This document shows, in pieces, positions 1 to 64,000 of a DNA stretch of 64,000 nt. Source of the stretch: a virus. The notes beneath the pieces are model-generated. The model saw only the letters and a program-made list of their open reading frames with translations, made no database searches and had not been told where the DNA came from. A program made the translations under genes and the position numbers. The stretch is taken from IMG/VR virus record IMGVR_UViG_3300049218_000295, positions 1 through 64,000 of that record. One strand, written 5' to 3'. Each line of letters starts with the position of its first letter. Within the stretch, counting starts at the first letter, position 1.

Positions 1-15
1 CTCATCTTCATTCAT
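1..15 (-). CDS. 5' end of a gene cut by the window edge
   Basis: A minus-strand ATG at 13-15 overlaps the TGA of the upstream gene (12-14) in an ATGA arrangement and opens a frame beginning Met-Asn-Glu-Asp-Glu that leaves the window. The arrangement matches other couplings in this genome. Nothing can be said about the product. Confidence 0.35.
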
Positions 16-686
16 ACAATTCGTTCCTTAAAATGCGACTTTTGCACCGATTCCAGAATGGTCCTCAAAGTCCAGTCATTTTTATCCAGCTTCTCGTCTA
101 AGTGTTTTGCAGTTAGGACGACCTTGTTGAGAGAAGTAGTTATTGGAATAAGTTCAGGCAGGAGCCGATTTAATGCGGCCTCACGCATCTCCTCGTTTTT
201 CAAATCCTGGTAAGTTTTGTACTTCGAAACAAGCCACATTTTGGCCGTCTTGACCTTAGACTCAAGTTCTACTTGAATATCAATCATGCTAGTGTAAATA
301 AAGGAAACGCGAGACCTGTAGGTCACTATTTGCATCAATGCCTGTTGCATCGTGCCCACATCCTGTTGGGTGCCAAAGCGGAACTTAGTAAAGTCTTCTT
401 GAATAACATAGCCGCGCAACTCTTCAAGAATTTTGTCGTCCACTTTGAAACGGTTATGCCTAAGCTCTTCGCGCAGTTGCAAAATAGTTTTATCTTTAGA
501 GATTTCGTGGAACTGGTCCTTTAGGATTACTGTGAATTCAATACAAGCAGGAGTATCGACCTCGACTTCGCGAAGTTTCCGACAGTTGTTGCCTTGGAGA
601 CCAGAGTTGAACCACTGACAAGAACCGCAGGTCAATTTTTTGGTCGCCGCGTCTGCATGCGTTTGCGGCATATTGACTGGTGGCAT
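12..686 (-). CDS. Unknown protein with N-terminal Cys cluster
   Basis: 224-residue protein of unknown function. The N-terminus carries a CGSC pair near residues 20-23 and further Cys at about 35 and 47, which could bind zinc or an Fe-S cluster. The rest is charged and predicted helical, with a Lys/Glu-rich C-terminal half. A helical, basic-ended C-terminus is reminiscent of UvsY-type recombination mediators, and the phage does encode UvsX, but I see no diagnostic motif, so this is only a weak idea. The start ATG overlaps the TAA of the preceding gene by one base, so it is probably translated by coupling downstream of the 143-residue protein and the sliding clamp. Confidence 0.7.
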   Translation of the reverse strand: MPPVNMPQTHADAATKKLTCGSCQWFNSGLQGNNCRKLREVEVDTPACIEFTVILKDQFHEISKDKTILQLREELRHNRFKVDDKILEELRGYVIQEDFTKFRFGTQQDVGTMQQALMQIVTYRSRVSFIYTSMIDIQVELESKVKTAKMWLVSKYKTYQDLKNEEMREAALNRLLPELIPITTSLNKVVLTAKHLDEKLDKNDWTLRTILESVQKSHFKERIV

Positions 687-1117
687 TATTCTGTGACCTG
701 TTCCTCGGCTTCGCCCTCTGCCTCTTCTAATTCTTCATCAGAATGAATATTTTCAGTACGCCAGCGACCCACCAGCCAAAAGTCTCTGGTCTTGTGTCTG
801 TCCTTGTGAATAAAGGACAAAAGCCTAATTACCTGATCCTCATAAATGATATCAAGTTCCAAGGAAGATGGATCAACATGAGGCTTCTCACTGTAGCGAA
901 TACCAAAGTTGTTGAATAAAGCGTAACCTGGGAAAGGACCAGGTTTGTATTTGAATAGATAGCCAATCATCCGATTTTGTTGATTATAGAGAAGCTTCAA
1001 CTCGGTTTTGGGGTGGCGATAAATTGATTTTTGAACGGAATTTTCCGGGTTTTCGCCTTTAAGGATAAATACTTCACCCTTGCCGCTGTCCTGCAAAACC
1101 CATCGAGCCATCTTCAT
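686..1117 (-). CDS. Unknown 143-residue protein
   Basis: Not recognised. A soluble, mixed alpha/beta-looking protein with an acidic C-terminal tail (Glu-rich last 20 residues) and no membrane segment. The ATG at 1115-1117 is preceded by a strong GAGGAGA ribosome site. It sits 12 bases downstream of the sliding-clamp gene and overlaps the next gene by one base, so the three form one transcription unit. A role in replication is a guess from position only. Confidence 0.75.
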   Translation of the reverse strand: MKMARWVLQDSGKGEVFILKGENPENSVQKSIYRHPKTELKLLYNQQNRMIGYLFKYKPGPFPGYALFNNFGIRYSEKPHVDPSSLELDIIYEDQVIRLLSFIHKDRHKTRDFWLVGRWRTENIHSDEELEEAEGEAEEQVTE

Positions 1118-1129
1118 GCTTGTCTCCTC

Positions 1130-2278
1130 TCAGGACCCTTGAATTGTCGGGAACAAGTACTTGATAGTAATTGGTCCGCTGTCTAGGTCTTTGGTTCCTT
1201 GGTAGTACACAGAACCAGAATTTGCAAACATTAAAGCCGAAGAGATATCATCAAGCAAGCCAGTATAGTCTGAAAAAGCTTGCGGGTGCAGATGAATTAG
1301 AGCGCGAGGGGCCGCGCTCTCAACCCTAATTTCAAAAAAAGAGTCTGTAGATTCGATTCTGCCATCTCCGATGTCTTTCTGACGCAAAGATAGCATCACT
1401 TTGTCTTTAACTTCCATTTCGAGAAAGCTACCCGAGCGCTCTTTGGCTGGAATAAGGCTAAGTAGCGGCTTCAATTCTCGCGAAAGACCTTTTGGAGAAA
1501 ATTTGGCCGACACCACCCACGGGCCAACATCACCATAAACTGAATCAAAGTCTTCGGTTTGGTCGTTGACCCCGGTCGTGAAGACCTTAATGTCTTTGTT
1601 CGAAAGAACTAGAGAAAAACCTTGCCTTTGCAGGGTCACCATCTCATTGCCAGTGGTGTTTAAACCACCATATAGGGTGTCAAGAATGTACTTTGAAATC
1701 TTAACATCAAAATCCGGTGGGCAATCAATGTTCGTCTCAATCTTACCGAGAGAAAAACTATCGTCGGCCATTGCTTGTAGCTTGCCGTTCTTATCAGCCT
1801 TCAAATGCACCGGCATCAGTTCCGCTTTCTTTTTGTAATAGGACTGCGGTATGCTTAAATACTTTGTGATCGCAACCAGCAATGATAGAGGCAATTCAAA
1901 GCCTTCCATACTTTGGGGTGGAATGTGGTCGAAGATCGGAGCGGCAGCCGCTACCTTAAGCGAGCTTGCAAATTTACCATCCCTTACTTCCAAAGCCGAC
2001 CGGTCCCCAGTCCATCCAAGAGTGACAGTTTTCCCGGAAAACGCCAGTCCCATTAAGACGCCGGGGGTGAAAGTATAGGGAACCGACTGCTGGTCCCAGT
2101 CATCAACTTTCTGGGGTTGGGCAGTGATATAGGCACTATCTGTGCTCATAATCATTTGGAATTTGGGGTCGAAGGCAAAGGTCACGACGGGATGTCTACG
2201 AACGCTTTGGGTCGAGAAAGCGGAGAAAGTCTTCAATATAGATTTGAGTTCTTGAGTTTCTAAAGTGAGACGTGGCAT
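1130..2278 (-). CDS. dnaN: DNA polymerase sliding clamp, beta type (DnaN-like)
   Basis: 382-residue protein, close to the usual length of bacterial beta clamps (about 366). It has three repeats of the clamp pattern: an N-terminal LKSILKTF segment, a mid-protein stretch with two further domain-like repeats, and a C-terminus ending TIKYLFPT, like the YxxMP end of DnaN. It should form a ring on DNA that tethers the replicative polymerase. A DnaX-type clamp loader at the other end of the window fits this. The gene is divergent from the dNMP kinase gene, with AAAGGTC just before its ATG. Sequence divergence from cellular DnaN is high, so the call rests on length, overall pattern and context. Confidence 0.72.
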   Translation of the reverse strand: MPRLTLETQELKSILKTFSAFSTQSVRRHPVVTFAFDPKFQMIMSTDSAYITAQPQKVDDWDQQSVPYTFTPGVLMGLAFSGKTVTLGWTGDRSALEVRDGKFASSLKVAAAAPIFDHIPPQSMEGFELPLSLLVAITKYLSIPQSYYKKKAELMPVHLKADKNGKLQAMADDSFSLGKIETNIDCPPDFDVKISKYILDTLYGGLNTTGNEMVTLQRQGFSLVLSNKDIKVFTTGVNDQTEDFDSVYGDVGPWVVSAKFSPKGLSRELKPLLSLIPAKERSGSFLEMEVKDKVMLSLRQKDIGDGRIESTDSFFEIRVESAAPRALIHLHPQAFSDYTGLLDDISSALMFANSGSVYYQGTKDLDSGPITIKYLFPTIQGS

Positions 2279-2310
2279 GACCTTTTTTACTCTCCGTTAT
2301 CTTTTAGCAC

Positions 2311-2339
2311 TTGACACTGTGTAGCACATATGATATAAT
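2311..2339 (+). promoter_or_regulatory. Consensus sigma-70 promoter
   Basis: TTGACA at 2311-2316, a 17-base spacer and TATAAT at 2334-2339, with an extended -10 TG at 2331-2332. Both hexamers match consensus exactly. It points at the dNMP kinase gene. The spacer contains a TGTG-TAG-CACA palindrome; related elements occur in the promoters at 16130 and 20771(-). Confidence 0.88.
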
Positions 2340-2361
2340 AAAACAAGGAATAAAACATCAC

Positions 2362-2946
2362 ATGATTTCAAGAAATACTCTCATAGGGTTTCACGGCCAG
2401 CAAGGTTCGGGCAAGTCCAAACTCACTACTTTCACAGCCTCACTTTTAGAGCAACAAGGGTATTCTGTAGGGCTTTATGGCATCAAAAGCACCTTTAGTT
2501 GTTACGCCGAGAAGATTGCCTCGGACCTAGGGATGGAGTGGAAGGCAGGAGGAAAGGACCTTCTGGCTTTTAAAGAGTTACAGAAAGCAATTTCGTGCTC
2601 CATTGAACTGCATTATAAGAAAAGCGCCTGGTCAGATTTATTCCGTGATCAAGTGCTGCAACAGCCTGAGACCCAGACCCTCATCGCCGACGACATGAGG
2701 ACACCAATGAATTTTGATGCCTTGGTCCAGATTTCAGAGCACCGGCCCGTGGTCCTTTTCCGATTGCTAGCCTCAGAAGAGATTCGTCGGAAGCGATGCT
2801 CGGCTTTCCGGGAAAATGCTGGCTACACTGAAGAACTACTTGAAAAGCCATCGAGCTTACCCACAAACTTCAACTGGTGGGATATTAACACTGAACTTCC
2901 GATTGAAGAAAGCTACGCGGCGATTAAGGCAGCTTTAGGAGTATGA
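2362..2946 (+). CDS. Deoxynucleoside monophosphate kinase-like P-loop protein
   Basis: 194 residues from the ATG at 2362. A longer frame from the TTG at 2311 would begin inside the -35 box, so it is rejected. The N-terminus has a Walker A loop (GQQGSGKS, about residues 9-16), followed by a DDMRTP segment that resembles the acceptor-nucleotide region of phage dNMP kinases (T4 gp1 family), and a late basic stretch (RRKR) typical of the lid. It would convert dNMPs to dNDPs for DNA synthesis. In this genome it is also a candidate for phosphorylating an unusual purine dNMP made by the PurZ/PurB pair; that is inference. AAGGAA lies 12 bases upstream of the start. It overlaps the next kinase gene by 4 bases. 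Confidence 0.75.
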   Translation: MISRNTLIGFHGQQGSGKSKLTTFTASLLEQQGYSVGLYGIKSTFSCYAEKIASDLGMEWKAGGKDLLAFKELQKAISCSIELHYKKSAWSDLFRDQVLQQPETQTLIADDMRTPMNFDALVQISEHRPVVLFRLLASEEIRRKRCSAFRENAGYTEELLEKPSSLPTNFNWWDINTELPIEESYAAIKAALGV

Positions 2947-3374
2947 AAGAGCTGGTTATACTTGTAGGACCCCCCGGTTCCGGAAAAACAACCTATTCTA
3001 AGGCATTTCTACCTAATCACCTGCATCTTAGCACCGATTATGGAGCCATCAAGCAAAAATTCAAAGATGGTCTAGCAACGGGAAAAGACATTGTTATCGA
3101 TAGAATGAACCCAACCAAAAAGCAACGTGCAGAGTATATTAAGCCTGCAATAGAGGCGGGCTACCATGTCCGCGCCGTGATGTTCAATACACCTAAACTA
3201 GAATGTCGGCGTCGCCTAGTTCTCAGGAAGGACCACCCAACTCTCGATAACAGAAGTATCCCACGCTTGCACATGGTATTAGCGTATTTCTACAAAGAGT
3301 TTGAAGAGGTTGATGAAATTCCTGTCACCTTCGTCGAACCAGAAAATCTTTCCACGGACCCAGACGCTCCATAG
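2943..3374 (+). CDS. Polynucleotide kinase-like P-loop protein
   Basis: 143 residues. The N-terminus has a clear Walker A (GPPGSGKTT, residues 9-17), then an STDY segment, then IVIDRMNPT followed by RAEYI, the pattern seen in the kinase domain of T4 Pnk and other AAA_33 proteins (VDNTN..R..Y). It would phosphorylate a 5'-OH end or another small acceptor. There is no phosphatase domain, so it is shorter than T4 PseT/Pnk (about 300). It starts in a 4-base overlap with the dNMP kinase and its last 50 bases overlap the convergent purB gene. Confidence 0.78.
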   Translation: MKELVILVGPPGSGKTTYSKAFLPNHLHLSTDYGAIKQKFKDGLATGKDIVIDRMNPTKKQRAEYIKPAIEAGYHVRAVMFNTPKLECRRRLVLRKDHPTLDNRSIPRLHMVLAYFYKEFEEVDEIPVTFVEPENLSTDPDAP

Positions 3375-4545
3375 TAGAATTAAAATCCGTCGGCGGGTTC
3401 TGTTTGAGTTCCCAGTAAGGGTCGGCATGACCCTCACGTTCTTGCAGGTAGTACCTAAGTATCTCGGTGAGACACTCAGGGTTCTCGCGTAATTCTCCAA
3501 CCGCTCTTTCATGCGAATAAATTGTCTTGGACATCCCACGAGTTAACGACTTCAACCCATGATAAAGGTAAACCCACCCTTCCAGCATTTGCCTGTTGAT
3601 AATAGAGTTAGAAAGGTCCCTCAAGCCACGAGTGTCGGAGTTAGCCTCAAACGCGGTGAGCAGTGTTTTCTCCGCAATGGTGAAGGCCCCTTCTGCATTT
3701 TCGAAATCGATTGGGTTCACTTTATGAGGCATAGCTGAAGAACCAGCCTGTCCCGAGCTGGATTCGTATAGGAGCAATTTTCTTTGGCAGTGGTCCCATA
3801 GAGCACGTGCCAGTGCTCGCATCTTGACCGCAGTGGCCACCCCGGAAAGGAGTGTGGCTTCATTGCTCGGTCCAAGTTGCAACAGGCCATGTGTATCCGT
3901 TGGAGTTACAATCTGGACTCGTTCTAGCTGAGCGAGACGATAGGCGACCTTCTTTGACCAAGCCGTCGCCATGTCTTTGAAATCCGAAAGGCCGGAAATC
4001 AGCCTCAGCGCCGTCAGTTGACCATTAGAGCCCCCAAGTCGGTACTCGGGCAAGACTAGACCAATACGCCTGCATTTGGCACGTAGATAGGGGCCGATAA
4101 ACACTGGAGTCGCTGGCTGGCCATGGGTGTGAGCCAAAATGGCAACTGGAAGCTGCTTTTCATATTCGCGAATAGCTAGCTCCACTTCGCGGAGTAAATC
4201 ATTGATCATTAAGATGCAGAGGTGCACTTGCGTCCAACGAGCGTTGTGCATGATGTCCTCGGACGTCAGGCCGTAATGAAAAGAAACCTCCGGATAGTCT
4301 TCTTCTAGCACCTGGATCAGCGCAACCATTTGGTGCTTGGTGACCTGCTCTTTAACCGAAACTCGCTTAGCCAGAAGTTGGCGGTCCGGGTACATGGGCA
4401 AATGTAAGTCATTATTCAACACTTCTGCATAAGTCAAAGACCAGAGGGACATGAAGTATACAAAGTTTTCTTCCCCGACAATTGGAGAAAGCGCCGACAG
4501 CGAAGCTGCGTACCGACCATCGAGAACGGAAAAACTCACTGTCAC
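3325..4545 (-). CDS. purB: Adenylosuccinate lyase (PurB family)
   Basis: 406 residues, GTG start at 4543-4545 with CAGG just upstream. It belongs to the fumarase/aspartase superfamily: HTHGQPATP at residues 139-147 contains the catalytic-type His, and the signature loop GSSAMPHKVNP lies at about residues 268-278. The closest family pattern is bacterial PurB (LDGRYA.....LSPIVGE at the start). Cellular PurB removes fumarate from adenylosuccinate and SAICAR. In Z-genome phages the same reaction turns 2-aminoadenylosuccinate into dZMP, normally using the host enzyme. Here the phage carries its own copy and also a PurZ-like synthetase at 52398-53528. The protein is a little shorter than E. coli PurB (456). 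Confidence 0.93.
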   Translation of the reverse strand: MTVSFSVLDGRYAASLSALSPIVGEENFVYFMSLWSLTYAEVLNNDLHLPMYPDRQLLAKRVSVKEQVTKHQMVALIQVLEEDYPEVSFHYGLTSEDIMHNARWTQVHLCILMINDLLREVELAIREYEKQLPVAILAHTHGQPATPVFIGPYLRAKCRRIGLVLPEYRLGGSNGQLTALRLISGLSDFKDMATAWSKKVAYRLAQLERVQIVTPTDTHGLLQLGPSNEATLLSGVATAVKMRALARALWDHCQRKLLLYESSSGQAGSSAMPHKVNPIDFENAEGAFTIAEKTLLTAFEANSDTRGLRDLSNSIINRQMLEGWVYLYHGLKSLTRGMSKTIYSHERAVGELRENPECLTEILRYYLQEREGHADPYWELKQNPPTDFNSTMERLGPWKDFLVRRR

Positions 4546-4612
4546 TTTTACCTGATATACCCTGCTACCCTAGGCCATAAGAAAATCTTATATTACGACG
4601 CATAAAGTTAGT

Positions 4613-4685
4613 GGGGGCCACTGGGGAGCTAGGGTTTATGCTTTGCGCTGACCTTGGCAGAAGGTTCGATTCCTTCGGCCCCGCA
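4613..4685 (+). other. tRNA-like element with intact T-arm but degenerate 5' half
   Basis: The 3' half is canonical: T-stem GAAGG/CCTTC (4660-4664 and 4672-4676) around a TTCGATT loop. A GGGGCC (4614-4619)/GGCCCC (4677-4682) acceptor stem closes a 70-base domain. A D-arm-like GAGC/GCTT hairpin with a GGG-containing loop lies at 4626-4643. The remaining 16 bases cannot hold a normal 17-base anticodon arm plus a variable loop, and no CCA is encoded. It looks like a decayed or truncated tRNA, possibly a recombination remnant. It sits in the gap between purB and apt, opposite in strand to both. Confidence 0.4.
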
Positions 4686-5225
4686 TTACAGCTTCAGCAA
4701 TGACTGAACAGGGTGCTGCAACTTTTTGCGGCCTTCTAAGGCTTCAAGTTCAATGAAGAAACGGTGCCCCAAGACCTTTGCTCCGGCCCTCTCGCAGATT
4801 AGTTCTACGGCATGCGCCGTGCCACCGGTAGCCAAAACATCGTCGATAATGATTACCCGGTCCCCCTTGGCCAAAGAGGTGGCGTGGACTTCCAGACAGT
4901 CATCCCCGTATTCGAGGTTATAGGCTTGCTTCAAGACTTCCCGAGGCAGTTTTCCGGGCTTCCGGGCAACCACCAGACCCACATGTCGGATTGCGGCTAT
5001 CGCGGCTCCCAAAATGAACCCTCTGGACTCGATGGCCACCAGCTTGTTGAAGTCGACTTGCATTGATTTGTTGATTTGGTGAATCAGGGACTGGTATGCA
5101 ATCGGGGTCTCGAGAATTGGTGTGATATCCCGGAAAGTGATTCCAGGCTTCGGGAAATCGGGGACGCTAATCAAAAGAGACTCTAAGTAGGCCGGTTGCC
5201 AGTAATTTTGTTCGGGAAACGTCAT
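4686..5225 (-). CDS. apt: Adenine phosphoribosyltransferase
   Basis: 179 residues, the normal length of bacterial Apt. Landmarks are PGITFRDITP (about residues 27-36), VAIESRGFILGA (63-74), ARKPGKLP (87-94) and the PRPP-binding loop VIIIDDVLATGGT (124-136). It converts adenine and PRPP to AMP and pyrophosphate in the cytoplasm. A GGAGG ribosome site precedes its ATG. Its start codon overlaps, on the opposite strand, the start of the plus-strand gene at 5224. Apt is rare in phages. Next to purB and with a PurZ-like enzyme elsewhere in the genome, it may recycle adenine freed when adenine nucleotides are degraded; that link is inference. Confidence 0.95.
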   Translation of the reverse strand: MTFPEQNYWQPAYLESLLISVPDFPKPGITFRDITPILETPIAYQSLIHQINKSMQVDFNKLVAIESRGFILGAAIAAIRHVGLVVARKPGKLPREVLKQAYNLEYGDDCLEVHATSLAKGDRVIIIDDVLATGGTAHAVELICERAGAKVLGHRFFIELEALEGRKKLQHPVQSLLKL

Positions 5226-5754
5226 GAGGGTCCTCCGTTACTTTTTAAAGGTGCCAAACTTTACATATCGATGGACGCAGTTCCGCATCACGCATATAAC
5301 CGGAGATACCCAAATCGGTATTACAGGCTACCTGGCTGATGCGTCAAATGTTGGCCTAACTCTAACGAGTGGTGACCTGGATACTTTGGAGTTCATTACT
5401 CAAGCTTCGACACTTCCATCGGGTAACTACGTCCCCTATTTGCAACGCTTGGCCGCCGCAGCCTTTAATTCGTACTATTCTTACACCTTTACTGGGCAAA
5501 CGGCTACAGGTTCACCCACTGTAACCGCCATTTCAAGTACTCAGGACCTTGTTCCAGGGCTTAATGTTGTCGGCAGCACTGGTATAGTGGCTGGGACCAC
5601 AGTTCTAAGTATTCCCACCTCGACCTCAATCTTGTTATCGCAAAGTGCTCAGTATAATGGACAGGTAAACCTCACCCTGAACACATCAGGATGGTCTTAT
5701 GACTTCAGTGCACTGGAATACTTTGGATCTGTAATTAACTTCAACGAACTATGA
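5224..5754 (+). CDS. Putative virion or tail-associated protein
   Basis: 176 residues, no enzyme motif. Rich in Ser, Thr, Gly and aromatic residues. The central part (about 92-150) has the pattern GSPTVT..SS...LVPGLNV...GIVAGTTV, a module I associate with phage tail and baseplate proteins. No signal peptide or membrane segment. The ATG at 5224 abuts the divergent apt start and lacks a good ribosome site; a GTG at 5251 is the alternative start. It converges on the DnaB gene with a 6-base overlap. It is a lone plus-strand gene among replication genes. Confidence 0.6.
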   Translation: MRVLRYFLKVPNFTYRWTQFRITHITGDTQIGITGYLADASNVGLTLTSGDLDTLEFITQASTLPSGNYVPYLQRLAAAAFNSYYSYTFTGQTATGSPTVTAISSTQDLVPGLNVVGSTGIVAGTTVLSIPTSTSILLSQSAQYNGQVNLTLNTSGWSYDFSALEYFGSVINFNEL

Positions 5755-7071
5755 TAGTTCGGGCATCTTAGGGAAACCTTTGTTCTCCCTCTTGCCTTCT
5801 TCCTTTTTCTCGCGGACCGGCGGTGGTCCCGAGTAGTCTTGGAAGGTCATGACTTTGAAGTCTTTCTGCAGCAGAAACGAAAAGACTTCGGCGTTACGCG
5901 CTTTGAGCTGCATGATTTCAATGATGCCGGATTCCTTTGCGACCTCATCATTTTCCCAGGCCCACACAAAGTGTGCATTGGCTGTGATGGCCTTAGAGTA
6001 CTTGAGCTTGTTCTCTTGATCATCATACTGGCAAAGCAGAACCATGGCGGCGTTGAGATTGTTCGCCGCCAGCTTCGCAGCACGGGCATGGTCACCAAGC
6101 GACTCCCACATTGCCTTGCCTGGATAAGGCCTTAGCAAGCCAAGGTAATCGATATAGATGATATCATAGCCCATTGGCTTGAGTTCGGTCGCAATCTCTG
6201 GAATGTTCTTTTCGCTGGTTGGAACCCAAAAAGTCAAACGATTACCACTTGAAGTGGAACGAATAAACTTGTCAAATTCCTTGAGAATGTGCTCTTTCTG
6301 GACCTTCGTAAGCTTCTTCATATTGATGTTCCCGTGGTCCACTTTGGAAACACAGGACAACATGCGATATTTAACTTCGACTTCATCCATCTCGTAGGAA
6401 ACAATACAAACGTTGTAGCCCATCATGTATTGATTGATGGCCATTTGTTCCGCCATGGCGGATTTACCTCCGCCGGGAGTGGAGGCGATTGCAATGACGT
6501 TTTTGCGGCGGAATCCACCAGTTCTCTTGTCGAATTCGACAAAGCTAGAGGGGATAAAGTCCATCGGTTCTTGGTCGAGGTCAATCCGCGTTTCTTCTAC
6601 CAATTCGGCTGCGCGGTCCGCCGTGATGTGGTACATTTCATCTTTAGCAAGACCGGAATGGCAACGAAAGAGGGAACTTTCCATGGAGTGGACCACGGAG
6701 TCCAAATCGGGATCGTCAGCCTTCAGCGCTTCTAGACCCTCAGTAACTGTCCGAAGCAAAATCCGGCCCTTACGATATTTGTCTAGGATGGTAAAGGCAT
6801 GGTCAAAATTGTCTGTCCCAAGTACAACCGCATCCGGGGCCGAGATGAAAGCCCGACTTCTATCAGAAAGGGCGGCATCGTTGCGTAGGACATCGCTAGA
6901 TGGGACGTTTTTGCCCGAAGTGATTAAAGTAATGATTCGGTTATAAATTTCAATGCCTTCGTCACTACCAAAGAACTCCGCGTTGATTTTCGCCAGAAGC
7001 TTGGACCGGTCCGGCGAATCGCAAACCGTGCGGAGAACTTGCATCTCTGTGGGAGAGTTGCCCTTATACAT
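5749..7071 (-). CDS. dnaB: Replicative DNA helicase (DnaB-like)
   Basis: 440 residues, typical of the DnaB family (about 450-470). An N-terminal helical domain (1-110) is followed by a RecA-like domain with Walker A TPGGGKS at residues 198-204, a GYNVCIVSYEMDE segment, and Walker B YDIIYIDYLG. It should be the hexameric 5'-3' helicase that unwinds the replication fork and works with the DnaG-like primase at 37737-38672. Its start overlaps the end of the HAD gene by 8 bases, placing it in the UvsW-unknown-HAD-DnaB operon. The last 25 residues are charged and low complexity. Confidence 0.9.
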   Translation of the reverse strand: MYKGNSPTEMQVLRTVCDSPDRSKLLAKINAEFFGSDEGIEIYNRIITLITSGKNVPSSDVLRNDAALSDRSRAFISAPDAVVLGTDNFDHAFTILDKYRKGRILLRTVTEGLEALKADDPDLDSVVHSMESSLFRCHSGLAKDEMYHITADRAAELVEETRIDLDQEPMDFIPSSFVEFDKRTGGFRRKNVIAIASTPGGGKSAMAEQMAINQYMMGYNVCIVSYEMDEVEVKYRMLSCVSKVDHGNINMKKLTKVQKEHILKEFDKFIRSTSSGNRLTFWVPTSEKNIPEIATELKPMGYDIIYIDYLGLLRPYPGKAMWESLGDHARAAKLAANNLNAAMVLLCQYDDQENKLKYSKAITANAHFVWAWENDEVAKESGIIEIMQLKARNAEVFSFLLQKDFKVMTFQDYSGPPPVREKKEEGKRENKGFPKMPELS

Positions 7072-7585
7072 TCTTCACCTGCAACTGCCTGATTAGGCCG
7101 GGGTTGCTCTTGGCGAGCGCAAGAATTTCTCTTTCTTCGTGCGTTAATACTTCTTCTGGCTTGTACTGCTTCCTCTTGTTCATGCTGTAATAACGACAGA
7201 AAGGAGTCGAAAAGAAGTAGCGATAAGCCTCAGTATCATCAAAGTGCATATCAATTCGGTGTTTACGGCAATAATCACCCTTCGTGCGGTCCCACAGGTA
7301 TTCGTCCATGAAGGGATGGTCTTTCACCCATTGGACCTTGGTACCCTTCTTCTCATGGTACTCAGTAATTGAGAAGAAATGGGTGTAATGAAAACCATAA
7401 GAGTCTAATTCGGCTTTGAACTTTTTGGTTCTCTTGTTTCCGGTAATGAGATGGACCTCGTGTCCGGCGTAAACCAGAGCACGACTCAACTTAGCGAAAA
7501 ATTGAGGATATTCGTTGATGACCCCATGCAAGTCAAAACCAACTTTAATCCGGTCCTTTGATGGTAACAGCTTCACTTTTTTCAT
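7064..7585 (-). CDS. HAD-superfamily hydrolase-like protein
   Basis: 173 residues. Motif I is FDLHGVI at about residues 17-23, where the usual DxD has become DLH: the nucleophile Asp is present and the general acid is His. Motif II is LITGN (47-51), and a Lys-rich region is followed by a motif-IV-like acidic pair in MHFDDTEAY (about 123-131). This fits small phage HAD nucleotidases or polynucleotide phosphatases. With the kinase-only protein at 2943-3374 the pair could replace bifunctional T4 Pnk; this is inference. It overlaps dnaB by 8 bases and is 1 base from the preceding gene. Confidence 0.68.
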   Translation of the reverse strand: MKKVKLLPSKDRIKVGFDLHGVINEYPQFFAKLSRALVYAGHEVHLITGNKRTKKFKAELDSYGFHYTHFFSITEYHEKKGTKVQWVKDHPFMDEYLWDRTKGDYCRKHRIDMHFDDTEAYRYFFSTPFCRYYSMNKRKQYKPEEVLTHEEREILALAKSNPGLIRQLQVKNV

Positions 7586-7586
7586 A

Positions 7587-8192
7587 TTACACCACCCGCG
7601 ATGCTGTTTTTACTAACTGGAAAGCCGCATCGGGGCTCATGTGGAGCTTGTGATGCCAGAACTCTAGAACATTTGGGGTCGCAGCCAGAAGAATTTTGGT
7701 AGCGGTGTCTCCATGCTTCAAAAAGTCTCTGGCTTGCTCAAAGCGACGGTTTTCAGAAGACTCGGCAATACCGTGAACTACCACAATATCGTTGCAGCTT
7801 GAGTCTTCCCGAAGGTAGTCCCAAGCAGGGGAGCCCAGATCAATCCATTTAATCCGTGGAAGTTGTTTTTGCGCCTCAATTGCAAGATAGTAATTACGAC
7901 AGAGAAGCACCGCGAGATCGTAACAAGGCTCATCAGTAGGAAATGAACCAATTGCCATAGTTCCACCTGAACCAAGACCCGCAATGTTCTCAAACATTTG
8001 AGTGTAATAAGACAACTGGCTTTCTCCATGGAGAATTGTTACATGGTCGCCAATTTTGCAAGCCGTTTGAGTGAAACCAAAAGTTGGTGTCTTTTTCTTT
8101 TTTAATGAGCGTATGGGAACGCCGGAGAGGGCGAGAATCCTATCCGTCAAGCTCAGCCTATAATAATCCGAATCTGCTTTGGGGTGTGCCAC
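7587..8192 (-). CDS. Unknown replication-operon protein
   Basis: 201 residues, function not recognised. There is a basic stretch (residues 28-36, KKKKT) and an alpha/beta region with hydrophobic strands such as DIVVVHGI and KILLAATPN, like the core of a P-loop ATPase, but no Walker A loop is present. It lies between the UvsW-like helicase (6-base gap) and the HAD/DnaB genes. A helicase-loader or accessory role is possible from position only. Confidence 0.7.
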   Translation of the reverse strand: MAHPKADSDYYRLSLTDRILALSGVPIRSLKKKKTPTFGFTQTACKIGDHVTILHGESQLSYYTQMFENIAGLGSGGTMAIGSFPTDEPCYDLAVLLCRNYYLAIEAQKQLPRIKWIDLGSPAWDYLREDSSCNDIVVVHGIAESSENRRFEQARDFLKHGDTATKILLAATPNVLEFWHHKLHMSPDAAFQLVKTASRVV

Positions 8193-8198
8193 GTTACC

Positions 8199-9707
8199 TC
8201 AGGTTTTAATCCCGGTGAAAGCTCCGGTGTGGAAACCAGGGGATTGAATTATCTGAGGCTGGATTTCCTCAATTTCAAAACCCTGTGCCCGATAGACCTT
8301 TTTACGTGCACCCAGATAAGCTTCGACCAGGTGATGCGAATCTGCAAAATCGACAATGTGCCCTAATTCCTTGCTTGCAAAAGGAGTGCGGACACGAGAA
8401 AATTCTTGATAATAGTTGGGTCCGTTGGCTGTGGGCAATAAATTGAAGAAAGCATTCCAGCGCGGGATGTCTAAGCCCAAAACCATGGTGCGATAAGCAA
8501 CACAGACCTGCGTCTCCCCAGAACGACAACGTTGCAGAGCAGCTTCGCGGTTCTTCTGGGACTTTTCTTTTCCACTACCGAAGGCAACGCGATGAAAAGG
8601 TTCGGCGCTAATTCCTGCGGCCCGTAGCCTCCGGACGAACATATCAATCTGCTCAACACGGTCGCCAACCGCGATGATGCTGTGTCCCGCTCTTGCCCAG
8701 GCTAGCATTGTTTGGTAAATTAACTCATTCCGTTCTGGGTTCTTGGACAAATAGTCCAACATCAGGTTGCGAAAAACCTTTGGGTTTTTCACTACGTATG
8801 GCAGGCGAGTGCCAGTGTGAATAATGCTAACCTTGCATGGAATCTGCTCAGCCTCACCTTCGGCTACCACTGGACCCAGTACATATGAGCTTACAACGTG
8901 CATCCCATCCTTGCGCTCGGTGGTTCCAGAAACACCACCGCGCCAACGCGAATTGAAAGTTCCGCAAATCTTTGAATACCACTTTGCTGTAGATTTGTGA
9001 GATTCATCGACCCAGACCACTCCAAAGCGATTTTTGTATTGTTCCAGCATCTCAATCGGGTCGACTTTTCTTGCGACTTTGATTTTAGATGGGTCGGTAG
9101 ATTCGCCGTCAACAAACTTCTGATAGGGCATGAAAGCGACATCAAATTTATCAAGGTCGTCCCAGTCATCAACAATGCCGATGACTTGTTTGTTGAGAGC
9201 ATACTCAACGTCAATAGCGTTTGTGAATTTATAGAAAGTCTTCAGTGCTTGCCTACTCAAGTCGACCTGATGAGAAAGAAAAAGGGTTTTCATACCCAAT
9301 TTGCAGGTCAGATAGGTCATAACGACGGTTTTGCCGAAACGAGGCGGGGCGTTTATTTGCCCATAACCATCATAACTGAGGTAGAGGTCAGCAACTTTCT
9401 GCTGACCTGGCTTCAACTGCCCATTAAACTGAATACCATAACCCAATGGGGTAGAGATACTTGCTGACTGCATCGGGACTGAGACTCTTCGGTCCTCGAG
9501 GCCTAGATGCCCAAAATGAGCCCGGACTAGCTCCATGTTGCCCCTAGAAAATTCGTAGCAGTTCGTCTGGGGGTTGTAGTTGAAGAAGTCAATATTCTCA
9601 GGCTCACCATCGGAATTCTTAACGGTTGCCCGGAAGGCGGCCAACGCATTCAGCGGCACAAGATGGGCGGGAACAATCAAGCGTGCTTCGAGTATGGGGC
9701 GATCCAT
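8199..9707 (-). CDS. uvsW: UvsW-like SF2 DNA helicase
   Basis: 502 residues, close to T4 UvsW (about 500). There is a substrate-binding N-terminal domain (1-100), Walker A PPRFGKT (121-127), a FLSHQVDL motif Ia, DEAD-box variant DESH (about 236-239), SGTTERKDG motif III and a C-terminal helicase domain ending with QEFSRVRTP motif VI. It should branch-migrate and unwind recombination and stalled-fork structures, working with UvsX and gp46/47, all present here. First gene of the operon that runs into dnaB. Confidence 0.85.
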   Translation of the reverse strand: MDRPILEARLIVPAHLVPLNALAAFRATVKNSDGEPENIDFFNYNPQTNCYEFSRGNMELVRAHFGHLGLEDRRVSVPMQSASISTPLGYGIQFNGQLKPGQQKVADLYLSYDGYGQINAPPRFGKTVVMTYLTCKLGMKTLFLSHQVDLSRQALKTFYKFTNAIDVEYALNKQVIGIVDDWDDLDKFDVAFMPYQKFVDGESTDPSKIKVARKVDPIEMLEQYKNRFGVVWVDESHKSTAKWYSKICGTFNSRWRGGVSGTTERKDGMHVVSSYVLGPVVAEGEAEQIPCKVSIIHTGTRLPYVVKNPKVFRNLMLDYLSKNPERNELIYQTMLAWARAGHSIIAVGDRVEQIDMFVRRLRAAGISAEPFHRVAFGSGKEKSQKNREAALQRCRSGETQVCVAYRTMVLGLDIPRWNAFFNLLPTANGPNYYQEFSRVRTPFASKELGHIVDFADSHHLVEAYLGARKKVYRAQGFEIEEIQPQIIQSPGFHTGAFTGIKT

Positions 9708-9725
9708 ATACTCTTTTACCAGGTA

Positions 9726-12122
9726 TTACTTAGTGCGTCCAGAGAAAAGGATGGAACTGTTATTTGGCAGTCGGTCGATTGGAGTACGGGACTTCTGAGA
9801 AGCCAGTTTTGCAGTCCTATCCATCGTCTTTTCGAATTTGTCTGAAGCCTTTTTCTTTTTAGCACTGGATACGCCTGCAATGGCCTTAAGTTCGTTTCGG
9901 GCGGCGATACCAAGCTGGTAGACATCACCATGTGACGCATACTGGTCGAGCGATTTCTTAACATATTCAGCCAAGATACCTTGAGCCTGCTCTGACAGAA
10001 CTGGGGCCTGCGGGCAAAGATGGGTTCTCCAAAGCAGATACTGGGCAATTTCTGCGGAGGTCGGGTCGTGCAGATGCTGATTGAGATGCGAGCCTAAAAT
10101 CATTTGGTCAGTCAGAATGAAGACCTGATTGCTATCTGGTTGGATTTTGTCTAGGAAGGCGGCCAAGTCCTGCGCTCTTAGATTGCCAATCTTACCATCT
10201 GGACCCCAGAACAGATATTTGGACAAAGGACCCAACGAACCAGATTCCTGCGAGCCCAAAACTCGCTGCAGGTTTGATTTCGTGACATTTTGGAGGGACC
10301 GCACAAATTCGAGTTTTGCTTCTTGTTCCACATTACCCGCTTCGTCTTCCCATTCCATTTTCCACCGCGCAACCTTTTTGCGGAGAGCAGCATCCGCGTC
10401 AAGGTCTGCAATCTGTGAGTCCAGATTGATATTGGCTGCGGAAGTCAAATTCCTAAGAGTAATAGGAACTCCTTGCTCCTGCAAGGATTGATAAATTTCG
10501 AGTCGCTTTTCATCGACGTTGTTTAGAAGCTCCTTGCGCCACTGAAGCTTCGGCATGATAAGTTCACTCTCAGGAATTTCAAGGGCTTTTCTTTGGGTGA
10601 GAATGTCGGAACCGTTGTTCTGCAAAGTGAGATCATTGGATGGCATCAGACCGCCGGAGCCACCAATGCGAATACGGTGGTCCAATTGCGCCTTGGTGCG
10701 TTTGCGGAAACCGTGAATTCGGGCGATAAGAGGAAACATTCGGTTGTAGAAAATGCGCTGGCAAAGAGAATTGCGGAGCGTCTGGGCTTTCTCCATGAAA
10801 AAAGCTTTGGCGGTTTCTTGGTTGGAGTAAGTTGCATCACCGGTCAAAAGAGCATCATTGGCACCTAGCGCCCGGAGCTTTCCTTCTGTGAGAAGGGTCC
10901 ATTCGTCGGACCATTTGTAGAAGTTGGCCCCATCACGCACTTCTGATGTATCAACACCATTACGAGTGACAACCACAGAACCCACGGGGTCTTCATCGGC
11001 TTGGATGAACATCTGGGCAATATTATCAATTTCCTCGGCGGTCGCTTCCCATTTTTCGTCAATGCCTGCCTTGATGTGGAGAATTGAACGAGAGCGGCGA
11101 CGAGCAGAAGTCATGGTAGCATTGATAAGGGCCTTCTCTAGTGCCCAAAAAGAAATCAGTCGCGTAAAGAAAGAAGTTCCAATATGGTCGTAGTTGAAAA
11201 CGCGACGAGGAATGAAAAGCGTATTGATAGGGTCCAGTGGAATTCCGGGTCCGGTAAAATTCGGAGCGTGTCCAGAATTTCTGGTTCCCTTGGGTGCCGT
11301 AAACGGGCTGTAAGATTGGCGACCACCGCCACTCATGCCACCAGAGGCCATTTTGACCGCCTGGACGAAAGCCTCGGGCAAAACCGAACGAGCATCGACT
11401 GCGCGAGGGTCCATCGATTCCATGAAGTCCTTCAAAGCTGGTGAAGGCAACAAATCAATCATTGGGTCAAAGCCACGAACTGGAATTGGCGTTAAGCGCA
11501 CAAAGCTTGGGTCATGAGAAACCACATCTTTGAAAATGCCGCGCTCTTTATCGAAAATCATAGAAGAAATCGTGCGACCCAGGACCAAGTACTCACGAGT
11601 AATGTCCGGCATCGTGGCCACTACGTCAATGGACTTCATCGATTCTTCAAAAACATGCTTAATAGCAGGGTCTTGGACACCTACGAGGTCGTAATCCGAC
11701 CAGATCAAATCCGCAATTAGGTCGACAATGGTACCAGCAATGTGATCGCGGTGGTACATGAGCCTGAACATTTCGTCCAGGCCGGACGCGTCTCGCGGTA
11801 TCCAATCTTCAACAACCGAGCCTTCATCGAGGCGGTCGCGAACTGGGTTGTAGCGGTCAACATTCGGGGAACTACCACCTTGACCACCAAAGCCACTGGA
11901 GGAACCCATGTCGCCGGGACCATAGTTGGTACCAGCACCAAATCCACCATTACCGCCACCCCCGCCTCCTGAGTTTCCCCAACTACCTCCGGCGGTCGCA
12001 GCCTCTTGTCGGTTTTGTCCGCGCAAACGAACAGAGCCAAGACCGTTTAGGTCCGACGCAGTTACTAGACGCCCGTCTTTCGTGTAGCCGGGTGCCGGAT
12101 GACTTTTGAAGCGGTACAGCAT
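9726..12122 (-). CDS. Portal protein
   Basis: 798 residues. The middle has features of large-phage portals: an RDHIAGTIVDLIADL segment near residue 130, a LISFWALEKALINATMTSARRRSR region, and a clip/stem-like LGANDALLTGDATYSNQETAKAFF. It would form the dodecameric ring at the capsid vertex. Residues 30-85 are unusually Gly/Ser/Asn rich and low complexity, probably a flexible insertion. The C-terminal 200 residues are charged and helical. It is followed after a 13-base gap by a small zinc protein and the terminase, the usual portal-terminase neighbourhood. Confidence 0.85.
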   Translation of the reverse strand: MLYRFKSHPAPGYTKDGRLVTASDLNGLGSVRLRGQNRQEAATAGGSWGNSGGGGGGNGGFGAGTNYGPGDMGSSSGFGGQGGSSPNVDRYNPVRDRLDEGSVVEDWIPRDASGLDEMFRLMYHRDHIAGTIVDLIADLIWSDYDLVGVQDPAIKHVFEESMKSIDVVATMPDITREYLVLGRTISSMIFDKERGIFKDVVSHDPSFVRLTPIPVRGFDPMIDLLPSPALKDFMESMDPRAVDARSVLPEAFVQAVKMASGGMSGGGRQSYSPFTAPKGTRNSGHAPNFTGPGIPLDPINTLFIPRRVFNYDHIGTSFFTRLISFWALEKALINATMTSARRRSRSILHIKAGIDEKWEATAEEIDNIAQMFIQADEDPVGSVVVTRNGVDTSEVRDGANFYKWSDEWTLLTEGKLRALGANDALLTGDATYSNQETAKAFFMEKAQTLRNSLCQRIFYNRMFPLIARIHGFRKRTKAQLDHRIRIGGSGGLMPSNDLTLQNNGSDILTQRKALEIPESELIMPKLQWRKELLNNVDEKRLEIYQSLQEQGVPITLRNLTSAANINLDSQIADLDADAALRKKVARWKMEWEDEAGNVEQEAKLEFVRSLQNVTKSNLQRVLGSQESGSLGPLSKYLFWGPDGKIGNLRAQDLAAFLDKIQPDSNQVFILTDQMILGSHLNQHLHDPTSAEIAQYLLWRTHLCPQAPVLSEQAQGILAEYVKKSLDQYASHGDVYQLGIAARNELKAIAGVSSAKKKKASDKFEKTMDRTAKLASQKSRTPIDRLPNNSSILFSGRTK

Positions 12123-12135
12123 TAGTCTCCTGACC

Positions 12136-12468
12136 TTATCCTTCTTTTACCAACGGGGAAACTACACGATGACTTACGCAGTATGCAACCTCTCGGCCAC
12201 CCATTAGCGTAACTATGTCACCGGCCTTGCTGCACACAGGACATAGTTGGCTTTCTGCGAGAGCTTGCCGTTTTGCATCTATTTCCAACGGGTTGGAACG
12301 AATAGACATAACCATGCTCTCCAAAGCCGACACCCATTCTTGATCAGTGGCGTAGTTGGCCTTCACTGCGGAAAGCTTAGCGACAACAGGTTGCACTTCA
12401 GATTGTTGCAATCCAAGGTTATACTGCCGGTCAATAGCGATTACTTTTTCTTGATAGTTTGCTGCCAT
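12136..12468 (-). CDS. Small zinc-ribbon-like protein
   Basis: 110 residues. The N-terminal two thirds are helical; the C-terminus carries CPVC, then a Cys-Val-Ser-His group (CVSH), forming a probable C-C-C-H zinc site over about residues 76-99. It lies between portal and terminase genes with short gaps, so a packaging or head-assembly role is suggested by position only. Confidence 0.72.
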   Translation of the reverse strand: MAANYQEKVIAIDRQYNLGLQQSEVQPVVAKLSAVKANYATDQEWVSALESMVMSIRSNPLEIDAKRQALAESQLCPVCSKAGDIVTLMGGREVAYCVSHRVVSPLVKEG

Positions 12469-12488
12469 AGCTAAAAAATAATCCCGAA

Positions 12489-14468
12489 CTACTTGATTCC
12501 TTTCCAGCGATTACGGACTGCTCCAACAGTTCTTCCGTTATGACCTGGGATTGCCGCTTTGATGGCCGCACCAAGTTCCCCATGACGCCGTACAGTACCC
12601 AAAGCGCGCACGACATGCCCAGTCTCAAGACGTTTTGGACCAGCACTATATTCTTTCCGGATCACTGGGTCGGACATGCGGTTAACTCCTAGAGCAAAGG
12701 CTCTAAACAGGTCGTCATCACCTTGCAGAGGCTTGGTGACTCGCATGCCGAGGTCGCGTACTGTAAGAAGCTGAATCCCGAGCAGGCTTATTGGTTCACG
12801 GTCAAGTTTGTTGTCGTTCTGCAAGTACTCTTTAACGCTCTCCCCCATTGGGCGTGGCATTTCTGGAATCACAACGCCTTGGCTCGTAACCACGCCCTTC
12901 ACACTTGATAAGTCTTTGTAGGTGAGTGAGTAAATCCTTGCGTCTTTCTTAATATCTCGGAGCCGCTGGACCTGGTCGAGAGAATTCCAGCGGTCAAAGA
13001 ATACATGCTTAATATTGTAGTTGTTGATGATAGGAATGGTGAGCAACTCATAAACCTGGTTGATGTTGATAGGGGTCTTGGGTTCAGGCCGAAGGTTACA
13101 GGCGAAGTCGAGGTGGATTTTGGAGTCAGAACCCAAAGAAAACATACAAACCGCGAGGCCGTTCTTGGTGTGTCCCAAGTCAAAAGTCAACATTCGAGGT
13201 ACGTTTTTGTCGGGTTTGACAATCATTGCCTTCATAGCCCTATAGCCACCAAAATCGTCAGTGGACCGAGTCACGTCGGCGTTTAATAACTCCGGAAATT
13301 TACCCGTAGCAATCTTATCGATGTACAAAGGGTCACTGAGATACGGGTCGGAAGCCAAAGGTGGCTCGGCACCAAAATCGCGCATGAAGTCGTTTTCGGG
13401 CATGGCCGCGAATTCTTCACGAAGAGCCTGTTCGGTCCAGTCAGGGTTGAACTCCCAAGTTGCACAATGAACCGGCAAGATTTTGGGGTTCTGGTTTGCA
13501 TCTCCCAGAAGTCGCATAATTTTATCTTTAGCCGCACTCGGGCTCGAAACATTGGCCATCAGAATTGGGGGCGAGTCGAAGCTAGTTCCACTCCAAATCA
13601 TTTGGTACTTGCGGCGCATGGTGGACAAGGAGTTGCCAAGGGCCGTGTAAACTGCGTCAGCGTTCTTGATACGTCCATCTTTGTCTTCGGAATGGAACCA
13701 TCCTAATTCGTCAATAGCCACAAAAATTCGAGTAGCACCGCGCATCGTCTCGTCGACCGAACCCGTGTACTGCCAAATCATATTCTTGTGTGGGTAAGCC
13801 AGGTAAGACTGACGGTCGACCCATAGTTCAACACCCAGCTTCTTGCCCTGACCCTTCAGAAAACTGTGGTAGCTTTTGAACCATGGTGACTGATCAATAA
13901 AGCCTTTGAAGGGCATCCACAAATTTTTCCGGGCCTGTTCAGCCACCAGGGCAGAAAAGGTGCCAGTCAATAACTCACCGGTTGGTTGGTCATAATGGCG
14001 AAGAGGGTTGGGAATCTTCAGAAATTGATGCAAAACATACGTTGCAACCAAGGCAACCAGTTTCGACTTACCGGCCCGCTGACCAACGCAGCCAACGAGT
14101 TCGGTGTATTCAATAAGCTCACGAGCTTTGATGAAGTCATAGCGTGTGGCCCGGCACTTGGGACAAATGCCATGTTCGAGAAAGGAAACATTATCCCTAA
14201 TTTGTCCCATTGACTCATCAAACACTCGGTCGAGGTATCCGGGATTTGAACATCGGGGGCAAAAATCGGCCAGCAACTTTGCTGCAATAGCTAATTGTTG
14301 CGGTAGAATTCGAGTATTAAGAAAAGAAGGATTGATGGCCCATTCAAAAACGTTAGGGGCTTTCTCAATCCCCCGCTCGTCAATCGTTTCAAAAATCGCG
14401 GGGTCCAGGCTAGCTTGTTGAAGCTGCTGAAAGATCTCCCCTGGGTCAAATAGTTTATCAGTGCTCAC
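12489..14468 (-). CDS. terL: Terminase large subunit
   Basis: 659 residues, GTG start (14466-14468) with GAGG about 7 bases upstream. ATPase domain: Walker A GQRAGKS (129-135) and Walker B RIFVAIDE (about 246-253). C-terminal nuclease domain: MLTFDLGHTK and HVFFDRWNS carry the first acidic residues of the RNase H-like site. It packages DNA through the portal and cuts it. An unusual N-terminal insertion has a zinc-ribbon pattern (CPRC near 70 and CPKC near 102). Next to the portal gene. Confidence 0.95.
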   Translation of the reverse strand: MSTDKLFDPGEIFQQLQQASLDPAIFETIDERGIEKAPNVFEWAINPSFLNTRILPQQLAIAAKLLADFCPRCSNPGYLDRVFDESMGQIRDNVSFLEHGICPKCRATRYDFIKARELIEYTELVGCVGQRAGKSKLVALVATYVLHQFLKIPNPLRHYDQPTGELLTGTFSALVAEQARKNLWMPFKGFIDQSPWFKSYHSFLKGQGKKLGVELWVDRQSYLAYPHKNMIWQYTGSVDETMRGATRIFVAIDELGWFHSEDKDGRIKNADAVYTALGNSLSTMRRKYQMIWSGTSFDSPPILMANVSSPSAAKDKIMRLLGDANQNPKILPVHCATWEFNPDWTEQALREEFAAMPENDFMRDFGAEPPLASDPYLSDPLYIDKIATGKFPELLNADVTRSTDDFGGYRAMKAMIVKPDKNVPRMLTFDLGHTKNGLAVCMFSLGSDSKIHLDFACNLRPEPKTPININQVYELLTIPIINNYNIKHVFFDRWNSLDQVQRLRDIKKDARIYSLTYKDLSSVKGVVTSQGVVIPEMPRPMGESVKEYLQNDNKLDREPISLLGIQLLTVRDLGMRVTKPLQGDDDLFRAFALGVNRMSDPVIRKEYSAGPKRLETGHVVRALGTVRRHGELGAAIKAAIPGHNGRTVGAVRNRWKGIK

Positions 14469-14499
14469 AGGAACCTCGACAGCAAAATAAAGGAGGGTC

Positions 14500-14528
14500 T
14501 TGACTGAGTTCTAAAATAGTGATATAAG
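14500..14528 (+). promoter_or_regulatory. Probable sigma-70 promoter
   Basis: TTGACT at 14500-14505 and TATAAG at 14523-14528 with a 17-base spacer, 37 bases upstream of the small TraR/DksA-like gene. One mismatch in each hexamer. Confidence 0.6.
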
Positions 14529-14565
14529 GTAGCATACTATTAAGGTAACATTAGCACAGGTGGTC

Positions 14566-14781
14566 ATGGCAGAGACTAAAAATCGGAACTGTAACGAATG
14601 CGGGGAGCCAATAGGCGAGAAGCGTCTGCTGGCGAGACCCAAAACCACCCTGTGCATCGAATGCCAAGAAGCCAAAGAAGCAAACGGTGACTTCACCAGG
14701 CACAAAATTGAAACTTCCCAGCAAATTGCGGGATGGCAGTTTGAAGGTCAAGTAGATATTTTAATTAAAGGCGATGACTAA
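14566..14781 (+). CDS. TraR/DksA-type C4 zinc-finger protein
   Basis: 71 residues from the ATG at 14566, with AGGTGG just before it; a GTG at 14560 would add two residues. It has CNEC (9-12) and CIEC (30-33) with an RLLARP stretch between, the C4 zinc finger of DksA/TraR. Family members bind in the RNA polymerase secondary channel and alter promoter response. The coiled-coil part of DksA is missing, so it could act as a short TraR-like modulator or have another role. It converges directly on the protease gene with no gap. Confidence 0.78.
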   Translation: MAETKNRNCNECGEPIGEKRLLARPKTTLCIECQEAKEANGDFTRHKIETSQQIAGWQFEGQVDILIKGDD

Positions 14782-15540
14782 TTACAACGCCTGCATTAAT
14801 TGTTCGAGCTGTTGCAGCGTCAGCCCACACGGGGTTTGCCCAGTAGCTTTAATCCACTCAGGGTCTGCAATCCCATAGACTTCGTCTACGTAGGTCGCGA
14901 AGAATTCCCAAGTCATGCGATACTTTGCGCCCCAACTGATTAAATCAAGGCCCTGGCTGTCGTATCCGGTGAGAATGATAGCATGACCACCAATGATTTC
15001 CTGGTCGGGCTCGACCGTCCAGATAGAAGGAGTTTCTCCGTCATCTGGCATCAGATTTTGAGGAACATCGAAGCCGATGTAAGCCAACCCACACTCAAAA
15101 ATAGTCTGCTTGACATCGGAAGTGTTACGTGGATCGACCTCATAGAAAGCTGAAATCTTGTGGACCTGCCCACCGTCCATAGGAGCCCCGGACTTCAGAG
15201 TGTAAGTCAAAACATTTTGTTCAACTCCACCCTGGTCGGTGCTTGGGTCAGCTGGGTTGTAGCCCGTGGCTTTCTCGTAGAGAGCGAGGACAGAAGCGTC
15301 GGATTCGGTCAGCTCAGGCTTGTTGGAGCCCAAAGACCAGATTTGAAGGGCATGGTAGAAGGCGGCACAAGTGCAATCTCCTAGCTGGTCATTCAAGAAC
15401 ATTCCCCAATCGACCACATTAGCGGGGGCATAATTAATACTAGCCGGAAAAGCAGGTACGTGCTTAGCAGCCAATCTCATTGCACTCATATGGGGGATAT
15501 TGTGGTTGAACGCTCTCGGTTTTCTGCCTAACTTCTTCAT
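14782..15540 (-). CDS. Papain-like cysteine peptidase
   Basis: 252 residues. QLGDCTCAAF at about residues 52-61 matches the papain oxyanion Gln and nucleophile Cys region, GGHAIILTGYD (about 185-195) supplies the catalytic His, and SWGAKYRMTWEFF matches the conserved SWG after the third residue, although the usual Asn before SWG is replaced here. This is the C1-like family seen in many phages. Its substrate is unknown; processing of a virion protein or an attack on host proteins are options. An AGGAAA site precedes the ATG. The first 77 bases overlap the HNH gene upstream. Confidence 0.78.
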   Translation of the reverse strand: MKKLGRKPRAFNHNIPHMSAMRLAAKHVPAFPASINYAPANVVDWGMFLNDQLGDCTCAAFYHALQIWSLGSNKPELTESDASVLALYEKATGYNPADPSTDQGGVEQNVLTYTLKSGAPMDGGQVHKISAFYEVDPRNTSDVKQTIFECGLAYIGFDVPQNLMPDDGETPSIWTVEPDQEIIGGHAIILTGYDSQGLDLISWGAKYRMTWEFFATYVDEVYGIADPEWIKATGQTPCGLTLQQLEQLMQAL

Positions 15541-16102
15541 TTGTTTTCCTTTCGTGGGGACATACTCCGTGAATCCCCTTGGCCCAATTGCAATTCATAC
15601 AAAGAACTTGAAAAATAACTGGAAACCCGTTTCTCTTAGCCCAAGAATACATCTTGCTTCCGCCCATACCTCTACCGTTATTAGCCTTCTGTTTCTCGGT
15701 GGAGGCCACATCTTTCCTGTGTGCAGAACCGTCATTGTTCTTGTGGTCTAAAGTTAAGAAATCGAATTCATTCTCTCCGCAGCATGCACATTTGCCGCCG
15801 TAGTGAAGTATGACAAGCTCCTTCAGCTTCCTAGACGACTTCCTGGAAGCCTCGCGGCACTTGGTTTGGTGAGTGCTGCGATATTTTGCCGCTGAAGCTT
15901 TTCGTCCAATTGGAGGCGGAAGGAGATATCGGTTGGCTCTTCTGGGTTCGTCTCGGTTTATAGTCATCCACTCCCTATGGCGAGTGTCGCAGACATCGCA
16001 CCGACTCTTCTCCTCTAGTCGTGGTCGCGTACCGCACCCACCGCACACACCAACCGCCAACCTCTTGTGGTATAACTCTCTGCGGTATTGTCGTCTGTCC
16101 AC
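15464..16102 (-). CDS. HNH-type endonuclease
   Basis: About 212 residues from a GTG at 16100-16102; a longer frame from 16201 would run through the opposite-strand promoter and gene start, so it is less likely. N-terminal zinc knuckles (CGGCG and CDVC) are followed by a basic region and an HNH core: CACCGENEFDFLTLDHKNNDG, then CMNCNWAKG. It is probably a free-standing homing endonuclease. The 3' end overlaps the peptidase gene by 77 bases in another frame, as if inserted just before it. The start codon has no clear ribosome site. Confidence 0.75.
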   Translation of the reverse strand: MDRRQYRRELYHKRLAVGVCGGCGTRPRLEEKSRCDVCDTRHREWMTINRDEPRRANRYLLPPPIGRKASAAKYRSTHQTKCREASRKSSRKLKELVILHYGGKCACCGENEFDFLTLDHKNNDGSAHRKDVASTEKQKANNGRGMGGSKMYSWAKRNGFPVIFQVLCMNCNWAKGIHGVCPHERKTNEEVRQKTESVQPQYPPYECNEIGC

Positions 16103-16129
16103 GGAGAAACAATAACAGCGAAGAACTAC

Positions 16130-16159
16130 TTGACAATATATAGCATAGTGTGTTATAAT
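16130..16159 (+). promoter_or_regulatory. Consensus sigma-70 promoter
   Basis: TTGACA at 16130-16135, an 18-base spacer and TATAAT at 16154-16159, with an extended -10 TG at 16151-16152. The predicted start point (about 16166) falls on the ATG of the next gene, suggesting a leaderless or very short-leader message. Confidence 0.82.
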
Positions 16160-16165
16160 AGAGGT

Positions 16166-16402
16166 ATGAAGTTGGAACCACCGGACCGCAAGCAATGCCA
16201 AGCTGAGAAGCCAAACGGCTATACCTTCTTGACCTTCGGGGGAAGACCCGGCAGAGTCAGGTGCACCAATAAGCCGAGGCTGATTGTCACCGAAAAGAAA
16301 CCCGGAAAGGACGGCCTGAAAGGGTCAATGTCCTTGTGCCCGGATTGTTTTGCTGTTTTTCAGAAGCAAGAACTAGTGGAAGTCAAAATCATCGAAATCT
16401 AG
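16166..16402 (+). CDS. Small Cys-containing protein of unknown function
   Basis: 78 residues from the ATG at 16166; the frame is open further upstream but that part covers the promoter. Cys at about 11, 33, 58 and 61 could form a zinc site (CPDC near the C-terminus). A GAGG lies directly before the ATG. First gene of a short plus-strand unit with the DUF2786 protein 7 bases downstream, under the 16130 promoter, so it is likely expressed early by host polymerase. Confidence 0.72.
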   Translation: MKLEPPDRKQCQAEKPNGYTFLTFGGRPGRVRCTNKPRLIVTEKKPGKDGLKGSMSLCPDCFAVFQKQELVEVKIIEI

Positions 16403-16409
16403 GAACGGT

Positions 16410-17132
16410 ATGAACGACAAAATCATCGACAAGATAAAAAAGCTTCTTGCGCTGGCGACTTCAGACAATGAACATGAGGCTTCTCGCGCTGCAGAACAGG
16501 CTCATCGACTCCTCCTTAAACACAACTTGACCGAGCAATCAGTGCGCGACCGTCCACCATTGGAGTACGGGAGACTTGGAGTGGACAGGAGGATTTTTGC
16601 GCGGACCGAGGACAAGTTCGTGGATACCATCCTTCAGGAGCACTTCTTTGTTCGGGTCATCACATCCAGGCACCTAAGACCAGACGATGGCGGAGGCAGC
16701 TCAAGGTCCGCTTGGTATGAGCGCGACGTCATTCTAATTGGAACCAAGTCCAACGTCGAGGTTGCGGCCTACATTCGTCACTTCCTAATTGGTAAATTCC
16801 GGGACCTGTGGCTTAGCTATAAGCGAGAAAACGACGCCCGACCTCGCGACCAGCAGCCTTATTACTTGGGACTCATGCAAGGGCTTGGAAAGAAGTTACT
16901 GGATCAAAGACATCGAGTAGAAGCCGAAATGTCCTTGGTATTAGTAAAAGACCCGGCCCTGGACGAGCTAGTTAAAGACATTGAATCAGGTAGGTCGAGC
17001 AAGGTGCGCGGCGAACAAGAAGTCATACTTCACGGCCTCGAAGACGGAAAGAAGATTGAAATTCAACGCGGACTAGAAGAAAAATCGACGGTATCAGGAA
17101 AATTCCTAAGTCAATCCATCGCATCGAAGTAG
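16410..17132 (+). CDS. DUF2786-domain protein
   Basis: 240 residues. The N-terminal 40 residues (IIDKIKKLLALA, then EASRAAEQAHRLL) match DUF2786, a helical domain found in phage and plasmid proteins with unknown function. The middle (about 60-170) resembles the conserved region that follows DUF2786 in longer members (FVDTILQEHFFVRV, a basic loop, then AAYIRHFLIGKF). The C-terminus is charged. It is in the unit driven by the 16130 promoter and overlaps the convergent small Cys-rich gene by 22 bases. Confidence 0.82.
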   Translation: MNDKIIDKIKKLLALATSDNEHEASRAAEQAHRLLLKHNLTEQSVRDRPPLEYGRLGVDRRIFARTEDKFVDTILQEHFFVRVITSRHLRPDDGGGSSRSAWYERDVILIGTKSNVEVAAYIRHFLIGKFRDLWLSYKRENDARPRDQQPYYLGLMQGLGKKLLDQRHRVEAEMSLVLVKDPALDELVKDIESGRSSKVRGEQEVILHGLEDGKKIEIQRGLEEKSTVSGKFLSQSIASK

Positions 17133-17329
17133 TGACAGATGCAATCATCTGCTGGGAAACTGCACTCCATGCAGGCTTTCAGTTCACCATATTGCTTTAA
17201 AGACCAAGAATTTCTTTCGGACCAAGAAGAACAGCTTTCGGTAGCTGAACGTGGCTCTCCGTGGAATCGGCAATACAAAAGTGTAAAGCCCGGCTTAGAA
17301 TGAACGCAATTCTCACAAAGCTTCTTCAT
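17111..17329 (-). CDS. Small Cys-rich protein
   Basis: 72 residues with eight Cys, arranged as CENC near the start, single Cys, and CMEC and CIC near the end, so probably two zinc sites. Function unknown. Convergent with the DUF2786 gene, overlapping its last 22 bases. Confidence 0.6.
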   Translation of the reverse strand: MKKLCENCVHSKPGFTLLYCRFHGEPRSATESCSSWSERNSWSLKQYGELKACMECSFPADDCICHYFDAMD

Positions 17330-17340
17330 CCGTGAAGATA

Positions 17341-17368
17341 CCCCGAGACAAAATAAGTCTCTAGGGGG
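17341..17368. terminator. Hairpin at end of small minus-strand gene
   Basis: CCCC-GAGAC (17341-17349) pairs with GTCTC-(TA)-GGGG (17357-17367) around a 7-base loop. The minus-strand TAG stop of the 35-residue frame lies in the stem. There is no long T run on either side, so it may be a weak terminator or a 3'-end stabiliser. Confidence 0.45.
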
Positions 17369-17468
17369 TTTCAGTATCTAGAATCTTGAGATGAGAGCCT
17401 GTGGCTCGCTCCCACTCGACCGCCAATTCTTCGAACCCTAAAGCTCGCAGCTCTTCACCGATGTCCAT
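17361..17468 (-). CDS. Predicted 35-residue acidic peptide
   Basis: A short frame starting at ATG 17466-17468, eight bases after the stop of the preceding gene, and ending at a TAG inside the hairpin at 17341-17368. It fills an otherwise empty gap on the same strand. The peptide begins MDIGEELRAL, is acidic and predicted helical. No strong ribosome site is visible, so expression would rely on coupling. Confidence 0.4.
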   Translation of the reverse strand: MDIGEELRALGFEELAVEWERATGSHLKILDTETP

Positions 17469-17476
17469 GGTGTCTT

Positions 17477-18073
17477 TTAACGCTTGATGCCAAGCGTAGT
17501 TTTGAGTGTCTGATGCAGACCATCGTAGAGCTTGTTGGTTTCGGGAGCCAACGAGGTAATCATCCTTGTGAACTGATCATCAATGGTTGCTTTGCTTTCA
17601 GGGTGAATTCGAGAAAGCTCTTTTTTTGTTTTGTCTATTTCGTTGACCATGGACCGAATAAGGTTAGTAAACATCGACTTGATTTGCTCTTCGAGTTCGG
17701 CCAAAACCACTTTGGGGTCTTTCATCTTCTCAAGCTGAGTTAGGGAGGAATTCTTGGCATTCTGTAGAGCGGAAAGCATGTAGGCGTTGTCTGGAACTGG
17801 GAAACGCTGGAAAATTTCAGCGGCGATGCCCACGCACTCCGATAGGCTTTCCAGCTCCATTTCAAGCACATCTCTTCTGCTTGAGCATTGGCTAATTTTG
17901 GTAGCAACGGCTTGTTTGTAGACCTGAATAAGAGCCTGGTTAGGAAGGTCCGAGGGTAGCTCCGTAGGAGCGGGTGCAGAATCACCTAAACCCAGGGGGT
18001 CTGTCACATTTGGGATCTGCGGTGCTGGCGCAGCATAAACTGGGTCAACTGGGTCAACAGGTGTACTTTCCAT
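17477..18073 (-). CDS. Unknown helical protein with Pro-rich N-terminus
   Basis: 198 residues from the ATG at 18071-18073, which starts MESTPVDPVDP. The frame is open to 18208 but that part overlaps the divergent plus-strand gene, so the shorter start is preferred. Residues 1-50 are Pro/Ala/Asp rich and likely disordered; the rest is long helix with coiled-coil character and Lys/Glu repeats. Could be a structural or scaffold-type protein; no family recognised. Confidence 0.65.
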   Translation of the reverse strand: MESTPVDPVDPVYAAPAPQIPNVTDPLGLGDSAPAPTELPSDLPNQALIQVYKQAVATKISQCSSRRDVLEMELESLSECVGIAAEIFQRFPVPDNAYMLSALQNAKNSSLTQLEKMKDPKVVLAELEEQIKSMFTNLIRSMVNEIDKTKKELSRIHPESKATIDDQFTRMITSLAPETNKLYDGLHQTLKTTLGIKR

Positions 18074-18103
18074 ACCTACTTTTAAACCTAAGCGGGTGCA
18101 CAA

Positions 18104-18358
18104 ATGGGTTGCTGCGGCAATAGACCGGTTCCGGGTATAAGAAAACAGGTGGCGGACCTTGCCCTTACGGCGGCAAATGTCGTCGCTCATGCAAGCAAAA
18201 CCGGACAAGTTGTGGCCGAAAAATCACTAATCGATAGACGAGTGGCCTTGTGTAAAGGGTGCAGTCAGCTTAATGGCAACCGGTGTGCTGCATGCGGCTG
18301 CTTTATTCAAATCAAAGCGGGACTTAGGGCGGCCCAGTGCCCCCTGAAAAAATGGTGA
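18104..18358 (+). CDS. Small zinc-binding protein
   Basis: 84 residues. The C-terminal half has CKGC, then CAACGC and a final CP..KW, a C4-type pattern I have seen in small phage proteins of unknown function. It is divergent from the gene at 17477-18073 (30-base gap) and followed 3 bases later by another small gene. Confidence 0.72.
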   Translation: MGCCGNRPVPGIRKQVADLALTAANVVAHASKTGQVVAEKSLIDRRVALCKGCSQLNGNRCAACGCFIQIKAGLRAAQCPLKKW

Positions 18359-18361
18359 AAC

Positions 18362-18589
18362 ATGGGGTTCGTGAAGTCACTAACTGTTTTCGCAGTCTGC
18401 AAATCAGGATACGAAGGGACCCTTGATATTATGTGGGATGGCAAAGGTGACGACGACAGAAACAACCAAATGTTTCTCTGGCCTTCTGAAGAAGAGGCTA
18501 AGCAGGACCTAGAGCTGCAAGTATCCAACGGTCGGAAGGACTTAGCAGTCTACGCCATCAACCTGTCAGTTGTGGGTGTTGTTAAGTAA
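18362..18589 (+). CDS. Unknown 75-residue protein
   Basis: Not recognised. Starts MGFVKSLTVFAV, with an acidic middle and a hydrophobic C-terminus. It follows the zinc-binding gene with a 3-base gap and overlaps the convergent ligase gene by 24 bases. Confidence 0.6.
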   Translation: MGFVKSLTVFAVCKSGYEGTLDIMWDGKGDDDRNNQMFLWPSEEEAKQDLELQVSNGRKDLAVYAINLSVVGVVK

Positions 18590-20716
18590 AGTCTTTAGTG
18601 AATCCAGGCCCATGATTTCCGCGCCTTCTTTTCGGGCGCGTTCAAGCTTCTCCGACTTGCCGTTCGGGTCTTTGCAAACCAAATGAGTGACAGCTTTAGT
18701 GTATTTCTCGGCGACTTTCCCACCAAAATCCTCAATTTGTTGTTCCGAGCCCTTATCGCGCAAGCCTGTGAAACAGAAGACCTTACCAGAAAGCGGTCCC
18801 GTAAGCTTGCGTTCTGCAATTCGAACATGTGGTAGAAGTTGGTCAATGAGGGCGCTGTTGTGCTTAAAACCATGAACCATTGCTTTGGCAATTGCGCTCC
18901 CGATGCGCGGGATGCCTGCGACATCCGCTTCGGTAAGCTGTCGAATTTCAGCTAGAGTTGGGTATTTCTCCATCACGATCTCAGCGTAAGACTCACCAAA
19001 CAATTCAAAACCCAGTGACTTAATAAATCGCGGAAGCGGTACACCGTCCGATTTATCCTTCAAATCGCGCAAAATCTTAATGGCCACTTTTTCGCTACCT
19101 TTTTCAAGATCCGCGATGTCCCCTGGGTAGAGTTTATAGAGGTCAACTGGTGTAGAAAGCTTACCTGCATCAATGAGCTTTTCCACCGTGGAGTCACCAA
19201 AGCCCTTGACGTCCAGAGTGCGCAAGAAATGCATGATTCGGCTCATAGCACGTCCGGGACAATTGAAATTCTCACAGGTGAGAGCCGCGCCGTTGAGCTT
19301 TTCAATGCCAAACCCATACTTGGCCATCAGCTTGCCGACTTCTTCCACCAAATCCATGCCCTCTTGAGCCTGAATGATAGTCTCAGTGGTGTCTACTCCC
19401 TTGAGTGTGACACTGAAGGAAGGCAGAGAGCCGCAGTCTGGACAGTGGGGGAGCGCGATCTTTGCACCTTCGGTGTAGTTGGTCGTAATTTTTGGGATCA
19501 CATCGTTTGCGCGTTCGAGCTTCGCCGTGCTACCGACGCCGAACTTGGCTTGAGTGCTCAAGCGATAAAGCTCTGCTGGGTTACATAGGGAAACGCGACC
19601 AATGGTGACGCCACCAATGTCTGTTGGACGGAGCAAACCAACCGGAGTGAGGTCGCCAATGCGACCTGTTTGCCATACAATCTCTTGCACAAGGGTTTCA
19701 GCAAACTGGGCACCAAATTTGTAAGCGCGGGCAGCGCGAGGACGGTTGTCGGAATAACCTTGCTCCTCAAGCCACTCATTGTCGTCATCTTCAACCACGA
19801 TGCCGTCGATTTCGTAGGGTAAAGAAGCCCGGAAGCCATCTTCGTAGTTCTTGATTACGTCTTTTAGCTCAGAAAAGCTCTGCACCACTGCAAAAGTCGG
19901 GATTTCAAAGCCAAGTTTGGCCAAGATTTTGAGCTGCTCAGATTTTTTCCGAATTGAGCCGTAAGGATGGTCGCCCTCAATAGACATCAAACGATAAGCA
20001 AACACACGAAGATGTTCGCATTTGGCCCCATCTTCTCGCCGGGCGGTTCCAGCAGCACTATTGCGTGGGTTTTTGGGTGGTTTTTTGCCTTCTGGGGTCG
20101 CTTTCAAGAAGTGGTCGACCCAATCCTGAATATGGAGAAGAAATTCACCACGGATTCGGACCTTGTTCTTAATTGGAAGGGTCTGGGGTACTTGCATCCG
20201 TTTCACATTGGCAGTAATGTCGTCGCCAATCTCGCCGTTGCCTCGCGAAATCCCTTTAGTAAGAACGCCGTTCTCATAGGTAATGTCAATGCTGTTGCCA
20301 TCGAGTTTGTCCATTGCGCAGCAGTCTTTGCCACGGGTGTGCTTCTGGTAGAACTCTTCTAGCTCCTCCAACGAGTTGACCTTGTCAAGTGACCCCATCG
20401 GAATATCATGCTGGTGTTTTGCCCAAATGCCCGTTTTGACTGGAGCCCCAACCTTTTTCAGTTGGGAGTGCGTCGGCGCTATTCGTTGCAAAGTGTCGCG
20501 GATAATGTCGTATTGGGAGTCAGTGAGCAAGTCTTCGCCTTCATTATAGTGCGTATCACTAGCGTTTTCCATCAACTCGGCGAGTTTCTCGTGAAAGGAG
20601 AAGTTGGTGCCCTGCTCTTTTTCGATATCACGGACCAAGAGAACTACATCAACATTCCGTTCCGCCGCTTCTGAGAGAAGGTCACGCTTTGAGTTCAAGA
20701 ACGACACATTATCCAT
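18566..20716 (-). CDS. ligA: NAD+-dependent DNA ligase
   Basis: 716 residues; bacterial LigA is about 670. An N-terminal Ia-like region is followed by the nucleotidyltransferase domain with the catalytic Lys in KLDG (Lys137), EGDHPYGSI, and YEIDGIVVE (motif IV). Then come an OB fold, a zinc finger (CPDC and CENFNC), HhH motifs and a C-terminal BRCT domain. It seals nicks using NAD+. A near-perfect sigma-70 promoter lies just upstream and CAGGAG precedes the ATG, so it is a single-gene, probably early unit. T4-like phages normally use ATP ligases; several large phages carry LigA instead. Confidence 0.96.
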   Translation of the reverse strand: MDNVSFLNSKRDLLSEAAERNVDVVLLVRDIEKEQGTNFSFHEKLAELMENASDTHYNEGEDLLTDSQYDIIRDTLQRIAPTHSQLKKVGAPVKTGIWAKHQHDIPMGSLDKVNSLEELEEFYQKHTRGKDCCAMDKLDGNSIDITYENGVLTKGISRGNGEIGDDITANVKRMQVPQTLPIKNKVRIRGEFLLHIQDWVDHFLKATPEGKKPPKNPRNSAAGTARREDGAKCEHLRVFAYRLMSIEGDHPYGSIRKKSEQLKILAKLGFEIPTFAVVQSFSELKDVIKNYEDGFRASLPYEIDGIVVEDDDNEWLEEQGYSDNRPRAARAYKFGAQFAETLVQEIVWQTGRIGDLTPVGLLRPTDIGGVTIGRVSLCNPAELYRLSTQAKFGVGSTAKLERANDVIPKITTNYTEGAKIALPHCPDCGSLPSFSVTLKGVDTTETIIQAQEGMDLVEEVGKLMAKYGFGIEKLNGAALTCENFNCPGRAMSRIMHFLRTLDVKGFGDSTVEKLIDAGKLSTPVDLYKLYPGDIADLEKGSEKVAIKILRDLKDKSDGVPLPRFIKSLGFELFGESYAEIVMEKYPTLAEIRQLTEADVAGIPRIGSAIAKAMVHGFKHNSALIDQLLPHVRIAERKLTGPLSGKVFCFTGLRDKGSEQQIEDFGGKVAEKYTKAVTHLVCKDPNGKSEKLERARKEGAEIMGLDSLKTLLNNTHN

Positions 20717-20742
20717 ATAGCACTCCTGTAGGTCTTTTCTCT

Positions 20743-20771
20743 ATTATAGCACACTGTGATACAGTTGTCAA
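20743..20771 (-). promoter_or_regulatory. Consensus sigma-70 promoter for ligA
   Basis: Minus strand: TTGACA (20771-20766), 17-base spacer, TATAAT (20748-20743), with TG upstream of the -10. The spacer holds a CACA-G-TGTG palindrome and shares GTGTG..TATAATAGAG with the 16130 promoter. Confidence 0.88.
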
Positions 20772-20907
20772 TAGAAAAAGAAGGTCGATCTTCGCTTCCT
20801 GGATGCCCGAATTATGAGTCCAAGTCATATGCAGGAGTTCTCCCGTTACCTGAGACTCACGTGCGCCTCAGAGCGACCGTTTTGCTGCGGGCCGACCTTG
20901 GGTGCTT

Positions 20908-21528
20908 TTACCGCTTCTTAGCCTTCCACTTTTTGGGACGACCGCGACCATAGACCTCATCTGCCAGACCTAAAGAAACTGCCTCCTTAGGGTCGATGTA
21001 GCGGGCAAATGTGCACATTTCTTCGACTTCTTTCATCGATGTACCCGAGCGCTCAGAAAGAATTTCACAGTAGATCTTGTCGAGTCTTTTATTTTCTTCG
21101 GCTTCAGCGGCAACGTCCTTAGGGTGTCCGTCCGGAATACTTGCCGTACCCGCATGAATCATCAAAGTGGAATAGGGCATCATAATGCGTCGGTCAGCAG
21201 CTTGGAGAATGGCAACGCCCATTGAAAAGCAGGGACCATAGACGGTCATGTGAATTTGGGATTTACAATGCCGGATGGCATCGAACACAGCCAAGCCTAG
21301 GTAAACGTCCCCGCCAATGCAGGACATTTTGATGTTGATGGCTTGATGGTTAATCGAGTCAAGCGAATGAAGGTTTTCCAGGAAACGGGTGACGGAGGTA
21401 TTGTTAAGCGCTCCCGCACTTTCCTCTTCCTTGGAGGTCTCAAACCCAAGGGAGATAGTCCTCGTTGGCTCGTGAAGGCCCTCGACAAACCGCCGAAATG
21501 GTAATTGGTCTTTACGGTCTTTGTCCAT
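20908..21528 (-). CDS. ClpP-like serine protease
   Basis: 206 residues, the same length as E. coli ClpP (207). The nucleophile Ser is in GPCFSMGVAIL (Ser112), the His in TLMIHAG (His134) and the Asp in ARYIDPKEAVSLGLADEVY. The SCIGGDV segment gives the oxyanion region. In phages this fold serves either as the prohead maturation protease or as a ClpP analogue. No ClpX-type ATPase and no capsid gene is nearby to decide between them. Cysteine before the active Ser replaces the usual Ala. Confidence 0.88.
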   Translation of the reverse strand: MDKDRKDQLPFRRFVEGLHEPTRTISLGFETSKEEESAGALNNTSVTRFLENLHSLDSINHQAINIKMSCIGGDVYLGLAVFDAIRHCKSQIHMTVYGPCFSMGVAILQAADRRIMMPYSTLMIHAGTASIPDGHPKDVAAEAEENKRLDKIYCEILSERSGTSMKEVEEMCTFARYIDPKEAVSLGLADEVYGRGRPKKWKAKKR

Positions 21529-21598
21529 GGGGTACCTCCTAGAACCAAGATAGCCCAGACCATTATCCTATTCTACGATATTTTAGTAACGCGTTGGG

Positions 21599-22915
21599 CT
21601 ATTTATTACCTTTGCTGTCCCAAACTTTTATCAAGGCGTCGTCGTGCCCGGACCCACCCTCGTACCCATCGCACAAAATCGGCATACGGTATGTGATGCC
21701 TAGGTCGGGATGTACAATGAAGAGAGCCTGTTGAGGGCGCTCATATCCAAAGTTTCCCTGATAGGCATATTCATCAAGTCCTTTAATCGAACCATTGACA
21801 ATAAGAGTCTCAGTATGAATGTATTGATGCCAGTGGCCAATCATCATAACGTCGAAGGGTTGATGAACCGCTTGCTGCCGCTTTTGCTTGCGGGCCTGAC
21901 CAATAAAGAGCGGCGAAAAGATACCCGCAATACCTGATCCACCACGGAATTGGTCGCCGTGGGTAAGCAGAAAAGTCTTATTGAAAACCTTGAAGATAGC
22001 GTCACTTCCGTCTGGGATCATGAAGGTGATACGCTCATCTTCAGCAAACCGATGGGCCAGGTTTTGATAAATGATCCACTCGTAGTTATCCTTCACGCGG
22101 TTCTTAGCGCGAGGCTTGCGATGCAAACGACCGTGGTTTCCAACAACGCAAGGAATGAAAACTTTACCAAAGGTGTCGGCTAGGCACTTAATCCCTTGAC
22201 AGAGCAATTCAGTGAGGTCAACCGCACTTTGCAGAATTGGGGCCTCGTTGGTCTCCGCAAGCTCTTCATGAATGTTTCCAGAAAGCATATCGCCGCCCAG
22301 GGCCACAACGATCCCGTCGTAAGTAGGCTCGTGCATGTACTTGGTACAAAGGTCTACTGCACTCTGAAAAGTGTGTTGAATACGTTTAACAGCAATCTCG
22401 TGATTGTATTTATTTACGCCGCCGATTTGCGCGGGGTCGACAACTTCATCGAAGTGGATATCAGAGAGAAAAAGAACTGGAATTCCTGTGATGCTGTGCT
22501 TGCCGTCGGTCTGAAGCCAATCCGGTTCAACGTCAAACGTAGCGTCTTTAAGACCATGCATGAAGTCCATAAGCTTTTGGCTAGTGGCCACTTCCATACG
22601 AGTGTCTTGGAGTTCGGACTTCAATTTGTTGACTTGGTCCTTAAGAGCAGAAATCTGCGATTGTTTCTCAACACTCACTTCTTCTTGCGCTACTGACTTT
22701 AGACTCTCGATTTTGCTCTCATCGGGTCCGGCTTTGGCTTTAGGTTGGAGAGAAGAGGCCTTAACTCCCATTTTTTGTACCATAGAACGAATAGAAGCCG
22801 AACTCCGGCGGGGATAATAGCCTTGAAAGCGGGCTATGATCTCTTCGACAGACTCCGATTTTTTAACACAATCCTTTAGACATTTTAACTCAGCGTCAGT
22901 CCAGACTTTTCCCAT
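21599..22915 (-). CDS. Calcineurin-like phosphoesterase with N-terminal Myb-like domain
   Basis: 438 residues in three parts. Residues 1-52 look like a SANT/Myb-type DNA-binding domain (WTDAEL..L, then RSSASIRSMVQKMGV). Residues 65-120 form a coiled coil. From about 145 there is a metallophosphoesterase: SDIHFDE (Asp152, His154), GGDM, GNHGR, LTHGDQ and GHWHQ, i.e. all five metal-binding blocks. It could act on DNA or nucleotides bound through the N-terminal domain. This is a different protein from the SbcD-type nuclease at 27611. Start ATG at 22913-22915. Confidence 0.82.
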   Translation of the reverse strand: MGKVWTDAELKCLKDCVKKSESVEEIIARFQGYYPRRSSASIRSMVQKMGVKASSLQPKAKAGPDESKIESLKSVAQEEVSVEKQSQISALKDQVNKLKSELQDTRMEVATSQKLMDFMHGLKDATFDVEPDWLQTDGKHSITGIPVLFLSDIHFDEVVDPAQIGGVNKYNHEIAVKRIQHTFQSAVDLCTKYMHEPTYDGIVVALGGDMLSGNIHEELAETNEAPILQSAVDLTELLCQGIKCLADTFGKVFIPCVVGNHGRLHRKPRAKNRVKDNYEWIIYQNLAHRFAEDERITFMIPDGSDAIFKVFNKTFLLTHGDQFRGGSGIAGIFSPLFIGQARKQKRQQAVHQPFDVMMIGHWHQYIHTETLIVNGSIKGLDEYAYQGNFGYERPQQALFIVHPDLGITYRMPILCDGYEGGSGHDDALIKVWDSKGNK

Positions 22916-23121
22916 GCGTATACCCTTCCTTGGCTCACGCTACTCAACAGTTACAACTCAGCTTATGCATTTCGTGAGGTTATAGAATTGTTTCGCATGG
23001 CTTGTTGAAACAACAGCTTCCATGTGCTGAAAATTTGCCATGCATGCCCTCTCGTTAATAATCTAATATGTGAAGAAGCCTTAACCCTGTTAAGCTAGCA
23101 CATACGTATCGTGCGGAAAAA
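22916..23121. other. Intergenic region with nested inverted repeats
   Basis: About 205 bases without a gene. GCATGGC (22995-23001) pairs with GCCATGC (23037-23043), enclosing smaller complementary segments (CAGC/GCTG). A weak -10-like TATAAC lies on the minus strand at 22984-22979, upstream of the phosphoesterase gene. It may be a leader or small RNA; no known family recognised. Confidence 0.35.
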
Positions 23122-23655
23122 CTATTTGCGGGGCTTGCGAGATTTGTTGGAGGGAGTGTTAGAACCAAAGGTCGTAGGCTTTTCTTGTGCAAAAGCCATC
23201 GGGGTATCAGCCTTCTGAGGCGTTGTTCCAGGAGTGAAAAACTTCTCACCAGTTTTAGCCATTTTGGGAGCTTTTCGGCCAAGAAGCGTGTAGAAGTCCT
23301 CACGAGAAAGGCTACCCGCAGAAACAATTTTCTGACCAGGTCTCGGTATATACTCACCACCACCAATGAAAGGTTTGCGAGAGTCTTCAACCCCACCCTG
23401 GCCTTGAATAATTTCAAGGATCTTGGGGTTAATGACCATGGTCAAAGGAGTGAAAATTTTGCCGTTACTGACAGTAGAAGTACTGATTTCTGATTTGGGT
23501 TTTTTGAGTGCTTCGACGTCCCATAGAACGCCCAAGTAAGTACCAAGGCGGTTCATGAACTCATCTTTTTCCTTCTCCTGGTAATGACGAATCATTAACA
23601 ATTCAAGAAGGCTCATTTCTTTGATCTGGGCCGGAGTGTACTTGCCGACAGCCAT
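23122..23655 (-). CDS. Unknown 177-residue protein
   Basis: Not recognised. The N-terminal 50 residues are helical (TPAQIKEMSLLELLMIRHYQ), the rest is Gly/Pro/Lys rich with a basic C-terminus (SRKPRK) and likely disordered. The start ATG has no ribosome site and lies 5 bases after a strong hairpin. It follows the 341-residue gene and may belong to a head/tail assembly block, by position only. Confidence 0.65.
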   Translation of the reverse strand: MAVGKYTPAQIKEMSLLELLMIRHYQEKEKDEFMNRLGTYLGVLWDVEALKKPKSEISTSTVSNGKIFTPLTMVINPKILEIIQGQGGVEDSRKPFIGGGEYIPRPGQKIVSAGSLSREDFYTLLGRKAPKMAKTGEKFFTPGTTPQKADTPMAFAQEKPTTFGSNTPSNKSRKPRK

Positions 23656-23660
23656 TACAC

Positions 23661-23698
23661 GGCCACGAAGTTCAAGATGAAAGTCTTGCTCCGTGGCC
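23661..23698 (-). promoter_or_regulatory. Strong intercistronic hairpin
   Basis: GGCCACG (23661-23667) pairs with CGTGGCC (23692-23698); an inner CAAGA/TCTTG stem makes it longer. It fills the whole gap between the TAG of the upstream gene and the ATG of the downstream one. No T run follows, so a translation-control or processing role is as likely as termination. Confidence 0.5.
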
Positions 23699-23699
23699 T

Positions 23700-24725
23700 C
23701 TATGCCAAAGGGACGTTAATTTCCGCCGACAAGGAAAGGGTCTTCGTAAGATGCGCACCATGGAAACGGCAGAAAAAAGGCGTTTCTTGTCCCGAAGCAT
23801 CGTATTGTGGCTTCGATAGATGCACTTCTTTGCACTCATCAATTGGGCAAACGTACCGATAGGCCCCTTCGAATTCCTTATCATAAGATGACATGGTACG
23901 GTTTTCGGCGAGGATTCGGGACTGATAGAATGTATCCAGTTTATCGCCCACAACCTGGTCTGTGCTTTCCCACAGCTCGCGAGCCATATCAAGAGCTGCG
24001 AGCTTACGCAGGCGGTTTGGAATATTGAACTTATCCTTAATAAGCTCTACGTCTTCCTCGGGCGTGGTGGCATACCCATAAATCTCGTGAATGGCCACAC
24101 CATCAATCGCAAGCACCGACGCACAAGCGGAAAGAAGTCTAAACCAGCTCGTTCCAGCAGCTTCACCCTCCACAAGCATCCGTTTTTGCGCCTCCATGAT
24201 GGACCAGATACCAAAGTCATCACTAATTGGAGCCATGAGATAGGTAAATTTCTCTTGGTCATGAAAGATTTCGAGTGGGTAACGGCGCTCTTTGGTCAAG
24301 CCAAAGCTCTTGCGCAACCTCTGGAGGACGGGATGCGTGTCGCGCACCTTCTTGGCAACCACTTGTCCATCCGGGACAGAAGGCTGCACTGGAGGCGCAT
24401 ACTGCTGTGGGGGCTGTTGTACTGGGGGTCCAGGTTGAGTTGCTGCGACTTGGGCTGCAATCTCGTGTGCGGGGATCGAACGCCCGGACAAAGCCGCTTG
24501 CTCAGCTTCAGTTAACTGCGCGATAGGTTCATCGTCAATCTGTGGGATGCCATCGTTGAAAAGAACAGGCTTGCCTTTAAGGCCACCAGGCAGCTGAGAG
24601 GCCAATTCACTCACGGCGTTGATTTGTCTATCCTGACGGCGTTTTTGGGCAGCTTGCTGCTGGGCAGGTCCTGGTGGACGGCCCATTTGAACTCCTGGTG
24701 GAAAACCATTATTGAATTGCGTCAT
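23700..24725 (-). CDS. Unknown protein with Pro/Gln-rich N-terminus and Cys/His motif
   Basis: 341 residues. Residues 1-130 are Pro, Gln and Ala rich and likely disordered. Residues 130-270 form a folded, mostly helical region. The C-terminus holds CPIDEC and FFCRFHGAH, a probable zinc site. No family recognised. Its ATG overlaps the stop of the dehydratase gene by 4 bases. Confidence 0.68.
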   Translation of the reverse strand: MTQFNNGFPPGVQMGRPPGPAQQQAAQKRRQDRQINAVSELASQLPGGLKGKPVLFNDGIPQIDDEPIAQLTEAEQAALSGRSIPAHEIAAQVAATQPGPPVQQPPQQYAPPVQPSVPDGQVVAKKVRDTHPVLQRLRKSFGLTKERRYPLEIFHDQEKFTYLMAPISDDFGIWSIMEAQKRMLVEGEAAGTSWFRLLSACASVLAIDGVAIHEIYGYATTPEEDVELIKDKFNIPNRLRKLAALDMARELWESTDQVVGDKLDTFYQSRILAENRTMSSYDKEFEGAYRYVCPIDECKEVHLSKPQYDASGQETPFFCRFHGAHLTKTLSLSAEINVPLA

Positions 24726-25663
24726 TTTACTTCCTGTTCAATGTATTCCCTGAGGTGCTTTCGAAAGTCCGCTTCCTCAATAGCCTTAGGGTCTTTAAGT
24801 TCATACTTAACATCGTGTCCTGGACGGTCGGCCACGTGCTCGTAAGCTACCTCGATACCTAGAATTTCGGACACCATTTGGATAAGGTCCTTATTACAAA
24901 TCGAGAAGCCGCCAACATGCTGATAGTCGAGGTCTGAGTCCCCCATCAAGGAAATTAAGCGGGACGCATGGACGCTGGCTGGAACCCATTGACGCATTTG
25001 CTTTCCATCGCCGTATAATGGGACAGGCTTTGATTCTTTAATACTTCTGATGATTGTGGGTAGAAATTTTTCGGAGTGCTGATGCTTGCCAAAGTTGTTG
25101 CAACTGCGTGAGAGTTTTAAACCCATTTTGTAGGTGCGTTTGTAGGCCTGCGCAATAAGGTCGGCAGCGGCCTTTGAAGCCGAATATGGATTTGAAGGGT
25201 CGAGTTTAGCATCAAGTGGAGTTGGGAATGGTCCACCATCTCCGTAGACTTCATCAGTAGAAACCACCAAAAGCAGAATGGAGTCCAAGTGGCGTCTTTT
25301 CAGCTCCAAAATATTGGCCGTGCCGACCACATTGGTGGTCACAAAACCAAGCGGATCGCTAATGCTACGGTCTACATGGGACTCCGCTGCGAGATGATAC
25401 ACCCGAATTGGGTTTTCTTTAGACATCGAGGATATAAAGGGTGTAGATAAGGCATCATTCAATCGCTTCGCGTCTGAAACATCGACGTTGATATGAGATA
25501 GACGGTATGGGTATCGGTGTTTGAGGTCAGAGACGCCCGTTGCGTTGTAACCAGTAGAACAATTGTCTAGAATAGTGACGTATTCATCCTTTTGGAGAAG
25601 GGCCTCCACTAGGTTTAATCCAATAAAGCCACCACCGCCAGTAACAATGTTCAAACGTTTCAT
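24722..25663 (-). CDS. NAD-dependent sugar-nucleotide epimerase/dehydratase (RmlB/GalE family)
   Basis: 313 residues, extended short-chain dehydrogenase. The Rossmann motif TGGGGFIGLNL is at residues 8-18, VVSTDEVYGD matches the RmlB-type catalytic Thr-Asp-Glu (TDE) and YSASKAAAD gives the Tyr-x3-Lys pair. The TDE triad favours dTDP-glucose 4,6-dehydratase or a related dehydratase over GalE. Product may feed the glycosyltransferases at 46-50 kb, which could decorate virion proteins, DNA or host surface. It is coupled by 4-base overlaps to genes on both sides. Confidence 0.88.
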   Translation of the reverse strand: MKRLNIVTGGGGFIGLNLVEALLQKDEYVTILDNCSTGYNATGVSDLKHRYPYRLSHINVDVSDAKRLNDALSTPFISSMSKENPIRVYHLAAESHVDRSISDPLGFVTTNVVGTANILELKRRHLDSILLLVVSTDEVYGDGGPFPTPLDAKLDPSNPYSASKAAADLIAQAYKRTYKMGLKLSRSCNNFGKHQHSEKFLPTIIRSIKESKPVPLYGDGKQMRQWVPASVHASRLISLMGDSDLDYQHVGGFSICNKDLIQMVSEILGIEVAYEHVADRPGHDVKYELKDPKAIEEADFRKHLREYIEQEVK

Positions 25664-25971
25664 TTCTTGCCTTTTTTAACAGGCTTCTGTACTAGGTAGT
25701 CAACCACTTTTGCAGTTAGCCTGATCATGCGACCTGAACTATCGCAGTCAATCTTTCGCACTTTCCACTGGTCAAGGTCTTGAGAAGAAGCAAAGACCAT
25801 TTGATAGTGGATAGGGGAACCCTCTTTCACCTGAACGAATTTAGGTGTGAAGAGGATATCCCCTGTTCCCTGCGGATCAGTCACCACCCGCATCCCAACT
25901 GGGATGAGGGCCTCAATGTCTAGAGGCGAATGATGAGCAATGCCAAAGGCTTTAAGTGTTTTCTCTTGCAT
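25660..25971 (-). CDS. Unknown 103-residue protein
   Basis: Not recognised. Small, beta-rich looking protein with a basic tail (KPVKKGKK). Coupled to the dehydratase by a 4-base overlap and to the PhaR-like gene by a 20-base overlap. Confidence 0.65.
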   Translation of the reverse strand: MQEKTLKAFGIAHHSPLDIEALIPVGMRVVTDPQGTGDILFTPKFVQVKEGSPIHYQMVFASSQDLDQWKVRKIDCDSSGRMIRLTAKVVDYLVQKPVKKGKK

Positions 25972-26200
25972 AACTTAGAATCAAGTCCTTCAGCTTGCGG
26001 TCACCGGATGCATTCTGGATGACCGACTGAATAACAATATTCTCGGTGATGTCTTGGTCGTTGTAGTCCAGAATTTTGATCGGGTCTCCGGACTGATAAA
26101 GCTTGCGAATATCTGACAGGGTAATGTACGTGTGAGTGCCCTGGTCGTAGAGTTTGCGATTCCGATATTTTCTAATTTGCCGTTCTGCTGTAGTTCCCAT
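25952..26200 (-). CDS. PhaR/PhbF-type DNA-binding domain protein
   Basis: 82 residues, almost entirely one domain. RQIRKYRNRKLYD (about 7-19), YITLSDIRKL, and VLDYNDQDITENI-type spacing match the N-terminal PHB/PHA accumulation regulator DNA-binding domain (I/VKKYxNRRLYDTxxSxYITLxDI). In bacteria this domain sits in PhaR/PhbF, which represses polyhydroxyalkanoate granule genes. Here only the domain is present, without the C-terminal granule-binding part. It could act as a stand-alone regulator of phage or host genes. I have not seen this domain as a common phage protein. Confidence 0.8.
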   Translation of the reverse strand: MGTTAERQIRKYRNRKLYDQGTHTYITLSDIRKLYQSGDPIKILDYNDQDITENIVIQSVIQNASGDRKLKDLILSYARENT

Positions 26201-26228
26201 AATAACCTCGTTTCCTTTCTTTTACAAT

Positions 26229-26783
26229 TCATGTCAAACGAAACTGCGTGACCCTTTGACGTACTTCGTGCAAGGGATCAGACTCAATACGCGTAACCTC
26301 GTCCAAATGGTCTTTTAGGCGCTGTTCTACCTTTTGCATCAGGTTCTGTAACAAGTCTTGGGCTTGGACTGCTAGTTCAGGAGCCATGGTATTTTTGACA
26401 GCATTTTTCAGGTTGTAGTTGTAGTCAAAATTAGCAGTCCCCAGTGCTTCTGTTGCAATTCGTTGAATTTCGTAGTGCATGGTAGAAGAAGGCGGCACCA
26501 AGCACTGGGAAATATCGGGGGATGGAGTTCCATAACTCATATTGCTACCGTTTACACAGCTATTGAAAGACCCACTGTTATTCGAAACAACTTGAGACAT
26601 CCCGGAACTCCGACCACCCATGGTCTTTTGACAGTTTGCGCACCACCAGATAGGCACAGTGCTGCCCTGGTTAAGGTTTGCATCAACTACCACATCCACC
26701 AATTCAAGGTCAGTGGAGCTGCAACTGCCACAATTTGGTCTAGTTGCTGACTTCTGGTACTGGTTCCAGTCTTGGAAGCTCAC
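26229..26783 (-). CDS. Unknown protein with N-terminal zinc ribbon
   Basis: 184 residues. CGSC (about 18-21) and CANC (about 48-51) form a zinc-ribbon. A Ser/Asn/Gly-rich linker (55-90) leads to a helical C-terminus. Overlaps the coiled-coil gene upstream by 44 bases. Function unknown. Confidence 0.68.
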   Translation of the reverse strand: MSFQDWNQYQKSATRPNCGSCSSTDLELVDVVVDANLNQGSTVPIWWCANCQKTMGGRSSGMSQVVSNNSGSFNSCVNGSNMSYGTPSPDISQCLVPPSSTMHYEIQRIATEALGTANFDYNYNLKNAVKNTMAPELAVQAQDLLQNLMQKVEQRLKDHLDEVTRIESDPLHEVRQRVTQFRLT

Positions 26784-27387
26784 GCAAATCCCTCACATTT
26801 CCATGGATTGAACGATGCTCAAAACTGTTAACTTGCGGTGCCTTGTCCAACATTTTTAAGGAAAGCTCTTGGATAAACCGCGAGTTCGCATTGCCTTCGC
26901 TGTTCAACTTAGACAATTCTGCCTGCATCTTTTGATAGAACTCAGTGGCCAAATCCGAACGGAGCTTGGAAATTTCCTCGGCGTGCTTCACTTTCAGTTC
27001 CTGTACTGCCCTATCGCGGTCTAGTTCAGCCTGGCGTGAACGCTGTTCGGAGTCGAGCTTCAAAAGACCAATCGTCTCTTTTTCTTTCAAGTCGTACTCG
27101 CGTCTGAGCGAATCTTCAAATTTCGCTTTGTCGGCATGAAAATCTTCATGGGAGCGCTTGTAGCGAGCATCTAGAGTTTCGCGTTCTAAGGCGAATTTGT
27201 GCCGAGCTTCTACAAGCAACATTTCAGCTTTCTTGCGCTCGTTAGCAAGTTCTAGTTTCAGATTCTCGGTTTCGATTTCGAGTTCCTTCTTCTTGCCTTG
27301 CAATTCGATGTATTCTTGTGCTGATTTATCGAGCTTGTGTTTCGAAGCTGCGGTGTTTTTATTAATTCCAAAATTCCATCCTGGCAT
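26740..27387 (-). CDS. Coiled-coil protein
   Basis: 215 residues. Residues 20-165 are one long, highly charged coiled coil. Both ends are short and non-helical. It may be a structural or scaffold protein; no specific family recognised. It overlaps its neighbours on both sides, so it is part of the 25-30 kb minus-strand operon. Confidence 0.7.
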   Translation of the reverse strand: MPGWNFGINKNTAASKHKLDKSAQEYIELQGKKKELEIETENLKLELANERKKAEMLLVEARHKFALERETLDARYKRSHEDFHADKAKFEDSLRREYDLKEKETIGLLKLDSEQRSRQAELDRDRAVQELKVKHAEEISKLRSDLATEFYQKMQAELSKLNSEGNANSRFIQELSLKMLDKAPQVNSFEHRSIHGNVRDLRELPRLEPVPEVSN

Positions 27388-27614
27388 TACTGTTTCTCCT
27401 TGTCGGTATCAAGTGGCTTTTCAATGATTTCTTTTATAGACCACTTGCCAGACAGCAGCACGTCGACTGGGGCATCCATTGGAGCCTTGTTGTCGAGCCC
27501 TGTAATCTCGAACTTTTCAATCGTACCACGAGCTACAGTACTACCGCTCGGTTCCACCAACCAAACTTCACAGTTCTTGTCTGCGTCTACTTGGAGAATG
27601 AATACCGGTTTCAT
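27387..27614 (-). CDS. Unknown 75-residue protein
   Basis: Starts at ATG 27612-27614, which overlaps the TGA of the sbcD-like gene (ATGA); a longer frame to 27647 would overlap that gene further and is less likely. Beta-rich small protein beginning MKPVFILQVDA. Function unknown. Confidence 0.68.
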   Translation of the reverse strand: MKPVFILQVDADKNCEVWLVEPSGSTVARGTIEKFEITGLDNKAPMDAPVDVLLSGKWSIKEIIEKPLDTDKEKQ

Positions 27615-28603
27615 CCGGTGCCTGCACTTAGCAGTTTTTCTACCCATTCGACGCCCATTTTTTGGAACTTCTCGGGCAAGCCCCGGTCCGCTAGAAAATT
27701 GGGAAGACCATCGGTTATTGTGAGGTTACTTAAGTCAATCGAGGCTGTTTCTGGTCGAACCCAATCGGTTTTCACTACTTTTTCGTGTTGATTGGCGAGC
27801 AAAACTTCCTCTAAAGAACCTTCGACTTTGTAATAAGCATCTTCCAAAATTTCGGCTACTGTACTCACTGTCTTAAGTTGTTTTGAACGAATTGGAATAA
27901 ATGTCGGCTGGGCCGTCGGGTTCTCCAAATCCACCTCGATCATACCCTTACGAGGAACATCATCGAACTTGAACTGGGCCGGAGCACCTGCATAGTAGGC
28001 ATTGGGAAGGTTGATTCTTTGGTGAACATGGATATCACCAACCGCCCAATAGGTGACTTCAGGAATGTTGGGTAGAGCCGAGGTTCCCTTGGGCATAATA
28101 TGACCGTTATCAACCATTGATCCGACAATGCACTCGTGAACCATGACAACTTTATACTTACAGTGGCGGATTTTGGGTAGCAAGTCCATCACGATGTCAT
28201 GCAAGTTTTCAGTGGTGTAGCTTCCCCAGGATATCCCAATAAACCCCGTATCTTTAATAATGTGAATTTCAGGGTCCCACCCTATTATCTTCACATGCTT
28301 AAAGGGCATAAACCGATAGTCATCGATTTGGGTCATTTTGCCCTTTAGATGGTCATGATTTCCAGCAGTGACAATCGCGTCAATGCCTTCTTCCTCAAGA
28401 GTACCTAAGAACCAAGAACCAAGAAGACGCTCTTCATAAGTAGTGTTCTTTAAGTGAAAGAGGTCACCTGGAATGATGACCGGCAGGTTTCTCTTTTTTG
28501 CCTGTTCAATGATTTGAGATAGAATTCCACGGTGCCGGGCCAAATATCCCTCTAAGGAGCGGCACTCTCCAATGTGGATATCACTGGTTTGAAGAAACTT
28601 CAT
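27611..28603 (-). CDS. sbcD: SbcD/Mre11-like nuclease (T4 gp47 type)
   Basis: 330 residues from the ATG at 28601-28603, preceded by GAGGAAACAGG. Metallophosphoesterase blocks: TSDIHIGE (7-14), PGDLFH, TAGNHDH, VMVHEC and GDIHVHQ. It pairs with the SbcC/gp46-like ATPase at 35302-37728 to process DNA ends for UvsX-driven recombination. About the length of T4 gp47 (339). The first 23 bases overlap the preceding gene. Confidence 0.9.
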   Translation of the reverse strand: MKFLQTSDIHIGECRSLEGYLARHRGILSQIIEQAKKRNLPVIIPGDLFHLKNTTYEERLLGSWFLGTLEEEGIDAIVTAGNHDHLKGKMTQIDDYRFMPFKHVKIIGWDPEIHIIKDTGFIGISWGSYTTENLHDIVMDLLPKIRHCKYKVVMVHECIVGSMVDNGHIMPKGTSALPNIPEVTYWAVGDIHVHQRINLPNAYYAGAPAQFKFDDVPRKGMIEVDLENPTAQPTFIPIRSKQLKTVSTVAEILEDAYYKVEGSLEEVLLANQHEKVVKTDWVRPETASIDLSNLTITDGLPNFLADRGLPEKFQKMGVEWVEKLLSAGTG

Positions 28604-28892
28604 TTTTGCCTGTTTCCTCTGCTTTAAGCAAGCCCTTTGGGGCTTCCATATAGGCCAAGGCAAATTTGATTCCTGCAATAATGCCTAGACTGTTTTGTTC
28701 TAAATCTCGATTACGAGCCCGCAAGCGGGGGGCCAGCTTTGGGTCAGTACTACGGGAATGATAAAGCATCCTATTCTGTTCGACTCGGTTAAGCCACTGC
28801 TTAAGGTACTGAGGATGTTTAGAAAAGTCCTGGTTCCTATCGAATTCGGCCAATGCTGACCTAAAGTGGAACTGAGTAGCGAAGTTTCTCAT
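28581..28892 (-). CDS. Unknown 103-residue basic protein
   Basis: Helical, Arg/Gln-rich protein (RNFATQFHFRSALAEF at the start). Not recognised. It sits between the Pro-rich small protein and sbcD, overlapping both (4 and 23 bases). Confidence 0.65.
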   Translation of the reverse strand: MRNFATQFHFRSALAEFDRNQDFSKHPQYLKQWLNRVEQNRMLYHSRSTDPKLAPRLRARNRDLEQNSLGIIAGIKFALAYMEAPKGLLKAEETGKNEVSSNQ

Positions 28893-29209
28893 CGAAGAGG
28901 CTCCGCCGGTCCGCCAAATCCCGCAAAGCTTACAACTTTCCTGCGGATTCTACTTGGCTGACGCATAGATTCGGCGGGATCTTCCGCCTGTTCGGACTCA
29001 GGTTCTGGCTCCGGTGCTGGTGGTTCCGGTTTACGGGCCACAGGCGCTTGAACTCTTGCTTGCTGCTGCACCGGTGGGTGCGGCTTGAACTTGCCATCGG
29101 CAGCCAACATGAGGTCGAAGATAATGGCCTTGGCGTCATTTGAGTCGATGCCCGCATTCACCAGCACTTCATACATATCGTCTGCCGCGATTTTGATTTC
29201 CATAGACAC
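28889..29209 (-). CDS. Unknown 106-residue protein with Pro/Glu-rich tail
   Basis: Residues 1-40 form a small helical domain (DDMYEVLVNAGIDSNDAKAI); residues 45-85 are Pro/Glu/Ala rich and disordered. Not recognised. It lies directly downstream of uvsX (24-base gap), so a recombination accessory role is possible. Confidence 0.62.
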   Translation of the reverse strand: MSMEIKIAADDMYEVLVNAGIDSNDAKAIIFDLMLAADGKFKPHPPVQQQARVQAPVARKPEPPAPEPEPESEQAEDPAESMRQPSRIRRKVVSFAGFGGPAEPLR

Positions 29210-29233
29210 CTCGTAACCTTTTTTAGGCCTTAG

Positions 29234-30511
29234 TTACGCGTTCTCACCATCAGCCACGGAGTCAACTTCGACTCCGTCCTGGGTATAAACAGCATCAGTC
29301 ATGATTAAAGCTTGACGCAGTTTCTCCGTGAGATCGGGGGTGTTCTTGGCAAAAATCCGGTAGTCAGTATAGTTAAACTTGTTGGGCAGTCCAATCAAGC
29401 TATGCAAGTCAATGTCCCGTTTAACAGCAGAAAATGCACCCTTATCGCCTTTTTCAAGGTACCCGGTTTCCATAAGGAAGGAAAAGGAATCAAAAGCTTT
29501 GTCCAAACCAGAACCTGTCTGGCCGTCCTCCTCAAAGTAAATCTTCATCCAGCAGACCTTCTGCGGATTGAAAACCTTGTTCTTGATGGTGCGGACAGAA
29601 GTGTAAATGGCGCGGTCCATGGTTTCTTTGAGTTCTCCACCACCAGTGACATGTTGTTCTTCCCAAACGTGATTCTGGCGCGGAGTCCCGAAGTCCAAGA
29701 AAGGGTGGTCCTTATCAACCAGAACCTTGGGTTTGGAATAGCCCAAGCGCATACGGATAGCCGAGAAAAACTTTAGTGCGTCACCACAGGGCTCATAGTC
29801 TGGACTACCAAATGTGACCATCGGGGCTTTGCGGAGCTGGTTGGAATAAACCCAACTACAACCCGTGCGCGAAAGATGGCTCTGGATGATGGGCAACATT
29901 TCGGCGTACATCTTGGCGTGCATAGCCATCTTGTTGGCGTCAATGTTCTCACCAACAGCATCCGAAATAAGAGCTACCACGGAGTCCAGGAAGAAGATGA
30001 TTGGAGGGTGAGCGGCATTGCGGTTCTCTGGTAAGGCGCTCATCACTCCGTGCATGTAATTGAGCATCTGATCACCAGTTTCAGGCTGGTAGTAGTAAAT
30101 CAAATCTTGCTGCTTAGGTTTCAGCTCGCCATTCTTATTACGAGCACCACGGTAGATATCGAAATCAATACCACGAGATTTCAAGAAGAGCGGGTCGTTT
30201 CCACCTTCGGCGTCCATATAACAAGCTGCACGTCCCGCTCGAAGTTGGTTCGCCGCGATTTCGGTAAGAATAAGCGATTTCCCGCTGTGTTCGGGGCCGC
30301 TTACACCAACAATACGACCGGGTGGAATACCACCACCCGTAATATAGTCAATCCAAAGGGAACCTGTACTCGTGGCCGAGGCCGCAAAGGAATTTCTCCT
30401 TAGAAAGACCGGGGAAAGCTTGGCTGAACGCTCAAACTGACGAGCGGCCTTGCTGATTATTGAATTGATGTCCAGAGCTTCCGCTACTGTTTTTTGATCG
30501 CTGGCTTTCAT
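29234..30511 (-). CDS. uvsX: RecA/UvsX-type recombinase
   Basis: 425 residues. Walker A GPEHSGKS at about 72-79, AACYMDAEGGND (motif around residue 96), Walker B-type IIFFLDSVVAL and a VYSNQLRKAP segment like the RecA L2-proximal region. The overall pattern (SLWIDYITGGGIPPGRIVGVSG) is that of UvsX/RecA. It forms filaments on ssDNA for strand exchange, likely initiating recombination-dependent replication with the SSB, UvsW and gp46/47. Its first 80 bases overlap the preceding thioredoxin-fold gene. Confidence 0.93.
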   Translation of the reverse strand: MKASDQKTVAEALDINSIISKAARQFERSAKLSPVFLRRNSFAASATSTGSLWIDYITGGGIPPGRIVGVSGPEHSGKSLILTEIAANQLRAGRAACYMDAEGGNDPLFLKSRGIDFDIYRGARNKNGELKPKQQDLIYYYQPETGDQMLNYMHGVMSALPENRNAAHPPIIFFLDSVVALISDAVGENIDANKMAMHAKMYAEMLPIIQSHLSRTGCSWVYSNQLRKAPMVTFGSPDYEPCGDALKFFSAIRMRLGYSKPKVLVDKDHPFLDFGTPRQNHVWEEQHVTGGGELKETMDRAIYTSVRTIKNKVFNPQKVCWMKIYFEEDGQTGSGLDKAFDSFSFLMETGYLEKGDKGAFSAVKRDIDLHSLIGLPNKFNYTDYRIFAKNTPDLTEKLRQALIMTDAVYTQDGVEVDSVADGENA

Positions 30512-30869
30512 AGTTTATCCTTCGCAGACACGCATTTAGTTCCGACTGAGCTGGGATTCCATTGAAACTTGCGAGTTCTGAGACTTTGTTATGAAAAACC
30601 AAAGTCTTAGGATGCCGACCGATTTCAAGAGCTTTGAAGTCTGCCGTATTACACCTAACAATGAAGGTGTGTGCTTTTTCTAAATGGTGCAGCCAATGGG
30701 TGTCGTTATTAAGAAATTGAAGTTCGTCCTCGAGTAAGAAGACGAAAACTCGCGGCTGGGGATCATTGGCACCTTCTCCGGTAATTGCACAGAAAAAATC
30801 TGAATAGTTATCAGACTCCAAATAATCCCGGTATTGACTTACGTCGATAAAGCGAGTTTTCGTCTCCAT
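30432..30869 (-). CDS. Thioredoxin-fold-like protein without active cysteines
   Basis: 145 residues from the ATG at 30867-30869, with AGGAG 7 bases upstream. The pattern FIVRCNTADFKALEIGRHPKTLVFHNKVSELASFNGIP resembles the second half of thioredoxin (cis-Pro as HPKTLVF, then a Gly-containing last helix), but no CxxC motif is present. It may bind a partner protein rather than do redox chemistry. It overlaps uvsX by 80 bases and is 14 bases from the SSB stop. Confidence 0.55.
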   Translation of the reverse strand: METKTRFIDVSQYRDYLESDNYSDFFCAITGEGANDPQPRVFVFLLEDELQFLNNDTHWLHHLEKAHTFIVRCNTADFKALEIGRHPKTLVFHNKVSELASFNGIPAQSELNACLRRINYESQRSKNSSGSSGHQFNNQQGRSSV

Positions 30870-30883
30870 TACAACTCCTCTTG

Positions 30884-32404
30884 TTAGTATGTCAAGCAAT
30901 AACGTCGCAGCGGGCAACGAATGCAAGAGGGGTCGCCTTTGTATGCTCCGAAGCAGTTCACTACCTGCATTCCGGCCATGTCATCGCGATCCCATACTTT
31001 CAGAGGCAAAGCCCGATTGGTTGCACTTTGGAGCGTCTGCGAGAAGTCAGTGACCACCGCTTGAAGTTCACTAGCGCTCAACCCATTGGGCTTCCCAGGA
31101 AAACCGAACCGCTTCTCCGTGCTGGCAGCAGTCCCGATCGAAACCACATTGTTTGGAACCATTGCGACCGGGGCCGCTTGCGCCACAGGAGCAGGGGCAA
31201 CCACCTGGGGCGGAGCCGAGACTACTGGTGTTGCAACTGGCTGCTGGACCAACGTAGGCTGTGGAGCCGCCATTGGCTGTTGAAAGGTCGGCTGTGGGGC
31301 CGACACTACAGGCGCAGGTGTTGGAGCCGGAGCTTGGTACACCGGGGCTTGTACAACCGCTTCCGGAGCACTTTGCACATTAAACCCAGGTGTTACCTGA
31401 GGCAAAGGTGCAGCGGGTGCTGGAGCAGCCTGCGGAATTGGGGCCGAAGGCTGCGGCGGGTAGTACGAAGGGGCTGGGGCCGGGGCCACAGGTTGCTGAT
31501 AGGGAGCAGCCTGGTACTGAGCCGGAGCGGGCTGGTAGGCCTGGCCCGGATAAGCAGGCGCTAATCCGGCTGGCTGTGGAACAGGCGGCGCAGAAGTGAC
31601 TCCTGGATTAATACTAGCCATCTGGTATGCAGGAGGCTGTGGGACGCCTGCAAGCACTTGGTCAGCAACTCCCGGAACCTGAACTTGCGGTCCGCCATTC
31701 AGAAGCTGATAGTAACCGTTGATTTGAAGCGATTGCTTTACTTCATCAACTGTTGGGTACTGAATCATTTCTTCCCAACGGAAGATTTCCTTCAAGTAGG
31801 ACATTTCCACATCAGTTAATGGGGTATGTCCACCCAAAGCCACCGTGTACTTTTGGTTCGGGTTTTGTCCGTTCGGATCGTACATGATGTTGATGTCTTG
31901 CCCGTAGTAGGGGTCAGCCACGTCTGCCTTGTATTCCGTCCCGTTGATATTGTGCGTATTGAGGCCTGTCAATTGCTTGATAGCCATGATCACCGTCATC
32001 GGGATGCGGACTGGCCTCCATGGACGCCATGCCGGATCATTTGAACCCTGTTTTTGAAGGGCTCTTGGAATAGCGTGCATAAGACCCGACTGGCGGGCTT
32101 GCATGTCCTTGATCTTCTTAATAGGGCTGTTTTTGGGATCGAATTCTTCTTCGATCTTGCATCCAGAGCCGCTGAAATGCTGCGTCTTGGAGTCGTAGTT
32201 GGTGCAAAGCAGAGGAAAGCGCTTCCCTGATTTGGTTTCCAACCAGTGGGCAGCCGTCATAAACAACGGACCGAAGAAGCGGTAGCGATACCACTGTCCG
32301 TCCTTTGGAATGTCGTAGTAGGGGACCTTGTCGTCCCAGCGGGGTTTGCGGGCAGAAAGCCCTGAGAAGCCGGAGTTCTGTTGCGGTAATGGTGCGTTAT
32401 TCAT
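30884..32404 (-). CDS. gp32-like single-stranded DNA-binding protein with long Pro/Gln linker
   Basis: 506 residues from the ATG at 32402-32404, preceded by AAAGGAAA; a longer frame to 32491 is less likely. Residues 1-235 resemble phage gp32-type cores (DGQWYRYRFFGPLF..., WRPVRIPMTVIMAIKQL). Residues 250-440 are a very Pro/Ala/Gln-rich disordered linker. The C-terminus has CFGAY......CIRCPLRRYC, a Cys4 cluster suitable for zinc or Fe-S. It should coat ssDNA and load UvsX; it sits just upstream of uvsX. The long linker and C-terminal Cys motif are unlike T4 gp32, whose zinc site is in the core. Confidence 0.72.
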   Translation of the reverse strand: MNNAPLPQQNSGFSGLSARKPRWDDKVPYYDIPKDGQWYRYRFFGPLFMTAAHWLETKSGKRFPLLCTNYDSKTQHFSGSGCKIEEEFDPKNSPIKKIKDMQARQSGLMHAIPRALQKQGSNDPAWRPWRPVRIPMTVIMAIKQLTGLNTHNINGTEYKADVADPYYGQDINIMYDPNGQNPNQKYTVALGGHTPLTDVEMSYLKEIFRWEEMIQYPTVDEVKQSLQINGYYQLLNGGPQVQVPGVADQVLAGVPQPPAYQMASINPGVTSAPPVPQPAGLAPAYPGQAYQPAPAQYQAAPYQQPVAPAPAPSYYPPQPSAPIPQAAPAPAAPLPQVTPGFNVQSAPEAVVQAPVYQAPAPTPAPVVSAPQPTFQQPMAAPQPTLVQQPVATPVVSAPPQVVAPAPVAQAAPVAMVPNNVVSIGTAASTEKRFGFPGKPNGLSASELQAVVTDFSQTLQSATNRALPLKVWDRDDMAGMQVVNCFGAYKGDPSCIRCPLRRYCLTY

Positions 32405-32425
32405 AGCGTTTCCTTTCAATTGAGC

Positions 32426-32529
32426 GTTAACTGCGTTACCGACTTTACTGGACGTTTTATTTGCGTTACCAGTGCAATCGGACAAAGACAAAGTAACATC
32501 GGCTTTTTATAAGAGCGTAACTATGTTAC
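32426..32529. repeat. Cluster of GTTAC/GTAAC motifs upstream of the SSB gene
   Basis: Six copies in about 105 bases: GTTAAC 32426-32431, GTTAC 32435-32439 and 32465-32469, GTAAC 32493-32497 and 32517-32521, GTTAC 32525-32529. The last two are at the end of the sigma-factor gene. The spacing and both orientations suggest protein binding, perhaps autoregulation of the SSB operon. Confidence 0.4.
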
Positions 32530-34149
32530 TGCTTTAAAGTTGAAGCCCAAAGCCGCGAGGTTTTGTGTCAACGCTTCTGTAGTTCGAGTTTTAAGGTCGA
32601 TTTCCCGGTTCGGGACCAAATCAAGCATGCCGTGGCGCAGCGCCAGAACTTGCAGCTCTTGGTGGGTTAAATCGGCCTTGTCGCAATATTCAACGAGGAG
32701 TGCCGTAAAGTCTTCACCTTCATTGCCGATTTTGTCCTCATCGGTCATGATATCCTCTAGAGTGAGCTTCTCTTCGGAGTCATAAGTGCGATTGAGACTA
32801 TAGACTTGGGCAATACGAATAGTGTGATAGACCGATTTAGCCTTCTTGATGGACATTTTCGCAGCAGTCGCGATCTTGTCAATATTTTCATCATCGGCCC
32901 CAATTTTGGCTTTGGCCTTTTCGAGCTGAGTGTAGGCTTGCCAAGTCGAGACCGGCAATTTCACAAAGTTTGCATCTTCTTTGATGGAAAGCAAGATCAT
33001 TTGCTTAATCCACCACTTGGCCACTGAAGCGAAGGAAGCCGAGCGAATGGTAGAATAACAACTCACGGCCCTCATTAAACCCAAGGAGCCATTCTGAAAG
33101 TTGTCAAGCATTTGGTGCGCATTGCGAGCAGTGCTTCGGGCTGCTGAATAAACCGTGCGCAAATAAGGCTCGATGATGATAGCCCGTTTGCGGGTGTAAT
33201 CCGCGTGCACTTTGGCGGCATCGCGAGCTACTGCGAAAGCTGAACGTTGGAATAGCAACTTTTTGTCCAATTCGCGGATAAGTTCCACTAGGCGATGATG
33301 TTCATCAGCCCGCCCTGCGAGTTTTGCGTTGAGGGCCACCCAGTGTAGTTCTTCATAATAGGCCGTCTTCTCAACAAAATCACGTAGGATATCTTCATAG
33401 ACGCCGCGAATAAAAGCACACTTCTTAACCGCCTCATCGATTTCGCGAACCGAAGGCTTTTTCTTAGGTCCTGACTCCGCAAATAGCCGGAAGGTGTCAT
33501 AGGAGTTCCGAAGGAACCGGACCTCATGGTCCTTGAAGGTGCCCCTCGACTGCTGCTTGGCGTTTTCCTTTTCATCTTCAGAAAGGTCTTCGCGCTCGTA
33601 AATGTTTTTGCCATAAGTGTTACCAGCAGCGACCTTAACCACCACTTGATAAAGACTTTCGAGGTAGACCTCTGAAAGCTCTAGAATAGCATAAACCATT
33701 GGAAAGACAGCAGCATCGATTTCCAGAAATAGACGATGCACTTCCTTCTGAGGAAGGAGCGGAACAGAAAACACCAGTCTGCGCAAGTCACGTAAAATCT
33801 GCTCGTCAGAGCCACCAACAGGTCCACGATACTCAGGGTCAATGCGAGTGCGGGCAGCAATTTCGGCTGGGTGTAAGCCTTCCCAGGTTGGGGGCTCAGC
33901 CTCTTCGTCGGTCTCATCGGCTTCATCAATCGAGATGACTACCTTTTCTTCGAGTTCATCATCGTCGTCAGTGGAATCAAGCTCAATGTAGGCAGGCAGG
34001 AGGTCCGAGCTATCCTCACCGTCAATAGCTACAGAACGAATCCGGTTGCGGATGGTATCAAGATCATCAGGGCTCTGAAAATCCGTTTCACTAAATCCAA
34101 AATCTTCTTTGCCAAATTCACCCGACTTCCGGGTGGAGGGTTTAACCAT
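32521..34149 (-). CDS. Phage-encoded sigma-70-family RNA polymerase sigma factor
   Basis: 542 residues. Residues 45-95 are very acidic. A long central part without clear motifs is followed by a sigma region 2 pattern: NFQNGSLGLMRAV, then SFASVAKWWIKQMIL, which matches the DLIQEGNLGLMRAV and FSTYAxWWIRQAI signatures of sigma-70. Region 3 and a region 4-like helix-turn-helix (LTHQELQVLALRHG) follow. It would redirect host RNA polymerase to later phage promoters. An AAGGAAGG site precedes the ATG. It lies upstream of the SSB-UvsX operon. Confidence 0.88.
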   Translation of the reverse strand: MVKPSTRKSGEFGKEDFGFSETDFQSPDDLDTIRNRIRSVAIDGEDSSDLLPAYIELDSTDDDDELEEKVVISIDEADETDEEAEPPTWEGLHPAEIAARTRIDPEYRGPVGGSDEQILRDLRRLVFSVPLLPQKEVHRLFLEIDAAVFPMVYAILELSEVYLESLYQVVVKVAAGNTYGKNIYEREDLSEDEKENAKQQSRGTFKDHEVRFLRNSYDTFRLFAESGPKKKPSVREIDEAVKKCAFIRGVYEDILRDFVEKTAYYEELHWVALNAKLAGRADEHHRLVELIRELDKKLLFQRSAFAVARDAAKVHADYTRKRAIIIEPYLRTVYSAARSTARNAHQMLDNFQNGSLGLMRAVSCYSTIRSASFASVAKWWIKQMILLSIKEDANFVKLPVSTWQAYTQLEKAKAKIGADDENIDKIATAAKMSIKKAKSVYHTIRIAQVYSLNRTYDSEEKLTLEDIMTDEDKIGNEGEDFTALLVEYCDKADLTHQELQVLALRHGMLDLVPNREIDLKTRTTEALTQNLAALGFNFKAVT

Positions 34150-34173
34150 AGCACTGCCTTCCTTGGATGTGAC

Positions 34174-34200
34174 GGGGTTACACAGCCCCTACCTCTTTTT
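34174..34200 (+). terminator. GC-rich hairpin followed by T run
   Basis: GGGG (34174-34177) and CCCC (34186-34189) around an 8-base loop, followed by TACCTC and TTTTT (34196-34200). On the plus strand it resembles a weak intrinsic terminator or attenuator; on the minus strand it is in the leader of the sigma-factor gene. Confidence 0.35.
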
Positions 34201-34230
34201 ACGGTTTATCTTTTATATAGGGACACCCAT

Positions 34231-34788
34231 ATGCTGACTGTGCGTCAACTCATCTTACTCACCCATAACCATCGCCGGTCCATAATGGACAAAGCGAAGT
34301 CTGTGGCTGTCCGTTTTGTTAAAATTACTGAGGACTATGACGACGATGGTGACCCCGTACGAGAAGTTTTAGCCATCTGCCATGGGGAAACCGTTGATCG
34401 ACGCGTTGTGATGCGCTTTTATGGAAAGGGTGCGAACGCCCACGTTTGGGTTTCTTGTGATTGCGAATACTTCCTATATCACTGCGAAGTGGCAGACCAG
34501 CGTAAGGGAAATACTGATATCGAATACTCCAATGGCCGTTGGCCAAAAGAGACCAATCCACGCGGTATCGCCCACCTCTGTAAGCACATTGTAGCGTGTA
34601 TATCACATGGGGCCGCTGATAAGCGAGCCCTCCCTAAAAAGGCTCCGCCCAAAAAAGTTACGAAACCCGGACCAAAAGAGGCACCGGAAACCGAAAAGAA
34701 AACCGCACCAAAGACCAGCACACCTAGCGGTCCGAGTGGTCCAGGATTACAGCGCCTAGGCCGTAGTGGGCGAATGGGCGGCAAGTAA
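34231..34788 (+). CDS. SWIM-type zinc-finger protein
   Basis: 185 residues from the ATG at 34231, preceded by AGGGA with 7-base spacing (34219-34223). An internal ATG at 34285 is possible but has no good ribosome site. VSCDCEYFLYHC and HLCKHIVACI give the CxC...CxH pattern of SWIM domains (about residues 80-130). The C-terminal 60 residues are Lys/Pro rich and disordered. SWIM domains bind DNA or proteins; a role in this phage is unknown. Lone plus-strand gene; its last 33 bases overlap the lysozyme gene. Confidence 0.75.
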   Translation: MLTVRQLILLTHNHRRSIMDKAKSVAVRFVKITEDYDDDGDPVREVLAICHGETVDRRVVMRFYGKGANAHVWVSCDCEYFLYHCEVADQRKGNTDIEYSNGRWPKETNPRGIAHLCKHIVACISHGAADKRALPKKAPPKKVTKPGPKEAPETEKKTAPKTSTPSGPSGPGLQRLGRSGRMGGK

Positions 34789-35292
34789 GAAGGCGAGCTG
34801 GGCAAGACTCCACGGGTTCACCAGTCCGAGGTCATAACCATTAAACATCTGAATGTAGTCCACCGAGGTGGTCCCATCCCCATCCTTATCTATTATACCA
34901 CGGTTTAAGAAATCGACTAAGCCGCCAATTCCCAAAAGGTGGCAGCAGGCCAGAGCCCCAGACATTGTCACCAAAACTCCTTGAACCTCAGTCCCAATTT
35001 TGGGACCGCAGTCTTTATTGATGGAGCCTATCAAGTTGACAACATGGTTGTCAAAAACCGCGTCTTGGAGTTGGCTTGAATTTAGAAAACCTTCTTTAGA
35101 AAAGGGGGTGACCCATTGAAAATCACTGTTAGCGTAGCCCCTTGTTCCGGGTATTCTGCTGGCTAGACCAAAATCGGTAAGCCGAGCCATGCCAAATTGG
35201 TAGCGCCCCAAATAACCAAATTGGTTGGTGCACAGGTAGTTGTTACTGGATTCCTTCAGACCAATGGCATCTCGAAAATCGTCGTAGTTCAT
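34756..35292 (-). CDS. Lysozyme-like peptidoglycan hydrolase (endolysin candidate)
   Basis: 178 residues. LKESSNNYL gives the catalytic Glu (Glu14), followed by GYLGRYQFG at about 26-34, the ES(G/S)x(N)Y...G..G.YQFG pattern of the lysozyme/transglycosylase fold. DKDGDGTTS near residue 140 is an EF-hand-like acidic loop seen in related phage enzymes. No signal peptide, so release would need a holin; none is visible next door. Could also be a virion-bound cell-wall enzyme. Confidence 0.72.
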   Translation of the reverse strand: MNYDDFRDAIGLKESSNNYLCTNQFGYLGRYQFGMARLTDFGLASRIPGTRGYANSDFQWVTPFSKEGFLNSSQLQDAVFDNHVVNLIGSINKDCGPKIGTEVQGVLVTMSGALACCHLLGIGGLVDFLNRGIIDKDGDGTTSVDYIQMFNGYDLGLVNPWSLAQLAFLLAAHSPTTA

Positions 35293-35301
35293 ATATAAAA
35301 A

Positions 35302-37728
35302 TTAAGCAGCACTTTCGATGGTGAGCACCGTCCAGTGATTTTCTTTAGTGAGAAGCCAAGAACTTTCGTATACTGCGGCTTGCTTAATGACACTATCGTG
35401 CGAGATAATGAAGACGCTGGAGTATTTCTCTCGCAAAAAGGGTAATAGCTCATTTACAAACAAGTATTGTCCGGTGGCATCGAGGTTGGCATCTACTTCA
35501 TCCAAGATGAGTAAGTTGGTTTGCTTACTTCGTACTACGCAATCCGCAAGAGTGAGAACTAAAGCCACTGAAAGCCTCTTTTTCTCCCCACCTGAAAAAG
35601 TAGCAATATCATGAAAGAACTCATAAGGCACCATTTTGGCAGCGCCATTCTCATCTTCCTCTTCCTTCAAACCGGTCCGATGAGCATTAATAAAGATGTT
35701 ACCAGCGTCGCAGACGTGGGAGAAGCTCAAACCCTTTTCTCGGAATAGGAACTGCGCGTAGTAGGGTAATCGCGAGATCACCATGTCCATAATCTTTTTG
35801 AGTTGCTGGACCCGGAGCCCCTTAGGACCAAAGGCATCAACCATCCCTTCCCAGTAAGCTTGCATCTGCCGAAACTCAGGGAGCATCCCAAGTCGCTGGT
35901 TCAAAGAGTCTAGCTGGGAGCGAAGTCTGGTATAACGGTCGTTCTGTCCTTTTAATTCGCCATGTTTGGTGCGCAGTTCGGCCTCGGTCTGGGCGGCCTC
36001 GTTTTCTTGTTGGCAAAGCTCGCCATAGGTCACGTCCAGTAATTCTATGGTTCCTTTGGGAGTATAATTCAGCTTAGCCAATTCTTGCTGCGCTTGGACG
36101 CAAGTGCGGAGTTGCCTAATAATAGACTCACACTCGGCGATCTCCTTTACCAAGGAATCGCTAGAGGTCTCGCTCTCAATCGGTTGAAATTGCGAGCTGG
36201 TGAGGCGCAAAGACACGTCTTGGTACTTGCGCAAAGGCTGCTGGTAATCCAGAAACAAAAACAATTGGTCAGAATCTTGCTCAGTGAACAGTTCGAGTGA
36301 ACCAAGCTGCTTTTCAAGTTCTTTGCGCTTTAAGATTCCATTATTCTTGTTCTCAATAACTTTAAGGTCCTGCATGACATCAGTATACTGGGCTTGGAGT
36401 TCTGGGACGCGGTCCAATTCGGATTGCACTGTGCCAACATCGTGTTCGGAGCCACATGTAGGGCATTTGCCATCCTTGAGTGCTTCGGACCTTGTCTTGA
36501 TGTGCTGAATTTCGCTATACAGTCTCTGAGCCTCGCACACCAAATCCAAGGTAGAAATTTGCTCGGGGTTCTGAGGAAGACTCGCAATTTCTTTTTGGAG
36601 GGACTGCTGTCGTTGAACAAGATTTTTGCGGTTCTGTAGCTCCGCAATTTTGGTGGAAAGGTCAATCCCGCTAGACAAAATTTCTGGCAGCTTAGAGTAC
36701 TGAGACTCTAGAGACCTTTTAACGCTTTCAAGCTCTGCAATTTGAGCATTGTTTTGTTGGGCACGAGCATTGCGAACTTTAATTTGCTCGCAATCTTTGA
36801 GGCTCACTTGCAAGGTAGAACGCCGCTGCTCCATCTCGTTCAGGCTCTCTTGGGCCGAGTCAAAAGCTTCAGCCTCGGGCAAAAGCTCCAAATACCGGGC
36901 GAACAGGAGTCTTTCCTGCTGCAAGGCTCTTTGTTGTCCTGCAAGGTCTTTTCTGTTCAGTTCAATTTGCTTGATTTGGGACTCGATTGGTCCAAGATCC
37001 TGGTAGCTGTATTGGATGATTTCGGTCGCGAGGGTCTCCTGAGTGTGAACCAGACCGCCAAGCTTTTCAATCTCATCTGTCACTTTATTGCGCTCGGCTT
37101 TGGCCTCTTCAAGGACCTTGTCGTAACGGTCATCCAAGTTAAAAAAATCCGAAATGTAGGCTTTGCGTTCTGATGGTTTACCGTCAATCAAAACATGCAT
37201 ATTGTTTTGGGTAAGATGAACCGAACCTTCGAACTCTTCCTTGGTAAGACCAATGATTTTCGCGACCTGCTTTTTCTGGTCGGGATAGCCATGCGCGGTC
37301 TCGTCGCGACCAAGAAATTTGCAATCCTTCCGAGTACAAACCGCAGTCTTGTTCACCTTATCATATTTGAACTTATGGTCGCATTCGGGGGTGCCCATTC
37401 CGTTAACGGCAAGAACTTTATAGTTCCACTTGCCCTTTTGACGGAAATGGATGATATGGTAAATTTGTTCCGCTTCCTTTCGAAGCAATTCGACATGCAC
37501 CGCCGCGTCTTGGTCGTCGCGAATGAGAGCGTCGCCTTTGTGCCCACCGACTCCGGGCAACGAGCCGAAAAGGCAAGTCTCAACGAGCCCCCAAATCGAA
37601 CTTTTGCCTACTCCATTATCGCCCAAAATCGAGACAATACCTTGCTTGTCTAGGGGAAAATACTGATTGCGATAAACCAGGCTATTTTTGACACGAAGAG
37701 ACAGAAACTGAAGGTCTGGTGATGACAT
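35302..37728 (-). CDS. sbcC: SbcC/Rad50-like ATPase (T4 gp46 type)
   Basis: 808 residues from the ATG at 37726-37728; a longer frame runs into the primase gene. Walker A GDNGVGKSS near residue 36, two long coiled coils, a CPTC zinc hook in the middle (GKCPTCGSEHD), then the ABC signature FSGGEKKRLSVAL and Walker B LLILDEVDANLD. It forms a complex with the SbcD-like nuclease at 27611-28603. Longer than T4 gp46 (560), in the range of a short SbcC. Nine bases separate its start from the primase stop. Confidence 0.95.
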   Translation of the reverse strand: MSSPDLQFLSLRVKNSLVYRNQYFPLDKQGIVSILGDNGVGKSSIWGLVETCLFGSLPGVGGHKGDALIRDDQDAAVHVELLRKEAEQIYHIIHFRQKGKWNYKVLAVNGMGTPECDHKFKYDKVNKTAVCTRKDCKFLGRDETAHGYPDQKKQVAKIIGLTKEEFEGSVHLTQNNMHVLIDGKPSERKAYISDFFNLDDRYDKVLEEAKAERNKVTDEIEKLGGLVHTQETLATEIIQYSYQDLGPIESQIKQIELNRKDLAGQQRALQQERLLFARYLELLPEAEAFDSAQESLNEMEQRRSTLQVSLKDCEQIKVRNARAQQNNAQIAELESVKRSLESQYSKLPEILSSGIDLSTKIAELQNRKNLVQRQQSLQKEIASLPQNPEQISTLDLVCEAQRLYSEIQHIKTRSEALKDGKCPTCGSEHDVGTVQSELDRVPELQAQYTDVMQDLKVIENKNNGILKRKELEKQLGSLELFTEQDSDQLFLFLDYQQPLRKYQDVSLRLTSSQFQPIESETSSDSLVKEIAECESIIRQLRTCVQAQQELAKLNYTPKGTIELLDVTYGELCQQENEAAQTEAELRTKHGELKGQNDRYTRLRSQLDSLNQRLGMLPEFRQMQAYWEGMVDAFGPKGLRVQQLKKIMDMVISRLPYYAQFLFREKGLSFSHVCDAGNIFINAHRTGLKEEEDENGAAKMVPYEFFHDIATFSGGEKKRLSVALVLTLADCVVRSKQTNLLILDEVDANLDATGQYLFVNELLPFLREKYSSVFIISHDSVIKQAAVYESSWLLTKENHWTVLTIESAA

Positions 37729-37736
37729 AGCTACTT

Positions 37737-38672
37737 TTAGGCAATCCCGAGTCGGAGTCGGGTCTCGGTCAACCATTCCTCGGGCATGTTTCCTGGGTCA
37801 AGTTCATTGCCAGGAATATGTGGAAGATACAGAATGTCGGTCGGAATTTCAGCTCTTAGAGTCAGAAAGATCTCCTGGGCCGCCTTATAACCCGCTGCGT
37901 CCCCATCCATCAAAATGAGCACTTTAGGTGGGTTCTTGGCAATTATGTAGCTTTTCTTGATGTCCGACCAGTTACTGGTCCCAAAAAGGGCTACGGCTGG
38001 GATGCCTTCTGCCATTAATCTTAGGGCATCAAAGTGGCCTTCGACCAATACGATTGGGGAGCCTGTTTTAATATAGTCATACAGAAACAAAACACTTTTG
38101 GTATCGGCGAAGGTCATGTACTTGGGAGTGTAAGGCTTTAGAGCGCACACCGTGTAGCCGAGATACCGCTGGTTCATGGTAAGGGGCAAGTGCATCCAAT
38201 CCATATCAATGTCTTGCTGCCACCAAAATTTAGCGCCAAAGCTTTCGTAGAAAGCTTTACCATAGCCACGCCATTTGAAGCCATCCGGGAGTGGTTCCAA
38301 TCCAGTGCGGACTTCAACTGTACTCTCCTTTAAAGGAGAGAGGTGCTTCAAGGAGGTCGCAAGCAGCTCGAAAGGGTTATCCTTGTCAGTGAGCTTGCCC
38401 GCTTGACCGTAATCAAGCGTTTGGAGTCTAAGCGCCCGAGCAAGAGTGTTCCAGTGCCCATGTGCTTTGCACGACCAACATTTGTAGATACCAGGCATCT
38501 TGGTGTGCCCGACATGGACTTCCAGACTGGGGTTGGAGTCGTTATGAAAACAACAGAGGATGACCATTTCCTCGCCGTTGCGTTTCATTTTTCCGCCTAC
38601 TCTGGACAGCTCGGAAATGACATGGTCCCGGATTTTCGGATAAGAAAGCTCAGTCAATCCATTCTCTCCCAA
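37737..38672 (-). CDS. DnaG-like DNA primase
   Basis: 311 residues. A CHC2-type zinc finger (Cys40/Cys41, His43, Cys65, Cys68) with the SNPSLEV signature is followed by a Toprim domain: VLVEGHFDAL (catalytic Glu) and ILMDGDAAG (Asp-x-Asp). It makes primers for the lagging strand, working with the DnaB-like helicase. The helicase-interaction domain of cellular DnaG is absent, so it is shorter (about 580 normally). Its first 23 bases overlap the HNH gene. Confidence 0.9.
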   Translation of the reverse strand: MGENGLTELSYPKIRDHVISELSRVGGKMKRNGEEMVILCCFHNDSNPSLEVHVGHTKMPGIYKCWSCKAHGHWNTLARALRLQTLDYGQAGKLTDKDNPFELLATSLKHLSPLKESTVEVRTGLEPLPDGFKWRGYGKAFYESFGAKFWWQQDIDMDWMHLPLTMNQRYLGYTVCALKPYTPKYMTFADTKSVLFLYDYIKTGSPIVLVEGHFDALRLMAEGIPAVALFGTSNWSDIKKSYIIAKNPPKVLILMDGDAAGYKAAQEIFLTLRAEIPTDILYLPHIPGNELDPGNMPEEWLTETRLRLGIA

Positions 38673-39174
38673 GCAGGCTTTTGCACAGCTCTTCGCCTCT
38701 CGGGGTCTTCTTATCCCCTTTAGAGAGATTATCCGCTTGCGTCAACCATTGAAGATTGCTGTAGTGCCAGAGCCTAAGCATTTCAGCCTCGTTTTTAGCC
38801 TGTGATAATGGGCAAACGTGGTCTATGTGGGCTCCACTGTGTGGTTTCGGTCCTAACGTCTGGTTCACTTGCTGCGGGGTGGCGCACAGCAAGTCAAAAG
38901 TTTTGCTGCGTTTAACAAGTCCCAGCCGTCTAAAGGTCTCTCTGACCAAATGCCTAATTTGCCTGGTTCTACCGCCAATGGTGTCTTTGTCTTCTGTTTC
39001 TAGCCGCTTAGACCGCGCCATCGAGGCCTGAACTTTGCGTTTCTTTACCTCAGGATTCTCACAGTGCTCTTTATCCCAAGCGCGTTTTCTGGCGGCAGCC
39101 GCCATTCGCTCTTCGATTGGGCGTGATGCTCGATAGGCCCTCTGTTGGGCGTTGAATTCCCCGCATGAGCACAT
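38650..39174 (-). CDS. HNH endonuclease (homing type)
   Basis: 174 residues from ATG 39172-39174; the longer frame overlaps the gene upstream. An N-terminal CSCG start and a basic helical middle are followed by the HNH core AHIDHVCPLSQAK....SNLQWLTQADNLSKGDK. The C-terminal SLLGREW is nearly identical to that of the HNH protein at 50526-51308, so the two are paralogues. Wedged between an unknown gene and primase, overlapping the latter by 23 bases. Confidence 0.85.
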   Translation of the reverse strand: MCSCGEFNAQQRAYRASRPIEERMAAAARKRAWDKEHCENPEVKKRKVQASMARSKRLETEDKDTIGGRTRQIRHLVRETFRRLGLVKRSKTFDLLCATPQQVNQTLGPKPHSGAHIDHVCPLSQAKNEAEMLRLWHYSNLQWLTQADNLSKGDKKTPRGEELCKSLLGREWID

Positions 39175-39175
39175 G

Positions 39176-39706
39176 TTACTCTTTTGGGGTTCCGACGTCG
39201 ACTTCCAAGGTGGTGATTTGGTCGGGGACCAAGTGTTGTTCATAAGCTACCGCATTTTGAGGTTTAAACCCACCGTGGGCTAACAAGATAGTTTTACCTC
39301 CAACCGCAATAAGGCAACCTACTTGTTCTGGTGTTTTCCCAGGTATGACGGTAAAATATTTGGATTTGTTGTCGACTTTGTAGAATGTCTCTAGGGTAGT
39401 CAAGAAGATGTTGTTCCGGACCTTGACGGATGAGAGAGCCGCTTTCATACCACCATCATAAAGCCGTCGGGCCAAGAATTCGGATGTCAGGAGGGTTTGA
39501 GGACCGTCCGCTAAAACTCGACTCACCACTGCTGGATGAGAAAGACCATAAACGCTGTGTTGGTCGAGTGAAAGCAGAATAACTGGGCCGCGATGGTTTG
39601 CAGTATTGCCATCCACTGTTGCCAGCGTCCGAGACGTGGAACCGTCTTTCAAAGAGACCGAGAAGCCTTCGTGTTTCTGTTCAAGCCGGGTCAGTACGAA
39701 TTGCAT
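39176..39706 (-). CDS. Unknown 176-residue protein
   Basis: Not recognised. Beta-rich, with segments such as GPVILLSLDQHSVYG and GCLIAVGGKTILLAHGG. No membrane segment. It overlaps the following small gene (26 bases) and is directly followed by the HNH gene. Confidence 0.68.
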   Translation of the reverse strand: MQFVLTRLEQKHEGFSVSLKDGSTSRTLATVDGNTANHRGPVILLSLDQHSVYGLSHPAVVSRVLADGPQTLLTSEFLARRLYDGGMKAALSSVKVRNNIFLTTLETFYKVDNKSKYFTVIPGKTPEQVGCLIAVGGKTILLAHGGFKPQNAVAYEQHLVPDQITTLEVDVGTPKE

Positions 39707-39911
39707 TGGTCTCTCCGAGACGCTGTTTCATTTCACCAATCCACACCTCAAAAACGTAAATTAGGTCTTCTGCGGAGAGTGGGTTGGCCGAGTTCATGAC
39801 AACTGTGGCCTTTTTCTGGTCCTCTGAAATTTGGATATCAAAGTCCACATTGAAACCCTCATCGATTTCAGTGACTGGGTCTACTTGAGGACTCGGGGCA
39901 GCATCTTCCAT
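39681..39911 (-). CDS. Unknown 76-residue acidic protein
   Basis: Starts at ATG 39909-39911. The frame is open to 40355 but the extra part is antisense to the nuclease gene, so it is rejected. Acidic, with DVDFDIQISEDQK and LSAEDLIYVFEVWI. Divergent from the nuclease with a 27-base gap. Confidence 0.6.
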   Translation of the reverse strand: MEDAAPSPQVDPVTEIDEGFNVDFDIQISEDQKKATVVMNSANPLSAEDLIYVFEVWIGEMKQRLGETNAIRTDPA

Positions 39912-39938
39912 GACAGTTTTTATCGTAAAAACCAAAAG

Positions 39939-40769
39939 ATGATTAAGCCTGCCTTGCATCAGACCATCACGGATACTCTCAACCACATGTTTATCGAGCC
40001 ACACAGATATTCTTTCCGTGGCTCCTCTCTTCCGTATTGCGCTGTGCATGATTGCATCGTGCGTTGTCAAACCAAAACCAATACCGTTCCGATGCGCCAG
40101 ACCAAATTTGAATGGCGATTGGCTGCGGACATCGGAACCACTATCCACGCACTGCTCCAAAAGGCAATGAGCGAACGTGGAACCATTTATGGCACTTGGA
40201 AGTGTCCTCACTGCAAGGCAGTTTATGGTATGTCCGTAGGTCCGGTGCGTTGCACTCAAACCGAATGTTCGCGTCCAATTTGTGAGTATGTTGAACTTGA
40301 AGTACTTGACCCAGCCTCTGGTTTTTCGGGCCACGTCGACTGTCTGATACCGCACGAGGGCGGGTTTATTTTGTGCGACTTCAAGACCATTTATCGCAAA
40401 AAACTATCCAAACTGCAACTCGACCACAAACACCGCTGTCAAGTTTTTGCCTACAAGTATCTCCTTCAGCGCCCACCCTATAACTTGGACATCCGAGGAC
40501 AGGCTGTGGTTTACTTCCCACGCGAGGATGTATCCCTTTTCGAAATCATTGAGATGGAGAACGACGACCTTTCTGAGGCTGAGTTCACCCGCTACACCAA
40601 GCACAAAGCCGCTGCAGACGCGGCAATGTTAAGCGGAAAGCTTTCGGGGCTCACCGGACTCTGCTCGAACCGCACCGACCAACCTTTCTGCCCCTATAAC
40701 GCCCTTTGCTTTGGTCCCGACCGCAGCACCAACCTGGATGGAGTCTGGCAACGCACCGTTCAGGGTTAA
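39939..40769 (+). CDS. PD-(D/E)XK nuclease of the RecB/Cas4 type
   Basis: 276 residues from ATG 39939 (a longer frame overlaps the divergent gene). SSLPYC near residue 30 supplies the first Cys; GTTIHALLQ is the RecB-type His motif; GHVDCLIPH and ILCDFKTIY carry the catalytic Asp and Asp-x-Lys; and CSNRTDQPFCPYNALC near the end supplies three more Cys. The four Cys match the Fe-S cluster of Cas4/AddB-type exonucleases. An insertion with CPHC and CTQTEC adds a zinc ribbon. It probably degrades or resects DNA ends, perhaps feeding recombination or nucleotide pools. Confidence 0.82.
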   Translation: MIKPALHQTITDTLNHMFIEPHRYSFRGSSLPYCAVHDCIVRCQTKTNTVPMRQTKFEWRLAADIGTTIHALLQKAMSERGTIYGTWKCPHCKAVYGMSVGPVRCTQTECSRPICEYVELEVLDPASGFSGHVDCLIPHEGGFILCDFKTIYRKKLSKLQLDHKHRCQVFAYKYLLQRPPYNLDIRGQAVVYFPREDVSLFEIIEMENDDLSEAEFTRYTKHKAAADAAMLSGKLSGLTGLCSNRTDQPFCPYNALCFGPDRSTNLDGVWQRTVQG

Positions 40770-40778
40770 TTTAGGTGG

Positions 40779-41027
40779 ATGAGCAGTGTCAAATTACGTG
40801 CCAGTTATGATAGTGCGCCGCTGCATGGACGCATAAGCGTCTCCCAAGCATCTAGCACTTTCCCGACCCAATACACCCTCAAACTTCTGCACGAAGTTAA
40901 CGGACTCATCACCCCGCGCCTTTCCACTTTCCGGACCATGAATGAAGCTATTGCGCACGCGAGTCACTACGGCTTCTTATCGCAAAATTGGGTGGTCCAA
41001 ACTCTACAGATTCCGGACCAGGTGTAA
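40779..41027 (+). CDS. Unknown 82-residue protein
   Basis: Not recognised. A TAGGTGG ribosome site directly precedes the ATG. It ends 2 bases before the collagen-like gene, so it may be a tail-related partner; otherwise unassigned. Confidence 0.62.
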
Positions 41028-41029
41028 CG

Positions 41030-42730
41030 ATGCTTACTACACCAGTCTTCATTTCAAACTCTGACGGCCCATTTAATGGGAACCAATACATTCTAAATCT
41101 GACGTTCCAAGACGCAACTCGCGCTCAATTTCTCAATATTGGCGACTACCTCCAAGACAGCGCGGGTAACATTTACGACATCATCTCGTTAACTCTTCCT
41201 TTTGTCAACACGAGCGTCTTGACCGTTCGATACGTCAATCACAATACGCTACCAGTAGTTGACACGACTGTTTATGGCTCCGTTGCCTATACGCCCGGTG
41301 AAGTATCGTTGGCACCGCCTTATCAAGCCGTGGGTAGTATTAGTACTGCAAGTCTATACTACGCGCCCTCATATTTGTGGACAGTGGAAGCCTCCTTTAC
41401 CAGTCCTCCTAATCTGCAAAATATTGTGCAAATTGGGGACCAGCTTCTGGACTCTGAGGGGACCGCTTTTAATGTGGAGTATATCGACCCAGTTCTAGGG
41501 TTCTCCAACATGCGAGTTGCGGAAATCATCCGCATCGGCTACCCTCCTGCGACAGGGGCATGTTCTGTCTATCGAGGGTCGGAAGGCCATGGGTTTTTCC
41601 AAGGCTTACCACCCAACCCCCAAGCACTTCTTATTGCTCAAGAGCGAGATATTGCTCGCATCGACACCTTGCTTTCGTATCCAGGCCCACAAGGCACGAC
41701 TGGCGCAGTTGGCGAAACTGGGGTTGGGGCCACCGGCCCACGCGGCAGCATAGGTTTCACTGGCGCACAAGGCTTACAAGGGGTAACTGGACCCGTTGGA
41801 GTTGATGGGACCACAGGCCGTACCGGAATGCAGGGGGCCACCGGTCTCCATGGCCCCACCGGCGGTCACGGGCCGCGAGGGCAACAGGGTGCTACGGGCA
41901 ACGGCGGTTCTCTTGGTTCTACCGGCGTACAAGGTGTTCGAGGCGAAACCGGGGCTCTAGGGCTACGCGGCTCGCGCGGATTCGATGGAATTCAAGGACA
42001 AACTGGTTATCAGGGTGTCACTGGCGTCCGAGGCGAAACCGGATTCCAGGGTGAGCAGGGCTACCAAGGTGATACCGGCCTTCAAGGCTACACTGGGGTC
42101 ATTGGTGCCACGGGCCTCCCCGGAATCCAAGGAAAGCAAGGTCCAACGGGTTATCAGGGCAATACCGGAGCACAGGGCGCGACGGGCGCGCACGGACTTC
42201 GCGGCGAAACTGGTATCCAAGGTGAACAAGGAAACCAGGGCGAACAGGGCATTCAAGGTGTCACCGGTCTCAACGGCACCACCGGATTCCAGGGCGAAAC
42301 TGGGGCACAAGGCGCGACGGGCGTCCGTGGCTATCAGGGCATAACGGGCTATCAAGGAACAACGGGCGTACAGGGTTCGACTGGACCTGGGGCTACTGGT
42401 CTGCGCGGTCCAACCGGACCTCCTGGCGGTCCTCCCGGAGCAACCGGGGTGCCTGGACCATCGGGTACCACTTACACCCCCAAAAAAGAACGTTTCACAC
42501 TGCAATCTTCGGATATCTCAAATCAGTACATTGACCTCTCCGAACTGGTAGTGGCTGAGAGTCTTATTTTTAGTTTCGACGGTTTAATTCAGGACGAGAG
42601 TCTGGAATATACGACAAGTAGTGTTGGTGGTGTGACCAGAGTCACCTTTATTGGAGACCTAGCGACCGGAGGGTTTTCAGCATTGGTGACGGGGGACCTA
42701 GTCTCCTTTCAATATTTGTATTTGGGGTGA
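41030..42730 (+). CDS. Collagen-like tail protein
   Basis: 566 residues from ATG 41030; a longer frame overlaps the preceding gene. Residues 1-210 are a globular attachment region with no family match. Residues about 215-475 are Gly-X-Y repeats (frequent GATG, GPTG, GVQG, GETG), which should form a collagen-type triple helix. The final 80 residues are a compact domain ([13 protein letters not shown], then [14 protein letters not shown]) shared with the protein at 58440-59075. It is likely a trimeric fibre or whisker on the virion. Confidence 0.88.
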
Positions 42731-42734
42731 TTAG

Positions 42735-45700
42735 ATGGGCAAGATTCAAGACAAAGATATTAAATCCGCAGCAGACCTTGCCCTCGAAGGTTTTCCAATA
42801 TCCGACCTCCCCAACGATGATAAGATCTACATCGCTTCACTAGGAAAGACTCTCGCCAACGCCATCACCAGCAACGACCTCCTCGGCCCAACCGGTCCTC
42901 AGGGTACTACAGGTGTTGCCGGAGCAACCGGTCTTGTGGGTAGTCAAGGGACAACAGGCATTCAGGGCGTTACGGGCGTAGCGGGCACCGCAGGCTCACA
43001 AGGTAGTACGGGACTTCGGGGAACCACAGGAGTTGCGGGAAACCAAGGCTCCACAGGCGTTGCCGGAGCAACTGGGGTTCAGGGCAACCAAGGCGTTACG
43101 GGTGTAGCGGGCGTTAATGGTGTAACTGGTGTTGCAGGTGTTAACGGGGCTACTGGTGCCCAAGGAACGACCGGACTGACTGGTACTCAGGGTGCGACTG
43201 GCGTAGCGGGTGTTAACGGTGTAACTGGTGTTGCTGGAATTAACGGGGCTACCGGTGTCCAAGGGACCCAGGGCGCGACGGGTATTGCGGGTGTTAACGG
43301 AGTTACTGGAATCGCAGGCGCGACAGGCGTACAGGGTGTTACCGGAATCCGGGGCTATACCGGCATCGAAGGCACCACTGGCGTTGCGGGAAATCAAGGT
43401 TTAACCGGAACCCAGGGTCTACAGGGTTTAACCGGAGTCTCCGGTTCTAACGGAGTCACTGGGGTGCAAGGCGCAACAGGCGTCGCGGGTGCAACCGGGC
43501 GCGACGGCCCAACAGGTTTTCAGGGAGTCACAGGCGTTCAGGGCTCGACCGGCGTTGCCGGAGCCACGGGATACCAGGGCGTAACAGGAATCCAAGGCCA
43601 AACAGGCGTTGCCGGTATGACCGGCGTTCAAGGTATCACTGGTCTTTTTTCGTCAGCAGGCTATACAACCCAAACTCCAACGGTTCAGAAGTTTCTCACT
43701 GCAACTTCGGGAACGTACACGACGCCATCCAACGTCGCCTATATTATCGTTGAAATGGTCGGTGGCGGTGGTGGGGGCGCACCAGGGGGGACTCAATCTG
43801 TAGCTGCAACTTCGGGGGGAACTACAACTTTTGGCACTTCGTTTTTAAGTGCTACTGGTGGTGGCGGTGGTGGTCAGCCTCCTGGAGGTTCGGGAGGAAC
43901 AGTTTCTATTGGCTCTGGGGCCATTATTCTTGCTCAACTAACCGGAGGCCAAGGTTCTGCTGGCTCTTCGGTGGCGTTTTCTGCAGGCGGCGGCGGAGCG
44001 GCCTCTCCTTTTGGCGGTGCGGGTGGTGGCGGTCAAAACAGTGGTGGTGGCTATTACGGGATTGCGAATACTGGTTCAGGTGCGGGTGGTGGTGGAGCAA
44101 CAGCCACAAATCCTTCCGGCGGTGGTGGTGGGGCTGGTGGATATTTAAAAGTTTTAGTGCCAACTCCAGCGACTTATTATTCATACGCTATTGGTGGCGG
44201 CGGCGCATCTGGCACTGGATCGACCTCTGGCGGAGCTGGTGGTTCGGGCGTAATCATTGTTACCGAGTATTACAACCAGACTGTCGCGTCGGGCATCACG
44301 GTTACAGCTTCGACTCCTCCAACTAAGACTATTTACCTGACTGCTGGCGCGACGGGCACTTACACAACTCCTAAGGGCGTACAGTATATCTCTGTTCGGA
44401 TGGTGGGCGGTGGTGGTGGCGGTGCGGGGTCATCAACAGTAGCTGCAAATGGCGGCAGCGGCGGAACAGGTGGAACTTCATCTTTTGGTACAAACCTTCT
44501 AACTGCAAACGGTGGTTCAGGTGGTGGCGGTGGAGGAGCAGGTGGTGGACCTGGCGGCAGCGCATCTTTGGGGACTGGACCCATTGGGATTGGCGTAACT
44601 GGTGGTAACGGCGACAGTGCGTCAACATCAATCAGTGGTTTTTCTCCTGAAAGCGGCGAGGGTGGATCATCCGCTTTGGGTGGTGGCGGTTCAGGCGGTG
44701 CAATCAATTTTGGGGTCGGGGGCTCAGGAAATCCCAATACCGGCGGTGGAGGCGGTGGAGCTGGAGGCGGAAACATTTCAGGCGGCTCTATCGCAGGAAG
44801 TGGAGGTGGCGCAGGTGGGTACATTGAAGCAATTATTTCAAACCCAAGCGCTACATATTCTTACACAGTAGGCGCAGCGGGCACTGCTGGCGCAGCGGGA
44901 ACCAGCGGTAGTGCTGGTGGAATTGGTGGCACCGGACTCATCGAAGTGACTGAGTACTATACGGCTTATGCGACCGGCGGCTTCTCTGCTGGCGGTGCAA
45001 ACGTCCCCACAGTTCAGAAATTCTTAACTGCTACTTCTGGGACCTACACGACACCATCCAACGTCATCTACATTGAGGTGGAGCTGGTGGGCGGTGGTGG
45101 CGGTGGCTCTGGCTCCGGCACAACTGCTGGAGCAGGCGGCACGGGCGGAAATGGTTCTGCTTCTACTTTTGGTACAAGCCTGTTATCTGCAGGCGGCGGA
45201 ACGGGCGGAACTTGGGCGGGCGCGGGTGGCGCAGGGTCTACATCGACAACAATAAACACCCCCGCTATACAAGTAACCGCCGTAGGCGGAGGATCGGGCA
45301 GCGGAGCCGGAAACTCAAGTTCCGTAGCCCAATCAACAACTCCCGGCGCAGGCGGAAGTTCTTTTTTTGGCGGCAACGGCGGCGGCGGCGACCAAGCAAC
45401 GGGTGTCGGACATAGCGCGGCCTCTAACTCTGGTTCAGGCGGCGGCGGCGCTTTAGGCGCTAACCAAGCAAGTGACTACCCTGGATCGGGTGGCGGCGCT
45501 GGTGCCTACGTGAAAGCCGTCATCACCAACCCTTTGTCGTCTTATTCATGGACGGTTGGTTCAGGCGGTGCGGCTGGGACTGCGGGCTCGGCAGGATATG
45601 CAGGCGGCGCGGGTGGCTCTGGTGCGATCATCGTCACTGAATACTATGCAAATGGAACCGTGGGCACAGCAACTAATGTTACTGGGGTTGTAGCTCAAAT

Positions 45701-46172
45701 AAACGGCGGAACTGGGACCACATCACAAGCCGGTGGCATACTAACAGGAACAATAACTACCCAATCGACCGCCGTCACGGCAACAAGTTATACAACCTTC
45801 AGCAACAGTCCTGGGTTCTCGTTCACACCTGTTGTTAGTGGTACATACAAAATTCGTTGCAACGCCACCGTGGATTGCTACAACTCAAGTTCTAGTGGTC
45901 CTACTGGCGTTGTTAGAGTGTACAACACAAGCGGTGGTGCAAGTTTGCTGGCGGAGTCTGCAGGCTGCATTGCAAATACCGGTTTCAGCGGAGCGTCGGC
46001 CTCTCAGCCGACAATACCTATTGAAAGCTGGTACACCCTTACTGCAGGCGTGGCCTACGTATTCGATGTCCAAGGCAAGGCGGTAACAGACATCTATGGA
46101 GGTAGCGGAACACAATTATATCTAAGTGGAGGCGACGCGCCACTCCATATGTTCGCAGAGCGCATCTTATAG
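42735..46172 (+). CDS. Collagen-like and glycine-rich tail fibre protein
   Basis: 1145 residues. A short N-terminal region (1-50) is followed by about 250 residues of Gly-X-Y repeats built from GVTGVAG, GATGVQG and similar. Then come three repeats of a glycine-rich module, each starting with a Thr-rich strand (ATSGTYTTPSNV or similar) and VEMVGGGGGG-type stretches. The last 150 residues are a beta-rich C1q/TNF-like region (SGTYKIRCNATVD and later VYNTSG). Such Gly-rich modules form polyglycine-II bundles in some phage adhesins (established for S16-type adhesins). Likely the host-binding fibre tip. It follows the collagen-like gene after 4 bases. Confidence 0.85.
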   Translation: MGKIQDKDIKSAADLALEGFPISDLPNDDKIYIASLGKTLANAITSNDLLGPTGPQGTTGVAGATGLVGSQGTTGIQGVTGVAGTAGSQGSTGLRGTTGVAGNQGSTGVAGATGVQGNQGVTGVAGVNGVTGVAGVNGATGAQGTTGLTGTQGATGVAGVNGVTGVAGINGATGVQGTQGATGIAGVNGVTGIAGATGVQGVTGIRGYTGIEGTTGVAGNQGLTGTQGLQGLTGVSGSNGVTGVQGATGVAGATGRDGPTGFQGVTGVQGSTGVAGATGYQGVTGIQGQTGVAGMTGVQGITGLFSSAGYTTQTPTVQKFLTATSGTYTTPSNVAYIIVEMVGGGGGGAPGGTQSVAATSGGTTTFGTSFLSATGGGGGGQPPGGSGGTVSIGSGAIILAQLTGGQGSAGSSVAFSAGGGGAASPFGGAGGGGQNSGGGYYGIANTGSGAGGGGATATNPSGGGGGAGGYLKVLVPTPATYYSYAIGGGGASGTGSTSGGAGGSGVIIVTEYYNQTVASGITVTASTPPTKTIYLTAGATGTYTTPKGVQYISVRMVGGGGGGAGSSTVAANGGSGGTGGTSSFGTNLLTANGGSGGGGGGAGGGPGGSASLGTGPIGIGVTGGNGDSASTSISGFSPESGEGGSSALGGGGSGGAINFGVGGSGNPNTGGGGGGAGGGNISGGSIAGSGGGAGGYIEAIISNPSATYSYTVGAAGTAGAAGTSGSAGGIGGTGLIEVTEYYTAYATGGFSAGGANVPTVQKFLTATSGTYTTPSNVIYIEVELVGGGGGGSGSGTTAGAGGTGGNGSASTFGTSLLSAGGGTGGTWAGAGGAGSTSTTINTPAIQVTAVGGGSGSGAGNSSSVAQSTTPGAGGSSFFGGNGGGGDQATGVGHSAASNSGSGGGGALGANQASDYPGSGGGAGAYVKAVITNPLSSYSWTVGSGGAAGTAGSAGYAGGAGGSGAIIVTEYYANGTVGTATNVTGVVAQINGGTGTTSQAGGILTGTITTQSTAVTATSYTTFSNSPGFSFTPVVSGTYKIRCNATVDCYNSSSSGPTGVVRVYNTSGGASLLAESAGCIANTGFSGASASQPTIPIESWYTLTAGVAYVFDVQGKAVTDIYGGSGTQLYLSGGDAPLHMFAERIL

Positions 46173-46179
46173 GGCTAGT

Positions 46180-48528
46180 TTAAAGCCACTTTGACCAATG
46201 GTCGTCCCAGACGGACTGCCAATCGATACGTTCAGTACCTGCTAACGCTTGGTCACTGCGGAGCTTGTAGTAGTCTTTATCTACGTGAAGTCGAATAATT
46301 TCTTCCATTAAGGCGATTCGGCCTTCTTTAGTGTAGGGGTGCTCTTTTATGATTTTGCCATAAGGGCCTACCGTCGTTGTTAGGGCACCAACATTGGAGC
46401 AGACGATTGGGGTTGCCGAAAGTTGAGCCTCTTTCGCTGTGATACAGTAAGTTTCGGTGAACAGAGTTGGATAGGCCCAAACATAAGCTTTCTTCCACTC
46501 CTTAGCAAGTTCCGGCTGAGAAACCCTATCATGGAAAACCACTGAATCCCCAGCACCCTCAATCAACTTTTCCATTTCGTTGATTCTGCCTAACTCGTCT
46601 GGGTTATTTCGATGCTTTGCAGCCGAAATCCAGTTGAACATTCCATAGTAAACGTGAAGCTTGATTTCAGGAACATGCTGCTTAAGGAATGGTAAGCAAT
46701 ATAAAAGATTGTCCAATCCTCTGTCTGGCGACGAAGAATAATGAAGCCTGCCGTATTCCTTGACACTTAAATCCATTCTCTCGAAAAGTTCCACGTTGAT
46801 ACCATTTGGTATGATAACAATTTTGCTCTCAGGGAGATTGGGATAGTAACTAAGAAGAAATTGCTTGTGCCACTCGGATAAGGCAATGAAACCGTCCACC
46901 TTCTTCAACAGAAAATCGGAGAACATGTTGTTGGGCTGAACATGACTTAGGGCAAAGATATCATGAATCCAAACTAGGACCTTTTTTGCTCTAAGTTTCT
47001 CTGTAATTGGAGACAGGTTTCTTGAAGCTACAAATAAGTCATAGTACTCTTGGTCCGGTTGAAACTGGTTGAAAGGCCGAAGCATTACGCCGTTTTGTTC
47101 TTGCTCGGCATGCTGACCATACATCGTGACTTGATGACCGTTGGCCACAGCGATTTCGGCCAAACGGCCCGCGCAAGTTTCACTCCCACCGATGCCGGTG
47201 GTCTTGTAAGTATTGAGGTCCCAGGTCTCCCAGGCCGGGCCGGTCCAAATCGCGACCCGCTTGACCCGCTTCTGGTTCCGAATCCACTTCTTTTGTAGAA
47301 GAGAATTATTATGCTGATCTTCGACCAGGTGCAAATTGGGGTCTTGGTCCTGCGCGAACTTGCGTGTTCTTCCTCCGAAATGGAAAATGAACGCTGAACG
47401 CGTCCAGAAAGTTTGGACTCCGAGGGATTGGGCGCGATAGGAATAGTCCGCGTCCTCGCCACCATTACTGAAATCCTCAGCCAAGAAGCCAATTTTTTCA
47501 AAAACAGACTTCGGCATCATGGTGCCGTACATCGCACAAAAGGGAACTTGGATAAGAGTACGGTCCGAACTTGGAGTGTACTCACGCAGCAACGTGAGTT
47601 CGCCTGGTGAAAATTGCTCAAGTGCCATTCCGGGGTGCAGTGGATGTGCACCTACTGCTAATGAGTCACGGTGCAACCAACCTTGGTCACAGTTCGAGTA
47701 AGGATTGAGGATAATTTCGTTGTCACCAACGAGTTGAACCATATTGCTTAAGGCATGTTTCGAGACAATCGTATCATCGTTCAACAGCAAAATGTGGGTG
47801 GTTGAAGCGTGGAGCATTTTCAGACCAACATTATTGGCTGCGGAGAAGGAGAGACGATGCGGGCTGTGGTGGATGCGAAGGTTTGGGTGTCTTTCGGTCA
47901 ATTCTCGAACCGCGTGACTGTGGCGAAGGTCAGTATGGGCGCTCGAAACGATTAAAACATTCCGGGACGGGCCTTCGGCAAGTAAAGCTGATTCCGCCGC
48001 ATGAACCACATAATCTACTCGTTCAGAATAATGGGGAATAATGATTTGCAGGAAGTGCTCATCAACCTGAACTGCTGAGATGAAGTGGTTTACCAAGTCC
48101 CGAGGATGCAAATATTTGTTGACAACATCTCGGCCCTCTTTGCCCAGTCTTTGACGAAGCTGAGGGTCATTTTTGAGGGCGAGAGCATGTTCTAGCCAAT
48201 CCGACCGGTCCGAAACTACCAAAGCGTTCTCACCATGACGAGCATATTTGAGATATGCAGGTAACGGGGCCACAATACAAGCCTTGCCTCGACTCCAAGC
48301 TTGACCGAGGCGGTTGACACTCTTGGACGGCTGCATCTCCACTCGTGCTGGGAGAATAATGGCGTCCATACTATCGATGAAAGGTATGAGGCCGTTTACA
48401 CTAAATTTCACGTCGGCATTTGGATGCTCATGGCAAGTGAAGAGCTTGATACCATTCAGCTCGAACTCGTCACGAAATTGGTCCGCCTGCCAAGCGTTAC
48501 CACCATAACCAAACCACCCGCAGCGCAT
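46180..48528 (-). CDS. Three-domain glycosyltransferase
   Basis: 782 residues. Residues 1-150 resemble a truncated GT-B C-terminal half (RLGQAWSRGKACIVAP, GENALVV). Residues 155-400 are a GT2-like GT-A domain: SSAHTDLRHSHA, a DD pair in LLLNDDTIV and a later GGEDADYSYRAQ metal/acceptor segment. Residues 420-780 are a full GT4-like GT-B domain (TGIGGSETCAGRLAEIA, SSSPDRGLDNLL, CITAKEAQLSATPIVCSNVGA). It may build a glycan in several steps, possibly on virion proteins or DNA. It overlaps the 44-residue gene upstream by one base. Confidence 0.87.
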   Translation of the reverse strand: MRCGWFGYGGNAWQADQFRDEFELNGIKLFTCHEHPNADVKFSVNGLIPFIDSMDAIILPARVEMQPSKSVNRLGQAWSRGKACIVAPLPAYLKYARHGENALVVSDRSDWLEHALALKNDPQLRQRLGKEGRDVVNKYLHPRDLVNHFISAVQVDEHFLQIIIPHYSERVDYVVHAAESALLAEGPSRNVLIVSSAHTDLRHSHAVRELTERHPNLRIHHSPHRLSFSAANNVGLKMLHASTTHILLLNDDTIVSKHALSNMVQLVGDNEIILNPYSNCDQGWLHRDSLAVGAHPLHPGMALEQFSPGELTLLREYTPSSDRTLIQVPFCAMYGTMMPKSVFEKIGFLAEDFSNGGEDADYSYRAQSLGVQTFWTRSAFIFHFGGRTRKFAQDQDPNLHLVEDQHNNSLLQKKWIRNQKRVKRVAIWTGPAWETWDLNTYKTTGIGGSETCAGRLAEIAVANGHQVTMYGQHAEQEQNGVMLRPFNQFQPDQEYYDLFVASRNLSPITEKLRAKKVLVWIHDIFALSHVQPNNMFSDFLLKKVDGFIALSEWHKQFLLSYYPNLPESKIVIIPNGINVELFERMDLSVKEYGRLHYSSSPDRGLDNLLYCLPFLKQHVPEIKLHVYYGMFNWISAAKHRNNPDELGRINEMEKLIEGAGDSVVFHDRVSQPELAKEWKKAYVWAYPTLFTETYCITAKEAQLSATPIVCSNVGALTTTVGPYGKIIKEHPYTKEGRIALMEEIIRLHVDKDYYKLRSDQALAGTERIDWQSVWDDHWSKWL

Positions 48529-48662
48529 TATTTAGTCCCCCATGGAGCTTTGCCATGCTCTCTTATGTATGCTTCTCTATAGGCTAATTTTGCTTGTTCT
48601 GAAGTATCAAAATATCCTAAATGGTCTACTTGACGGAACAAGTAATTCAGAATCTCTTTCAT
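48528..48662 (-). CDS. 44-residue AP2-like protein or fragment
   Basis: A small frame from ATG 48660-48662, which overlaps the TGA of the upstream glycosyltransferase gene (ATGA), to a TAA that overlaps the next ATG by one base. This tight coupling on both sides is good evidence for translation. The sequence LGYFDTSEQAKLAYREAYIREHG resembles the second half of an AP2/ERF-type DNA-binding domain, which in phages often accompanies HNH endonucleases. The first half of the domain is missing, so it may be a remnant or a minimal form. Confidence 0.68.
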   Translation of the reverse strand: MKEILNYLFRQVDHLGYFDTSEQAKLAYREAYIREHGKAPWGTK

Positions 48663-50533
48663 AGCCATTCCTCAGCAGTAAATTCAAAGTGGTCTTCGAG
48701 CACCACAGTCCGCTTTTGTGGATAAAGCTTCTGAAGGTGACTTTGTAAGGATTCGGTGCAAACTGTAATAACATCCGCGTACTGAACTCCTTTGTGCTCG
48801 TAGTATTCCCGAGGAAGCTCCTCACAAAGGTCCAGAATTTTCACTTTACCACGGTCGGTCCGACTCAGATAGGGACTAAAGTAGTAGTCCGTCTGGTCTG
48901 GGTCTTCTCCAACTTGAACCACATTGCCGACCACGACCCTGAAGCCTGCCTTAATGGCCGAAAGTTCTAGGTTTCGCTGACGAATACGGTAAGGGCCAAA
49001 AGTGGCATCACCTTCTGCGATTCGAATTTGGGGCTTGGTAGGGTAGGGCTTAACAAAATTGTTAACTTCCTGTCCGTTGTATTTTGCAGGTCCCAAGTAT
49101 TGAATTCCATGAACTATCAAGTCTTCGGCTTTGTTGCTGACTACCCAGACAAAACCACCTGGCTTTACAAAGTTTACCAGCGCTTTGGGATTACCACTAA
49201 CCACTATACCATCAAGGCTCTCAGGATCTAAATTGATGGTGGAGGCGTCATCGACTCTAGTGGAGTCATTGCGCAGCTTCGTGCCACATTCAAGGACTTT
49301 GAGACCACCTTTAGGCTCCACTTTGACTTTAGGGCGTAAACTCTCGAACCAACGGAGGGTGTCGGAGTCCGTAGGGAGTAAGTCTATGACCTTCTGACCC
49401 CATTCGACTGCTTTCTTGATGTCCCCCATTGCCTGATAGCACTCGGCAATCCGACGAGAGGGGTTCCAAGTGTAATATTCCAGACTCAAAACCCGTGGTG
49501 GCGGTGGTGGGGTATCAATGCAGCGTTGGTACCATTTAATTGCGACTTCGAAGTTGTGCAGGTCCTGTTCAACCTTACCCCAGAGCCAATAAGCCTCGGC
49601 CCGTTTGCGAGTAGAGTCAAGATGATAAATCTCCTCTGCCATTCGGACCGCCTCGCGGTGGCGTCCACGAACTTCGTAAGCCTTGCCTAGACGGAAACGA
49701 GCATTGACTTCATCATCATACCAGCGTCCGGGCAAAGTGAGATAGCGTTCGAGGACTTCGATGCCCCTGTCATCAACCATATCGAATAACTCTTTGCCAT
49801 AATAATAGCAAATGCGGGGGTCATTGGGATTCTTGTCGAATTCTTTGGCCAAAATCGTGACATTTCGTCGCGGGTCGATGACTTTACCACTTCGATTGTG
49901 GATCACCTTGAGGTCTTTGTAGTCTCGCTGGCGCATACAGGCGATGTCCACGGTCTCATGCACAGAGCCAATCCAGCGCGGCCCTGTAGAGCGCCTAATA
50001 AAGCGCTCTCGGCCTAACGTCGTTTGAGGGCTGCCATCGGAGAAGCGACTGTAGATGTAATCGAGAAGCCAAGCATCGACGTTGGGGTTATCGAGGAAAT
50101 TGTCCTTAAATTTACGGAGTTCAGCCGGATCAATTTGGTCGTCGCCGTCCAACCAAAAATAGAACGCAGTACCTGGTTTTGCTAATGAAAATGAAAAGTT
50201 CCTGGCTTCTGAAAAATTGTCGACCCACTTAAAATGGTCAATTCTAAGGTTGCTATACTCTTTTTGCAGGCCTTGAAGCACGCTTAAAGTGCCATCAGTG
50301 GACCCAGTGTCCACAACCACAACGTCCTCTATGATAGGACAGACCTGGTGCATGAGAGTTTTTATATTCGCAGCCTCATTTCTGACTATCATGCATAAAG
50401 AAACTGTGTTACCACCGTTTGCAGCATTACCTATAACCACGTTGTTGCTGCCAGAAACGCTTCTGCCGTTCCCAATAACCACATTGTTGTTTCCGGAGAC
50501 AGTCGAATCCCCAATAACCACATTGTTATTCAT
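48659..50533 (-). CDS. GT2 glycosyltransferase with TPR repeats
   Basis: 624 residues. Residues 1-45 hold three NNVVIG-type hexapeptide-like repeats. From about 44, LCMIVRNEAANI, VVVDTGSTDGT and FWLDGDDQID (D-x-D) mark a GT2 domain. Residues 200-390 are helical TPR-type repeats (EAYWLWGKVEQDLHNFEVAIKWYQRC and others). The C-terminal 230 residues look like a second alpha/beta domain of unknown function (LDLCEELPREYY). Likely modifies virion or cell-surface components together with the downstream three-domain enzyme. Confidence 0.87.
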   Translation of the reverse strand: MNNNVVIGDSTVSGNNNVVIGNGRSVSGSNNVVIGNAANGGNTVSLCMIVRNEAANIKTLMHQVCPIIEDVVVVDTGSTDGTLSVLQGLQKEYSNLRIDHFKWVDNFSEARNFSFSLAKPGTAFYFWLDGDDQIDPAELRKFKDNFLDNPNVDAWLLDYIYSRFSDGSPQTTLGRERFIRRSTGPRWIGSVHETVDIACMRQRDYKDLKVIHNRSGKVIDPRRNVTILAKEFDKNPNDPRICYYYGKELFDMVDDRGIEVLERYLTLPGRWYDDEVNARFRLGKAYEVRGRHREAVRMAEEIYHLDSTRKRAEAYWLWGKVEQDLHNFEVAIKWYQRCIDTPPPPPRVLSLEYYTWNPSRRIAECYQAMGDIKKAVEWGQKVIDLLPTDSDTLRWFESLRPKVKVEPKGGLKVLECGTKLRNDSTRVDDASTINLDPESLDGIVVSGNPKALVNFVKPGGFVWVVSNKAEDLIVHGIQYLGPAKYNGQEVNNFVKPYPTKPQIRIAEGDATFGPYRIRQRNLELSAIKAGFRVVVGNVVQVGEDPDQTDYYFSPYLSRTDRGKVKILDLCEELPREYYEHKGVQYADVITVCTESLQSHLQKLYPQKRTVVLEDHFEFTAEEWL

Positions 50534-51308
50534 GCGCCCACTCCCGTCCCAATAGTTTGATGCATAGAACTACGCCCTCTGGTGTGGCTTTGTTGGACTT
50601 CGTAGCATTTGCTTCTTTGGTGATTAGGCGGAGATTGCGGTAGGTTTGGAGTTTGAGAACTTCTTCTGCATTTTGGGCTTGGGAAACTGGTACAATGTGG
50701 TCAATGGAAAGGATTTGAGGGTTGTAACTGATAGTGCCGTTATTGGTAAGGTGGTTCCAAAGAGTGGGATAGTCACATCCAATAATGTCGACCAGACTGG
50801 ATTCCTTAGGGATGCGCCCCTTTTCGAAAACAAGTCGCACTCTTCTCTTAATGTTTTTCTTGAAGCGCAGAAAGGGGTCTTGCTGAACAAGCGACCTGCG
50901 GTATTTGACATGGCAATCCTTGCAATAAACCGCCAGACCGTCCGGTCTGGCGCTATTCTTGTGAAAGTAGAAAGAGTTCCTGTCGCGGTTGCATTTGGTA
51001 CACAGCTTGGTTCCCGGTTCTGTCTGGCCAGCTCTCGACCTAGACTGTTCTAGGGCACAGGTCCTGCAGGTACCTGTTCGTACCTCTGCGACTGGCTTTT
51101 TGGACCGGCACACTGCGCACCAATCGAACCCGGCGGCCCTGAGTGATGCGCGTTCCATTGGAGTAAGTCTTTGTCTCGCGGGCTTGAAAGAAGACAATGA
51201 GACGTATTCTGCCAAGTACAACCACTGACCGCATTCTTTGCAGTTCTTGGAGATTTTGGTAGAAGCGACAGTCTTCTCGCAGTTGTTGCAGTAGGCTATT
51301 CTGCTCAT
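50526..51308 (-). CDS. HNH endonuclease with multiple zinc knuckles
   Basis: 260 residues. N-terminal CxxC pairs (CNNC, CKEC, CAVC, CRTC, CTKC, CKDC) suggest three zinc ribbons. The HNH core is LSIDHIVPVSQAQ....YRNLRLITKEANATKS, and the end, LLGREW, matches the HNH protein at 38650. Probably a free-standing homing endonuclease. It overlaps the glycosyltransferase gene by 8 bases. No good ribosome site before the ATG. Confidence 0.85.
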   Translation of the reverse strand: MSRIAYCNNCEKTVASTKISKNCKECGQWLYLAEYVSLSSFKPARQRLTPMERASLRAAGFDWCAVCRSKKPVAEVRTGTCRTCALEQSRSRAGQTEPGTKLCTKCNRDRNSFYFHKNSARPDGLAVYCKDCHVKYRRSLVQQDPFLRFKKNIKRRVRLVFEKGRIPKESSLVDIIGCDYPTLWNHLTNNGTISYNPQILSIDHIVPVSQAQNAEEVLKLQTYRNLRLITKEANATKSNKATPEGVVLCIKLLGREWAHE

Positions 51309-51396
51309 CTACATTAAGATAAATACGGAGAGATACAAAACTCCAAATTAAACAATAAGCGTCAGTGGCACTTGACAGACGTGCTACACCATTCCA

Positions 51397-51428
51397 CTCA
51401 CGGGCGGTGTCGCTGGCACCCCCGTGAG
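51397..51428 (-). terminator. 12-bp hairpin directly after the exonuclease stop
   Basis: CTCACGGG-(C)-GGTG (51397-51409) pairs with CACC-CCCGTGAG (51417-51428) around a 7-base loop. It begins one base past the stop of the minus-strand exonuclease gene. No T run follows, so it may block 3' exonucleases or pause polymerase. Confidence 0.5.
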
Positions 51429-51429
51429 G

Positions 51430-52155
51430 TCAAACTGTGGGTGGCGCGACGACCTCGGTCACCGTAAATGGGCACTTGCTCCGTTCGTGCTCGAGCAAAC
51501 AGGCCCGGATATTCTTGAACCAAGAACGGGTGTTGTTGTCGTAATAGTAGCCGCGAGTCTTAGCCTCATCCTTGGTGTTGAAGTCTACTCCGGCGTGGAC
51601 TTTAATCATCGGATGACGAGCAAGTTCGATTGCAGCTTTAATATCGTAATGCGAGGCAATGTAGATGGTAGCCATCGAATCAAAAAGACCACGGTGGGCA
51701 AAGTCCAAGGTGTACCGGTGGTCTGCCGCCAAATACTTTAAAGCTCGCATTTTCATCTGCTCGGGATAGGCAAAATCCACCTGGGTGTCCACCCAGGGAA
51801 TTTGAGGCAATTCTCCGACAAGCGCCGTGTACTTTTGCTCAATCATAGCCTTATCGAGCGCAATTCCACCGTGGACGATGACAGCTACCGAGTGCCGAAG
51901 AAGCAGGCCGAGCCGCCCCAAGGCTTGGCCAAGGGGCACTCCAAAGGTTTCAAGCATCTTATCGTCGATACCTGTAAGTTCCGTGATTTCGGGTTTGAGC
52001 GGTGGACAGTTGGGGTCCTGATCATAAATAAGTTCACTTAGGAATGTCACCGGCTTGCGCGTCTCGACATTCCAAAGCACCGCTCCGACTTCGGTAATGC
52101 GGTCCGTGTTCGGGTCAAGGCCCGAAGTTTCTAGGTCCAGCGCTGTAACAAACAT
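51430..52155 (-). CDS. DEDDh-type 3'-5' exonuclease (DnaQ-like)
   Basis: 241 residues. TALDLETSGLDP (Asp7, Glu9) is exo motif I, VHGGIALDKAMI is motif II in altered form (usual His-Asn replaced), and HRGLFDSMATIY is the motif III His...Asp. It would proofread or trim 3' ends; no polymerase domain is attached. The C-terminal 70 residues (HPMIKVHAGVDFNTKDEAK) match the small extra domain seen in related phage exonucleases. Confidence 0.87.
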   Translation of the reverse strand: MFVTALDLETSGLDPNTDRITEVGAVLWNVETRKPVTFLSELIYDQDPNCPPLKPEITELTGIDDKMLETFGVPLGQALGRLGLLLRHSVAVIVHGGIALDKAMIEQKYTALVGELPQIPWVDTQVDFAYPEQMKMRALKYLAADHRYTLDFAHRGLFDSMATIYIASHYDIKAAIELARHPMIKVHAGVDFNTKDEAKTRGYYYDNNTRSWFKNIRACLLEHERSKCPFTVTEVVAPPTV

Positions 52156-52385
52156 TAGATGGTGAAACCTTTGAAGCCGGTTTCATCATAATGAAAGTAT
52201 TCGGCCTCGTCAAATTCGTTCGGAGTAAGCGAGATGTTGGGTTGCGGCGGATAAAGCACCTGCAAAATGATATGCTTACCCTTCTCAACCACGGTATAGA
52301 GAGCCTCTTTATCACTCTTACAAATCAGAGTGTCGTCTTGGCTGATATTTTGAGCGGTTGCGGGCTTAGTGAAAGTTGCGGGCAT
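52155..52385 (-). CDS. Unknown 76-residue protein
   Basis: Not recognised. It is located between the PurZ-like gene (12-base gap) and the exonuclease gene (1-base overlap). Beta-rich, with KGKHIILQVLY in the middle and an acidic end. Conserved placement next to purZ in other phages would be informative. Confidence 0.62.
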   Translation of the reverse strand: MPATFTKPATAQNISQDDTLICKSDKEALYTVVEKGKHIILQVLYPPQPNISLTPNEFDEAEYFHYDETGFKGFTI

Positions 52386-52397
52386 AATGCTTCTCCT

Positions 52398-53528
52398 TTA
52401 TTCGAGCCAAATATAATCTTCGTGGTCCGGGCCAGAGCCAATCATCGCAACGGGCAGTTCGGTAACTTCTTGCATCTTGTCCACATATTGACGCACACTC
52501 TTGTGCAAGTTGCGGTATTCTTTAATGCCACCACGAACCTTATAGGAAGACCAATCAATGTACTGTGGAAAGTTAAGAACGAGCTTGGTGGCCCCGCAGA
52601 AATCCGCAGAATCTTTAAGTAATTTCCAGGATGGGGTAAAGACTCGGCGAATCTTTTTGGTCACAGTGGTGCGCTCGCGCTCGGCCAGAATTGCAATTTC
52701 ACTCTCTGGCATACCAGCCTCACGTCCAACTTGCTCCCAGGTCAGCTCTTTTTGGTCGTCAAGAACATCACCCGAGTAACCAATTTGTTTGCCGTCGGCG
52801 TCAAAATTGGAACCCACCCGGATTGGGAAACTACGGACATTGAGATAGACGTCTCCTACCATTTCAGGTAGGATGCCGAAGTCAGCATACGCCTGTTGAG
52901 GCGTGCAATCGCGGAAAGTGCAATGCGGATAGTGTGTTCCGTAGTTGACAGAGAGAGCAAAACCTTGGGAAACTTCGTGCAGAAAAGTATGCATACTTGC
53001 AAACTCGGCGCGGACCGCTCGCATGAACGCCATTGGCTTGATAGCCCGTTCTGGGTTAACTCTGCCCCAGGTTTTGAGTTCTTGTCCACGCATAGCTTTA
53101 TCCGTAAAGGCGGCCCCACTGCCCGACATCGTGGAAGAAATATGTAGAGTAGATTGCGAACCGGTTGGTGACTCGGCCTCGATGTGGCGGTCCTCGACTA
53201 CAATGGCGCGTTCATGAATTTCGAGATCTTCAACTCTATAGCCTGTTTCTTCCAGCTCCTTATGAAGCTGCTTCATCTGGAAACCAGAATTTGGACCTAC
53301 CCAAAGTGTTGGGCGTTTGCCCACCAGTTTGGGTAAGATGGCTCCCGTTGGGAGCGCTTTGGCTACAAATTTCACTTCGCCCTTGAGAGCGGTGTGTCCG
53401 GCGTTCGGGAAATTGCCCGATGAGAGATTAGGGATATCAAAAATGTCTGCCAGACGACAGGACACGGCTCCCTTGGCCGAGCTTCCCCAGGCTGAATCAA
53501 CAATAGTGTTAAACTTTCCTTTTTGCAT
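52398..53528 (-). CDS. purZ: PurZ-type 2-aminoadenylosuccinate synthetase
   Basis: 376 residues (PurA about 430). P-loop region VDSAWGSSAKG (10-20): where PurA has GDEGKG, the catalytic Asp is Ser16, the hallmark change in phage PurZ. NFPNAGHT (39-46) keeps the His. PHCTFRDCTP (201-210), ELTWEQ (261-266) and TTVTKKIRRVF (287-297) agree with vibriophage PhiVC8 PurZ as I recall it, not with PurA. PurZ joins dGMP and Asp, using ATP/dATP or GTP, to give the precursor of dZMP, which PurB then completes. The phage's own purB is at 3325-4545. The start ATG overlaps the upstream gene by 20 bases. Confidence 0.9.
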   Translation of the reverse strand: MQKGKFNTIVDSAWGSSAKGAVSCRLADIFDIPNLSSGNFPNAGHTALKGEVKFVAKALPTGAILPKLVGKRPTLWVGPNSGFQMKQLHKELEETGYRVEDLEIHERAIVVEDRHIEAESPTGSQSTLHISSTMSGSGAAFTDKAMRGQELKTWGRVNPERAIKPMAFMRAVRAEFASMHTFLHEVSQGFALSVNYGTHYPHCTFRDCTPQQAYADFGILPEMVGDVYLNVRSFPIRVGSNFDADGKQIGYSGDVLDDQKELTWEQVGREAGMPESEIAILAERERTTVTKKIRRVFTPSWKLLKDSADFCGATKLVLNFPQYIDWSSYKVRGGIKEYRNLHKSVRQYVDKMQEVTELPVAMIGSGPDHEDYIWLE

Positions 53529-53982
53529 TTTGGCTCCTAGGTCCTTTTTTAGGGTGTTGTGACTTTGCGCGAATAAGTTCTTCTTCCAAGGCGCGAAAAG
53601 AGTAGGATTCGAAACTGCGTGATATTGGAAGCTTTTTCTCTCCTACAGTACCGCCCGCTAGAGACGCATCCCAAGCTCGACGTAAGTCGCCAAGCGTGAA
53701 AAGCGTCGGCTCATGGTCTGGCGAATTTTCTGCCGGGGTTCTACCATGATTAAATGCGTCCATCATCTGCTCTTTTAGTTTCCTGGAATACCTCTTGTGG
53801 AGTTCTGGAAATCTTTTGCGGACACGCATAATAAGTTCATGCACCCGCTCTTCGGTGGAAGTCGCGGGCGGAACAAACCCATCAGTAAGACTGTCCATTT
53901 CGTCAAGGAGCATCCACATCCAGCGGATTAGAATATGCTCGCGGTCGGTCTTGGCGGCAAATTCACTTTTCCGTAACTTCAA
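53509..53982 (-). CDS. Unknown 157-residue protein
   Basis: Helical, strongly charged protein with a basic C-terminus (PKKGPRSQNAKRKV). No HD, MazG or other nucleotide-metabolism motif that I can see, although it lies immediately upstream of purZ (20-base overlap). It overlaps the small heat-shock gene by 20 bases. Confidence 0.65.
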   Translation of the reverse strand: MKLRKSEFAAKTDREHILIRWMWMLLDEMDSLTDGFVPPATSTEERVHELIMRVRKRFPELHKRYSRKLKEQMMDAFNHGRTPAENSPDHEPTLFTLGDLRRAWDASLAGGTVGEKKLPISRSFESYSFRALEEELIRAKSQHPKKGPRSQNAKRKV

Positions 53983-54427
53983 TCTTCACCCCCGTGGGCA
54001 CGATTCCTGTCTTTTGGATTTTCAGAGTCAAAACGCCGCGCCGAAGTGTTGCCAGACACATTTTGGCATCAATCTGTTGTGGTAGCTCGTAGTCGTGCTT
54101 TTCCTTGGTTGCAGCCTTAGATACTGCGATCCGAACTTTATTTGCAAACACACGGACTTCGAGGTCTGTTGGAGCAATCCCAGGAACTGGGATTTCCAGC
54201 ACATAATGCTCAGTCTCAGTTTTCAGCGTCCCGGTCCAATTCTTGCTGGACTTGTCTCCGGTATTCCAATTGATAGTGGAAGTTGACGACTTAAAAATTG
54301 GGTCGAACCCCTCAAAAATTTGCGCCGCGCCTTCAGCCAATTCTTCGGTGCCTTTGGCCAAATCTTCTCCCATTTTGCGGAAATCCTCGCCCATTTTGCG
54401 GAAATCCTTAAACATGTCCTTCATCAA
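53963..54427 (-). CDS. Small heat-shock protein (Hsp20/alpha-crystallin)
   Basis: 154 residues. Residues 1-45 are charged and amphipathic (a repeated FRKMGED element). Residues 60-145 are an alpha-crystallin domain: YVLEIPVPGIAPTDLEVRV...KVRIAVSK near the start and ATLRRGVLTLKIQK as the conserved end, followed by the IEVTEK tail. It may protect or help fold phage proteins. Hsp20 genes are known in some large phages. Coupled by overlaps on both sides in the purZ-nrdAB block. Confidence 0.82.
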   Translation of the reverse strand: MMKDMFKDFRKMGEDFRKMGEDLAKGTEELAEGAAQIFEGFDPIFKSSTSTINWNTGDKSSKNWTGTLKTETEHYVLEIPVPGIAPTDLEVRVFANKVRIAVSKAATKEKHDYELPQQIDAKMCLATLRRGVLTLKIQKTGIVPTGVKIEVTEK

Positions 54428-54773
54428 GTGGTCCCTTCATACTTAGTGCATAAAGCACTGTCTTACAAACTTTTCTATTGCCTTCGTCAATCCATTGGGT
54501 ATCACCATGCTGCTGGACCGCCGAAGTGCCGACCGAATAAATCGCGAACTGTTCTCTGCCAATCAGGATATCCTTATTCTTGGGTTCATTGGGACCCAGA
54601 GCAGCTAAGGATTCACGTAGTTCTGCTTCTTTGCTGGTAAATTCGACTTCGGTTCCCACCGAACGAATCCACCGACTGAACCACTTTTGAGCCTCTTCAG
54701 GCTCTGCAATTTCGCACAATTCTTTAATGCACTGTTGCAGGATTTGTTCGGGCGTTTTCCGTTCACTAGACAT
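54408..54773 (-). CDS. Unknown 121-residue protein
   Basis: Not recognised. Helical N-terminus (RKTPEQILQQCIKELCEIA) and a more beta-like C-terminus. Located between nrdA (22-base gap) and the Hsp20 gene (20-base overlap). Confidence 0.65.
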   Translation of the reverse strand: MSSERKTPEQILQQCIKELCEIAEPEEAQKWFSRWIRSVGTEVEFTSKEAELRESLAALGPNEPKNKDILIGREQFAIYSVGTSAVQQHGDTQWIDEGNRKVCKTVLYALSMKGPLDEGHV

Positions 54774-54795
54774 CCCAGTTTTTATAATAATTGGG

Positions 54796-56490
54796 TCATC
54801 CGTGGCAGGCAGCGCATTCTTCCTTTGAACGGGAAGCCAAGTCGCCCTTCAAAACCCCTTCAGTACGGAGATAGTAGAGCGTTTTCAAACCGGCCTCCCA
54901 GGCTGCAATATGAACCTCGTGAATGTACTTGGCGCTAGAATTGCTAGCGAAAAAGAGGTTCAAGCTCTGAGCTTGGTCGATGTGTTTCTGACGCTGAGCC
55001 GCTTGCTTTACCAAGGCATGCTGATTGATTTCGCGAGCGGTCAGAAATACCTCGCGTTCCTGGTCCGTAAGAAAAGCCAAATGCTGCACTGAACCCGATT
55101 GCGCATTAATGGTTTTCCAGACTTCGGTCGTGTTCTTGCCGTAGGCTTCAAGAACTTCAAGTAGTTTGGGGTTCTTACGGATGAAAGTACCTTTGGCCGA
55201 CTTCTGAGAGAAAACGTTGGCCGGGAGCGGCTCAATTCCTGCACTGTGACCACCGGAAATGGTGGAATTGGATACAGTCGGAGCCACAGCAAGCAAGTGT
55301 GTATTGCGACGACCAAAGCCCTTACACCACTCGGGTTCGCCCATCTCTTTTGCCAATTCTGCTGTTGCCTTTTCAGCTTTGTCGCGCATCGTTTTGAAAA
55401 CAAGATTGTTGAGCATCATGGCATCAAAGGAGTCAAAAGGCATCATATTGTTTTGGAGAAGAGTGTGCCAGCCGAGAACACCAATTCCAATGGCCCGACC
55501 CTTGACCGCAGAGCGCAGGCTGTTTTCAAGGCCCGGTTTGCCTTTAGCTTTCAAGATGTACTCGTCAAGAACAGCATCGAGAAAACGAACTGCGGTCTCG
55601 ACCAAGTCTGTATCTCTCCATTCGTTCCAACGAACAAGGTTGAGCGAGGAAAGACAACAAACGAATGAATGCTGGCCGTCCGTATAAAGAGTGATTTCGG
55701 TGCAAATATTGCTGGTGCGGACGCGGAGGTCGTGTTTGGCATAGCAGTCAGGGTTGGCTCGGTTCACATTGTCCGAGAAAAAGAGATAGGGCTCCCCAGT
55801 AGTCACCCTAGCGTCAAGAACATCTAACCAAATTTTCCTTTTGCTAGAATCTCCATCCAACATCTCCTTCATCCATTTATCGCTAATGCACACTCCGTGG
55901 TTGGTATTCAAACAGCGCCGATTCATGTCGCCCGTCGGGCGGCGAATGTTAATGAATTCGTCAATATCTAGATGGTCAATATCTAAATAGAGTGCCGAGG
56001 CCGCGCCTCGAGTTTTTCCTTGTTTCACCGAGTGGGTAGTGGAATCGTAAACTTTTGCCCAGGGAATCACGCCTTCGGACTCGCCATTACCCGCAACTTG
56101 CTTACCGCGACCACGAATATCACCTAGATAGACACCAACGCCCGCGCCATTCTTAGAAAGCATAGCGAGTTCGTGATTCTTCTGAAAGATGCTGTCAATA
56201 CTATCCTCAACGTGAATCGAATTGCAGGAAATGGGCAAGCCGCGAGAGGTTCCCATGTTGGAAAGGATGGGCGAGGCCGGACACAGCCAATTTTTCCACA
56301 TGGCATCGAAGTACTTCTTTTCCCAAACTTTCGGTTCTTTGGAATAACTCGCAGCAGCTTTAGCCACGCGTTTGTACATGCCACGGGGAGTCTCGCCATC
56401 AAGTAGGTAGCCACCCTGTAAGGTCGCTAGTCCTGGTTCGTCAAGCCACACGGGGGCCTCATTGGCCTGCTTCAATTCATCAAGTATCAT
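54796..56490 (-). CDS. nrdA: Ribonucleotide reductase class I, large subunit
   Basis: 564 residues, shorter than E. coli NrdA (761) because the N-terminal ATP-cone is missing, so dATP inhibition through that domain is unlikely. Landmarks: PASPILSNMGTSRGLPISC (substrate-site Cys), KNGAGVGVYLG, SNICTEI (active-site Cys/Glu loop), and a C-terminal CAAC pair for reduction. It reduces NDPs to dNDPs. A missing ATP-cone fits a phage that needs high dNTP levels and perhaps an altered purine pool. Coupled to nrdB 15 bases upstream. Confidence 0.94.
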   Translation of the reverse strand: MILDELKQANEAPVWLDEPGLATLQGGYLLDGETPRGMYKRVAKAAASYSKEPKVWEKKYFDAMWKNWLCPASPILSNMGTSRGLPISCNSIHVEDSIDSIFQKNHELAMLSKNGAGVGVYLGDIRGRGKQVAGNGESEGVIPWAKVYDSTTHSVKQGKTRGAASALYLDIDHLDIDEFINIRRPTGDMNRRCLNTNHGVCISDKWMKEMLDGDSSKRKIWLDVLDARVTTGEPYLFFSDNVNRANPDCYAKHDLRVRTSNICTEITLYTDGQHSFVCCLSSLNLVRWNEWRDTDLVETAVRFLDAVLDEYILKAKGKPGLENSLRSAVKGRAIGIGVLGWHTLLQNNMMPFDSFDAMMLNNLVFKTMRDKAEKATAELAKEMGEPEWCKGFGRRNTHLLAVAPTVSNSTISGGHSAGIEPLPANVFSQKSAKGTFIRKNPKLLEVLEAYGKNTTEVWKTINAQSGSVQHLAFLTDQEREVFLTAREINQHALVKQAAQRQKHIDQAQSLNLFFASNSSAKYIHEVHIAAWEAGLKTLYYLRTEGVLKGDLASRSKEECAACHG

Positions 56491-56505
56491 GCTGAGATTT
56501 GCTCC

Positions 56506-57468
56506 CTACGCATTAAAAACCTCCAGCCAATTTTTGGTTCCTTTGGCATAATCACTGACGCGGCTCGCGAAAAAATCACTGTGCGAGACGCCGCCCGAGA
56601 GCACATCAAACCAGTCCATGTTAAGGAGTAACGCCTTATCAATATTGGTCCACTTCGATTTCAGACCCAGGTCGTGCAGCTTCGTGTTGCAGCGGAAGCG
56701 GATGAAAGCCTTGAGGTCCTTAACCGACAGTCCTTCCACCGGGCCGAGTTCGAATGCTTTGTCGATGAAAGCGTCTTCGAGGGCGATAGTGAGCTTGGCA
56801 GCGTCGTAAATTTCACCTTTTAGCTCGTCGGTCCACACTTCTGGATATTCCGCGATAAACTGCTTAAATAACCGACAACCTGCTTCCGAGTGGAGCGATT
56901 CGTCCTTGATACTGAACGCGATGATTTGCCCCAGGCTCTTCATTTTGTTAAAGCGCGAAAAGTTGAGTAAGACTGCAAAGGAAGAGAAGAGGTTCACGCC
57001 TTCATTGAAGGCGGAGAAGATGGCGATAGAGCGAGCGATTTCTTGTTTCGTTTTGCCTTTGGTTTCGATTAGCCTATCGATTTTGGCTTTGGCCGTCGGC
57101 TCGTGAAGGAACGCCGAAAAGTCCTCGAGACCGAGCGATTGATTGAGGTAGGCATAAGAAACTGCGTGTACGGACTCCATAGAGCCAAATGCCGCCGCCA
57201 TCATCTGAATTTCAGGCTTTTTGAACCATTTGGCCACCATCTGGGTCCAGTACTCTTGGATGAAGATTTCAGACTGCGTGAAACCCTTCAGGATGTTGCC
57301 AATAACGGAACGCTCAGCATCGGTGAGCTTGGTCTTCCAATCATTGATGTCATCCGACATCGCGATTTCAGTATGAAGCCAGTGCGACTGCTGCTGCTGC
57401 TCCCAGTAAGTGTAGGCCCAATCGTACTCAAAAGGGCTATAGGTAGCTCTAGGAGTTAATAACGGCAT
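56506..57468 (-). CDS. nrdB: Ribonucleotide reductase class I, small subunit
   Basis: 320 residues. Diiron ligands: Glu34, Glu98-x-x-His101, a Glu in FNEGVNLF and Glu-x-x-His in DESLHSE. The radical Tyr is Tyr105, four residues after His101, as in E. coli NrdB (Tyr122). So this is a classic tyrosyl-radical class Ia type enzyme. First gene of the nrdB-nrdA unit; a hairpin structure lies upstream at 57497-57541. Confidence 0.94.
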   Translation of the reverse strand: MPLLTPRATYSPFEYDWAYTYWEQQQQSHWLHTEIAMSDDINDWKTKLTDAERSVIGNILKGFTQSEIFIQEYWTQMVAKWFKKPEIQMMAAAFGSMESVHAVSYAYLNQSLGLEDFSAFLHEPTAKAKIDRLIETKGKTKQEIARSIAIFSAFNEGVNLFSSFAVLLNFSRFNKMKSLGQIIAFSIKDESLHSEAGCRLFKQFIAEYPEVWTDELKGEIYDAAKLTIALEDAFIDKAFELGPVEGLSVKDLKAFIRFRCNTKLHDLGLKSKWTNIDKALLLNMDWFDVLSGGVSHSDFFASRVSDYAKGTKNWLEVFNA

Positions 57469-57496
57469 TCGGGTCTCTCAGCTTTCCTTGAAATAT

Positions 57497-57541
57497 GTTC
57501 ACCATGCGCAGCAAGTCCCCCGTAACCGAGTTACGGTGAAC
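57497..57541 (-). promoter_or_regulatory. Overlapping hairpins upstream of nrdB
   Basis: Two mutually exclusive pairings: GTTCACC (57497-57503) with GGTGAAC (57535-57541), and CCGTAAC (57520-57526) with GTTACGG (57530-57536) around a CGA loop. They share two bases, so a switch between forms is possible. Located 29-73 bases before the nrdB start. On the plus strand a T run follows (57543-57547), so a plus-strand terminator is the alternative reading. Confidence 0.45.
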
Positions 57542-57638
57542 ATTTTTAAGGTTCATCGCGGTCGCTCGACGAAAATTCCTCAAACAATTTAAGCAGTACC
57601 CCTTTACGTGCGAAGTCATGATACAGCATCGTACATTT

Positions 57639-57647
57639 TGCTATACT
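57639..57647 (+). promoter_or_regulatory. Extended -10 promoter
   Basis: TG-C-TATACT at 57639-57647, without a good -35. It would serve the small plus-strand gene downstream. Confidence 0.45.
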
Positions 57648-57715
57648 TTAGAAAAATGTGGCAGAATGTAAAATATGATATGAAGCAGGCTTATATTCCA
57701 GCAAAGGAATTCAAA

Positions 57716-57973
57716 GTGAACCATACCGTCGAACAACTTCAGGCACAATGCCCTTTCCGAATTGATAGCAGCACCCAGCTTGCTATCACAGGCGTAGTCA
57801 GCCCTCGGCAACAGTGCTATGGACTTATTTGCACTGTTACCGCAGACAGTGGCGAAACTCACAATGTGGTTGTTCGTGTTTCACTGGTTTATTATCTCGC
57901 CGCAAAAGCTCTGCTCGAGTTCGTTCGTTCTGTGACTGGACTCAGCCGGGCCACCCTGCCCTACCTACACTAA
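57716..57973 (+). CDS. Unknown small protein
   Basis: 85 residues from the GTG at 57716, which has AAAGGAA 6 bases upstream (57703-57709). In-frame ATGs at 57656 and 57680 would give 105 or 97 residues but have poor ribosome sites. Not recognised. It is a lone plus-strand gene between nrdB and the ADP-ribosyltransferase-like gene, with its own extended -10 promoter. Confidence 0.55.
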   Translation: MNHTVEQLQAQCPFRIDSSTQLAITGVVSPRQQCYGLICTVTADSGETHNVVVRVSLVYYLAAKALLEFVRSVTGLSRATLPYLH

Positions 57974-57975
57974 TC

Positions 57976-58443
57976 CTACAGAAGTTTGGCTTTGACATCC
58001 TTGACTTCGTTGCCTGGGATTCGGATTTCATTTTCGGAATCACCAACTCCGGCACCGGAATATTCATGATAGAGCTTCAAAGTTTCAAGCCAATGCACTT
58101 TGCTCTTCGGGGCGTAACCGCGCAGCAAGGCCCAGGGTTTTGGTATACCATTGCCACCAGCAAAACCAATTGCCGATTCTTTTTCCCACGACCAAGACCA
58201 GCCGGGATTATCTAGGTCGACGTCTTTAATTTGTTTAACTCCAATAACGCGATAGACCGGTAATGGGTCCGGAAAGCCTTTAACCATATCCAGAAGGTCC
58301 TCGGCATCCGCTATTGCGGTATCTTTGTCTTCGAACATGCATTCGGCGTCCTCTTTCATCGGCTTGGAATAGCCCGGATAGAGGTCGTAGTAGGAATCTC
58401 GCCAGTTGTAGGTTTTGAGGATATCCGCGAGTTTGAGATTCAT
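57976..58443 (-). CDS. ADP-ribosyltransferase-like protein
   Basis: 155 residues. VYRVIG (Arg65) resembles the first ART motif; [15 protein letters not shown] (81-95) resembles the STS strand and following helix; SENEIRIPG (136-144) supplies an E-x-E (Glu137, Glu139). Together they fit the R-S-E class of mono-ADP-ribosyltransferases, such as T4 Alt/ModA and clostridial exoenzymes. It would transfer ADP-ribose from NAD+ to host proteins, but the resemblance is by motif only. No signal peptide. Coupled to the collagen-like gene by a 4-base overlap; if packaged with tail proteins it could be injected. Confidence 0.55.
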
Positions 58444-59075
58444 GCGTGCTGATAGATGGAAAGCACCCGGTCGCCTGCTGCTAATGCGGACGACCCACCA
58501 GTTGCAAGGTCATTGAGAAAAGTGACGCGAGTGGTACCCGCCAAGTTAGTGCTAATAGAGTAATCTTCGCCCAAGTACTGGATAAGACCATCAAAAACAA
58601 ACGAAAGTGTGTTTGGTGTTACGAGATAGGCCAAGTCAATATATTGGTTCGCAATATCTGCACTCTGCAAAATATACAGTTCTTGGTTTGGAGTGTTGCC
58701 GACAATCCCAATTCCAGTAACGCCCTGCATTCCTTGGGCACCGGTTAGACCGCCATAACCCGTCTCGCCTTGCATTCCAATGCCGGTAACACCCTGAGGC
58801 CCCTGAAGTCCAGTTACACCATCGAGTGCCACCGCTCCCGTCACACCTTGCAAGCCGGTAACACCCATTGGACCGATATATGCCGCATTGTTGCTATTAA
58901 AGGCAATGACACCAAGTCCACGATAGCGGTTGAAGTCATTGATGTTGGCCGTGATAATGGCTTGGTCGACTAGCACCCTTGAATCGGAGTTGATGCGGAG
59001 AGTAGCCTTGGTCGCTGAAAGTTGCAACACCAGCAGTCCATTGGTCAAATTGGTTACAATAACGTCTGATGCCAT
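58440..59075 (-). CDS. Short collagen-like tail protein
   Basis: 211 residues from ATG 59073-59075; a longer frame has no support. Residues 1-68 are a globular N-terminal region, about 70-130 are Gly-X-Y repeats (GVTGLQG, GMQGVTG), and the last 80 form a domain matching the end of the protein at 41030-42730 ([26 protein letters not shown]). Probably a second virion fibre or decoration protein with the same trimerisation module. Confidence 0.82.
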
Positions 59076-59154
59076 ATCCCCAAGATAAGCGTCGCCTTGG
59101 TATTTTTGTCGCGGGTGCGGGGAAATCGGTGGGCCTTTGTGTTGTGCGTCATGG

Positions 59155-59308
59155 GAACGGAAGCGGGTTCGGGGAGGGAAATACAACCCCCCAAACCCCC
59201 CTTACGCGTTCGCAGCATGTGCGAGATGGGTGTTTTGGGGTTCTGGTCTAGTCTCAATACTAGAACAGAAGCGGGTTCGGTACAGGCAGAACAACCTCCC
59301 AGGCCCAG
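59155..59308. repeat. Pair of GC-rich direct repeats in a 301-base gene-free gap
   Basis: GAACGGAAGCGGGTTCGG at 59155-59172 and GAACAGAAGCGGGTTCGG at 59263-59280 (one mismatch), each followed by a similar Pu-rich then C-rich stretch, so the units are about 45 bases long and 108 bases apart. They lie between divergent genes (59075 and 59377). No convincing coding frame is present in this gap. Confidence 0.6.
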
Positions 59309-59317
59309 GTGGCCTGG
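59299..59317. promoter_or_regulatory. Perfect 7-bp hairpin
   Basis: CCAGGCC (59299-59305), a 5-base loop, GGCCTGG (59311-59317). It overlaps the end of the second direct repeat unit, upstream of the plus-strand gene at 59377. Confidence 0.4.
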
Positions 59318-59376
59318 TACAAAGAAAAGCGAGCATGCTAATTTTAACACCGAGCCGATATGCCTAAAAGGGAGCC

Positions 59377-59658
59377 ATGAACGTACACGTTGTCAAAAGT
59401 TGGTGTTTCCTTTATTCCGCTGCAATTGCAGGTTATAAGACTCATGACTTCCGGGACATGACTGAAAGAGATTACAAGGTTGGAGACCAGCTCCACTTTC
59501 GAGAATTTGACCAAACTACCGGCCAATACACTGGCCGCGAGGCTTTGTTCGAAATCACCTACATTACTGACAATAGAACACCCTGTGCTATGTCGAGCTG
59601 TGCATTAGATAAGAAATACGGAGTTCTAAGCATCAAGCTGCTAAAAATTTTGAGATGA
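59377..59658 (+). CDS. DUF3850 (ASCH-like) protein
   Basis: 93 residues, preceded by AGGGAG. GYKTHDFRDMTERDYKVGDQLHFREFD and YTGREALFEITYI match DUF3850, an ASCH/PUA-like fold often found in phage and thought to bind RNA or modified nucleotides. First gene of the plus-strand block; it overlaps the next gene in an ATGA arrangement. Confidence 0.82.
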   Translation: MNVHVVKSWCFLYSAAIAGYKTHDFRDMTERDYKVGDQLHFREFDQTTGQYTGREALFEITYITDNRTPCAMSSCALDKKYGVLSIKLLKILR

Positions 59659-59873
59659 CTCTCTTTACTGAACAAGAAATCCGCACTGCTATTCGTGAAA
59701 ACAAGCAATTAAAAGAGTTAACCAAGTTATTCCGAAACACAATGCAGCAGATTTCGGAGCTTCCTGGGGTTTGTTATTGTTCTGGAAGCCACGACAATCG
59801 GGAGTGGTGCGCGGTGTGCGCCAAGGGTCGCGAAGCACTTGACAAGTTAGACAAGATTTTGGAGTCCAAGTGA
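59655..59873 (+). CDS. Unknown 72-residue protein
   Basis: Helical, with a central Cys group (CYCSG....CAVC) that might bind zinc. Coupled by 4-base overlaps to both neighbours. Not recognised. Confidence 0.65.
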   Translation: MTLFTEQEIRTAIRENKQLKELTKLFRNTMQQISELPGVCYCSGSHDNREWCAVCAKGREALDKLDKILESK

Positions 59874-60160
59874 AAGAGCTTACCTATACTGACCTCACCA
59901 ACTTCTATTTGAAATCCACTGTGAAGGGAACTTCAGTGGTCATTCATAATCCCAACGTGGAGCCTGGTAGCGCAGAGGCACTCAGCCAACTTTTTGGCGT
60001 GGAAATCACACCTTCTGACGAAGTCCAGATTGTAGTCATAAAAGTGGACTCACTCAAAAAGGCACGATTCCAATGTGAGCAGGCCTCACAGGAGTATACT
60101 CATTGCGCTTTCGACCTTTGGCAAAAAGGGCGACAAATTGAGGGATGGCCCAAGAAGTAA
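59870..60160 (+). CDS. Unknown 96-residue protein
   Basis: GTG start overlapping the preceding stop (GTGA). Small alpha/beta protein with DEVQIVVIKVDSL in the middle. Not recognised. Located 9 bases before the CoaD-like gene. Confidence 0.65.
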   Translation: MKELTYTDLTNFYLKSTVKGTSVVIHNPNVEPGSAEALSQLFGVEITPSDEVQIVVIKVDSLKKARFQCEQASQEYTHCAFDLWQKGRQIEGWPKK

Positions 60161-60169
60161 AAAGCTGCC

Positions 60170-60790
60170 ATGGAATGCTCCCAATGTGCAGTTGAAATGA
60201 GAGAACTACCAAACGGCGATTGGCTTTGTTCAGTTTGCAAAGCCCGGTATGGTGAAGTGCTCCCCAATGACTTGAGCCCGTTTGAAATCGAGAAACCTCG
60301 GGAGGAATTGCCACCTGTCGCAATTTTCCCCGGTTCCTTCAACCCCTGGCATGAAGGACATCAGGACGTGCTTGATAAAGCACTCGCCATCTTCCATAAA
60401 GTCATTATCCTGCAAACCCAAAACTCCAAGAAGGGTCAATCGACCCCATTGCTAGTCGCAATTGAGAAGTACCCAGGTCTCAAATGGAGGTTGGCCGCCG
60501 AGATTGAAAAGGGTCGAGTAGTAATCTATGAAATGCAGGGCTTTCTTACTGATTCTATTCGGAGAGTCGAAGAGGTGGAAAAAGTCAAAATTACTGCGGT
60601 GGTACGAGGCCTTCGCAACGGGTATGACTTGCAGACCGAAATGGTCCAGCAATATTGGTATGAAGACCTTAAAATGACGACTCCAATAGTTTACATCATC
60701 ACCGACCGCAAGCATGCCCATATTTCGAGTTCCGCTATTCGTGAAGTCGAAGGTTTGCAGGAACAGTTCAGGAAGCCCGAGACCCAATGA
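60170..60790 (+). CDS. CoaD-like nucleotidyltransferase with N-terminal zinc ribbon
   Basis: 206 residues. Residues 1-35 hold CSQC and CSVC, a zinc ribbon. From 51, FPGSFNPWHEGH (HxGH at 61-64), VRGLRNGYD (145-153) and ISSSAIRE (185-192) are the adenylyl/cytidylyltransferase blocks and match phosphopantetheine adenylyltransferase (CoaD) best. CoaD joins ATP and phosphopantetheine to make dephospho-CoA. The fused zinc ribbon is unusual, and the actual substrate could be different (for example another phosphorylated acceptor). It overlaps the helicase gene by 4 bases. Confidence 0.82.
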   Translation: MECSQCAVEMRELPNGDWLCSVCKARYGEVLPNDLSPFEIEKPREELPPVAIFPGSFNPWHEGHQDVLDKALAIFHKVIILQTQNSKKGQSTPLLVAIEKYPGLKWRLAAEIEKGRVVIYEMQGFLTDSIRRVEEVEKVKITAVVRGLRNGYDLQTEMVQQYWYEDLKMTTPIVYIITDRKHAHISSSAIREVEGLQEQFRKPETQ

Positions 60791-62448
60791 GCGACGATTT
60801 TGAAGATTTCCATGATAGCGAGGAGAAAGCAACCAGAAAGGTGCCGAAAACCTTTCCGGCACCGGACTATGCGGATTTGGCTCAGTACAACCCCTTTCCT
60901 GGAATCCGACCCGGACAGGAGCAGATTCTAAAGCAACTCGAACAGTTTTTGCAAGATCCGAAAATTAAGACTATCATTCTTGAAGCGCCAACGGGTGTCG
61001 GGAAGTCGATGTTTGCGATGGCTGCCGCTCGTGCCTCCAAGGGTGCTTACGTCACTACTGCCAACAAACTTCTGCAAGACCAATATCAGCGCGATTTTGC
61101 ATCTTTTCTTACTGACTTAAAAGGTCGGGCTAATTACGAGTGCCGTCGCTATAAGCAACCCAATGGTTTCCCCTACAATTGTGGCAATTCCCCTTGCCGC
61201 AAGACCCTGACGGAACAAAAAGAATGCTCCAAACGCAAAGAGTGTGAGTATCATGAGGCGCTGCAAGCGGCAGGCAACTCATCTCTCACGGCCTTCAATT
61301 TTGCAGCCTATCTCGCTTTTCTCGACCATGTCAAGACGCTATTCGGCAAACGCAATATGCTCATTGCTGATGAAGGCCACTCCCTCGCCAATTGGCTAAC
61401 CAATTTTGTGGAAGTGCGTTTCTCGCGCAATAGCCTTCTCAGTCTTGGTCTCGCTCCGGACCTACCTGATTTTGAGTCGGTAGATTTCTATCAGAACTTT
61501 ATTGAGCAGGTGCACGCTGAAATCAATCGGCAGCTCGGCTCGGACGACGAACGCGAAAACATGGACCCCAATTTTCTCTATGACTTGGAGACCATGAGCC
61601 ACAAAATTTTTGTCTTTAAGAAATTGCTTGAGGCACCCGATGGCTCAAACAACTTCGTACTCTATAAGGAGTACGACAAGAAGATGACCCATCTTCTAAG
61701 CTCGGTGGCTTTCAAACCGGTGGTCGTGAACAAGATTGCCAATGACTACATGTTTCGGTACGCGGACAAGACCCTCATTCTCTCTGCAACCATTCTGGAT
61801 TTCACTACTTTCTGTAGCATGATGGGCTTGGAACACGAGGAAACAGCCATTATTCGCGTAGGGTCACCTTTTCCCAAAGAAAATCGCCCCTTTTATCTCG
61901 GAATGGCGGGGCCAGCGCTCAACATGTCCAATTTGGACCAAAACATGCCGCAGCTCGTCCAAAAAATTGAGCAGATTATGGACCACTATCCAAATTACAA
62001 AGGCATCATCCACGGCAACTCCTACAAGATTTGTAACTACATTGCAGAGAACATTAAGTCCAAATATGTCCAGCGGCTCATTTATCCGCGAGCCTCTAAG
62101 GAACAGAAGGACATGCTAAAAATGCATGCCAATTCCACACAACCGACAGTCCTCCTTTCACCTTCGATGGAAGAAGGTGTAGATTTAAAGGATGATTTGG
62201 CGCGTTTCTCTATTCTCTGTAAAGTCCCTTATCCGTACTTGGGCGACCCTATCATGCGACGACGCATGGACGTTTATCCGGGCTACTATGAATGGGAGAC
62301 TGCTCTAACTATTGTCCAGGCCTATGGGCGCGGCGTTCGTCACGAGGCGGATTGGTGCCATACCTATGGACTCGATGGTGGTTTTGTGAACTTCATAGGA
62401 CGTGCTAAACACATACTACCCTCATGGTTCTTGGAGGCAGTCCAGTAA
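60787..62448 (+). CDS. DinG/XPD-like Fe-S helicase
   Basis: 553 residues. Motif I APTGVGKS near residue 73; the Cys cluster (Cys at about 121, then NCGNSPC and ECSKRKEC) lies between motif I and motif II, as in the Fe-S domain of XPD/DinG. Motif II is ADEGH. The C-terminal part includes SATILDF, SPSMEEGVDL and QAYGRGVRH (motif VI Arg). A 5'-3' helicase that may remove R-loops or act in repair or replication restart. Coupled to the CoaD-like gene. Confidence 0.88.
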   Translation: MSDDFEDFHDSEEKATRKVPKTFPAPDYADLAQYNPFPGIRPGQEQILKQLEQFLQDPKIKTIILEAPTGVGKSMFAMAAARASKGAYVTTANKLLQDQYQRDFASFLTDLKGRANYECRRYKQPNGFPYNCGNSPCRKTLTEQKECSKRKECEYHEALQAAGNSSLTAFNFAAYLAFLDHVKTLFGKRNMLIADEGHSLANWLTNFVEVRFSRNSLLSLGLAPDLPDFESVDFYQNFIEQVHAEINRQLGSDDERENMDPNFLYDLETMSHKIFVFKKLLEAPDGSNNFVLYKEYDKKMTHLLSSVAFKPVVVNKIANDYMFRYADKTLILSATILDFTTFCSMMGLEHEETAIIRVGSPFPKENRPFYLGMAGPALNMSNLDQNMPQLVQKIEQIMDHYPNYKGIIHGNSYKICNYIAENIKSKYVQRLIYPRASKEQKDMLKMHANSTQPTVLLSPSMEEGVDLKDDLARFSILCKVPYPYLGDPIMRRRMDVYPGYYEWETALTIVQAYGRGVRHEADWCHTYGLDGGFVNFIGRAKHILPSWFLEAVQ

Positions 62449-62458
62449 AAGGAAGCTT

Positions 62459-63010
62459 ATGATAGTTTATTTAGGAGCAGCAATCGACACTTCGCTGGGT
62501 TCGCCCGCAGACCAGTTCAACATGTTGAGCGAATTAGTGTTGAAGGCAAATAAGGGTTCTGTCATTTTCTTCAATCCGCTCACGGCGTTTATCAACGCTC
62601 ACGCGATTACTCGTGAACAGGACATGCAATTCCTTATTGATATCAATAACACCGCGCTGGACCGTGCCGACCTCGCAGTTTTCTCCTGGACCTCGTCGCC
62701 CTCCATGGGCGTTCCGCTGGAAATTCAGCGTTGCAAGGAACAGAAGAAACCAATGGTAATTTGGAATCGCACTCCCAAGAAACTGGGGATTTATTTGCGC
62801 AGTGGAATGGGACGTAACCAAATCATTGTAGAAAGTGAAGAGGACGTAGTAGCCGCCATTCGGGCTTGGCCTGGCCATCCAGAGAGCCTGATGGAGTTAC
62901 CACCAAAGCCAGAACCACATCTAACTCTACCTCTTCCTCCTCCAACACTTAATCAAGAACATAAGAAAACTTTTATGCGGGAGTATCCGCCAAAGATCAA
63001 TGACCAATAA
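62459..63010 (+). CDS. Nucleoside 2-deoxyribosyltransferase-like protein
   Basis: 183 residues from ATG 62459 with AAGGAAG upstream. YLGAAID at the start, then FNPLTAF, then DINNTALDRADLAVFSW..SPSMGVPLEIQ match the nucleoside deoxyribosyltransferase/2'-deoxynucleoside 5'-phosphate N-hydrolase superfamily; Asp and Glu in the last segments are where the catalytic residues lie. It could break or swap the base of deoxynucleosides. The C-terminal 40 residues are Pro-rich. In a PurZ-encoding phage it could help remove adenine deoxynucleotides, but that is speculation. Confidence 0.72.
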   Translation: MIVYLGAAIDTSLGSPADQFNMLSELVLKANKGSVIFFNPLTAFINAHAITREQDMQFLIDINNTALDRADLAVFSWTSSPSMGVPLEIQRCKEQKKPMVIWNRTPKKLGIYLRSGMGRNQIIVESEEDVVAAIRAWPGHPESLMELPPKPEPHLTLPLPPPTLNQEHKKTFMREYPPKINDQ

Positions 63011-63665
63011 TTGGACCCTTCTTGACCAGAAGGAATCGTTGTACTATTATTGGCTTGGCTGGATGGTCACAGATGGTTGTATCATGCATCGATTCCGAGA
63101 AGGCAGAAATCGAGGCATAATAGTTGCGCTGACCATGCACCGGAACGACGAACACATTTTAGACTTCTTCAGAGATCAGATTCGACCGGACGCTAAATAC
63201 GCAATTAATGGCAATTGCAGCATGCTCAGTCTGGCATTGCCTAGGCGCTACGCGAATGAATTAGCAAAATTTGGGTTAGTACAGCGTAAGACAATAAATC
63301 TGAAAGTCACCAACACTCTCAAATCTATGCCAAAAGAAGCATTCCTTCAGTATTTAGTGGGGATTATTGAAGGCGATGGCTGTGTTGATATAAGGATGCT
63401 GAAGAGCAAGGGCTATGAATATAGTGTGCCGCGCATAAGGGTGACAAACAACAGCAAGCCTTTTCTTGAATGGATTGCTAGGAAATGTGAGTATTATTGC
63501 GGTGTGAAACGAAGAAAGCCTTATAAAAGACAGGGTTGCGAGTGCTGGGAATTGGGCATCGCCGGTAAAGACGCAATAGAGCTGCATAAGCAGCTCAGTT
63601 CTTGCCAATACCGTTTGCTGGAGAGAAAATGGAAGTTAATAGAACCTTTAGACCAACATCAATAG
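63000..63665 (+). CDS. LAGLIDADG homing endonuclease
   Basis: 221 residues with two LAGLIDADG-type helices: YWLGWMVTDG (about 17-26) and YLVGIIEGDG (about 120-129). A monomeric enzyme with two pseudo-symmetric halves. It overlaps the gene before it by 11 bases and the clamp-loader gene after it by 37 bases, so it has inserted between replication genes. Confidence 0.9.
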   Translation: MTNNWTLLDQKESLYYYWLGWMVTDGCIMHRFREGRNRGIIVALTMHRNDEHILDFFRDQIRPDAKYAINGNCSMLSLALPRRYANELAKFGLVQRKTINLKVTNTLKSMPKEAFLQYLVGIIEGDGCVDIRMLKSKGYEYSVPRIRVTNNSKPFLEWIARKCEYYCGVKRRKPYKRQGCECWELGIAGKDAIELHKQLSSCQYRLLERKWKLIEPLDQHQ

Positions 63666-64000
63666 GACATTTATTTGGGCAGGAGCATGTTTTAAACATG
63701 CTGGTCTCATGGGTCGAGCGCCCAGAAACTATTCCATCAACCATCATGTTCTCTGGCCCCTATGGGACAGGAAAGACATCAATTGCCAGAATTCTATCCG
63801 GTATTCTGACAAACGGATCAACTTGTGATATCGACGAAATCAATGCTGCTGCGTCTCGTGGCATCGATGATGTGCGCGAAATTGCGGACTCGGTCCGCAT
63901 TCGGCCTTTTGGCCCGGCTAAAGTATACATTCTGGACGAGTTTCACCAATTGACAGATGCTGCTCAGAAGGCTCTCCTTAAAGTGGTCGAAGAGCCACCT
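63629..64000 (+). CDS. dnaX: DnaX-like clamp loader subunit (partial)
   Basis: Starts at ATG 63629 inside the 3' end of the homing endonuclease gene, with GAGAGAAA just before it, and runs off the window after 124 residues. RPTSIGHLFGQEHV, Walker A GPYGTGKTS, INAAASRGIDDVREI, Walker B VYILDEFHQL and ALLKVVEEPP match the N-terminal AAA+ domain of DnaX (gamma/tau). It would load the DnaN-type clamp. The DnaX zinc Cys between Walker A and the INAAS block appear to be missing. Confidence 0.9.
   Translation, partial: MEVNRTFRPTSIGHLFGQEHVLNMLVSWVERPETIPSTIMFSGPYGTGKTSIARILSGILTNGSTCDIDEINAAASRGIDDVREIADSVRIRPFGPAKVYILDEFHQLTDAAQKALLKVVEEPP

What the first reader, a model, noticed from the sequence alone, without database searches (positions are those of the whole stretch)
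3325..4545. Phage carries its own PurB next to the PurZ pathway
Known: described Z-genome phages rely on host PurB for the second step. Here a full-length lyase with both signature motifs is phage-encoded, 48 kb from purZ. It may be tuned for 2-aminoadenylosuccinate in the deoxy form, giving a self-contained pathway.
Basis: partly seen in the sequence, partly recalled or inferred. Interest (0 to 1): 0.7.

Follow-up and report, generated by a model that had tools for sequence, protein, structure and literature searches.

The report
Phage lyase completing Z-base synthesis
A large phage carries both enzymes, PurZ and a PurB-type lyase, that would turn dGMP into the unusual DNA building block dZMP; several unrelated phage lineages have done the same, so many Z-phages probably do not rely only on the host for the second step, although no activity has been measured.

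Summary
The gene is real: window 3325-4545 (-), 406 aa, an adenylosuccinate lyase (ASL/PurB) of the E. coli type with every catalytic residue kept, 47.9 kb from a PurZ with the diagnostic Asp-to-Ser change (52398-53528, -), inside a phage record of 168,948 bp. In IMG/VR, 14 of 50 PurB-bearing contigs carry a Ser-type PurZ and 18 an Asp-type PurA. In at least four Z-contigs the two genes are neighbours on one strand. Z-phage PurBs do not form one clade (AU p = 4.5e-5): PurB was recruited repeatedly. None of ten tested PurZ+PurB phages carries purC or purH. Best reading: the lyase splits the PurZ product dSMP to dZMP and fumarate. Tuning for a 2-amino or deoxy substrate is not shown; the one odd active-site residue is Gln72, where relatives have Asp or Glu. 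A self-contained pathway is not shown: no DatZ, MazZ/DUF550 or family A/B DNA polymerase was found.

The parts
3325..4545 (-). purB: adenylosuccinate lyase of the E. coli type, 406 aa, GTG start
4330..4335 (-). His71-Gln72 codons: conserved ASL His kept; the neighbouring Asp (SaPurB Asp69, E. coli Asp92) is Gln here, Asp or Glu in the other sequences read by eye
4255..4266 (-). Thr94-Ser95-Glu96-Asp97, signature TSxD
4117..4128 (-). Thr140-His141-Gly142-Gln143; His141 = E. coli His171, proposed general acid
3712..3744 (-). GSSAMPHKVNP (residues 268-278), mobile signature loop; Ser269 = E. coli Ser295, proposed general base
52398..53528 (-). purZ: 2-amino adenylosuccinate synthetase, 376 aa; closest solved structure phiVC8 PurZ 6FM1
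53481..53483 (-). purZ Ser16 codon (WGSSAKG), replacing the catalytic Asp of PurA
51430..52155 (-). RNase_T/DnaQ-like exonuclease beside purZ; a homologue also sits beside purZ in G002 and G003
54796..56490 (-). ribonucleotide reductase large subunit, could supply dGDP; about 1.3 kb upstream of purZ with two or three small ORFs between
56506..57468 (-). ribonucleotide reductase small subunit
4686..5225 (-). apt: adenine phosphoribosyltransferase, next gene upstream of purB; possible purine-salvage companion
2943..3374 (+). P-loop kinase-like protein (AAA_33), convergent with purB and overlapping its 3' end by 50 bp; a nucleotide kinase role is possible but untested

Best explanation
The gene encodes a working adenylosuccinate lyase that the phage uses as the second enzyme of its Z-base pathway. 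Phage PurZ joins aspartate to dGMP to give dSMP (N6-succino-2-amino-dAMP). The phage lyase then removes fumarate by the standard ASL beta-elimination (Ser269 on the signature loop as base, His141 as acid, active site built by several subunits of the oligomer) to give dZMP, which kinases raise to dZTP. Encoding the lyase frees the phage from the level or regulation of host PurB during infection. Shown here: the gene, its family, its intact catalytic residues, the PurZ partner, the repeated independent pairing, and the absence of purC and purH. Inferred: the reaction on dSMP, and that the virion DNA contains Z.
For: Family and fold: ASL by Pfam and NCBIfam, and the top 50 PDB fold matches are all ASLs. 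All catalytic residues kept. PurZ partner with the Ser signature. PurB occurs in all Gordonia and Streptomyces PurZ phages and in MaF61. 14 of 50 PurB contigs in IMG/VR hold a Ser-type PurZ, about 0.004 expected from the scan base rates. purB and purZ are neighbours on one strand in G094, G083 and G057 and, by coordinates, in G076. Several acquisitions: one clade of Z-phage PurBs rejected, p-AU 4.5e-5. A phage with a 62% identical PurZ (G002) carries a different ASL subfamily. No PurC or PurH in ten PurZ+PurB phages.
Against: No activity has been measured. Host PurB is reported to do this step for phiVC8 and S-2L (PMC8342488, PMC12884076), so a phage copy is not strictly needed. Twelve of 16 PurZ phages tested lack it, as do two of the three phages with the closest PurZ, though these records may be fragments. 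PurB also occurs with Asp-type PurA (18 of 50). The protein is very divergent (28% at best, long branch) and has Gln at a conserved Asp position. No Z-specific polymerase, DatZ or MazZ was found here.
Confidence: 0.75

Rival explanations
1. General purine supply: the lyase mainly splits host-made adenylosuccinate to AMP, helped by the neighbouring apt, to feed (d)ATP or ATP pools, and its presence with PurZ is incidental.
For: apt is the next gene; 18 of 50 PurB contigs in IMG/VR carry an Asp-type PurA, where this is the likely role.
Against: This phage's only detected synthetase is PurZ. A Z-phage would be expected to lower, not raise, dATP (own knowledge). Neighbouring purB-purZ gene pairs occur in other phages.
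Confidence: 0.13
2. Part of de novo purine synthesis: the lyase splits SAICAR to AICAR, as auxiliary purine genes do in some phages.
For: Bacterial PurB has this second activity (PMC2917274).
Against: No PurC or PurH homologue in this or nine other PurZ+PurB phages, while both controls rang.
Confidence: 0.03
3. Decayed or repurposed lyase: the divergence and Gln72 mean it lost ASL activity or acts on another fumarate-releasing substrate.
For: Long branch, 28% identity at best; Asp-to-Gln at a position that in S. aureus PurB contacts the sugar and orients the phosphate-binding Arg; below NCBIfam cut-offs.
Against: All catalytic residues intact, open frame, best profile and fold matches all ASL.
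Confidence: 0.06

Closest known systems
Gordonia phage Ghobes / Archimedes PurZ0 phages with PurB (gp36, gp38)
   Same: Phage genome with a Ser-type PurZ and its own PurB-like lyase.
   Different: Their PurB is short (377 aa in Ghobes), groups with other Z-phage PurBs and carries HE where the window has HQ; they have DpoZ-1, DutZ and DmtZ (PMC12884076), none found here.
Flavobacterium phage MaF61 (PQ858689) ORF141 PurZ + ORF149 ASL
   Same: 168 kb phage, E. coli-type PurB with PurZ; RNR large and small subunits 42% and 40% identical.
   Different: PurB only about 22% identical and keeps HD; carries a family B polymerase and an HD hydrolase weakly like DatZ.
Streptomyces phages Galactica, Keanu, Spocter, Hiyaa
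   Same: PurZ (Galactica: Ser signature, over the NCBIfam PurZ cut-off) plus PurB.
   Different: PurB of the TIGR00928 type in a Z-only clade with Ghobes; the genes are about 5 kb apart.
E. coli PurB (2PTR/2PTQ)
   Same: Same subfamily motifs (DGRY, PHKVNPIDFEN) and all catalytic residues.
   Different: Window protein is 50 residues shorter, Asp92 is Gln, roughly 22-28% identity to E. coli-type ASLs.
Described Z-pathway of phiVC8, S-2L, SH-Ab 15497
   Same: PurZ first step.
   Different: phiVC8 and SH-Ab have no lyase in their records; host PurB is credited (PMC8342488, PMC12884076).

Membership tests
Adenylosuccinate lyase (PurB), E. coli subfamily | Match to family profiles | tested here: met
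   Lyase_1 3.2e-12 above cut-off; PRK09285 2.9e-37 and TIGR00928 1.9e-31 best hits but below curated cut-offs; ASL_C 32.2 against cut-off 35
Adenylosuccinate lyase (PurB), E. coli subfamily | Catalytic residues: His71, Thr94, Ser95, His141, Gln211, Ser269, Lys275, Asn277, Glu282, Arg309, Ser314, Arg318 | tested here: met
   106-sequence alignment
Adenylosuccinate lyase (PurB), E. coli subfamily | Conserved acidic residue after the motif His (SaPurB Asp69) | tested here: not met
   Gln72; Asp or Glu in the other rows. A departure at a substrate-contacting position, not a feature the profiles demand
Adenylosuccinate lyase (PurB), E. coli subfamily | ASL fold | tested here: met
   AlphaFold2 model pLDDT 73.7, pTM 0.78; top 50 PDB matches all ASL, TM about 0.7
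Adenylosuccinate lyase (PurB), E. coli subfamily | Cleaves adenylosuccinate or SAICAR | not testable with these tools
   needs an assay
Z-genome (PurZ) phage | PurZ with Ser or Gly in place of catalytic Asp13 | tested here: met
   WGSSAKG, Ser16; PurZ model NF038379 best (180 bits, cut-off 300 not reached), phiVC8 PurZ best in PDB
Z-genome (PurZ) phage | DpoZ family A polymerase | tested here: not met
   no PF00476 match in the record; record may be incomplete, and S-2L also lacks DpoZ (PrimPol is its sole possible polymerase, PMC8065100 abstract)
Z-genome (PurZ) phage | DatZ, MazZ or DUF550 pool-control enzymes | tested here: inconclusive
   none found by phmmer with single queries; divergent ones could be missed
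Z-genome (PurZ) phage | 2-aminoadenine in virion DNA | not testable with these tools
   needs nucleoside mass spectrometry

The most novel reading that the evidence does not exclude
Z-phages repeatedly captured ASLs of several subfamilies and some, including this one (Gln72 at the sugar/phosphate-contacting Asp position), became specialised for the 2-amino-2'-deoxy substrate, so that a dedicated 'PurB-Z' enzyme class exists.
Probability: 0.15. Interest if true: 0.65.

Novelty: new variant of a known kind. Interest (0 to 1): 0.5.

Why it matters
Papers on Z-DNA assign the second step of dZTP synthesis to host PurB. The survey here shows that many Z-phages carry their own lyase, from at least three ASL types and by repeated gain, which suggests that this step limits Z synthesis in some hosts. 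That is directly testable in isolated phages such as Ghobes, Galactica and MaF61, and it gives enzymes for making dZTP without relying on host enzymes.

Tried and rejected
Near-identical DNA in GenBank phages: none. Direct relatives of the window PurB by its own sequence in IMG/VR: none. PurB in Acinetobacter phage MD-2021a and Microcystis phage MaAM05: those stretches look like bacterial chromosome, so not counted; short unannotated 'phage' records with purB were likewise not counted. De novo purine role: rejected for lack of PurC and PurH. Inheritance together with purZ: in G002, with the 62% identical PurZ, the lyase is of another type, and G001 and G003 have none detected. Recent host gene capture: not supported, 28% at best and GC as in the phage. 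tRNA gene between apt and purB: ARAGORN none, Rfam only sub-threshold. Reading the 2'-OH discrimination from sequence: not possible, because in S. aureus PurB the 2'-OH is held by a main-chain carbonyl. MaF61 paper: no mention of these genes.

Full report
What is there. The window is the first 64 kb of a 168,948-bp IMG/VR virus record with phage portal, terminase, ligase, RecA-like recombinase, sliding clamp and DnaB-like helicase genes. At 3325-4545 (-) lies a 406-aa ORF with a GTG start. Pfam finds Lyase_1 and ASL_C; NCBIfam's best hits are adenylosuccinate lyase PRK09285 and TIGR00928, below their curated cut-offs; all 22 PDB sequence hits but the last, weakest one are ASLs; the AlphaFold2 model (pLDDT 73.7, pTM 0.78) matches only ASLs among its top 50 PDB hits. 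In an alignment of 106 lyases every catalytic position is kept.

PurZ. The synthetase at 52398-53528 (-) reads WGSSAKG where PurA has WGDEGKG. PMC12884076 reports Ser at this place in all 147 phage members of its PurZ group. Its best solved relative is phiVC8 PurZ, and the alignment also keeps PNAGHT, QGF.LS, PIRVG and TTVTKK.RRV. It lies 47.9 kb from purB.

Is a phage PurB with PurZ new? In papers I could search, no description was found: PMC8342488, PMC12884076 and PMC12783734 assign the step to the host. In public records, it is not new. tblastn with Ghobes and Galactica PurB finds annotated PurB in four Gordonia phages (six records) and four Streptomyces phages (five records), the same record counts as Gordonia and Streptomyces PurZ hits. 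Flavobacterium phage MaF61 carries both genes. A profile search over 16 PurZ phages finds the lyase in Ghobes, Galactica, Keanu and MaF61, and not in phiVC8, SH-Ab 15497, ZP6, PMBT28, BUCT555, Bm1, OH, Kokobel2, Preamble, Goodman, Parvaparticeps or BpsS-140.

Survey of viral contigs. Of 50 PurB-bearing IMG/VR contigs, 35 hold a PurA/PurZ-family gene. By catalytic residue, 14 are Ser (PurZ), 18 Asp (PurA) and three could not be read, possibly because of inserts. Of 50 PurZ contigs, six hold a Lyase_1 gene. From the scan base rates less than 0.01 would be expected. The base rates come from motif scans, contigs are not independent, a few PurA contigs may be host DNA, and 'no synthetase' includes fragments: two contigs without one carry PurBs identical or nearly so to those of contigs that have one. 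So purB accompanies whichever synthetase the phage has. In G094, G083 and G057 purB and purZ are neighbours on one strand, and by coordinates also in G076.

Origins. In a tree of 61-62 lyases, PurBs of Z-phages fall in several places: a Z-only clade of ten rows (support 99) with Galactica and Ghobes; scattered rows among PurA-phage lyases; and the window protein and MaF61 on separate long branches beside E. coli-type bacterial PurBs. Holding them as one clade is rejected (p-AU 4.5e-5); long branches make exact placement unsure. Three phages share PurZ at 62-66% identity with this one while the rest of the genome is hardly alike. One of them, G002, has its own lyase whose motifs resemble human ADSL (from memory), a different type. 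Thus purZ and purB travel separately and the pair was formed repeatedly.

How it probably works. PurZ makes dSMP from dGMP; the lyase eliminates fumarate to give dZMP. None of ten PurZ+PurB phages has PurC or PurH, so a de novo role is unlikely. In S. aureus PurB the ribose 2'-OH is bound by a main-chain carbonyl, and Asp69 lies near O4' and orients the phosphate-binding Arg310 (PMC2917274). Host-type enzymes are therefore likely to accept deoxy substrates, in line with host PurB serving phiVC8. The window protein has Gln72 at the Asp69 place, the only such case among the sequences read here. Whether that changes specificity is unknown.

Limits. No measurement shows that this phage has Z-DNA. 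No family A or B polymerase, DatZ, MazZ or DUF550 was found in the record, which may be incomplete, so a self-contained pathway is not shown.

Noticed in passing
window 52398-53528; L103, L104, L105: PurZ is 62-66% identical to PurZ of three phage contigs whose other shared proteins are only about 20-40% identical, so purZ seems to move between distant large phages.
   Followed up: partly
L227 (G002, contig 33.0-34.5 kb): Phage ASL whose motifs resemble human ADSL (SSAMAYKRNPMKSERITSLARL, RTLDDSAGKRI), over the TIGR00928 cut-off, in a PurZ phage.
   Followed up: partly
window record, 1-168948: No family A or B DNA polymerase was detected although clamp, clamp-loader-like, helicase and two exonuclease-like genes are present; how the genome is copied is unexplained.
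   Followed up: partly
window 51430-52155: A DnaQ-like exonuclease lies beside purZ here and in G002 and G003 at 22% identity, a possible Z-related proofreading or pool enzyme.
   Followed up: no
G075, G082, G095 (jumbo contigs; loci L216, L208, L223): PurA/PurZ-family matches lie in frames without a readable catalytic motif (G075 and G095 frames are 811-821 aa), possibly intein or other inserts.
   Followed up: no
window 4611-4684 (+): tRNA-like stretch with a T-arm between apt and purB, below Rfam threshold (tRNA-Sec 16.8 bits) and not called by ARAGORN.
   Followed up: partly
L105 (G003, contig 79281-80601): The PurZ match is spread over more than one frame, possibly a frameshift or insertion.
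   Followed up: no
L008:8181-8822 (-): Iron/manganese superoxide dismutase gene in the same phage record.
   Followed up: no
L010:1285-2046 (-): tRNA-His guanylyltransferase-like gene in the same record.
   Followed up: no
window 42735-46172 (+): 1145-aa protein with collagen triple-helix repeats, probably tail or fibre.
   Followed up: no
CAKLQF020000007.1, MW495066.1: Records named Acinetobacter phage MD-2021a and Microcystis phage MaAM05 hold bacterial chromosome genes around purB and look mislabelled.
   Followed up: partly

What the first reader, a model, noticed from the sequence alone, without database searches (positions are those of the whole stretch)
52398..53528. PurZ-type synthetase: the phage may build diaminopurine (Z) DNA
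Seen: the PurA P-loop GDEGKG is replaced by GSSAKG (Ser16 in place of the catalytic Asp), and blocks RDCTP, ELTWEQ and TTVTKK.RRVF replace the PurA equivalents. Known: these are features of phage PurZ (PhiVC8, S-2L), which starts dZTP synthesis from dGMP. Inferred: adenine in the virion DNA is wholly or partly replaced by 2,6-diaminopurine.
Basis: partly seen in the sequence, partly recalled or inferred. Interest (0 to 1): 0.88.

Follow-up and report, generated by a model that had tools for sequence, protein, structure and literature searches.

The report
Large-phage enzyme for Z-base DNA
This 169-kb uncultured phage carries an intact PurZ gene, the enzyme that starts making the unusual DNA base Z (2,6-diaminopurine) from a G nucleotide; it belongs to an uncharted branch of PurZ found in very large phages and comes with its own PurB but without the polymerase and A-removing enzymes known from other Z phages.

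Summary
Window 52398-53528 (MINUS strand) encodes a 376-aa protein with GSSAKG (Ser16) in place of PurA's GDEGKG. The dGMP contacts of S-2L PurZ that are constant across PurZ are kept, as are the Asp-loop motif TTVTK and the S-2L ATP pocket (N319, F320, Q322). Trees place it inside PurZ, apart from PurZ0 and from bacterial and archaeal PurA, in a new clade (100/99) of uncultured phage contigs up to 436 kb; no INPHARED phage is closer than 36%. So 'PurZ' is right. 'Z in the virion DNA' is likely but unproven. The record (168,948 bases, no end repeats) has its own divergent PurB, an adenine phosphoribosyltransferase, and a ribonucleotide reductase in the same gene run as purZ. No DatZ, MazZ, DUF5664, DutZ or DpoZ, and no family A, B or C polymerase, was detected. 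One near relative has DUF5664 beside purZ; larger ones have RNR, ThyX, a dNMP kinase and PurB. Among recognisable isolates, phage PurB occurs only with PurZ. Best reading: a new variant of the Z-DNA kind, with partial or complete A-to-Z replacement. Mass spectrometry or an enzyme assay would decide.

The parts
52398..53528 (-). purZ: succino-2-amino-deoxyadenylate synthetase, 376 aa, Ser16 in GSSAKG
3325..4545 (-). purB-like adenylosuccinate lyase, 406 aa, divergent; catalytic blocks GLTSEDI, THGQPATP and AGSSAMPHKVNPIDFENAEG intact
   Evidence: PRK09285 2.9e-37, below equivalog cut-off; PDB adenylosuccinate lyases 5e-21; alignment with E. coli PurB
4686..5225 (-). apt: adenine phosphoribosyltransferase, 179 aa, next to purB
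   Evidence: (above an NCBIfam cut-off, 201 bits)
56506..57468 (-). ribonucleotide reductase beta subunit, first gene of the run that leads to purZ
54796..56490 (-). ribonucleotide reductase alpha subunit (PRK09102/NrdE-prime, over cut-offs)
54408..54773 (-). small gene of unknown function in the RNR-purZ run
   Evidence: no family
53963..54427 (-). HSP20-like small chaperone in the RNR-purZ run
   Evidence: PF00011 8.8e-8
53509..53982 (-). gene of unknown function whose 3' end overlaps the purZ start by 20 bases
52155..52385 (-). small ORF downstream of purZ
   Evidence: mechanical ORF only
51430..52155 (-). DnaQ-like 3'-5' exonuclease downstream of purZ; the same family sits near purZ in relatives L140, L148, L160
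   Evidence: (PF00929 3.6e-10)
2943..3374 (+). AAA_33 polynucleotide-kinase-like P-loop kinase next to purB; substrate unknown

Best explanation
The gene encodes a working PurZ. During infection it joins aspartate to dGMP, at the expense of ATP or dATP, giving N6-succino-2-amino-dAMP (dSMP). The phage's own PurB-like lyase (host PurB as back-up) removes fumarate to give dZMP; kinases raise it to dZTP, which replaces dATP at some or all A positions of the phage DNA. The phage RNR, in the same gene run, supplies the deoxynucleotides. Shown here: family, intact active site, genome context. Inferred from studied PurZ: substrates and product. Inferred: that PurB acts on dSMP, that dZTP reaches the virion DNA, and that replacement may be partial, since no dATP-removing enzyme or Z-preferring polymerase was found.
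For: Motifs and models. Substrate residues named in the S-2L paper (PMC8342488) map onto P0001: S16, N42, A43, H45, T46, S132, T133, R147, Q188, C203, T204, R237, V238, T287-T290, R294, and ATP pocket N319/F320/Q322 with G366-P367. Trees: inside PurZ (100/98 with archaeal PurA included), not PurA, not PurZ0. Described Z lineages (PurZ of PhiVC8/S-2L/SH-Ab and PurZ0 of Ghobes/Wayne) lie on both sides of it, so the shared activity is the simplest reading. Context: purB and apt in the same genome; RNR in the same run; in nearest relative L123 (66% identical PurZ, otherwise a distant phage) RNR again directly precedes purZ. In relative L124 purZ is followed by a PF18909 dATP/dGTP diphosphohydrolase, a known Z companion. 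In the 427-kb relative, class II RNR, ThyX and a dNMP kinase lie within 10 kb of purZ. PurB occurs in 10 of the 25 clade records of 150 kb or more, and in recognisable isolate phages only in PurZ carriers.
Against: No DatZ, MazZ, DUF5664, DutZ or DpoZ homologue found, and no DNA polymerase of family A, B or C; the record may be incomplete (no end repeats). The clade lacks any tested member. PurZ HMM score is below NCBI's cut-off. PurB is far below its equivalog cut-off and could have drifted in substrate. The fold model does not separate PurZ from archaeal PurA.
Confidence: 0.75

Rival explanations
1. PurZ is active but the phage DNA carries only a minor fraction of Z, because dATP is not removed and an unselective (host) polymerase copies the genome; Z is a partial mark against restriction enzymes rather than a replacement. 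(This is a sub-case of the best explanation that differs in extent.)
For: No DatZ/DUF5664/DutZ/DpoZ in the record. The phage encodes clamp-like, clamp-loader, primase, helicase, ligase and DnaQ-like parts but no detected polymerase, which suits use of the host polymerase. Expression of the S-2L triad in E. coli converted a significant part of chromosomal and plasmid A to Z (PMC8342488).
Against: The missing genes could be in an unsequenced part of the genome or be too divergent; the S-2L-type Q322 pocket suggests that PurZ itself may consume dATP (S-2L PurZ can act as a dATPase, PMC8342488).
Confidence: 0.45
2. A horizontally acquired PurA-like enzyme that, with PurB and Apt, boosts ordinary AMP/ATP supply for the phage (auxiliary purine metabolism), with no Z.
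For: PurB and Apt are purine enzymes of AMP synthesis and salvage.
Against: The catalytic Asp of PurA is Ser, the protein nests inside PurZ with 100/98 support and keeps the PurZ substrate pocket and the insertion after RVG.
Confidence: 0.1
3. The enzyme has drifted to another acceptor or product (for example GMP to a ribo-Z nucleotide, or a signal or antimetabolite), like the Ser-bearing plasmid proteins of Rhizobiaceae of unknown role.
For: Ser at this position occurs outside phages in proteins without a known link to Z DNA; the clade is untested.
Against: The constant residues around the deoxyribose and guanine are kept, and the gene lies in a dNTP gene run with RNR.
Confidence: 0.1

Closest known systems
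[quoted passage not shown]
   Same: Ser P-loop, dGMP pocket, Asp loop TTVTK, ATP pocket; 31-37% identity depending on alignment
   Different: Separate, well supported clade; phage genome about 4 times larger; own PurB and Apt; no DatZ, MazZ or DpoZ detected
PurZ0 of Gordonia phage Ghobes, Arthrobacter phage Wayne, Streptomyces phage Galactica
   Same: Ser P-loop; Ghobes and Galactica also encode a PurB-like lyase
   Different: P0001 falls in PurZ, not PurZ0; no dutZ/dmtZ/DpoZ-1 detected in this record
Flavobacterium phage MaF61 (isolate, 167,814 bp)
   Same: Large myovirus with a GSSGKG synthetase, PurB-like lyase and both RNR subunits
   Different: Its synthetase is a different, longer PurZ branch; it has a family B polymerase
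Uncultured phage contigs L123 (160.7 kb), L124 (41 kb), L125/L126 (436/427 kb)
   Same: Same PurZ clade, 66, 56 and 46-48% identical; RNR near purZ in many
   Different: L123 lacks purB; L124 has DUF5664 and PolA; several jumbo members have PolA, PurB and YfbR-like HD proteins

Membership tests
PurZ (succino-2-amino-deoxyadenylate synthetase) | Serine in place of PurA's catalytic Asp in the P-loop | tested here: met
   Ser16
PurZ (succino-2-amino-deoxyadenylate synthetase) | Conserved dGMP, aspartate-loop and ATP contacts of S-2L/PhiVC8 PurZ | tested here: met
   contacts that vary among PurZ differ here too (Y203 to H202, G130 to S131, G25 to A18)
PurZ (succino-2-amino-deoxyadenylate synthetase) | Places within the PurZ clade in a rooted tree with PurA, PurZ0 and archaeal PurA | tested here: met
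   (100/98)
PurZ (succino-2-amino-deoxyadenylate synthetase) | Reaches NCBIfam NF038379 cut-off (300 bits) | tested here: not met
   180 bits, still the best model; a curated threshold set on known members, not a biochemical criterion
PurZ (succino-2-amino-deoxyadenylate synthetase) | Makes dSMP from dGMP and aspartate | not testable with these tools
   needs an enzyme assay
PurA (adenylosuccinate synthetase) | Catalytic Asp in GDEGKG and placement among PurA | tested here: not met
PurZ0 | Placement with Ghobes/Wayne/Galactica proteins | tested here: not met
Z-DNA phage (full Z system) | dATP/dGTP hydrolases: DatZ, MazZ, DUF5664 or DutZ | tested here: not met
   none in the 168,948-base record; record may be partial
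Z-DNA phage (full Z system) | DpoZ-type family A polymerase | tested here: not met
   no PF00476 in the record; S-2L, a proven Z phage, has only a PrimPol (PMC8599892)
Z-DNA phage (full Z system) | dZ in virion DNA | not testable with these tools
   needs nucleoside mass spectrometry
PurB (adenylosuccinate lyase), window 3325-4545 | Fold family and catalytic signature blocks | tested here: met
   below equivalog cut-offs, so substrate unproven

The most novel reading that the evidence does not exclude
A third way to Z DNA in large phages: PurZ plus a phage PurB (and Apt salvage of free Z base, then RNR) feeds dZTP to the host replicase, and instead of a Z-selecting DpoZ or a dATPase the phage uses a stand-alone DnaQ-like exonuclease, encoded beside purZ, that removes weakly paired A more often than Z.
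Probability: 0.12. Interest if true: 0.85.

Novelty: new variant of a known kind. Interest (0 to 1): 0.64.

Why it matters
The PurZ isolates met here, MaF61 aside, have genomes of about 38 to 83 kb. A distinct PurZ clade in contigs up to 436 kb widens the known range of Z synthesis to large phages, ties it to phage-encoded PurB and RNR, and asks how A is kept out of the DNA when DatZ, MazZ and DpoZ are absent. The cultured phage MaF61 makes the large-phage question testable on the bench now.

Tried and rejected
Single-protein and over-divergent alignment scans of viral contigs failed; narrower alignments worked. Genome-contig scan with the clade alignment: no relative. PurB scan of viral contigs: no close match. 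123233-123541 looked by eye like a DUF550/MazZ, but Pfam does not support it; it is phrog_2831 of unknown function. 7587-8192 'DNA polymerase' PHROG hit: 201 aa, judged by eye not to be a polymerase. YfbR-like HD proteins of jumbo relatives were compared with DatZ and E. coli YfbR: not clearly DatZ. PurB hits in Acinetobacter MD-2021a and Microcystis MaAM05 records were set aside as bacterial-looking contigs. Foldseek confirms the adenylosuccinate-synthetase fold but ranks archaeal PurA and PurZ side by side, so it does not decide. Literature: no held paper on Z bases in jumbo or huge phages (open-access library only).

Full report
WHAT WAS CHECKED. The window is bases 1-64000 of a 168,948-base linear IMG/VR virus record. 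The ORF at 52398-53528 is on the minus strand and reads through without a break. PhiVC8 PurZ carries the last three almost unchanged. The best NCBIfam model is PurZ (4.7e-53, 180 bits, below the curated cut-off of 300), ahead of PRK04293 (141 bits) and bacterial purA (96 bits). PHROGs assigns 2-aminooxy adenylosuccinate synthetase.

ACTIVE SITE. The S-2L PurZ paper (PMC8342488) names the residues around dGMP, aspartate and dATP. Mapped by alignment, P0001 keeps the catalytic Ser, the constant guanine and phosphate contacts, the Val next to the 2' position, the Asp loop T287-T290, and the N-F-x-Q plus G-P adenine pocket of S-2L. The insertion after RVG that the paper calls PurZ-specific is also present. 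Ser16 by itself is weak evidence: plasmid proteins of Rhizobiaceae have it too, and a published survey finds Ser or Gly in four archaeal relatives (PMC12884076).

RELATIVES AND TREE. In INPHARED the highest identity is Alteromonas ZP6 at 36%. A scan of IMG/VR with a small clade alignment found 46 loci, among them contigs of 436, 427, 395, 393, 377, 371, 363 and 356 kb. All relatives whose P-loop was read have Ser. In trees with E. coli and other bacterial PurA, archaeal PurA (Pyrococcus, letters), PurZ0, plasmid proteins and small-phage PurZ, the large-phage group is one clade (100/99) inside PurZ (100/98), and P0001 pairs with L123 (98-99) and then L124 (100/100). L124 is only 41 kb long as a contig, so 'large' describes most of the clade, not every member. 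Because PurZ0 phages and PhiVC8-type phages are both described as Z phages (PMC12884076), and the P0001 clade lies between them on the tree, the same reaction is the simplest expectation.

GENOME CONTEXT. purZ lies in a same-strand run: RNR beta, RNR alpha, a small gene, an HSP20-like gene, an unknown gene whose end overlaps the purZ start by 20 bases, purZ, a small ORF and a DnaQ-like exonuclease. About 50 kb away are a purB-like gene and an apt gene side by side. The PurB-like protein is divergent but keeps the catalytic blocks of E. coli PurB. The virus also has phage terminase, portal, DnaB-like helicase, primase, NAD ligase, a clamp-like protein and a clamp loader subunit.

WHAT IS MISSING. 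Pairwise searches with DpoZ, DatZ, MazZ, DutZ, DmtZ and PrimPol of known Z phages hit nothing in the record; the only matches were to PurZ, PurB and generic primase and P-loop proteins. Family models for family A polymerase, YfbR-like HD (the DatZ family), DUF550 and DUF5664 find nothing in it, nor do family C and B polymerase models or local profiles. The record has no end repeats and may be partial, so absence is provisional. Nearest relative L123 also lacks family A polymerase, YfbR-like HD, DUF5664 and PurB but has a dUTPase-family protein and a dCTP-deaminase-like protein.

SUPPORT FROM THE CLADE. L123 shares little else with this record (12 of 218 ORF queries; terminase and portal about 125-130 bits) yet its PurZ is 66% identical and again directly follows RNR. 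L124 has a PF18909 dATP/dGTP diphosphohydrolase directly after purZ and a family A polymerase in the record; G002/G003 have PF18909 in the record. The 427-kb member has class II RNR, ThyX and a dNMP kinase around purZ. An RNR large-subunit-like ORF lies within 10 kb of purZ in 16 of the 46 loci. PurB family members occur in 10 of the 25 clade records of 150 kb or more (counted from the table). In INPHARED the recognisable isolate phages with PurB are the Gordonia (6 records) and Streptomyces (5 records) PurZ0 phages and MaF61, all of which carry a PurZ homologue; the rest are unannotated fragments or bacterial-looking contigs.

MECHANISM. dGMP plus Asp gives dSMP (PurZ; inferred from studied members), then dZMP (phage or host PurB; inferred), then dZTP (kinases; inferred), then DNA. 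Whether A is excluded is open. Three routes fit: partial replacement; PurZ using dATP as donor as S-2L PurZ can (PMC8342488), supported by Q322; or exclusion by proteins not recognised here. The DnaQ-like exonuclease near purZ in this record and in L140, L148 and L160 is a lead, not evidence: in PhiVC8 DpoZ removing exonuclease activity left the Z preference unchanged and backtracking was proposed instead (PMC8599892). Bacterial Apt enzymes accept 2,6-diaminopurine (own knowledge, not tested here), so Apt plus RNR could salvage free Z base.

VERDICT. A genuine PurZ in a large uncultured phage, member of an uncharted PurZ clade: new variant of a known kind. The claim of Z in the virion DNA is likely but rests on inference.

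Noticed in passing
L199, L200, L201 (plasmids of Agrobacterium rubi and Rhizobium): About 540-aa 'adenylosuccinate synthetases' with GSEGKG (Ser for Asp) and an extra part of about 150-200 aa, followed by an overlapping hypothetical gene: a bacterial plasmid-borne PurZ-like protein of unknown role.
   Followed up: partly
L017 (Flavobacterium phage MaF61) 8296-9639, 19980-21335: A cultured 168-kb myovirus carries a GSSGKG PurZ-like protein, a PurB-like lyase and RNR; the main text of the paper that describes the phage does not mention the synthetase.
   Followed up: partly
L143 8514-9212 and L153 8948-9622: A shared protein of no known family lies just upstream of purZ in two large-phage relatives; by eye it resembles a TIM-barrel aldolase.
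   Followed up: no
L024 13134-13457: DUF7768/DUF4406 (nucleoside-deoxyribosyltransferase-like by eye) gene 2 kb from purZ, possibly comparable to DmtZ.
   Followed up: no
record position 161285-162046 (L008 17285-18046, minus strand): Thg1-type tRNA-His guanylyltransferase (PF04446 1.4e-25) in the same phage.
   Followed up: no
record position 164001-164474 (L009 1-474): NT5C-type deoxynucleotidase (PF06941 5.5e-13), a possible further dNMP pool enzyme.
   Followed up: no
window 42735-46172 and 58440-59186: Collagen-like proteins with many G-x-TG repeats, probably tail or surface fibres.
   Followed up: no
record position 155273-156025 (L008, minus strand): Putative DNA methyltransferase (DPPY motif seen by eye), which could act on A or Z.
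   Followed up: no
MW495066 (L208): Record named Microcystis phage MaAM05 looks like bacterial chromosome around its purB gene (metG, proS, lepA, ftsH).
   Followed up: partly
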